Source: Selaginella tamariscina (taxonomy: Eukaryota > Streptophyta > Lycopodiopsida > Selaginellales > Selaginellaceae). From it: 64,000 bases of DNA. Within the stretch, counting starts at the first letter, position 1, and each line of letters starts with the position of its first letter. The stretch lies in NCBI GenBank assembly GCA_003024785.1, contig PUQB01000484.1, positions 62,001-126,000 of the forward strand. The letters run 5' to 3'. Positions 1-64,000 of this stretch are shown here, in pieces. A model generated the notes under the pieces. It did not search any database, had not been told where the DNA came from, and saw only the letters and a program-made list of their open reading frames with translations. Made by a program: the position numbers and the translations under genes.

Positions 1-417
1 GTATATTTATATTCAAATGGTAAGGCATACCTTAGTTTGCTCTGGCAATTTGAAATTTATTATATTACTTTAATTTAATTTTAACTTTTTATGATAATCT
101 TTTTTTAAATGTAGCTCAAGCTTGAGACAAAAATCTAAGATTTAATTAAACTATATTCCTTAGATATAGTATATCGTTGATAAGTAGCTTATTTTAACGA
201 AAAAATATTATTAATATTATTTACGATTATAGTCATTGGAAGTTTTACTTGTAGCAAGCATTGCGTTAGACCCGATCATGCTGTGGGAGGGACTCTTATT
301 ATAGATTACCATCTGCTTTGGATTGTAACAGACACAACATATATATATATATATATTATATATTATATATATATATGTGTGTGTGTGTGTGTTTGGTGTG
401 TGTGTGTGTTGTGTGTG

Positions 418-449
<32 letters not shown>

Positions 450-2640
450 TGCGTTCATACATATGTATATGTAAAATAATTATGGTGTTAATAGATCAAA
501 CCACGAGAAACATTATAAACAGAATATTCCGCATACATATCTAGACAAAAGCCATATATAAAGCATATATGCAAAGCACATACACATAGAGATTGTAAGT
601 TCATGAGTGTACCAAAATATACAAGTTGTTAACATATATTTACTCATATGTAAGAACGTTCTTAATAATAATACAATAATAATACATAGAACTTCATAGA
701 TCAGTCAGGATTATACGCTTCATTTTGTGCGTGTGTATGTAGAGAAAAACCAACCTTTTCCACATTTGTCTAACTGCTGTGTGTAAGATTCTAGTTATAT
801 ATTATTGATGTAAACCGTTAGCTAAGATCTATTTAAAACAAAGCTCAGATATCTATATATATTCTTTTAAAATATTTAATTGACATGTATTTGATTTAAA
901 ATATATTCAGCATCAGAATATTTGTTAAAAAGTTATTCTCGGATCCAAAAGATTCAGTATATTCAAAATATATTCTAAATTGAACCTCATCAAACTTTTA
1001 ATATAAAGCCTTATTTTATTGACTTACAATAGTTATACATCTACACACACAATAATCAACCTAACTCAAACCTATAACTACAAGTAGAAGTACACAAGTT
1101 CAATGTGTTATGTACATATATTCTTAGAATATGTTTATCTCAAGGATTAAATTAAATATGTTAAGATATCTCCTTTTTAATATTATTGTTTTATACAAAA
1201 GCGGAAACTTTAGTTAGAAGGACATAAATCTTAAATTTTTAAAATAATAATAATAATAATCATACAATTTAATAATATAATAATAATAATTTAAGGTAGG
1301 GTACATACATCAGTTGGATCTTTCGTATGGTATGCAATCTGTCTCCAGCATTCAGGTGACGAATATAATTATGACGTCACCCTAGCAAAAATTAAATCAT
1401 TTAATTAAATATATATTTTTAAAATATATATTAAAATCAAAATAATATATCATTGATTCTTAAAAACTAACTTTGTAACTATTTTGCCATAGTGTTTTAT
1501 ATGTTGAGACACCATGGTAACCTTGAAAATGTATTAAATATAATTGTTATTATATGATATTTAAGAGTATATTTAAACCAATATCACCAAAAGTACATGA
1601 TATTTGTTTATTTCAAATTAAACCTTATTAAAACCTTGGGGATGTGTGCTTTGACAAGAAAAAGTATAGATAATTTAAGATTTACTAATTTAATAATTTA
1701 AATTTAAACTTACAATTTCAATTTAAAGGAGAAGGAAAAAATGTATCGTATTACATTATGTTATATATGTGTATTATATTACATAAACACATATCTTCAA
1801 ACATATTAAAAATTCCAATCTCTAAATTTAAAATAATTAAAATTCAGAAACTTACACTTAAATTCTATAAATTATAGAATAACATCATTAAATTATCTCA
1901 ATCTAAAGTGTTAATTATTGTATTTATTCACCAATAACATATTTAAACAGTAAAAACATGTTTCTTATTTTAAGAATTGTATTTGTATTTAAGTTGTAAA
2001 AAACCTTCATTTAATTTAAGAGATCAACCTGTCTTATTAATATTATTATTTAATTTTATATACATTTTAATGTTCTTAAAATTATAAGTGTCACTTATGT
2101 AAGAAGCACCGTTACTAACAGGGTTTTGCAGTTACTGCGTCTTAATCTTTATAAAAGTTTGTAAATTTTTAATAAATTTTAATTTGCTTCTAAAATCAAA
2201 TAATTTAATATGTGGTATGCAACATAATATAATAATGTAATATTTGAATTTCTAAAAAAAAATAATATTAATATGTAGTTCATAAATAAAAAGATGTATT
2301 ATTTTTTTATAAAGTGCGGGTTAAACCACACATCGACATCGTCGCTTAAGTGGAGTTTTTCATTTGCACATATTGTATATTTATATTTATATGAATTTAA
2401 TATTTCTTAAAGCATATTCCATATGAAATATATTATATATATTATATTTTTCAGCAGTCTATTCTTTTATTAAATGAATAAAAAGTTAATATCCTTCAAA
2501 TCTAAGCAGACATGTCATGATAACCGCATTAAATTTGAAGTTAAACCACTATCCGAATAAAACCAACCAACCACGAAGTGATGGGCCAGTAATGGCTACT
2601 TGGTCACCTGGTCTTTTTGGCATATACATTCTTAGTACGG
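1..2640. other. AT-rich intergenic region
   Basis: No gene is supported here. The stretch is AT-rich with many short A and T runs. The only open frames lie over a (TA)n/(GT)n microsatellite at about 339-455 and are products of the repeat. No transposon ends or RNA genes were recognised. Confidence 0.7.
339..455. repeat. Compound (TA)n(GT)n(GC/GT)n microsatellite
   Basis: A TA run passes into interrupted GT repeats and then GTGC repeats. It creates spurious frames on both strands rich in Cys/Val or Thr/His. Confidence 0.95.
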
Positions 2641-2699
2641 AATAAAACATTTTGTAAGAAAATCCGCGGTAAGTGCTACCACTGACTCCTACTTCTAGG

Positions 2700-2708
2700 T
2701 TAGGGTTT
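2700..2708 (-). promoter_or_regulatory. Telo-box-like motif upstream of the BEACH gene
   Basis: The plus strand reads TTAGGGTTT, the reverse complement of the plant telo-box AAACCCTAA. It lies about 20 bases before the first possible ATG of the BEACH gene. Telo-boxes are known near transcription starts of plant housekeeping genes; function here is inferred from position only. Confidence 0.35.
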
Positions 2709-2723
2709 ATAGCGAGGAGCTCG

Positions 2724-25027
<22,304 letters not shown>

Positions 25028-26538
25028 TACTCCGTCGCGAGGGCTCTTTGGGTAAAATACCATTTTTTAAAATTTTTTCCATATAGGAACGTGTAAGAGT
25101 ATATTCTTTTTGGGGGACGCGGATAAACTTTTGTAACTGCTGTTTATTATGCAAAATACAGGATTAATTAGATAAACACATAGCTATACTATTGCATTGA
25201 TCATAGTTATACATGTTTTTATGTGTATATTGAGTAAAGACCATATTGATTGATATATATTTAATTCGTATGTATGTATGTTTGTATGTATATATGTATA
25301 TTTATAATGTATGTATGTCTATGTATGTATGTTCTAGACAGAAGTGAGTTCCTGGAGCCTTTAGATGCCGATGCTGTTGCTCAATATCATTGGTTGCTCG
25401 GACCGATTCTTAAGTTAATAATTTCCGGTTATCCTAGCATTCTTTTCATTTAGTGTTTGTGTGTGTGTGTGTGTGTGCGCGTGTGTGTGTGTGTGTGTGT
25501 GTGTCGTTCAATGGAACAAGGACATAAATCAGGGAGTTGTTGTTAATAATGTGTTACTAACAGCTTTAAGAGCACATTTTTTAGTTTTTAACATGTTAAA
25601 ACCCCATAAAATTACTGTTTCTTAGAGAATCCTTAATAAGGTATACTTATTATTATTTATGTGATATTTCACCCAAAATATAAGTATATATAATAAATAT
25701 ATATTAACAATTATATTTCATATCCATACACACACCCTCACGCACACAACAACTGCGTATACGTAAAAACAGATTTTTATTTAACTATTTAAAATGTGAT
25801 TTGACCATGACCATGAATGTTACGAATAAGTGATTAATTCTTGTTATAAGATGTTACATTCTTGAGACTATGAAATTTCTTATATATATATATATATACC
25901 CTTCAAGTTATAGTGGTAAAATTAATTTTAAATTTTATGCACTTTAATAAAAAAAATAAAAATTACTAATTTTTTTTAATTAATATATACTTTAATGTTT
26001 TAATTCCAAGCAGAATCAATTAACCGTGTATATATTCATTTCATTTCATTCTAGTTTATTATAATTTTTATAGATCATATATATAATTTAATTTTGTTTC
26101 ATTTTAAATTCTAGTACAAGAAAAATGATGATAACAAAAATATGAAATTAATAAAATGAATATATTGAAATAGAAATTTATATTTAAAAACATTATATAA
26201 TATAAATATTAAAATAACTTTATATCAGTTTTAATTAAGTTTTAGTTATTTTCAATTTGTTTTGTTTATAATGGTGAATGTAATTTAAAGCTTTGAGGGT
26301 ATATATGTAAATATGAAAATTCCCTATAAAATAATTGAATGCTCACCGTTAGATATTATCTGGGTAAATCTCTGCCGTTAAAGAGACGTTTGTGAATTTA
26401 ATTGTTTACACACACACATTGTCAGGACCATTATAATTAATATTTATATGTTTAAATTCAGACTGTTTTATTTGAGCGTGCATTTTTATTCTTTACGTGA
26501 TTAGGGCTAAAGTTTAGGGGTTTAGGTCTTGATTGGCT
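25028..26538. other. Intergenic region downstream of BCHC
   Basis: Contains the BCHC 3' untranslated part, a (GT)n tract at about 25457-25503 and a long AT-rich stretch with many T and A runs. No gene recognised. Confidence 0.6.
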
Positions 26539-27576
26539 ATGGCGGAGGAGGATGATGTGGATGTGGCGGCATACGAAAGCAGAAGAGCATCAATGGTACA
26601 CTTTCCAAGGCGGTCCGAAGATGCATCACTTAAAATGAGTTCTGTGGACTCCAAAAACCAGTGTAACCAAGCTATGGCAGGTAATTATATATATATTAGA
26701 GTAATTTGTGAATTATAGAACAGAAATATGTGGATTAGATACTTTAAGTGATTGTATAATTCTATGCGATTAATTTTAGGAAAATTATCACGCTATTATA
26801 CGTAACTGTATGCATTGTATTTGTGACATACAGAGAATCCTCTGTATGTGTATCAGCATCTCAATAATTTATATAATTAATTGAAAATAATGCTTGTATA
26901 TATACATATTCATATTGAGATGCTCATACGGTTTCACACACACACATGTGTTGTGTGTGTATGTTAATAATGTCTTCTATATTATTCACCTGTACTAAGT
27001 GCAAAGTGCAATCACTTTTACATATATATATAATACTTTATATATTTCATGACATCACACTACATACAGCTAAGGTTATCATACATCCTAGGATTCATGT
27101 GTATGTCCATTAGACAGCTTTGTTATACTACATATTATTACCTTAGTTCAATTATTCTTCCATCTAACACACACACATACGCAGGCAGTCATTACTTTGC
27201 ATTATGGGAAACGGTACTTAGTATACATAAATATGTATGCATGTGAATATTGTTCTTTGTGCATATCCTAGGATTCATATGTATATGTTCATTACATAAC
27301 ATGTTATACTACATATCATTACTGTAGTTCATTATTATGGATTTCTCCATCCGAAACACACACACACACACGCCTTTTTCTCATTAGTTTGCAATGAACA
27401 TATTATTAACATATATAAGTAATAAATTCCTCTCTCCTCTCTCTCACACACACACACCATACACGATTAATTTAATTAATATTGTATATGCACAGGTTTA
27501 TCTGCTTGGTGGTGTGATGATAGCTAGATGGGCTTGGGCCCGCTGGAAAGAGCGCACATCGAGAGGCCAAGCTTAG
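26539..27576 (+). CDS. Small unrecognised protein, two exons
   Basis: Exon 1 (26539-26680) opens with ATG and a very acidic start (MAEEDDVDVAAYESRRAS), rich in Ser and basic residues after that, and ends at a clear GTAATT donor. Exon 2 (27496-27576) follows a polypyrimidine/CACAG acceptor. In one frame it encodes a hydrophobic, tryptophan-rich end (YLLGGVMIARWAWARWK) that could be a membrane anchor. The splice phases do not match that frame by one base, so either a base is missing or another small exon lies between. The upstream leader has TTTAGGGGTTTAGG, typical of plant 5' leaders. I do not recognise the family. Confidence 0.4.
27082..27374. repeat. Tandem duplication of about 180 bp in the small gene's intron
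   Basis: Two copies start ATCCTAGGATTCAT (27082 and about 27264) and run in parallel through a TTATACTACATAT segment to a (CA)n tract. The copies differ at many positions, so the duplication is not recent. Confidence 0.7.
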
Positions 27577-28308
27577 GTATTTCATATATGTTAAACCTTT
27601 AAATTTTAATTTTAATTTTAAATTTTAAAACTTTTATAGGGACAAGAAGGCTTAGGTAATCATTTAGACTTTAATAATTTAATTATTTAGTATACACTTT
27701 AGGAGACACAGTACAACACGGTAGATTCCGTGATGATACGGTATCCTCACGCAGGGACAACTGCTATTATATTTAATTATTAATAGTATAGGCTTTTTTT
27801 TTCTCTTTTAATATGTGAGTTCAGTCATTTCATCAAAATTAATCATTTTTCTTTTTTGTTGTTTGTGAAACCAACTGTATTTTGTATCCAGTTTTTTGTA
27901 AAGGACATGCACTTTTGAATTATGGCTGTCAATGAGTACTTCATTTTCTTATTCTTTTTTAATTTATATATATAAAAATAAACGCGAACATTAAGTACAT
28001 TGGATATTATACTTTATGGCATGTATTTTAATCATGATGGATATCATTATAACCTTTAATTAAAACGTATATGTAATTAAATAATTTTTACTTAACGATA
28101 TAATATTTTGTTGTTGTCAAACATGTGTGCGTGAACATCCTGTGTGTGCGTGATATACCTTAGTATATACTGTGTGTTAAACATTAAAACTAAGGTATAT
28201 TCTTGAGATACGTTAGAATATACTAAAAGATACAACATATATAAATGGCAATACATACTTTTCGGATTAGATATTCTTAGTATATCTAGTCTTCATGCAA
28301 AACTTTCT
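27577..28308. other. Intergenic region between the small gene and AHP
   Basis: AT-rich. It contains a 10-bp inverted repeat, ATATACCTTA at about 28152 and TAAGGTATAT at about 28191. No gene recognised. It would hold both 3' ends, since the flanking genes converge. Confidence 0.5.
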
Positions 28309-29561
28309 CTATTCAAATAGACTCCACTGTAGGACTGTCCCACCCGCCGCAAGTATCTTCTCTTCCATCTATATATTAATATATACACCTTAATTTTAAA
28401 TTATCAAACTTAAATATATATTAACACACACACACACACACACCTGCAACAGTGCCTGGAGCCTTTCTTAACGAGATAAAACTCGCGCTTGACTTGCTGT
28501 AAACAATGCCAGCACCTAAAACACAACATGTGATTAACATAATCCCAATTTAATTTAACTTAAGCAAACAATTTTTACCCGTCTCTGTTCTGTTCTTCAC
28601 AGCAAGCCCGGAAATGAATACAAAGTGTCTTCACTCGGCACCCCAATACTGTATAATACGACAATGCGTGTATATAGCAATGTAGGTACATACGCACATA
28701 TATATAATAATGTATGTACCTAGCACTGCTGCCTTTGAACTGGTGAACGTAAGCATCGACCTGCTTGAAATTCATGGGATTCTGCTCACTGCAAAAGAGA
28801 AGAAATACACGATGTGTGATGTGTATGTATGTACACACGTGACATATACATATGTTAAATGTGTGTGTGTGTGTGTGTAAGCGAGCCGTACAAGCACTTT
28901 GACAAATCGGTGAGAAGCCTGTCCGAATCCTCGAAGAACAATGCCACGACTTCCGCTACAAAGTCAGGATTGCTGGGATCCTGCAGCTGCTGCAGCTGCG
29001 TGAACTGATCGTCCAGGAGCTTCTGCAAACACCACAAGACGTTACATACTCCGTGAAACGCTAAAATCTGCAAGAATCCGTGTTTTGGCTCTAATCCGCA
29101 GAGAATGAATAAGCCTTGACGAACATTATATTCGGCAGGATTATAGATAGATAATGCATGCTTTTAGAGACGAGATAGACAGAAAAATGCGAAATTTACA
29201 TCAGAGAAACACTAAAATCGCAGAATTTCCTGGATTATATACAGAAAAGTGCAGGATTTCACGCGGAAACATCAAAGAAACGCTATATAGACCGAAAAAT
29301 GCAAGATTTCATGCGGAAATCGATGACGAACATAAAAGAAACGCAGGATTCATGAATTACATACAGAAAACTGCAAGATTTCATGCGGGAATTCATAAGA
29401 TTTCACGGATACAGACAGTTAAATGCAAGATTTCTCGAACAGTTAGAATCCGGGAGAATCCGCAAGAAAATGCAGGAAGAGGAGAAGAACACGAAGAGTA
29501 CCTCCTGGAAAGACGCTTGCATAAGCTCTACGTATTGACGCTGCAGCATTCCAACATCCAT
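28309..29561 (-). CDS. AHP: Histidine-containing phosphotransfer protein (AHP type)
   Basis: Relays phosphate from hybrid histidine kinases such as cytokinin receptors to response regulators in the nucleus. Six exons, in coding order: 29502-29561, 28892-29022, 28720-28788, 28579-28648, 28444-28515 and 28309-28368. They total 462 nt or about 153 aa, the usual AHP length. The start reads MDVGMLQRQYVELMQASFQE. Conserved pieces are LDDQFTQLQQLQDPSNPDFV, VVALFFEDSDRLL and the HPt phospho-site VDAYVHQFKGSSA with its histidine. Then come CCEEQNRDG, CLQQVKREFYLVKK and an end related to the family's EQQIVAAGG (MEEKILAAGG). Frame slips of one or two bases occur near 28467 and 28637, at short G or C runs, while the protein sequence either side stays conserved. 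The phospho-site makes it a true AHP rather than a pseudo-HPt. Confidence 0.93.
29023..29501 (-). repeat. AHP: Degenerate repeats in the first AHP intron
   Basis: From about 29175 to 29440 the plus strand repeats a loose 55-65 bp unit built on AAAATGCAAGATTTCA-like cores separated by GAAAC and ATACAGA. At least five imperfect units are visible. Composition differs from the other, AT-microsatellite-rich introns. Confidence 0.6.
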
Positions 29562-31173
29562 GACGATCTCGCAAGAAATCGCTCAATCCGCTCTTAAACC
29601 TGATCGATCCACAAGCGCGCGCGCCTCAGGAACTTACAGCATTCACAGAACACGATCAATACCCTAGCGCCATAGCCGAAGAACACCGAGAATTTACCAG
29701 GTAAAAATATAGACACAGAAAAAAGACTAGTGAAAAGTGAAACTACAGGGTAAATATATAAAGAGAATCACGACCGTATTTGAAATCGTATACACAATCA
29801 AAACCGTTCATTCTATCGACTAAGATTCGTCCACGTACACGTATGGATGTAACCGCTCTGGACCGTCTGATACCACAGAAATAAATGGCAGCCATTGATG
29901 TAAACATCTAACGACATCCCTTACACGTGTCAGAATCTAGATCAGCTACCCGGAATTCAACGGACACGCGCGAGGTGAAGCGTGCGCCGTCGATGATTAG
30001 GATCGAACGGGTAGCATTCTCCCGACTGGATTTTTATACCGTTAAATCCCGATCATGATGACATCACCGGTTGCCACTTATCGGGATTCCCGTCATATCT
30101 AATCTGGCGGCCGTCAGATTCCGGCGAATCTCCATGATACCGGCGCTGCCAAAAATCCGGCACAGGTATGATTACACTGTCGCGTGATCAGTGACAGTAA
30201 ACAATAACCGCACATCCCGTCACCCATTCCAGATCGAAAAGAACGTGAACCGTCCAGTTAGATTCGGGAATGATTCGAGAGAATATGCAATGAATGCAAC
30301 TACAACATTTATATAAGCTCACGCTTTTGTGATCTTGGAATAATTACATATATTTTCCACTCTTTTTCACAGGATCGTCTCTTGGTGGGTGAGTTGTTTA
30401 AATGAGATCAATCAAAACCATATCTTATGTAATCAATATTAGATGTTTATAACGTAGTAAATTAATATATATAACGTTTCGAACGTGATAAGTTTATTAT
30501 TTATTATTTTAAATATTATGTATGCTTCGAAGTCCTAAGAGACGTTAATAAGAATGTTGTGTATCCAATATCGGTTGATGTTGTTTATGCGAATATGCTT
30601 TAGAATATTCATGTTATGTTTAATTAAAATATTATGCATTTTCTAAATTAAATTTTATGTCGAACCTGATTTTGTAGATCTGATTCTCTTTAAATGTCTG
30701 CTCATTTCAACAATTTTATTGGAACACTTGTGTGCGTATGTGTGTGTGTGTGTGTGTGTTGTGTGTGTGTTGTGTGTAAAGTTAAACTCATAGTGTTTTA
30801 AAGAGTTTTTTGTACTATTATGAATATAATATAAACATGCGTATGCATATATATTAAATTAAAACTATATATATTAAATATTTTTAATTACATCTTCATA
30901 TTTAGATTCCAATACATGAAATCTATAAGTTGGAATAACGCCGTGGTACTTTCATTAATATATATCATTATAACGCACAATTCCTCATTAAACTTTCATT
31001 AATATATACTTATTACATTTTTTTTTTCATTTATCTTCCGTAGAAAATTAAATTTAATATAAATGGCAAGAAACATAGCATCTGAATTAAATCAATTGTT
31101 TAATTTTACATTTATATATTATCACATTTGTTAGAATCCATTGTCAGACTATTATATATGGGTGTATTATCGG

Positions 31174-31210
<37 letters not shown>

Positions 31211-31234
31211 AACACTTGTAATATCTAAAATAAA
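29562..31234. other. Intergenic region between AHP and the MFP gene
   Basis: 29.6-30.3 kb is less AT-rich than the surroundings and should contain the AHP leader and promoter (AHP reads leftward). 30.3-31.2 kb is AT-rich with (GT)n tracts at about 30738-30777 and 31169-31212. No coding sequence was recognised. Note GACCGTC/ACCGTCC motifs at about 29862 and 30252. Confidence 0.55.
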
Positions 31235-31629
31235 TTACAATCGTGACTTTCCAGTCATCACAGGATCACTCTGCATTAAGCAAGAAAAGGTTAAATATTA
31301 TATAGTGTTTCTATTCAGAATAATATCATTTTATATATGCATAATACTCGTATCTTATATATATATATATATAATATATATATATATGAATGATGTTTAA
31401 TAAAATTCTCACCAGTTTGCCACCCTGAGAGCCCGTGTAACCAGGAACGATGATGGCTTGAAGAACTTCCCATACGATTCAGACCACTGCTGCAGCTTCG
31501 AAGCTACATACTTTGGCCCAATTGTGTCCGCCCAAAACACAATTCCTCCCCTGTAGATAAACCCCAAATAAGAACTCGTATGTGTGTACGCAGTACATAT
31601 GTTTGTACGTTATGTGTGTAGCTGTATGT

Positions 31630-31690
<61 letters not shown>

Positions 31691-34600
31691 CACACACACA
31701 CACACACACATATGCATACGCACAGTCCGCGTGCGTGCATGAGTGGACTTACTTGTACGGAGGAAAACCCATTCCAAGAACTGTAGCAATATCCAAATCG
31801 GAAGCTTTCACAACAACACCCTCTTCCAACACACGAGAGGCCTCATTCACGACTGGAAAGAGTATCATCTCCACAATCTCTTTGTCCGTAATATTAATTG
31901 GCTGTTAATGTAGTTAAATTAGTAAGTAATCCAATATTTAATGTTTATATATAGCTTTTATATATAATAACAACTAACCTTGCCAGCCGGCATTATGTTA
32001 GTCATTTGCCTAGATTTCTCCACGTAGCCTTGCAACTCAGGAGCAGGACGAGGCTTACGCTTATCATCGTATAAATAAAAACCCTTTGCGGTTGCTCTCA
32101 CCTGTCAAACACAATCAAATATAATATATACATGTATGTATGTGTGCATATACATATATATACACCATGTGTATACGTATATGCATGTATGCGACTACTT
32201 ACCAAGACGCTTATCTCCAAACATAAGTGGGAAGATCTGAGAAACGTACACACGATCCGGAAAAGAATTGAGATATTGCTGTCCAACAGCAACTGCTACA
32301 CCAAACCCAACAAAATCTGCTAGCCTGCATAACACAGTAAACAAATAAATAACCTGTCTACATACGCTGTACATTTAAGTGAGATGCAGATCGACATTGT
32401 TGAGTAGGAGTTCTGCATGGTACTATAACATATACAAATGTATATTGTTGAGTAGTAGTTCTGCATGTGTACTATAACATATATATTGACATATATTGAA
32501 GACTTTTCATAGATAAACATACGTGTCTGTGTGTGTGTGAGCTATGAATGTATATATATTATATGCGTACCTGAAAGGACCCATAGGCATTCCAAAGTTG
32601 GTTATAGCACGATCAATGCGATAAGGATCTACACCCAAGTCTAATAACATGGTGGCTGCCTGTGTGTACGGAAAGAAGACCCGGTTCACAGCAAACCCCG
32701 TACAGTTTCCCACCACCACAGGAACCTTCTTTATAGTTTGCCCAGTGTCATCAAGTCAAGGATCGCTTGTCGCGACGTTGTTCTGTGCGTACTATCTCCA
32801 GCAATGGCATCACATGCGCAGGGCTGCAAATACAATATAAATATAAAACCATACAAGATATACTAACTGTACAACATAAAAACAAACACACATGCACCTG
32901 TAATCCATTCATATATATTAAATATAATTTAATAACATTTGCGTACTTTGAGCTTACTTACATTTACAAATATCTATTGTATCATACTCAATACCACTTT
33001 TAACTCTGTGATTGATACTATGTACTCATATACTATAGTTTACCTGAAGAAGTGTGCACCAATGATCCTGTCTGCGGAACGAGTCTTGGCACCAACCACG
33101 TTTAAGTCAATTGTTGACGTGTTAGAAGCCAAAACACAGCTTGGTGAACAGAATTTCTCGAGGTCTGCGAAGATCTGCTGCTTGAGACCCACGTTCTCTA
33201 CGACAGCCTGCATAATAAACATTAAACTAAACACTGTATACTACTATAGTATATACTACATGATATAGAGTTACATACACTATTACAAACAATAGAAAAA
33301 TACATACCTCAATCACTACATCCACGCTCCCAAACTGGTTGTAATCCAGCACACCGTCCACCAAAGACAAAGCCTTTTCAAACTTCTCCTTAGTCATTTT
33401 CCCCTTCTTCACACGGCTCTGCAAGTTTGCTGCAACACAGACATATATACAATCATAACATAAAATATGCGCAAACACATACAGGTGTTTGTGTGGGCAT
33501 ATATATTTACCTTTGATTCGGTTGAGACCCTGCTCAAGAAACTCTGCATTGACCTCCTTTAGAAGCACTTTAATGTTACTCAGTATGAAGCAGTAGCAAT
33601 CCCAGAGCCCATAAAACCTCCACCAATAACCGCAACCTTCTTGACTGCCTTCGGTTTTAATCCCACATCCGTCACCCCGGCACCTGTAAAACCGTGTGTG
33701 TGTGTATTTGTGCGTGTGTGTGAGAGAGAGAGGGGAGGAGGAGACATAGAGAGAGCATACTTTATGTCTACATTACATGTGTGTGCACTATAGTTGGTCA
33801 TCACTAAACATATAAATACCAAGAAACAAACATAGAACAATATAGCTTTCATTTACCTTTGACGTCAACCTCTGTGCAAAGAAGATATGTGTCAAAGATC
33901 GAGAGGCATCCGAGAACAAAGCTTTTGAAAACGCTTCCCCTTCCTAAAATCATCCAAATAGCATTCATTAACAAAACCATACATATACATGTATATATCA
34001 GACATATTTGTGTGTGATATAATGATATACGTACCTTGAGCAGACCAGCGTATCCACCCTTAGCCACGCCTTCTTCAATAGCATCTAGACACACATGGGA
34101 TGTGTAAACATGGGAGCAGTCTTCATAGCTTGAGCTCTTGCAAACTTGAGAATCTCACGAGCTTCACCAAGTGACTCCAGCTTATCAGTCTTATGGAGTG
34201 TAATCACCCATGGTTTACGCCCTTCAGCAATATCAATAGCCAGCTTCCGTGCTGTGTTAAGCAAAACCTCAGCTGCACAAGCTCGTCTACTAGTCCGAGT
34301 TCTTTCCCTTCCTCAGACGAGATAGGCTTAGATAACTGTAATAAGTAAATCCATTAGATAAAAATACTATAGTTAAGTACATACCAACATCATTTCAATA
34401 GCTTTTGTCAAGCCAACAAGACGAGGAAGCCGCTGGGTACCTATTACAAGACATAATATGTAAGTTTATACATATAATGACTAGGAGGGGAGTGCTTACC
34501 GCCAAAACCAGGGATTATCCCGAGTTGAAGTTCTGGTAAGCCAAGTTGGGCCTTCGGAGCAGCGATTCTCGCATGACAACACTGAAAAATCGAGAGTTTT

Positions 34601-35268
34601 AGTATCGCTGCGCATGTACATACGCATGTGTGTATATGCATAAGTGCATATTGCTTATACCATAGCAAGTTCAAGTCCACCACCCAAAGCTAGTCCTTCG
34701 ATTGCTGCCACTGCCGGCTTTGGTGACTCTATACACACAACCATGTAAAAGAATAATTACACAAAACAAACAAGCAATGTATATTACACTCCACACAATA
34801 TTATATAAGAATAGGTTTCTTATCAGCTTTGCACCTTCAATAATCTTAGTCATAAGCTCGATGGAAATGCGTCCCAAATCCGAGATGTCCCCTGTATAGA
34901 TCATGTTACTGTGATACATATTGTACACATCAAGTGCATATATATATATATAGAGAGAGAGAGAGAGTCCATAGCATATATTTTAAGTACATATATATAC
35001 CATTAATATTTTACTTACCGACACGTTGAATTTCCTGAATCGTAGAAATATCAAAGCCACCAGAGAATTTGCCACCATCGCCTAAATTAAACAGTGAAAA
35101 TTCAAAACACGTACACGCACGCAAGAGAGTGTTACCAGTAACCACAATGGCTTTGACGTCATTCCTAGATGCCGCTTGCTCAAATTTCTCTTTTAACCCC
35201 CATAACACTACACAGGTTTACAGCTGTTAGATAGAAAGTAGACTCACGAGATACATATTTCTAAACTT

Positions 35269-35302
<34 letters not shown>

Positions 35303-35541
35303 AGAGAGAGAGAGATGGATGGATAGATATATATACACATACACACACACACACACATACATATACATACATACACGACCAAAGATTACAAGCATACGTG
35401 TATATACAGTGTGTATATGTATATATGAAAAACTGATAAACATATACCTGGAAGAGCTAGTGCATTAACAGGGGGATTCTTCAATGTGATCACTGCGACT
35501 TTGTCGGATCCAACATCTATAGTCACTTCCGGCTTTGCCAT
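31235..35541 (-). CDS. AIM1/MFP2-like: Peroxisomal multifunctional protein: enoyl-CoA hydratase / 3-hydroxyacyl-CoA dehydrogenase
   Basis: Performs the second and third steps of peroxisomal fatty-acid beta-oxidation. Eighteen exons, in coding order: 35448-35541, 35136-35207, 35019-35081, 34835-34891, 34661-34728, 34500-34581, 34385-34440, 34035-34335, 33857-33943, 33511-33683, 33308-33429, 33044-33207, 32571-32823, 32203-32324, 31979-32101, 31753-31901, 31413-31550 and 31235-31270. They total 2,160 nt or about 720 aa, the AIM1 length. Hydratase half: AIEGLALGGGLELAM, QLGLPELQLGIIPGFGGTQR. Dehydrogenase half: KKVAVIGGGFMGSG (NAD-binding), LASNTSTIDLN, GAHFF then PAHVMPLLEIVR, VVVGNCTGFAVNR. 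The C-terminal half is closest to AIM1 (VEKSRQMTNIMPAGK, FPPYRGGIVFWADTIGPKY). The last exon adds MTGKSRL, and SRL is a peroxisomal PTS1 signal. One-base slips occur near 34276, 33590, 32777 and 32737. Confidence 0.95.
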
Positions 35542-35544
35542 TCT

Positions 35545-35740
35545 AACAAATCACAGAAAAAGGAAATAAAATACAGATTAAAAAATTGGAAAAAAATTAC
35601 AAATTATGTTGAAAAATCACAGAATTATATGGAAAAATAGCAAATTCCAGCTTGTAATATGCAAATCATACACAAATTTTAATGATTACAGCAAGAAATC
35701 AGATAACCTACCTGTGATCGCGCAGGAAATGTAGCGTGCC
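35545..35740 (-). other. 5' leader intron of the MFP gene
   Basis: Reading leftward, ACAG|GTAGGT at about 35711 looks like a donor in the untranslated leader. An acceptor (GTTAG) sits directly before the ATG at 35541. The intron contains loose repeats of AAAATCACA-like words. Confidence 0.45.
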
Positions 35741-36287
35741 CTAGGTTAGGATCCAAGTGTCTAGAGAGTTTATCAAATAAGGAAAGCATCGGAAAAGGAT
35801 ATTCTCCATAATAATTACTAGTGTGTCAGATAAACATTGGCTAAATTTAGACATCTCACGTCTGTTTTTCTGCCTCGATTCTTACTAACTTTCATTCTAC
35901 GTTTTGTGCGTGCGTGTGTGTTTGCGTGCGTGGGAGTGGATATTTCCAGTATATACCTCGTTAAGGGTAAAGAGTATAAACAGTATATTCTATCTTGTTT
36001 AGGGTAAAGTAATGTTTATTTTTATTATTTAAAGTGTTTTAAAGTTTCCCATCAATTATTAATCACTAGTTTATATATATATATATATATATTATATAAA
36101 GAATGAACTGGAATTAATCTGATTAATATCAGTGATTAATATCAGATTATAAGTTAAATTAATAAAGAATTAATATCAGATTATTAACATGGTGTTATAT
36201 GATAAATGAATATCTTAATTAATATTATTAACGTAGATAAACGATAATTTTCCCCTCTTCCGTACAGAGTATATCCTGTTATCCAAA
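35741..36287. promoter_or_regulatory. Divergent intergenic region between MFP and PPD6
   Basis: The two genes point away from each other. The sequence is AT-rich with a short (GT)n at about 35905, a (TA)n at 36072-36092 and several copies of ATTAATATCAGATTA at 36120-36185. No specific element can be named. Confidence 0.4.
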
Positions 36288-37223
36288 ATGCTGCTGCTGG
36301 CTATGGATGCAATGAGTGTTATAAAACCTCTCTTCCAGTCAATTCCCGCCAGGTTTTTATAAATATTTGAATACATAACATAATTGAAAACAATATTAAA
36401 CAGGAACACCCGACAAGGTCAGTTTGTCGAAGGAGTATATTATTGGGATCTTTACAACTGGGAGTAGTCGGTTTAAATAACAAAGCAGCATTTGCACGCG
36501 ATATAGATGTTGGATCGTTTCTTCCTCCTGCGGAATATCCTGGTTTTGTAAGGTTTAAAGCAACCAACAAGGACACCCCCGCCCTTCGCGCAGGTGCGTG
36601 TGTATATACACACACGCATACGTAGTCAGTACAAACGTATATGTACAGGAAATGTACAACCGTACGAGTTCATACTGCCATCCACGTGGAAACAACTCCG
36701 TATAGCCAACATATTGTCAGGTAATTACTGCCAGCCGAAATGCGCGGAGCCTTGGGTGGAAGTTAAGTTCGAGGATGAGAAAGAGGGCAGTCTACAGGTG
36801 GTTGCAGCTCCCATGGTGCGTCTCACAAATAAACCCAATGCCAGAATAGAAGACATTGGTACCCCTGAGAAGCTAATATCCGCATTGGGCCCCTTTGTAA
36901 CTGGTAATAGTTACGATCCCGACGAGGTTACGGAGACATCTGTTAAGAACAGAGACGGCGAAACTGTAAGTGTATATGTGTATATACATATTTGTACGTG
37001 TATTCATACATATACACTATTTATGTACATATGTTATAACTTTTTTTTATAGTTTTACTGCTACACGTTGGAGACACCATATGCGAAAACAGGCTCTCAT
37101 AACTTGGCAACTGCCACGAGCAAAGGGAACGTAGTGTTACTTTTGGTTGTGAGTGCAAATGATTCACAGTGGTCACGCTCACAGAGTTTGTTAAGAACTA
37201 TTTTGGACTCTTTTAAAGCTTAA
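36288..37223 (+). CDS. PPD6: PsbP domain-containing protein 6, thylakoid lumen
   Basis: PsbP-fold protein of the chloroplast thylakoid lumen; PPD6 is a known lumenal disulfide protein and thioredoxin-type redox target. Exons: 36288-36352, 36404-36593, 36649-36965 and 37053-37223, about 247 aa. The N-terminal part is a transit peptide. It is followed by CRRSILLGSLQLGVVGL and AFA, a twin-arginine lumen signal with a processing site. The mature part matches PPD6 as I recall it: FVRFKATNKDTPALRAGNVQ, LPSTWKQLRIANILSGNYCQ, PKCAEPWVEVKFE, GPFVTGNSYDPDE, YCYTLETPYAKTGSHNL and the end RTILDSFKA. The cysteine pair in NYCQPKCAEPW is conserved. The phase from exon 1 to exon 2 is off by one base, which I take as a sequence slip. 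Confidence 0.92.
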
Positions 37224-37293
37224 AAAAATAATTAATAATAGATAGTTATACGTACACATTATACTGCTATATTGTATTGAAATCAGCTCTCTC

Positions 37294-37324
<31 letters not shown>

Positions 37325-37648
37325 ACGTGCGTTTTTAACAACATTTAATAAGCTTCATAAACGATTGAAAGCCTGATCTTTAGATTGCACATCATTGTAA
37401 TACGGGCTATCGTCTCACGACGATTATACATACACATGCATACATGTGCGGGTGTGTGTTGAAGAGGACAGCGTATCTATCTGTTTATTTATATATATTA
37501 TTTCATGAAATAATATTATTATAATAACATAGTCTTTATTAACCTACATACAGTATTACATCTATTTTATACGATTGTATGTAACATCCAGAATCACCTG
37601 CACAACTTCACATATAGTGTGTGTGTGTACGAATGACGTAACTTTGGG
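37224..37648. other. Spacer between PPD6 and the inverted Dof-like copy
   Basis: AT-rich with a (TA)n(GT)n tract at 37296-37325. No gene recognised. Confidence 0.5.
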
Positions 37649-38800
37649 TCACAGTTCGTCATCATCCAACGGCACCAATTCGTCATCATCCAACGGCATC
37701 TGCATCATCAGTTTGGGCATTACTAAATTCATCCAACGGCGTGGGCATCGTTATCAATTCAGATTGAAAAGACTACCAGTTGAACGCCAGACTCATAGTG
37801 AACATTCTCCTGCCATAGTGAACATTCTGTTGAATATCCTCCTCCTGGCTACAGTGGATATTCTGTTGAATATTCTTCTCCTGTAGAATGTTCTCCTGCA
37901 TATCCATGTTATAAGGATTATTCTGTGGAATATCCCCTGCTGAATGTAGTGCATATTCTCTGCAATATTCTTCTCCTGCAGAATATTCAAGCCATAGAGA
38001 ATATTCTGATGAATATACTCCTCTTAAATTAATCCAACGGCGTGGGCATTCAGATTGAAAAGACTCGTTCATCCTCATCCACCAGTTGAATGCCAGACTC
38101 ACAGTGAACATTCTCCTTGTGGAACGATAGTATTCTGCAGAATATCGTCTTCCTGTTGAATATTCTCTTGCATATTCATGCCATAGTACATATTCTATGG
38201 CATATTCTCCTCTTGAAGAACATTCTCCTGCATATTCATGTCATAATGCATGGCATATTCTCTTTCTGTAGAATATTCATGCCATAGTGAATATTCTGCT
38301 GAACATCCTCCTCCTGTGGAATATGCTCCTGCATGTTCATGCCATAGTGGATATTTCTTTGAATATTCTTTTGCATATTCATGTCATAGTGCATATTCCA
38401 TTGCATATTCTCCACATAGTGAATATTCTTCTGAATATCCTTCTCTCCTAGAATATTCTCTTGTGTGTTCATGTCATAATGGATATTCCTTTGAATATTC
38501 TTTTTCTGTTATAATAAATTTTCTCTTAGAGGATCTTTCGCTTCCTTATCTTAATAACCCGTGGACTAAAAAGAACTGTTTTTTCATTTTATCATTATCA
38601 AATTTAAGGCAACTCCGACGTGCCAACCTAGGTTGATCTAGTAACTTATTATTAAAGTAATTAAACACTGTGTTAGTTCTATTACATTTAATGCATATGG
38701 AACCATCATATTTAAGATAAGCTTCTTCTGTTACTTTTGCATATACCGGGTCTTGGGTTTGCCTGTGTCCCCTTGTAAACGTTGGACTCTTTCTCGGCAT
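37649..38800 (-). pseudogene. Dof-like zinc-finger gene, copy 1 (inverted)
   Basis: Starts MPRKSPTFTRGHRQTQDPVY (ATG at 38798-38800), then a Dof-type finger: CIKC, 21 residues containing TNTVFNYFNNKLLDQPR, then RRSC. The third metal-binding Cys of CX2CX21CX2C is Arg here, so this finger is probably dead. The rest is a long tail of Asn/Gln/Met/His-rich repeats (NIHYGMNMQEHIPQEEDVQQ) whose frame shifts several times. It ends in an acidic repeat (MMQMPLDDDELVPLDDDEL) before TGA at 37649-37651. Upstream (38848-38862) a GGTATAAATGAA TATA-like leader is shared with the other copies. Dof proteins are plant DNA-binding regulators; the lost Cys and frame breaks suggest a decaying copy. Confidence 0.65.
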
Positions 38801-39379
38801 ACCTTCAATTGCCCTAAATTAATTATCTCTAAATTACTCATTTCATTTATACCCTTAATATTTTAAAAAGGTTAAAGACTTCTAACAGATTCTACGTAGT
38901 ACTTACGGGCTGTCTGCGGAGAATGTGGAGTACATGTATATATTACATTGGGAAAATTGTGTCGGAGACACACGCACGCACACACACACATATAACACAT
39001 GCATACACAAAAAGCCACAATGAACAATGGAAAGATTTCATCGTGGTTGTGACGGTTGACTAGAAAGCTTCTTCGGATATTTAGCATCAAACTTGAGAAT
39101 CATTACTGCCATGGATGTGTGTGCACGCATACACCGTATACATGTGCACATTTGTACATATAAAGACATGATATAAAAACTTCATGGAGGGAATAATATA
39201 CTCGGACACAAAAGCAGTGATAAGATATCAAGCAGAAAGGCAACGTGATTAACGATTCTGGATGGTGGTGGAATAATCCATTGGTTACAGAATATGTACA
39301 CACACATACACATGTACACACATATATATACCTCCAGTATATGTGTATGTGTACGTATATATTTACCTTTCGTAGCATA
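38801..39379. other. Spacer upstream of Dof-like copy 1
   Basis: Contains the shared leader and TATA-like region of copy 1 (about 38800-38895) and short CA tracts. No gene recognised. Confidence 0.45.
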
Positions 39380-39987
39380 TTTGTTCACTATTCTCATATA
39401 TATTTTAGTGTACCCATTGAATTGGCATGGATGCCCGCTATCATATGTCTAAAATAATATTGTTGGGTCAACACATTTTTATTAATTTAATTATTTGATA
39501 AAATTATTTTATTTATAAGAATTGGTTATTAATTAAAATAATATTAATTTAGATAGGTTTAAAGATATATAACATGTTTCTAATATATATTCCACAGAAT
39601 TTGTCTAGTACCGTTGAGGCAAACACATTTTTATTAATTTACCTATTTGATAGAGTTATGTTATCTGTAAGAACTGGTTTTAATTAAAATAATATAATTT
39701 AGATAGGTTTAAAAAATGATCTTATGACAAGAAATGCTCATGGTTAGTGTTCATATTCATTCTTAGATGAGAGAGAGAGAGAGAGAGAAATATCCTGTAC
39801 AACCTATACTCGTGTTAATACGTGTATACAACCGCTCTCTTAACTCACAATTCATTAGATTATTAAGTATTTGAAAGATATAACGTCGTTTGTTTTCCTT
39901 CGTTTTTAGTATTTTACCAATAAGGGCGCTGTCACTCCATGTATACAATAATATAAACGTTTTAAGTATGCACTTATATCAGGTATT

Positions 39988-40023
<36 letters not shown>

Positions 40024-40551
40024 TGCACCATGGAAGAAAAAGAAGGGAATATCCGATCCTATTTCAGCAGACCATTGTTCATTTACAAGGTTACCATTTA
40101 ACTGATTAGTAGCCCAAAGTGCACACACACACACATATAGTGTATATACAGTTTGTCTTATGTATACACTCACACACACACACACACCAATTATAGTCTC
40201 ATAAGACAAAACTGTGTTAACTAAGCAGTCCTATACATATAAACATACATCCATGGTTGTATATATATAACACATGTATATAATGTACCTACGCACACAC
40301 ACAAATATATATATATATAAACACACACACACACACACACATTTGTGTGTGTGTGTGTGTGTTGTATCCATACATATATAATTATACAGTTAAGCAACAT
40401 ATAGGTATATACATATTACATATGTATAATTAAAGTAAATATTTGAATATTCACTTTCACAAAAACATCGAGTTACCTCACATAGACAAAGCTACTCGTA
40501 ACTTACACGTGTAGCTTTCACACGCGCAGCGCGAGAGAGAGCAGCCTCCAT

Positions 40552-40589
<38 letters not shown>

Positions 40590-40756
40590 AGCTGAAAATG
40601 ATTAATTATGATATCAAATTACATTTCTTTGCTTAACCAAATGAAGTCATTAGTGAAAATTTTAAGACCACTGTACTGTACACACTAGTAACAAATGGCG
40701 GCTAGAAGAGATATAAAAACAGGAGAGAACCGGTGTATGTGTGTGTATGTTAGCAA

Positions 40757-40970
40757 CATTCTGGACCGCAGCCCTCGCTTGTGCAGCCTCGAATCCCGCT
40801 GCTGGACACGCTCGTCCGTGATGAAGAATCGCCAGACTGTCATAAAACAAGATAGAAAGCGGCAAGATGGAATCCGGGATTAAGACGATCCAGCAAAGAT
40901 GTGTGAGGAAATCAGCAAGTGATGGCGGCCTCTTCTCACGGTTTCGATGCGGGCCGGATTAGCGAGTATT
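40757..40970. other. GC-rich island of unknown origin
   Basis: About 210 bp, clearly richer in GC than its surroundings, lies inside segment A and is absent from segment B, which diverges at about 48160. One minus-strand frame reads ACPAAGFEAAQARAAVQNV, flanked by possible splice signals. I cannot assign it. It may be an inserted exon or transposon piece. Confidence 0.4.
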
Positions 40971-41044
40971 ATCTAGCTGTCAGACGTCTTTACCTTTCAA
41001 AATGTTAAGGGTATAAATGAAGCGATTAGTTTGCAATTGAATAC

Positions 41045-41400
41045 ATGCTGAGCAACCTTCACAAGGGGACAGAGGCAAGCTTATGCACAAGCAAGAAAAG
41101 AAGCTCATCTAAACTAATACGATGGTTTTATATACATTCAATACAACGGAACTCATTTTAATAATAAGTTGCTAAGGGTAAAACGAAGAAACACTTCTTC
41201 TTTAGCCTACAGGTTACTAAGCCACGGAAGTGTAAAAATGTTGAGCCCATATTCAAGAGAACGATCACTGTGGAAACAGGAGGAGAATATTCTCTAGAAT
41301 AAGCACCATATACATGAGGATATTCTATAGAATATTCCATGGGAGGAGGATATTCACTACGACATGAACATAAGAACTGGAGTGGGATACGACGATGTCC
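41045..41400 (+). pseudogene. Dof-like zinc-finger gene, copy 2 (decayed)
   Basis: Aligns by eye to copies 1 and 3 from the leader (TTAAGGGTATAAATGAAG at about 41006) through the finger region (AATACGATGGTT... AATAATAAGTTGC) and the first GAATATTC repeats at about 41284-41360. The zinc-finger Cys codons are mostly lost, stops are frequent and the tail is cut short. A non-functional copy. Confidence 0.6.
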
Positions 41401-41819
41401 CATGTCCTTGTTGAGAACAAGAGAGTCATAATAAGTGTGAAATGAAGACTGAAGACATCACCAATCATAAATGATCATCTAGATTAGTCACTACAAAATA
41501 AAGAAGGTTATCTATATTGAGAATGAAAGTGCTTGAATGATAAGTTATCAATAAGCGATGTAGGATTATAAACCCATCATGAAACCTTTGGATTCACGAC
41601 TTAACCTTCATAAAACTTATCCAAAGAAAGCAAATTCAACTTTGCACCTTGTAAACACTGAATGTTAAGCACAACAATTGCAGAAGCTCGATAAAGAGTA
41701 TCAACATCAGCCATGAAATTCCTTAGGTTGAACAATTTCAAAGTCGTAAATTTAAAGCTTCAACAAGTAATATAGCTAACCAAGTTTTTCTCTTCAATAA
41801 TACAGCATAATCACCTTCC
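41401..41819. other. Spacer, no gene seen
   Basis: AT-rich with no coding signal. It may be the degraded outer part of the neighbouring retrotransposon fossil. Confidence 0.4.
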
Positions 41820-42760
41820 AATAGCATTTGAGAACCATACAAGTAAGCATGGAGCTTCTCAAAACCCCCAAACTACTACTAGACACTCCTTTATAATGGA
41901 GTAATTCACCTTTGTTGGTTGCAACATACAATTGATGTACACAATAGAATGACATTGACCAGGCACACTCGTACTCTCTTGCATCAACACACTCCCGAGA
42001 CCAATGTCAGAAGCATCCACACACAAGATGAAGGGATGAGTGTAATCAAGGTATGCCAAAATAAGAGGAGTCATCAACAGCTCCTTAATGCATGTTTGCA
42101 ATCCTTAAATTAAACAAGAGATGACATTGACGACTTCAATGATGCTTGCAATGGTGTAATATGATAAGAAAGATGATCAATAAAATGGCCAAGATATTGT
42201 ACCTTGTTAAGAAAGCGTTGCACATCGTTCACATACTTCAGCATAGGAACTTTAAAATTGCGATAAGTTTGTCATGATCAACTTGCAAATCTTTGTAGGA
42301 AATGCGGTAGCCAAGATAAGTGGTGTCCTTAGATCCAAACACACACTTAGACCATTTCAACTTCAAATTAATTTTTTACAATTGATTCAAACTTTGCGTA
42401 CATCACAAACATGCTTCACCCACATCCCTTTCAAATGGATTAAAACATCGTCAATAAAGTCAATAGTTACCTTCAGCATATTGCAAAGAACCTTATCTAT
42501 CATACACTGAAAAGTTGCTAGAGCATTGTTTAAACTAGAAGGCATTACCAAGAACTTATATACGCCAAATGATGTTCAAAAAATAGTCTTGGGAATGTTC
42601 ATGTCGATCATTGAAACTTGTCAATATCCACATGCAAGATCTAACTTGGTGAACCAATGGCTCTGCCATAGTCGATCAGGATATGAAAAAAGTGGGTAAA
42701 CATTCAGAATAGTCACATTATTCAATGAGTGATAATTAATGTCATCCTGGGTATTATTAG
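41820..42760 (-). mobile_element. Ty3/gypsy LTR-retrotransposon fossil, RT/RNase H part
   Basis: Minus-strand reverse transcriptase to RNase H region. The RNase H start reads HPFILCVDASDIGLGSVLMQ, the typical Ty3/gypsy junction. The copy is old and broken many times. Only the pol core remains, with no integrase or matching LTR pair recognised. Confidence 0.75.
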
Positions 42761-44380
42761 GTATCTGTAAAAAACTCTAAGCAAAGTTAGGACTTTCATT
42801 TAAAAAAACTCTTACCCTAAATTTCTCTATATTTAGTTAGGTTCCTATTTGATTCTAGTGAGTTCGGCATGTTGAATATGGGTAAGGTTTACCTAACCCT
42901 AGGATTGCCTTAAACCCCTTGGGTTAGGGTTTAGGAGTCAATGGGTATCAAGTATGTTACTATTGATGATGATATTCCGTGCTAACTCACTTTATAAAAT
43001 AGGAAAATAGTGAAGAGGGCCTCTGTCACATATATTAATAGTATATGTAGTGAGAGTTTATATATTCATGGCTAAGCTCATTATTCATCTACCGATGCAA
43101 GCTTTAACTTGTGTCGTCAAGGCACAACCCTCTGTTGTGCCACCTCAACTTCCATACGATAGAGGTATGTCCCACCTTAGGCCCTTAATATTGGTGAATC
43201 CATGTTTGAGAGGTCTTGTTAAAGTGCATGTTCTAAGGGTTAAAGGTTGAGGCATGTCTCTAGTTTTCTCTTTCATGCCAAGCTAAGAGTAACACTCATA
43301 GTTAAGGAGGGCACATCCGTGTCCTTGTTCAACTATATGTATGGAATCTTAGCTGATAGGGTCTCTTTACCATGTTCTTAAAAGTTCATAAAGGGGTTCT
43401 AGAGTTGACATCTGCGAGGCACATTTGTGGCACCAAGTGTAGCTCTAGCATCCTACCCTAAGTCTCGTGCCTATTTGGGCAGTTAAACTCTCATATTTGT
43501 CTTGGAAAGACTTAACGTTGCTCACATAGGGTGATGACACTGGATGACCATTTGGCAGCCACGTGTTGTTACCTGTTGGTCCTTCAAGTTTAAACTCTGA
43601 CAATTGGTATCGGAGCCTATTCTTTATGGTCAGTAGGATTGCCTAAAGTTGTAGTGTGTTTTACGTTTTAGTTAGTTCTAAATTCTTAAAGTACTTTATC
43701 ACTTTCGACTAACACATTTGAATTCTACACAAAGAGTTGATCCTGAGATTTATAATTCTTCAAAGAACACCTACTTCATAAGTATGTGTAGGTTATGAAC
43801 TCTATTGTCAAAGGTAGCACTTGGAAGGCAACTTCCAAGTTGTATGCCAAGTTACTTCACCTTATGATTATCTACCTTATATTTGTGCAACTTAATTTAT
43901 CGTACACTTTTACAAGACATGACAAGTTAATTTGTTCTAATTTATAATTAAGTCTTGTGAAGTAGATCATGTGATATGCTAGGTTTGCACGTTATTGAAA
44001 TTGGGATAACACCACGCTCGAAAACACAAACATAAAACGCTCAGCATCATGCAACTCAATTAAACTCTTATGTTTGCACAAATATGAAAGAACAATGGTA
44101 CTCCATAAAAGTGATTACTAATCATTGGAGTCGAGTTCCTTAGAGGTAATGCAATAGATCTAGTGCTTAGGGTTCTTTGATACCCTAGACACTCCTCATT
44201 TTTTATATGGCAACATCTCAACAACTTATGTTTCAATTAATGGCAACTACATAACGATGATTTGCACAAGGTCTTGCAACATGTCCCCATCCCTGGCACT
44301 TGATATTAATGTTGTGCCCTCAGCCAGCTCATCAACCAACAAATTAGGCTTGTCCTCTACCATGGCTTAAGGACTTGTCT
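42761..44380 (+). mobile_element. Possible second LTR-element fossil (LTR plus primer-binding site)
   Basis: At about 43605 the plus strand reads TTGGTATCGGAGCC, close to the methionine-tRNA primer-binding site of plant LTR elements, directly after a CTGACAA end. The preceding 42770-43604 could be its 5' LTR. It lies between minus-strand pol and gag-like pieces of another element, so it looks nested. It is broken and old; its 3' end is not recognised. Confidence 0.45.
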
Positions 44381-44900
44381 TCATTTGGACAGCACTCCTC
44401 AGTAAACCTAGATGCACATGTTTTGTCATGCTCGAATCTACACGATTGACAAGGTTTCAGAACTTGATCCTAAATTGTTGAATAGTTTTTTCTTAACAAT
44501 TGCTTGAAATGAGTTCACAAAAGTTGTCCTTGCTTGCCAAAAGCATGCTTGAAACGATGGGACAAACTACTCCAGTCTTGTCAATAGGCGATGGGATACC
44601 ATTGTACCACTGCAAGGCAAGTCCTTGCAAAAAGGTTGGAACTCCCACAATTGTTACCATTCACCATCTCATGGTAGTCAACAATCCCTTGAAAGTGTTT
44701 CTCCAATGGTCCATGCCCTTCAACTTTGAATCTTTGTGTTCATTTTGAATTCTTCAAGGGGGAGGTTGGAGTGGACGTGACTTTCATTTTAATGCACACT
44801 TTGATGAATCCCTTACAAAAGAGCAATCTAATTTGCCAAGCTCAATTGCAATGTGTCAAATATTGGACCACCTCTCCTTGTTTGCCATCACGTTGAAACA
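44381..44900 (-). mobile_element. gag-like fossil of a Ty3/gypsy element
   Basis: The minus strand carries a gag-like piece with GLALQWYNGIPSPI, a common gag motif and similar to that of the element at 60.5-64 kb. It has the same orientation as the pol fossil at 41.8-42.8 kb and may belong to the same insertion, split by the nested element. Broken. Confidence 0.5.
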
Positions 44901-45339
44901 ACCAAACAAAAAAAACAAAGAGAAAGAAGAACAACAACAACACAAAAGCTTCTAACCCTTTAAAGAGATACCCAACATCTGCACTAATGAGAAGCTTAAA
45001 AGTGAAATATGACTTCCTTAAGACTTCCCCATATAGGGTATCTATACAAGGTCACCACACGAGGATTAGAGTCCAGATGACCATGCAACCTTACAAATGA
45101 AACTCCACATTAAAATATATTTTTTCATATTAAGAAATTCTAATATATGTTATATAATATAAATGTCCTACAATGAAAAAAATAAATTTAAGATACAATA
45201 TATTTGTAGATAGTTGTATAAGTTAGAATTTTTTTTAAAAAAAAAAATCATTTTAAGAAATAAATAAATATATACATTATTTATTTAGGATGTCAACATA
45301 ATGTCCACTTTTATATTTATTATAAATAGTGAGGAAGAA

Positions 45340-45610
45340 AGTGTAATATAGAGATAACACTATCAACATCCACTTGTGTAGGGCAACCAATGGGCGAGTC
45401 AGGCCAGGTCAGGGCTTGTCCCATGACCCAACTCATAGCTCTTTGTGCTGGCCTCAACCCGACCCAACCCAATACTTACAAATCCTGGCCCTGACTCATT
45501 GCTTGTGAGCCCCGACCCTGGCTTAGCCCGACCCGTTAAATCTAGATTGAGGCCCAACACAACCTAATGTTTTTCTTCAGTAATCTAGCCCATTTACAGT
45601 TTTTTGACCA
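45340..45610. mobile_element. GACCC-rich transposon-like remnant
   Basis: A locally GC-richer stretch with many GACCC/CCCGACCC and AGGCCAGG words, a composition common in non-autonomous plant transposon remnants. Termini were not identified, so the class is not assigned. Confidence 0.3.
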
Positions 45611-47499
45611 TTTGCAAGTGGAGTAGGAACTTCTATTTTTAATATAAAAGAGAGTAAAAAGGTAGACTACGCTTTAGACTGGGGGAGGAAAATTAAGGTC
45701 ACACATATTCCATTTATTGTTGAGTTGTTACACAACCAATCTGCAACACATATTAGTGCCTCGGAGGTCTCGGGTTTTAGCAAACTACAAAATTCATCTA
45801 GCACACATCATCAATATTGAAAGCCTAAAAGTTTAAATGTAGTCTAGATTCAATTAAATGGATGTATGCAAAAGAAAAAGAAAAAAGTAGCACCCTACCG
45901 ATTCTCGCAACAATGCTTGTATGCACAACTAGGAAGTCTCGGCCATCTTGGCCACAACATGGTACTTTTCCTCATTAATTGTCACCATTGGAGGATGTCA
46001 AAGTGTTGACCTGCCATCATGGGATAGAGTGGGTCATCCAAGTATCGTTCAAGGTTGTCTTGTGGATAGCAGAAGTGGAGGTGGTGGAGGCCATGTAATT
46101 GTTGAAGTCATTAAGGTTATCCTCCTGTTGATAATGAAGGCGAGTGAGGCAGCAAAATTTGAACTAGGTTGTTCAAATTGTAAGCAGTGGGTCGAGGTCA
46201 TACTCCATGGCAAAGAAACTAAAGAGGCTATCAAGAAACCACTCAAGTAATACATTTCATACAAGTTAGCAAAAGAACCTTAAGTTTATCTTGTGGATAT
46301 GGTCCCTTTGAATGGTTCCAATCTTGCGGATTACAGCTTCCAATTCTTTGTGAGGAGTGCCATGTAATTGAAATGCATAATCACAAATGAATATCATCGT
46401 TATAGTAAAGTGCATGTTGTAGTCCATTGAACTATGACACTACATGCAAGTACCAAATAAATAATACAATACAACTCAACATACATAATTGTCTAATTTG
46501 ATGTTCAAGGGTCAAATGTGAATGATACCCGATCGGTAATAATTTCAACTCCACCTTTATGTCGATCTTTGTCTTGGTGTACAATTTGATGTAGTCAGCT
46601 TGCACTATCATCCGTGAGCATCTTGAATTGTGGGTTGAGCCCTAGAACAAACTTGCAAAACTCAATACTCCACCATTTGAATAGCAACTAGAATGATGAG
46701 CATCTTAGCAAGATCACGGTCTTGTCTCTTGGTCAAAAGCACACATTTCAATACTCCTCCTTTGTCAATCATTAGTATTTTACCCTTCTCTAGTTGCAGA
46801 AACACCTCTCATTAACATGATGGTGAAGGTGTTGTTCCAGTAATTGGCTCATTGCAAAACACATGTTTGCAATATTTACAATGGCCTTTGGGTTTCCATA
46901 TAGTGTAAAAATATTAAAATTCACTGACTATTTAGCACACTTGATAATGAAATACCTATTTGCTCTTTTGTGTATGCTCCCCGACAAATGATGTAGATTT
47001 CCTAGGGACTCCTGAGGAAACATCTGCTCCTCTGTCTCAGGTTAGTAAACTCTCCATAACTATCGTTTGCATTGGTAACCATTGTCTGCTCTTTAGGAGT
47101 AGTCATGTTTAACTAGGGTTTCAGTGAGGGACTCTGTCATCTTTCCATCATTTCATGTTTTTTTTATTTATTTTCTTTTAAGTTGATTATCCTTTTTTAA
47201 CTTTATTTCAAGAAACATTTAGAAATACGAAATGTTGATGCATTTAAGTAAATATGAAGTTGGTATTCTGTTAACATGATTATCTCATGTTTAAGAGATA
47301 TAACAATTACATTACTAATTATATGTTGAGTTTGAAATTCTATTTATATTCATTCTAAAGGTTTGACTTCTTAATTAATTTAAAACGACTTGATCCGTAT
47401 TTAATACAGGGATTGAATCCAGGAGTGAATATAATTAGAAATTCATATAATTGACTAGAATGTATACTTTCTCTATACCATTAATAATAAGTAATGCAA
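45611..47499. other. Unassigned repeat-derived region
   Basis: Base composition is more balanced than in nearby intergenic DNA. A 100-codon plus-strand frame at 45948-46250 (SRSGGGGGHVIVEVIKVILL) has no family I recognise. Probably transposon-derived, but no domain, terminal repeat or target duplication can be shown. Confidence 0.35.
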
Positions 47500-48292
47500 G
47501 AATCGTATACTATATCTTATACCCATTTAATTGGCATGGATGTCACGATCGTATTAATAAAATGTCTAAAATAATATTGTTGGGCCAACCCATTCTTATT
47601 AATAATTATTTATTTATAAGAACTGGTTATTAATTAAAATAATTTGATCCTGGCTCGTAATGAACGCAAGATAGGGGAGAAAAAGAAATCCGATCATATT
47701 TCAGCACCATTTAATTGATTAGCAGCCCAAAGTGCACACACAAACGCACATATAGTGTATATACAGTTTGTCTTATGAGACTATAATTGTATATTTGTGT
47801 GTGTATGTATGTAGGTGTTGTATACATACATATAATTATATAGTTAAGCAACGTATATTCACACGCACAAAACATCGAGTTCACATAGACAAAGCTACTC
47901 GTAACTTACACGTGTAGCTTTCACACCCAAGAGAGAGATAGAGCAGCCTCCATTGTATACATATATTATATAGGCTGAAAACTTGAATGATTAATTATGA
48001 TATTAAATTACATTTACTTTGCTTAACCAAATGAGGTCATTAGTGAAAATTTTGAGACCACATAGAAATAGGAGTATACTGTACACGCTAGTAACAAATG
48101 GAGGCAGAAAGACGATATAAAAACAGGAGAGAACCGGTGTGTGTGTGTGTGTATGTTAGCGTAGGGAAATTTACACTGAATATATTACATGTTTAACATC
48201 CCCATGTTTCCGTAAGCCAATCTCTCTCTCTCATACATCAGACCCATCTATATGTATTAGTTTTCAAGTTTCAATGTAATATATATGCGTGC

Positions 48293-48296
<4 letters not shown>

Positions 48297-48338
<42 letters not shown>

Positions 48339-48422
48339 ATATTTCGAGCACCATTTCCACCTGTACGCGAAAGGGTTCGCCCTTCATTTTCCTCCTGATA
48401 ATACAAACATAATATATCGTAA

Positions 48423-48468
<46 letters not shown>

Positions 48469-48480
48469 TATATATATATC
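48297..48480. repeat. (TC)n and (TA)n microsatellites
   Basis: A run of about 20 TC units at 48297-48337 and a TA run from about 48428 to 48478. Confidence 0.95.
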
Positions 48481-48623
48481 AATTGATGTGCTACAGGAAG
48501 CCGTGTGCAAATGTATTGACAGATACTCTATAGAACGTTCTAGACATCTTTAACCTTTTAAAATGTTAAAGGTATAAATAAAGTGATTAATTTAGGGATG
48601 ATTAATTTAGGGTAAGTGAAGAC

Positions 48624-49746
48624 ATGCCCAGAAAGAGTTCAACGTTCACGAGGGGCAGAGGCAAGCTCAGACCCTGAATATGCAAAAGCAAGAGAAGAAG
48701 CTCATCTTAAGTACGATGGTTCTGCATGCATTCAATGTAAGGGAACTGACACAGTATTTAGTTACTTTAACAATAAGTCACTGGATCAACCAAGGTTGGC
48801 ATGTCGGACTTGCCCTAGAACTGGCAATGGTAAAACAAAGAAATACTTCTTCTTTGGAGTATGGATTACTAAGCCAAGGAAGCATAAAACAACCATGAAG
48901 AAGAATATTCAGCAGAATAATCACTATGGCACGAATATTCAGCAGGAGGAAAATATTCTACAGAATAGCACTATGGCATGAATATTATGCAGAATATTCC
49001 ACAGGAAGAGGATATTCACTATGGCAAGAACATGCAGAGAATATTCTACGGGAGGAGAACATTCCGCAGGATATCCATTACAGTATGAATATGCAGGATA
49101 GTATTCTGCAGGAGGATATTCAACAGAGTATTCACTACATGCAGGAGCATGTTCTACAGGAGGAGAATATTCAGACGGATATCTACTACCCGCAGGAGCA
49201 TAATACGAATATTCAACAGCATATTCACTACGCATATCAACAGGAAGAGAACATTCCGCAGAATATGCACTATGGCATGAAAACAATATTCAGCAGGAGG
49301 ATATTCTGCAGAATATGCAGTACGTGCAAGAGAATATTCCACAGGAGAAAAATAATCAGCAGGATATTCACTACAGCATGAATATGCAGGAGAATATTCT
49401 GCAGACAGAGAATATTGAGCAGCATATCCACTACGGCAATGAGGAGAATATTCAACAAAATATCCACTACGGCATGAATGTGCAGGAGAATATTTCGCAG
49501 GATGGCATGAATATGCCAGAGAATATTCAGCAGGAAGATTATGGCATGAATATGCAAGAGAATATTCATTATGAGATGGGTGCAAGTTCCATTCAATCTG
49601 AATTGACGCAGCTGCTGGATAAATTTAATAATGACTACCTGATGCAGATGATGATGCAGATGCCGTTGGATGACATCGAACAGATGCCGTTGGATGACAA
49701 CGAACAGATGCCGTTGGATGACGCGATGTGTGAGTTGTGCAAGTGA
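48624..49746 (+). CDS. Dof-like zinc-finger protein with Asn/Gln/Met repeat tail, copy 3
   Basis: Best copy of the family. The finger is CIQC, then 21 residues (including TDTVFSYFNNKSLDQPR), then CRTC. This is exactly the Dof spacing CX2CX21CX2C, with the Dof core YFNNxSLxQPR. A Lys-rich patch follows, then about 200 residues of repeats around NIQQ, ENILQEEN and HYGMNMQ. A segment SELTQLLDKFNNDYLMQMM and three 8-residue MPLDD repeats follow, ending CELCK. No intron is evident. The leader has GGTATAAATAAA, a TATA-like box shared with the other copies. The frame slips at a few points (a two-base difference from copy 1 near 48650, and in the tail near 48960 and 49320), either through decay or sequence error. 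Function as a Dof-type DNA-binding factor is inferred from the finger only; the tail is unknown to me. Confidence 0.65.
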
Positions 49747-51096
49747 TTCTGGATGTTAGTATAATATAAAGTATATTTTTTTCTATTTTTATTTTAAATT
49801 TTATCTTCCTAATAAAATTAAATAAAGAAGTATATATTAATAAAATACTTTAATTGGATGGCTAGAATTTATTTTAGTTTTAAATTTTATTTAAGTAACA
49901 ATAATGGTAGAACAATCAAAATAATTTAATAATATTTGATTTAAGGTAACGAGGCATAGTGTAAGTTTTATATTTTTCAACACATGTACGTCTATTTATT
50001 TGTGCATATGTATTTATTTAAAATGTGTTAAGTTAATCCACTATTTCAATTCTTAAGATGTCAATACTTTCTTATATATATGTATAATATTTGTACAAAT
50101 ATAATGTGTCTATATCCTAGAATGAAACTCAACCATTTGAAGAATATACACGTGCATATATTTTATTGAAAAATAATAAATGCCAGCATATTAATAGTAA
50201 ATTAAATTTATATATGTTAAATACTTTAATGAAGCTTATTAAGTATTTTCTATTACATAAAAAAAAATTCCTTTTTTTTATTTATACAAATACTTCAAGT
50301 AATATATATATGTAATATGTTATTAATTACTATATGCACTCATGTGTATATTTGTGTGTTTTTAATCTAGGTAATATGTGTATCATATGTGTTTCACAAT
50401 AATATACTTATACATAATTATATACTTGTTCATATACATGTTTATAAATTATAAATATTGTATATGTTTATCTCACTGAACGGCAATTATCGACATCCCT
50501 TTGTAAATTTTCATTTAGCTAATTTTATATTAAGAAATTTAAATATAAAAAGAAATATTGTAGATTATAAGCTTTTTTTTTTTTTAAACAGTAAATTTTT
50601 AAATTATATAACAGGTATAGGTATATAAAATAAAGATATATATTGTATATTATTTTTAAAATTATATTTTTTCTCTAAATTGCAAGATTTTGGTATTATT
50701 CGGTGTACATGTATAGTAATTATAGTTTAACAACATAATTATTTCTCGTTAAAAATGTTTTTTTGTTTCAAATTAAAATTCAGAACATGTCCTGTTATTA
50801 ATCAAATGTCCTGTATTAATATAATTATTAAACCATTGATGTTTTTCTGTTAACGGAGTGGTGATATATTTGTGTTTACCATGGTCTTCAGAAGACAGTA
50901 ATAAGAAATTCTTTTCTCCATAAAATGATAAAGTATATTAAAAATTATAATCAGGCATACAACGCTCATCATTCAAATGCGTTTAATATTTAAAATACCA
51001 TAAACTCTATTTTCAAAATCTGCTTGACCTAGTACACACGCGTGCCAGTGACATGTGCATATATGTCTGTGGGCATATATATATATATATATATAT

Positions 51097-51181
<85 letters not shown>

Positions 51182-52020
51182 TATATATATATAAGAAATT
51201 GTACCCTGGAAACAAATAATTGAAGGCTACAACCCATGCAAAAATATGCATACACATAAGCTCGCAACTTACATATACACACATGTATACAACACACATC
51301 CCACTGATTGCTTTCTTCGTACACCTGTAGTTAATATACTTCTTAAAGCATTTTAGTTAAAAAATTAATTCTTTAGATCACAATATATTTCTTGATTTTT
51401 ATCATTTATATATAAATTATAATATATGTGTATAAATTAGTATATATACCTTTGTAGATTATATATAATTATTCAGATATATATTTCCTTGATTTTATAC
51501 TATTGTAACTGAGGATCTGAATAGAAACTCTTTATACACGCTTGTTTTTAGGTGTACTATGTATATACACGCATTTAAATATATTACAAATGTATTACGG
51601 TTTTTAAACAGTCTACACAGTGCATGGAATTACGTTGTACCAAATCGAATCGGAGTATTTTAGATAAAATTACAAAAAGACTATGTAATATTATAAATTG
51701 TATACTGCAGTATTATGCAGGTTTGTGCACTGTATACAATATTATATATTATATAAATATAATAGTTATAAGTTATAATAAGTGAAAATGTTAATTATAA
51801 ATATTAAAACTTAAACATCATTACATATATATTCTAAATAATTACATACATGTCTATAAAGAAATTTAAACTATACATACATCCCATATTCTCATAAATA
51901 AGACTTTAATATACATGTTTAAGTCACTTAAACCTTAAATACTTTATTTTATTCTGAGATAAATTTTAAAATCTAGAGTATTAAACAATATACTTATCAA
52001 GTATTATATTATACTACACT
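49747..52020. other. AT-rich intergenic region
   Basis: No gene recognised. Long AT-rich stretch with A and T runs and the compound microsatellite at 51077-51194. Confidence 0.65.
51077..51194. repeat. (TA)n(CA)n(TA)n microsatellite
   Basis: TA, then about 25 CA units, then TA again. Both strands show spurious Val/Cys and Tyr/Ile frames. Confidence 0.95.
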
Positions 52021-52259
52021 TTGATAGAAAATCAAATTTATCTAAATAATATCAATACTCTGCTTAACCTCAATCTTCCAAAATTAACATCTGCATCATT
52101 ATATCAGCTCAATGCCACCAATGGTACACCTTCCAGTGTGGTTGTGGGTGGAAACAACTATACACACAACAAAATCAGTTTGTTATATATATACATGTCA
52201 CTTGCACACACGTGATACATATGTATTTAGATACATAATATGTATATATTTGTGCGTAA

Positions 52260-52264
52260 AATCA

Positions 52265-52296
<32 letters not shown>

Positions 52297-52316
52297 CTCG
52301 TCTCTCTCTCTATATA

Positions 52317-52359
<43 letters not shown>

Positions 52360-52360
52360 A
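52260..52360. repeat. (TC)n / (GA)n inverted microsatellite
   Basis: TC units at about 52264-52311 are followed, after TATATAATATATA, by GA units at 52323-52359. The two arms can pair as a long hairpin. Confidence 0.9.
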
Positions 52361-52430
52361 TTTGCTTAGTAAAAATAGAAACACGTGCATAGACGCACGC
52401 ATAAACGTGTGTGTGTGTGTGTGTTCTTAC

Positions 52431-53350
52431 CATCTGTGAATCAAACACTGAATATGTTCTGCGGTAATGTCTCTCGTCAAAGAGAACTTGAGCTACCTGT
52501 GAAAGAAAATCTACTATCTAAACAAATAACTAAAAGCTACACGCACGCACGACACACACACAGATATGTGTGTGTGTGTGTGTGTGTATTATGCTAGAAC
52601 CACATAAAAAATAAATACATACATATATACATACCAGAGATGCAACGTCACTTCTTGCAATGAGTCCAGCTACTGTTGGAACTTCCGTCAAAATTCCCCT
52701 TCCAGTTGGAGGCTACATGAAAGCAAATACGTTATGCACGCACACACAACCATCATCCCCATCATCCTCAAAGGTATTATAGACAATAAAACTTTCAAGT
52801 TGTTTACTGTGTGCGTGTCAATATGTATCAGCATAAACCCCCGCCCCCCCCCCTCTCTCTCTATATATACATAATATAGACACACACTCACATCATCTCT
52901 TAATCCTCCTGCTCGTAGACTGTGTATATCAAGCCACTAGACCTCAACACATTCTCCGCTATTGTTTTCGCCAGTAACACATCGTTCAGCCCCTCCAGAG
53001 CCTAAGAAATATATTATGTTATGTTGTTCTCTATGCATATGTACGTATATATGTGTATGTGAGTATATATTATTACCTCTTTGTTGAGAGCTTTCATGCT
53101 CTCACCTGCTCCAATGCTAGAAATCATTACAAACCGTTTAAACATTTGCCCTTTTAGCAGCATTGATTGTGTTAATTGTTCCATGCTGTCAAATTTCATA
53201 TTACACACACACAGACACACACACACACACAAGCTTAGTTAAAAAATGCACTAGTAATAATACATATGAGCATACCTTGTCCACATTCCAGTCCAGAGGT
53301 CCCCACCCTATAAAACAATGTTAAAACGTCACATGACACAGGTAAAAAAC

Positions 53351-53388
<38 letters not shown>

Positions 53389-53402
53389 AGAGAGAGAGAA
53401 GA

Positions 53403-53433
<31 letters not shown>

Positions 53434-53784
53434 GAGAGAGAGAGGAGAGAGAGAGAGAGAGAGAGAGGCGTACCAACAGTACATACGACAGCATCGAACG
53501 TGTTGTCTGGAAGGCTTTGTCAACTGTGGGAGCCTCAAGTACGTCTCCAATAGAAAGCATTGCTCCAAGTGATTCAATCTCTTTACGGAAACTTCTCACT
53601 CCTTTGTAAAACTGTCACCCATGAACCAGCCTTTGCAAGCTTCCTTACTAACTCCATTCCCACGCCTCCCTCCCACAACCAATACTAAATCTCCATATAA
53701 TAAACTTATTAATTAGTTAGTTAACTAGAAACGAAAAAGTTAAATTAGAATTTCGCAATTAATAGATGCCATCGTGTGTGTGAG

Positions 53785-53858
<74 letters not shown>

Positions 53859-54905
53859 TATTTATATGTACATAAGTCATGCATATCTAACTTACTATCT
53901 ATAAGATGATAAAAGAAGATTGCGCATACCTCTTGCATTGTCGATGGTGGGCTTTTCTTGTCCTTGAGCATTGGCTTGAATTAACCTGTGGAAAGCTTGA
54001 AACTCTTCTAATACATTAGACTTGAGAATAGCTAGTTTTTGGCCAGAGAAAGAGCTTGTAAGCTTTTGCACTGAAACATAAAAAGAAAAGTGCTATACGT
54101 AAATATAACACGTGTGTGTGTGTCTATTATATATATATATATATATATTTTGTGTGTTCTGTGTGTTTGAGCATATGCATCGTACATGTGTGTCTGTTGA
54201 ATAATATCCGCATACACAACACACATATATACGCCTATAGATATGAAAAACAAATAGATAAACAAATATGTAAATGCAAATAATACATACATCAATTATT
54301 TTGAAATGGATGGAACATAACATCTATCCATACATTTTAACTTAAGTGTGTGTGTGTGTGTGTGTGTGTGTGCGTATATGTACTTACACTTAGAATATAC
54401 ACATATTAGACTCATACTAGAAGTAAAAGAAACCAAGTAACATGTATATATAAGAAGTTTGTAAAATGCAAGAAAGAAGATGTAAAGTAACATGTATGTG
54501 CGAGTGTGTTCGTTTTGAGTACACAAGCAGAATATACAACATTTGTATCTGACACATATATACATTTATAATAGTAGAAGTCTATTACATGTGTATGTAT
54601 ATGTTAATTGGTTCTTATAACAGATTAAATACGTAAATTTAACCCAGATATGCATAATATACTAAATACTAAGGAGTTACTCACCATTAGAATGTGCATA
54701 AGTCCTCTGTATAGGGCGCTCTCACCTACAACAAAACACATTACATTTTTTTGTATATTGAATTAAAAAACAAAAATATATTAAAATTTCTTATTTATAA
54801 AAATTTACTTAATTTATAAACTAGCATTTGACAAAATAGATCATAAATTTTGCACACAAACCTTTATTTGCGAAGGATAGCAGGGAAAAATGAGATACAC
54901 GCCAT
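52431..54905 (-). CDS. NAD(P)-binding atypical short-chain dehydrogenase (NmrA/SDR-a type), partial
   Basis: Rossmann-fold protein of the atypical SDR group; many plant members are plastid proteins. Substrate unknown. Exons, in coding order: 54862-54905, 54685-54725, 53930-54070, 53474-53690, 53276-53307, 53077-53185, 52892-53001, 52635-52712 and 52431-52496. A last exon below 52431 was not found. The start reads MACISFFPAILRK. The glycine-rich NAD(P) site (LVLVVGG ... GMELVRKLAKAGSWVTVL) is followed by SIGDVLEAPTVDKAFQ, FDAVVCTVGGWGPLDWNVDK, RFVMISSIGAGESMKALNKE, AKTIAENVLRSSGLIYTV, then RAGGLRDD, PPTGRGILTE, ARSDVASL and YSVFDSQM. These fit the SDR-a pattern of nucleotide site, a serine in SSIGAG, and the RPGGL-like loop. 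Several one-base slips (for example near 53607, 53500 and 52918). Confidence 0.8.
52691..52880. other. Intron of the SDR gene with a C run and (CT)n
   Basis: Contains a C run at about 52841-52851 and CT units to 52862. No coding signal. Confidence 0.5.
53350..53467. repeat. (TA)n(GA)n microsatellite next to an SDR exon
   Basis: Interrupted GA repeats run up to within a few bases of the donor at about 53473 (minus strand). On the minus strand they read as a CT-rich intron start. Confidence 0.93.
53784..53856. repeat. (GT)n(TA)n(GA)n microsatellite
   Basis: GT, then TA, then about 17 GA units in an SDR intron. Confidence 0.93.
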
Positions 54906-54910
54906 ATCCC

Positions 54911-54922
54911 AAAAACCCTAAA
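54911..54922 (+). promoter_or_regulatory. Telo-box at the SDR gene start
   Basis: AAAAACCCTAAA contains AAACCCTAA, six bases upstream of the ATG of the minus-strand SDR gene. Function inferred from known plant telo-boxes. Confidence 0.4.
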
Positions 54923-55138
54923 GTAAGATTTATAAGAATATTCCTAGATATCTAATTAAACGCATATTCCGCAATTTCTGATTATTTAAATTAAAAATTT
55001 TATATTATATGAAATTCCATATTAACTCTTTCACTCATGTTTATGTATATATAGGAGGCACATAAATGTGTTTCTAAATTATTTTTTATTATTTATATTT
55101 TAATTATTTGAAATTCCTGAATATTCTTTATTTATATA

Positions 55139-57488
55139 TCAAGGCTTTAATATATCTTCAACTTTCCCATCTTCGGTAATCTTTTGAGGAACTGCAGTTG
55201 GCCTATCAATCCGTACCCGCCATGCTTTCGATTATATAGAACATTAATTTCTCCTAAAAAAACAAATATATATATATAATATATATATATGTATGTATGT
55301 ATGTATGTATACATGTGTGTGTGTGGTGTGTGTGTGTGTGTGTATTACAACCTGTCTTAATATTCCGAAATGCATAGAAGTCATGTCCAACATTCTTCAT
55401 GTGTTCTAGTGCTTCTAGAGGTAACATCGGTTGCATATCAAAGTGCTTTTCTCTCACAATCTGCAAATACAAATATGTCTCATGTGTGCGTGTGTGTGTG
55501 AACTCTTACCTCATTTTCTGCGACGAGCTCTTCTGCTTCTTCTTCAGCTTCATCGAGTTCATCGATTTCCTCGTCAACTGGAACTGCGGGAAGAGGTGGT
55601 GCCTTATTTACAACCTTCAACATACACACAACGTTATACAAAATTATGATTGATCTCTCTCTCTCTCATATATATATATGAGAAAGTAATATACGTTTAT
55701 GTAGACACCGAGATTCTCTCCCTGTCCCTGTCCCATTTCCCTCTCTCTCTCTCTCCACACACACACCTTGGCAAGAGACTGACCAAGACGTTTTCGTGGA
55801 CGCAGACGTCCGTGTATTCCCAACTTGTCCTTGAGTTTATGGAGTTTTCTGTGAATGAGACGAGCTGCATTGTCTATGCTAGTGTACACATTCTCCGCTT
55901 CTTCTTCCGCTCGAATAACACCGTGCCTCTTCGTAAAAAGTAGCCTGGCAACACACACAGTTTATAGAAGTATTACAGTGTATACAAGCATAAGCACGCG
56001 CGCACACACGCACAAATACACACGCAAACGTATATATGCAACTTACGTCACATCTATGACCTGGTAAACGCACAGTTTATAGAAATAGTTACATACATAC
56101 ATATGTGCGTGTTCAAACCTATGTAACAACATAAGCACGCACAACACATATGCAAAACACAAACACACACACTCACACATATATATATATATGCAACTTA
56201 CCTCACATCTGTGCAACCTTGGGCCTCTTTCAGTTTCACCACGGATTGATAATCGGACATCTACTGCAGTCACCAAACGCTTCTGATCATATATGACATC
56301 AGCTATTTTCTGCTCTACGTGCTTCTTCACCGTGCCTGGAGCCTAATAGAGATTGCTTAGAGACATTTCACAGGTTTACTCATTCGTAGGTTTATATTAC
56401 ACTACCTGTATCATACATGTATATAAATATGTGTTCATATATACTTCGTTATAGACCATTAATAGCATTTGAAAGTTTATGTTTATATACTACTTAAACG
56501 TTATATCTATATATTTATATATAAATGTTATATCTATATATGGAATATATATTTTAATCATATATGTGCGTGTAGACATAATAATATGTACATGCAGTAG
56601 ATATGTGTGACTTATGTTCCATAGCTCTTGAAATGCCCGGATTTATTACATTTTCATAAGTTTCACTCTGTGTTCATAGTTAGTAATAGACCATAATTAG
56701 CACTTCACAGCCTTATATTTATGTACTCATAACACATATGCTGGACGTGTGTGTATATGCATAAATATTGGATACACATGGAGAAACTACCGATATATAC
56801 ATTATATGTACAAACACATAGATTTTATTATACTTGAACATTCTCTCATATATTACATCTTTACGACTTCTATGCACATTCATTATTTCATAGGTTTATA
56901 TTCATACTCTTCATTTTATATACACATGTATCGTACGTGTATGCATGTAGCACGCACTACTACATACATTGCATACATGCATGTGTCTCACGTTGTAAAC
57001 TCTAAAATTTGCTACATTTAGATACTACACACATCAAAATGCATCCTACGCGTAAGCATATGTGTGTGTACATACGAATCTGTAAATACATGTATCTAAA
57101 TTTTCATAACTTGACTTTATATATATATATATATATATATGTCTACAATACATGAATTATAGGTGTGTGTCCTATGCTGTCTATCATTATTTCCAAATAA
57201 CATATTATATCATTATATATCATCGATGTGCATATTCCATGTATATTTGTATGTTTTACTCACGCCCTGCAGGTTGAGAGTGATGGAAGAAAGCTCATTG
57301 TTCCATGCATCTGTGGAGGAAACCATGAATCGCATTGTAGCATTCATACACAGAATCGGCCGATCCAACGGTTTCTGCTGCAATCCATGAAATGCTACGT
57401 GACTTACACATCTCGCCGCGCTCCTCGCGCACCTCGCAGCAGCCATCGCCATTCCCTGCCCTGTATTGATCCTCCCTGCCTCGTTCAT
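55139..57488 (-). CDS. PSRP1: Plastid ribosome hibernation factor PSRP1 (long HPF)
   Basis: Chloroplast homologue of bacterial long HPF. It binds the small subunit's decoding site and stalls idle 70S ribosomes. Exons, in coding order: 57264-57488, 56202-56342, 55767-55944, 55510-55614, 55352-55460 and 55139-55253, about 290 aa (spinach 302 as I recall). The N-terminus is rich in Ala/Arg/Ser, a likely transit peptide. The S30AE domain includes [53 protein letters not shown] and [13 protein letters not shown]. After an acidic linker ([17 protein letters not shown]) comes the HPF C-terminal domain ([44 protein letters not shown]). The RNLEV-like strand after SSITLNLQG is not seen, so a small exon may be missing between 56342 and 57264. 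One-base slips near 55937 and 55205. Confidence 0.93.
55945..56217 (-). repeat. PSRP1: Tandem duplication inside a PSRP1 intron, duplicating splice sites
   Basis: Unit 1 (55945-56060) and unit 2 (56061-56217) both start CTGG(C/T)AA, pass ACAGTTTATAGAA and CATAAGCACGC, and end ATATGCAACTTAC(G/C)TCACATCT(A/G)TG. Each unit thus has an acceptor and a donor copy in the minus-strand reading. Confidence 0.8.
56343..57263 (-). other. PSRP1: Long PSRP1 intron
   Basis: AT-rich intron of about 920 bp with two imperfect internal copies around TTTATATT / CATAGTTAGTAATAGACCAT and TATAGACCATTAATAGCA (about 56450 and 56685). A small missing exon may be hidden here. Confidence 0.5.
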
Positions 57489-57618
57489 AGATTACCGCAT
57501 TTGAAGAACCCTAAAACTGAACTCGATCTGGACCGTCCAACCTGATTAAATAGAAGAAGCCCTAAAACAGAGGAAGAAAACCCTTGGAGCCCTAAAACAG
57601 AGCATTTAGGGCAGAGCG
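57489..57618. promoter_or_regulatory. Short divergent promoter between PSRP1 and the CRAL-TRIO gene
   Basis: Only 130 bp separate the two start codons. The stretch has AACCCTAAAAC (telo-box-like, about 57508) and two copies of AGCCCTAAAACAGAG (about 57558 and 57591). No TATA box is visible. Confidence 0.6.
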
Positions 57619-59019
57619 ATGGGAGGAGGATGGGAGCTCGCGTCGGATGTAGTAGTGCTTACAGAGGGTTCTTCTTCATCTCATGGAAATACAGTGCAGG
57701 GAAATCTTATAGATGATTTTCAGGACCTGGAGGCTCTACATTTCATACAGATCGAAGGCTGTGATAAACAGGGCAGAAGCATAGCCAGAATTGTCGGAAA
57801 ATTTCTTCCAGGTTTGCTTTAATTATTTTTATCATACATTCTGTGAAATGGGTCTTCTTAATTTTGATGGGTTTTCTTAATTTTATCGTTATATGTACAA
57901 AATGTTTAATGTTGTGATTATAAACACTTACTTATATCTCTTATGTGTTAGATAGTTTATAACATATGAGAATGTGTATGTAATATATACGTGTAAGTTT
58001 AATTAATTATCTTTTAATCAGCTAAGATACACACTATCATAGTTGCATATATACATATACATTGTTTATGTTTATTGTGATTTGTATTTAAATTCTTATA
58101 CACATGTTCACATATTGAGAAGAAAATGTATACTAGCACACATTATATTGTATAAATGTTATTAATTATCTTTTAATCAGCTAGTATTACCGATAAGGAG
58201 CGCTTACAGAGATATACACTATTGAAATTTGCAAAGTATGAAGAGCGTAAGTTTGCAAACTTTACTTTCACACAAGCGTACAAGGCAGTGAGAATTCACC
58301 TGGGGTAAAAACTTTGAGGCAGATTTACGAGGCACTTTCACCTCAGGTTAAAACTAACCTCGAGGTTGTTTACTTTGTTTCATCCTGGGATTCGATCCCG
58401 GCTCCTACTTGGTACACTTGGCCGGTTTTTCTTAAGTGACGGGTATGTTGTTATTACACTATATATTATATATAGTTATTTTATATTTATTCTATATTAA
58501 ATATGTAATTGGTTTTTGTCGGTCTGTTAATTAGTATATTTATAGATACGTAGATATTATTATTGATGGGGTTTAAAAGAGTAGTGGATTTGCAACAGGT
58601 ATAATTATTAAGATATTATGAAGTTAATACAAACTTTTAACAGATAATATGAGAGAGAGAGACGTATAAACTACAATAAATCATATTAACGAGATGATTT
58701 GTATGTATAGTATCATGGTTATATAGTAAATATATTATGTTAACGCACCTGGTAATTCAATATATTATGTATGTTTTGTACTCTGAACTGTATATATTTT
58801 GTATACAGGCTGTATTGGAAGGTGCAATATATAAGCAGGCTTGAGTTTCTAAGGGATAAAATAAAGGATGGGCAAGTGAATATACCAGAATTTGTGTTCG
58901 AGCATGATGACGAGCTAGAGAATAATCCTCTTATAGACTATGGAATATGCGTCGATCCTCTCCATGCCGAGATGAAGAACGAGGGGCCAACGTATTCCTC
59001 ATCCAGGGCATTCTTTTAA
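57619..59019 (+). CDS. Divergent CRAL-TRIO (SEC14-like) domain protein
   Basis: Resembles the small plant SEC14-like/Rho-GAP-related proteins such as the one I recall as Arabidopsis At4g35750. These carry a divergent lipid-binding CRAL-TRIO fold. Exons: 57619-57811, 58181-58442 and 58809-59019, about 221 aa. The start is MGGGWELASDVVVLTEG. Core pieces are FIQIEGCDKQGRSIARIVGK, HTSVQGSENSPGVKTLRQIY, TNLEVVYFV, HPGIRSRLLLGTLGRFFLSD, LYWKVQYISRLEFL, INIPEFV-like VNIPEFVFEHDDELE and NPLIDYGI. The GTAAGT at 58247 is inside the coding exon, not a donor, since the family sequence continues. One-base slips occur near 58262 and 58380 at T runs. Confidence 0.85.
58008..58183 (+). repeat. Duplicated acceptor region in the CRAL-TRIO intron
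   Basis: TTAATTATCTTTTAATCAGCTA occurs at about 58004-58025 and again at 58162-58183. The second copy holds the acceptor used for exon 2; the first is a possible decoy acceptor followed by stops. Confidence 0.7.
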
Positions 59020-60456
59020 TTACAGTTGAATGTTCATTAATTATGTTTAAGTGGGTGTGCTTAAGAGTGTAATGTGTGTGCATTACTGTCGTAAATTTAT
59101 ATAATTGTTTGTACAGAACAGCACATTATTCTTTTATTTTTGGAATTATTAAATTATATATCATATGTATATAATAATATATGCCTCTAAATATGAAGTT
59201 TTAAATTTTTAAATTTTTCTAAAGAATTAATACAAAAGTATGACATATTCAACTGGTGGCCCGTAAATTTTAAATCCATGTGACATTGTTAAACTGCATA
59301 ATATGTGATTAAAAATAAATTCATTAATTTAAAGATAATAATTAGGTTAAGAATAAATTTAATAAGAATTTAACTTTAATTTAAACTCATTAAGTAAAAA
59401 TAATAATAAGGTTAAGAATAGTTAAATAATAAAACTTTGGGATATTAAATTACATATAAACTCACTAAGATGGATAAACCTAAAAACTTAAAAGATAAAT
59501 TAAAGATAATAATTGGGTTAAAGATTTAATTAAAAATTCATTATATTAAAGATTAATAAATTAATTTAAATAATTAAGCCCCCCAATGGTGAACATGTAT
59601 ACTAGTTTATAACTTCCAAAACAATATATTTATTGAAAAAAAAAAATAAAGTTTACTAACATTTACTTGTAATATTTCTAATTATCCATACAACTTCATT
59701 CTATTTCATTTCAAATTTTAAAAAGAAAGAAAGAGTGAACTTATACACACAGTAACTTAAAGAAAAAAAAATATCATGTATTATAGTATATAAGCTGTAA
59801 GACTCTTTAAATATATTAAAGTATTATATAAAAAAATAAAAAATGTTAACTTAATACGTACTTTAAAAAAGAGTTATTACATACACATAATAATTTAAAA
59901 GAGTTAAAAAGAGAAGTTATATAATGAAAGAGAAAACACATAAAGTAATTTAAAATTTAAATTATAAAATTAAGGATAATAATTAAATTAAAGGCTCAAT
60001 TAAAAAATAAACTCACCAAGTTAAAAATAATAATTAGGTTAAGGATCAAACTTAAGAATAAACTTACTAAATTAAAAATAATAATTAAATTAAAAATTTA
60101 TTAAATAATTAAGGTCACCACATCTATATTAATTGTATAAGAAATCGTTGGTGTTAAAGTTTTTTAAAATATCTTTAACACCAAAGTTATTTAGGTCGTT
60201 TATTTATTATATATAAAAAACTTTGCTAAATTAAGTAGTATTTATCATTCTAGTGCGTTAACATTCATTTAATCATAATAACATGAAGGAACGATTACGA
60301 AAGTAGTTTAAATTCATTAAATATACAGACTACTATCATTTAATGTAAAAAACGTGCGAATTCGAATATAAAAAAATATTATTAACTTTTACTTATTTAT
60401 TGTTTTTTTTATGTGCTCATGTAAGATATTGTATATTAGGTAACATACCGTATATA
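59020..60456. other. AT-rich intergenic region with loose repeats
   Basis: From about 59300 to 60110 words such as TAATAATTAGGTTAAG, AAAATTCATTAAATTAA and TTAAAAATAATAATTAAATTAA recur many times without exact period. No gene recognised. Confidence 0.6.
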
Positions 60457-60457
60457 T

Positions 60458-60483
60458 ACGCATGTGTATATACACACATGCGT
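60458..60483. repeat. Perfect inverted repeat beside the gypsy element
   Basis: ACGCATGTGT and ACACATGCGT flank a 6-bp loop (ATATAC). It lies just outside the likely 5' edge of the element. Confidence 0.85.
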
Positions 60484-60486
60484 AGT

Positions 60487-63400
60487 GACACATGGGTGGT
60501 GATCTGGCCCCATGTGTCAGCACCACGTGTCACATGTGTGCCACGTGGCAAGGTCTCCTGTATATAAGCAGGGTTTTTGTAGCTGAATGATATCATATTT
60601 TGAATATATCTGCTCTTTCATTGGTGGAGAAGTTGGGTATCCTTTCTTCTGCCTTCCTTTTCTTGTTTCCATGACAATGAATATGGAGACGGCTTTAGCA
60701 TTATTGCTACTGCTATTGATGCACAAACAAGTTGTTGGAGCGCTTTGTTGAGGGTCCGTCCTCATCTTCCTGCCTGAGCCTCCTGCCGGGGGATCTGCTT
60801 CTAGTGCTCCTTTCATCTTCAGGCCACAAATCCGAGGGTTCGACCCGATCTTTTTGTGGTGATCCGGGAGATGATGTATACCACTGGTTTGATCATTTCC
60901 AAGTTATTGTTCGTTACCATGGTTGGGATGAGGCCCGTGCTCTCAGAGAATTCCCTACATGTTTGGAAGGCCTGCGCTCAAGTGGTATAATGGATTGGCT
61001 GCGGAGATTCAAGCCAATAGTAATCGGTTGACGGAATGCCTCAAACGTACGTTTGGCAAAGTTGAGGATTCAGATGATGCTTTCCAACAACTGCATGCGA
61101 TACGACAACATCCTGGTGAGTCTGTTATGCGGTTCAGTATTAGGTTCGGGGATTTAGTTCGGCGTGCATATCCTAACATGCCTGAGCCCATTAAGCTCGG
61201 TATGTTATGGCCAACTATGCGACCCGAACTTGTTCGATTCGTTCGGGCTCTTCGTCCTACCACATTGGAGGAAGCTTTTGCACTAGCTCAACGTTTGAGT
61301 TGGTGCCTGGTGAGGGCCGTGTCCCCTTGGGTTACCTGCTCCTCCTATTCAGCGTGCTGATCCAATGGAGGTTGACTGCTGCATATGTGCCCGCGACAAG
61401 CCTTTCGTGGTCGACCTCGGGGCCCACCCCGTGGACCACCTCCACGAAATCGTCCTGCACCTGCTCCAGTTCCTGCCCGTGGTGGTCAAAATCCACGGAT
61501 TCGTGACAGGAGGAATCGGAACAATGCAGGTCGACCCAATCAAGTTCATTGTTGGGCCTGTTGGGCACCTGGACATACTTGGCGGGCATGCGATGTGTAT
61601 CCTGATTGGCGTCCACCACATCCAGGCTGGCGACCATATGTTCCGGATGGTGTACCTGTGGCGGCCATTATGTCTGATGATGAGCTTCCAGATGATGCTT
61701 CTCTTGCGGGTGGATCTGTTGCGGAAAACCAGTAATCGTACGGGCGACGGAGGGATCCCGTGCGATGAAACTCCACCTCCATGTTTTTCCGCTATGCATA
61801 TCAAGGGTTGCAAGTTCCACCAAATCATCCAGTTTTCACATTTTCTGCACGAGTGAATGTTTCAGTCACATGTACTTGTGGATACAGGATCTAGTATGTC
61901 TTCCATAACTACTTCTCTGGGCATCGGTGCTCATTACCCTTGAGACGTGAGATAAGGTCTTGCACATTTTATATGGTAATGGGCAGTCTCGTGCAGTATC
62001 ACAGTACACCACTTCGACTACGCTGGTTATGGGTGCCAACTGTAAGTTTCCCTCTGGGTCTCTTAGGGTTGTCCCTTCCCAGGTCTTTGACATCATTCTG
62101 GGATGTGATTGGTTAAAGCAGTCGAAAGGTACATGTGATTTTTCACTCTCTCCTCCTGTATTACGCTTGGAGTCTGTGTCTTTGCAGTCTGTTCCTTTAC
62201 GTCCAGAGAAGCTTGTTGCTGTTTGTATCACGCATACAGCTCCTTTGATTCCGGTCTTGGGGTGGTGTTCATCTCAACAGGTTCAAATGCCGGATCCGTC
62301 ACCTGAGTGTCGAGCACACTGCATCGAACAACTTAAGAACAGTATGCAAGTTTGTTCAAATTTGATCTGTCCCAAGGTGCACGTGTGAAGACTCGACACT
62401 GTATACCCACCGGCAATGCAAAGCCTTTCAAAGTCCCGGTTCGACGCAGGTCACCAAAGGAGTTATCAGCCATGCGAACAGCTGTTACTGATATGATTGG
62501 TAAACGAGTGTGTCGTCCGTCACGGAGTCCATGGGCATGTGAACCTCATTTGGTTCCCAAGCCTGATGGATCTCTCCGATTTTGTGTGGATTACCGACCT
62601 CTTAACGATGTTACCATCAAAGATGTCTATCCACTTCCGAACTCTGCCGATCTATTAGATCGTTTGGGTCAGAGTCGATGGTTTACTAAGTTGGATTTGG
62701 CATCAGGATATTGGCAGGTTCCTATGGCTGAGGAGGATATTCCAAAAACGGCCTTCCGGACACCATTTGGTCTTTACGAGTTTTTGGTCATGCCTTTTGG
62801 ATTGACTTCAGCTCCTGCCACCTTTCAACGCATGATGGATGAGCTTCTTTCCGATATGCCTGATATCACTGCCGATTTTATCGACGATGTGCTCATTCAT
62901 GGGTCTGGTTCTTGGGAGGATCACATTCGTGATGTACGGCGCGTTCTTGATCGATTTCGAGAAGTTGGCCTGAAGTTGAAACTTGAAAAGTGTGTGTTTG
63001 GTTCGACCGACACCACTTACTTGGGTTACCGTATATCTCGAGAGGGTTTACAGGTGGATCCAATGAAGTTGCGAGCTGTTCGAGAGTTCCCTCGTCCCTA
63101 CAGTACAGGAAGTCCAGCGTTTCTTGGGCACGGTGCAGTACTTGGGTCGATTCATCGATCATCTTGATCGAACTGCCCCTCTTCGGGAGTTAGTTCGTCC
63201 ACAGGTATCTTTCAGGTGGACTCGCAGGTGTCAGCAGGCATTTGACCAGTTAAAAGAGTTCCTGACAACTCCACCATTGCTTCAATACCCAGATTTTACT
63301 CGTCCGTTCATTTTACGAGTAGATGCCTCAGATGTTGGTATTGGTGGTGTGTTGATGCAAACTGATGCTGTGGATTCTTCAATTCGACACCCGGTGGCTT

Positions 63401-64000
63401 ACATTAGTCGAGTACTCACGCCTGGCTGAGCGGAATTATTCCACTACTGAAAAAGAATGCCTTGCTGTTTGGGGTTTTGAACAACTTCATGCCTACTTAC
63501 ATGGGGTGAAACACTTTTGGAGTGTGATCATGCTGCCGTCACTTCCTTATTTAAAACGGAAGAATTTAGTGGGTCGTGTAGCCAGATGGGCATTACGTCT
63601 CCAGTATATAACTTTAAGGTGGTGCACAGGCCTGGGCGAACAATGGTGGATGCGGATGCACTTTCTCGAGCACCCCTTCGATTCCACTTTGCCTGCTCAT
63701 GCAGTAGCTGCAGCATTCGGTTTGATACAAGCCCCTCAGGTATTCGATGCCGACTTACCATCCTTGGAACAGTGGCAGGATGCTAAAAACATGAACCATG
63801 GACGAGGCAATTACGCGATGCGTTTGCAATCCGTCTTCCGAACCTCGGTTTCGACAATATCATGCTCAGTTTCGACTTCAGGATGGTTTATTGTATTTTA
63901 TTGGGACAAATCCAGAGGACAGATGGCGTTTGGCTGTACCCTCTACATATGTTCCACACCTTCTTCGAGCATATCATGATTCACCTATTGTTGGAGGTCA
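60487..64000 (+). mobile_element. Ty3/gypsy LTR retrotransposon, 5' part, broken, cut by the window end
   Basis: The likely 5' edge is at about 60487 (TGACACATGG), followed by a promoter-like stretch with two CACGTG boxes and TATATAAG at 60561. Parts in order: gag with ALKWYNGLAAEIQ (about 60730-61360), a CCHC zinc knuckle (CWACWAPGHTWRAC, about 61550), a protease-like region (about 61870-62150), reverse transcriptase (about 62350-63170; LDLASGYWQV, FIDDVLIHG), RNase H (about 63280; FILRVDASDVGIGGVLMQ) and the start of the connection to integrase. The copy is broken by several frame breaks, some of which may be sequence errors. The 3' LTR lies outside the window, so age cannot be judged from LTR pairs; coding similarity suggests a moderately young copy. 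Confidence 0.85.

Follow-up and report, generated by a model that had tools for sequence, protein, structure and literature searches.

Dof transcription factors (PF02701), of which CDF1 offers a solved example (PDB 8xuf), carry one finger near the N-terminus, with the spacing CX2CX21CX2C and a T.F.Y.NN....QPR..C..C core, and this finger is continued by an arm that reads RYWT.GG.LR.VP. The part of the domain holding the conserved Trp is said to matter for DNA binding in a review (PMC9897228), which also gives 19 Dof genes for Physcomitrella. Genes with more than one DOF domain are noted in mosses, three of them in Ceratodon and four in Physcomitrella (PMC10842470). For Selaginella tamariscina, about 14 Dof genes are implied by PMC13161181, where the 100 genes of wheat are seven times that number and the survey was carried out by BLASTP with E<1e-10. 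The gene family described here shares the spacing, the core and the N-terminal position of a single finger with the Dof factors, but it reads TGNGKTKK...RPRKRK in place of the arm and continues into E/N/Q/I/M repeats and a PLDD/PLDF end; moreover, the copy under study is broken. One finger joined to a tail of its own also sets the family apart from the moss multi-domain Dofs, as these are described in PMC10842470. In the literature searched, which covered few subscription papers and included PMC10842470, PMC9897228, PMC10541799, PMC8732986 and PMC13161181, a tail of this kind was not found on any Dof protein.

The focal locus lies in a 64-kb window, that is, the whole stretch of DNA that was analysed. 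Its finger and tail are real and the architecture is an unusual Dof-like one. Taking the evidence as a whole, we concluded that the locus is probably a pseudogene made by duplication of a multi-copy Dof-like gene, the intact members of which would be DNA-binding activators.

Shortened finger and broken frame of the focal locus

The finger is located at 48727-48813 on the plus strand, inside the ORF 48616-48981, in the frame of which it reads CIQCKGTDTVFSYFNNKSLDQPRLACRTC. This reading fits CX2CX21CX2C, the zinc ligands of the Dof family, and contains the core YFNNKSLDQPR; both features had been pointed out in the earlier note and both are present. The Pfam Dof profile matched the ORF with E 8.7e-11 and 42.2 bits, which is well above the curated cut-off of 26.6 and not a chance-level score, and the Dof domain of CDF1 (8xuf_C) was the sole solved chain matched at E<=1 (E 1.6e-4). 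The next Pfam match, CxC3 of KDZ transposases (PF18804; residues 55-97 of the ORF, E 0.0051), was below its own cut-off and far weaker than that of Dof. The Dof match spans positions 5-36 of the 59 in the profile, which bears out the remark that the remaining C-terminal finger region is absent. The match of the intact family member L014 (40 bits, cut-off 26.6) likewise stops at position 36. At the place where RYWT.GG.LRNVP is read in L001-L006, six canonical Dof ORFs found in this genome, the focal finger has no arm and, as seen from the translation and the alignment to L014, no Trp; the position expected for the Dof arm (RYWT.GG.LR) is taken by a diverged region with a basic patch at 48814-48901 (+). 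A complete Dof domain, which has 50-52 residues and includes the conserved Trp arm, is contained neither in the focal ORF nor in L014. Because the Trp-holding part is missing, DNA binding may, judging from the sequence, be altered or lost in the finger of this family. Modelling of the focal 121-aa ORF by itself with AlphaFold2 gave a mean pLDDT of 40.

The earlier note had taken finger and tail for one protein, and this does not hold for the focal copy. Its N-terminus is broken (48624-48677, +): the ATG at 48624 opens MPRKSSTFTRGRGKLRP, after which a TGA is reached at 48675, and the finger-bearing ORF has no ATG 5' of the finger. Two single bases have been lost ahead of the finger in the alignment to L014, and consequently the start codon is out of frame with it. 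The NIQQ / HYGMNMQ / ENILQ repeats announced for the tail are indeed found at 48902-49610 (+); they are imperfect, change frame and show in part a 60-bp unit (period 60, 1.9 copies at 49325-49438). They are followed at 49611-49746 (+) by an FNN..LM.MMMQ segment, three MPLDD units and a stop, the MPLDD units being a 24-bp tandem at 49657-49722 (2.8 copies, 97% match). The tail is spread over the ORFs 48616-48981, 48899-49381 and 49204-49746, which represent two different frames, and by reading it is also briefly in the third frame near 48981-49035. For the focal core, a count of six frame breaks was considered and rejected, as four of them are poor alignment after the basic patch; the L014 alignment supports two breaks, both ahead of the finger, and the changes 3' of it in the core add up to a multiple of three. 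Introns curing the breaks were also rejected by reading, because the N-terminal break consists of two single-base losses and the intact members are single open frames.

The focal locus is thus very probably a pseudogene copy. That it is instead a working gene, with frame breaks due to assembly errors, appears unlikely. The core has no in-frame stop by projection and the finger has a Ka/Ks of 0.16 against L014 (43 codons), which would suit a working gene and suggests that the focal copy decayed late if at all; however, at least two single-base losses precede the finger, the tail changes frame, and the same assembly has two canonical Dof genes in which the domain lies within an open frame, of 378 aa in one and 411 aa in the other. 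Furthermore, the full frame is missing in 26 of the 30 family loci fetched, and two more copies of the gene in the window are decayed, one (L030) at 37654-38884 on the minus strand, recognized by self-comparison and minus-strand reading, and a third, fragmentary one (w41k) at 40982-41371 (+), recognized by self-comparison.

Intact family members and selection on finger and tail

The focal ORF gave 42 genome matches, and at the weak end of these stand Dofs of the canonical and other kinds. Thirty family loci were fetched, which represent 29 places, L029 and L038 overlapping each other. An open frame of 279 aa, running from M to the PLDD/PLDF end, was found at four of the 30 (L012, L013, L014 and L022), where a short N-terminus, the shortened Dof finger, the basic patch TRPRKRK, imperfect E/N/Q/I/M-rich repeats with NIQQ/MNMQ motifs and the acidic PLDD/PLDF end share one frame. 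Since it occurs as a single open frame at these loci, the combination of finger, basic patch, repeats and acidic end is not the product of chance. The idea of an offshoot of Dof that bears a repetitive and acidic tail therefore survives for an amplified family with intact members, though not for the focal copy, which would be a pseudogene. The family gene has one finger and appears to be single-exon. L012 and L013 are identical in protein and differ from L014 at two residues, and L022 has a short altered stretch (a small frame change) past the basic patch and stops two residues early. All four sit in one array group (contigs C43, C275, C125 and C203), and the array cores L011-L023 are identical to L014 or one indel apart over the aligned part. 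Because they are nearly identical and belong to one recent array group, the four loci may amount to a single independent intact gene, some of them being perhaps assembly duplicates. A search with the focal tail gave 70 matches, which, except those on C1085 and C575, lie on contigs bearing the finger family.

For the whole core, the Ka/Ks between L014 and the focal copy was 0.24 (102 codons, Ks 0.39). Comparison of L014 with L010, L024, L026 and L027 gave 0.13-0.19 for the finger and 0.23-0.51 for the core, and higher values were obtained in some decayed pairs (1.32 for the core of L025-L029 and 0.58 for the finger of L030-L009). The finger was under purifying selection, and its low Ka/Ks indicates that the protein was constrained before the focal copy broke. 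As the finger core stayed under this selection without the arm, the family would, if such fingers are expressed, bear on the question of which part of the Dof domain can be dispensed with. The tail, on the other hand, is not clearly constrained: Ka/Ks of the acidic end of L014, calculated on few sites against 11 copies that do not belong to the array group, was 0.72-1.99.

Whether the intact members are DNA-binding transcription factors with an activating tail is, on sequence features, an evenly balanced matter. Such a protein would enter the nucleus via its basic patch and would bind AAAG-type DNA with the Dof finger, while its acidic-hydrophobic end would activate transcription. Of the two labels offered for the tail in the earlier note, "activation-type" would suit this end, as the last 36 residues of L014 include 10 acidic and 5 aromatic ones. 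Prion-like domains of the usual type are Q/N-rich and charge-poor. The 122-residue tail of L014 has 28.7% Q+N and 23.7% D+E+K+R, and with so many charges the label "prion-like" fits poorly. It is also conceivable, though we regard it as rather doubtful, that the intact members are expressed with the finger alone being of importance and the tail being a functionless minisatellite. Several frames on both strands are open through the repeat DNA, and the relaxed constraint on the acidic end points the same way, but the repeats and the acidic end are kept in the frame of the finger at four loci. Length changes of the acidic end relative to L014 are multiples of three in seven copies (L010, L024, L026, L027, L029, L033 and L034), which also disagrees with a functionless tail, although in four others (L009, L025, L028 and L030) they are not.

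Leader, flanks and spread of the copies

A family leader of approximately 95 bp lies ahead of the ORF (48530-48623, +), as delimited by genome matches and the alignment of 12 copies. It contains the TATA-like word TATAAATA at 48573-48580 and AAAG/CTTT words at 48548, 48555, 48568 and 48580. The 12 aligned copies have invariant blocks in common, together with the TATA-like word and the AAAG/CTTT words; the latter were observed 37 times versus 17.2 (sd 3.9) in 500 letter shuffles, an excess that is not independent evidence for binding sites because the copies are related. The segment 48525-48626 has 28 matches in the genome and 27 of them are beside a family finger match (the exception is C130:9601), thus the leader is family-specific and not a dispersed repeat. 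A TATA-like word flanked by AAAG/CTTT words would make self-regulation of the gene possible. Two further features of the leader, at 48533-48544 and 48584-48612, may be there by chance: a heat-shock-element-like word, GAACGTTCTAGA, and a 15-bp tandem, TGATTAATTTAGGGA (1.9 copies), which contains TTTAGGG, the plant telomere repeat word.

The focal locus would have arisen by DNA duplication from the multi-copy Dof-like gene. The 47511-48160 (+) segment upstream of it shares pieces with 39399-40754 (+) in the self-comparison of the window (79% alike for 47823-48160 and 76% for 47511-47643), which indicates that the duplication also took in part of the flank. The family copies are clustered and most of them have since been broken. 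Neighbouring copies on C41, C43, C275 and C364, as well as three on C125 (385223, 404825 and 422636), are spaced by 17.8-21.0 kb, and the copy at C125:337783 is 47 kb from the next one. In one C125 unit, exons of a JmjC-type gene adjoin the Dof-like gene on the opposite strand. The last of these exons matches PF02373 (E 5.5e-11), and two earlier exons, when joined, gave no Pfam match. The first exon was found beside L011-L023 and L036, that is, at 14 of the 30 family loci, a number that may be low given that the fetched loci span 1.5 kb on each side; the 64-kb window has no JmjC match. Tandem units of about 18-21 kb containing a JmjC-type and a Dof-like gene are seen in L059-L060 (C125:386000-404800).

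It is very unlikely that a transposable element codes for the finger protein and that the family copies are insertions. The copies are indeed many and dispersed, and a Harbinger-like fragment was recognized by reading in one array unit, at about 11.1-11.6 kb of the C125 unit, but the leader is found almost exclusively beside the gene and the JmjC gene adjoins the array copies. The sub-cut-off match of the focal ORF to the CxC3/KDZ-transposase profile, which could also hint at such an origin, has no counterpart in L014 at E<=0.1. In addition, the upstream flank homology stops at different places between pairs, from about 95 bp to more than 1 kb from the ATG when the groups are compared, a pattern to be expected of decaying duplicates rather than of an element bounded by set ends. 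Neither the flank comparison nor the leader search pointed to a transposon having such ends, and no relative of L014 came up when viral contigs were scanned in a pattern-limited way. By these indirect means, the finger was not traced to any known transposon protein, an origin that the earlier note had considered. Elsewhere in the window, a retroelement polymerase-like ORF (Gypsy-like by reading) is located at 62337-63167 (+), which is 67% alike over 368 bp to 42299-42665 of the other strand.

Dof-like fingers elsewhere in the genome

The Dof profile gave at least 118 rows in the genome, which merge to at least 107 places on 68 contigs; the row and place counts are lower bounds, as 150 of 254 candidates were scored. 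Seven places reached at least 79 bits and 100 fell between 28.5 and 52.4 bits. The latter are partial matches, and some of them may be exon pieces or pseudogenes. Another place lies within 30 kb of 51 of the 107, and 11 places have two rows, in which they are similar to the moss multi-domain Dof genes noted in PMC10842470. In the 20 fetched stretches, single-finger frames with CxFCG-type fingers were recognized by reading (L048, L052, L054, L058 and others). In a tree of 26 fingers, built from 22 loci and the window and thus covering part of the 107 places, the three focal-family fingers join at 99/97, while the deep branches are weak and long-branch joins call for caution.

A broader picture, which we put forward only tentatively, is that shortened Dof-like fingers have radiated in this genome on a large and little-described scale. 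The radiation would consist of several separate clades with new architectures (a repeat plus acidic tail, two fingers, or a Y/N/Q/G-rich tail), some of which would be amplified as part of duplicated units about 14-21 kb long (in one instance beside a JmjC gene), the focal family standing behind its own promoter with Dof-type words. Such a set of transcription factors would turn over fast and be partly self-regulated, like the zinc-finger families that have expanded in animals. Counts of Dof genes usually come from full-domain searches, and we would expect the BLASTP survey at E<1e-10 (PMC13161181) to miss many shortened fingers. If these are expressed, a plant genome can hold many more Dof-type regulators than the counts show, and the DNA-binding arms and tails of the additional ones would be unlike those studied.

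Further Dof-like frames were noticed in the fetched stretches. Two-finger frames are present on both strands of L051 (C460:614500-624499), with both fingers in one ORF, and in L040-L044 and L053, where the ORFs are partly split. Open Dof-like frames of 348 aa (L050:2662-3705, C872) and 326 aa (L049, C789) have a C-terminal half that is rich in Y, N, Q, G and S and, by its look, is closer to the prion-like type than the tail of the focal copy. On C544, C1341, C921, C57, C616 and C493, other Dof-like places, apart from the focal family, follow one another every 12-19 kb approximately.
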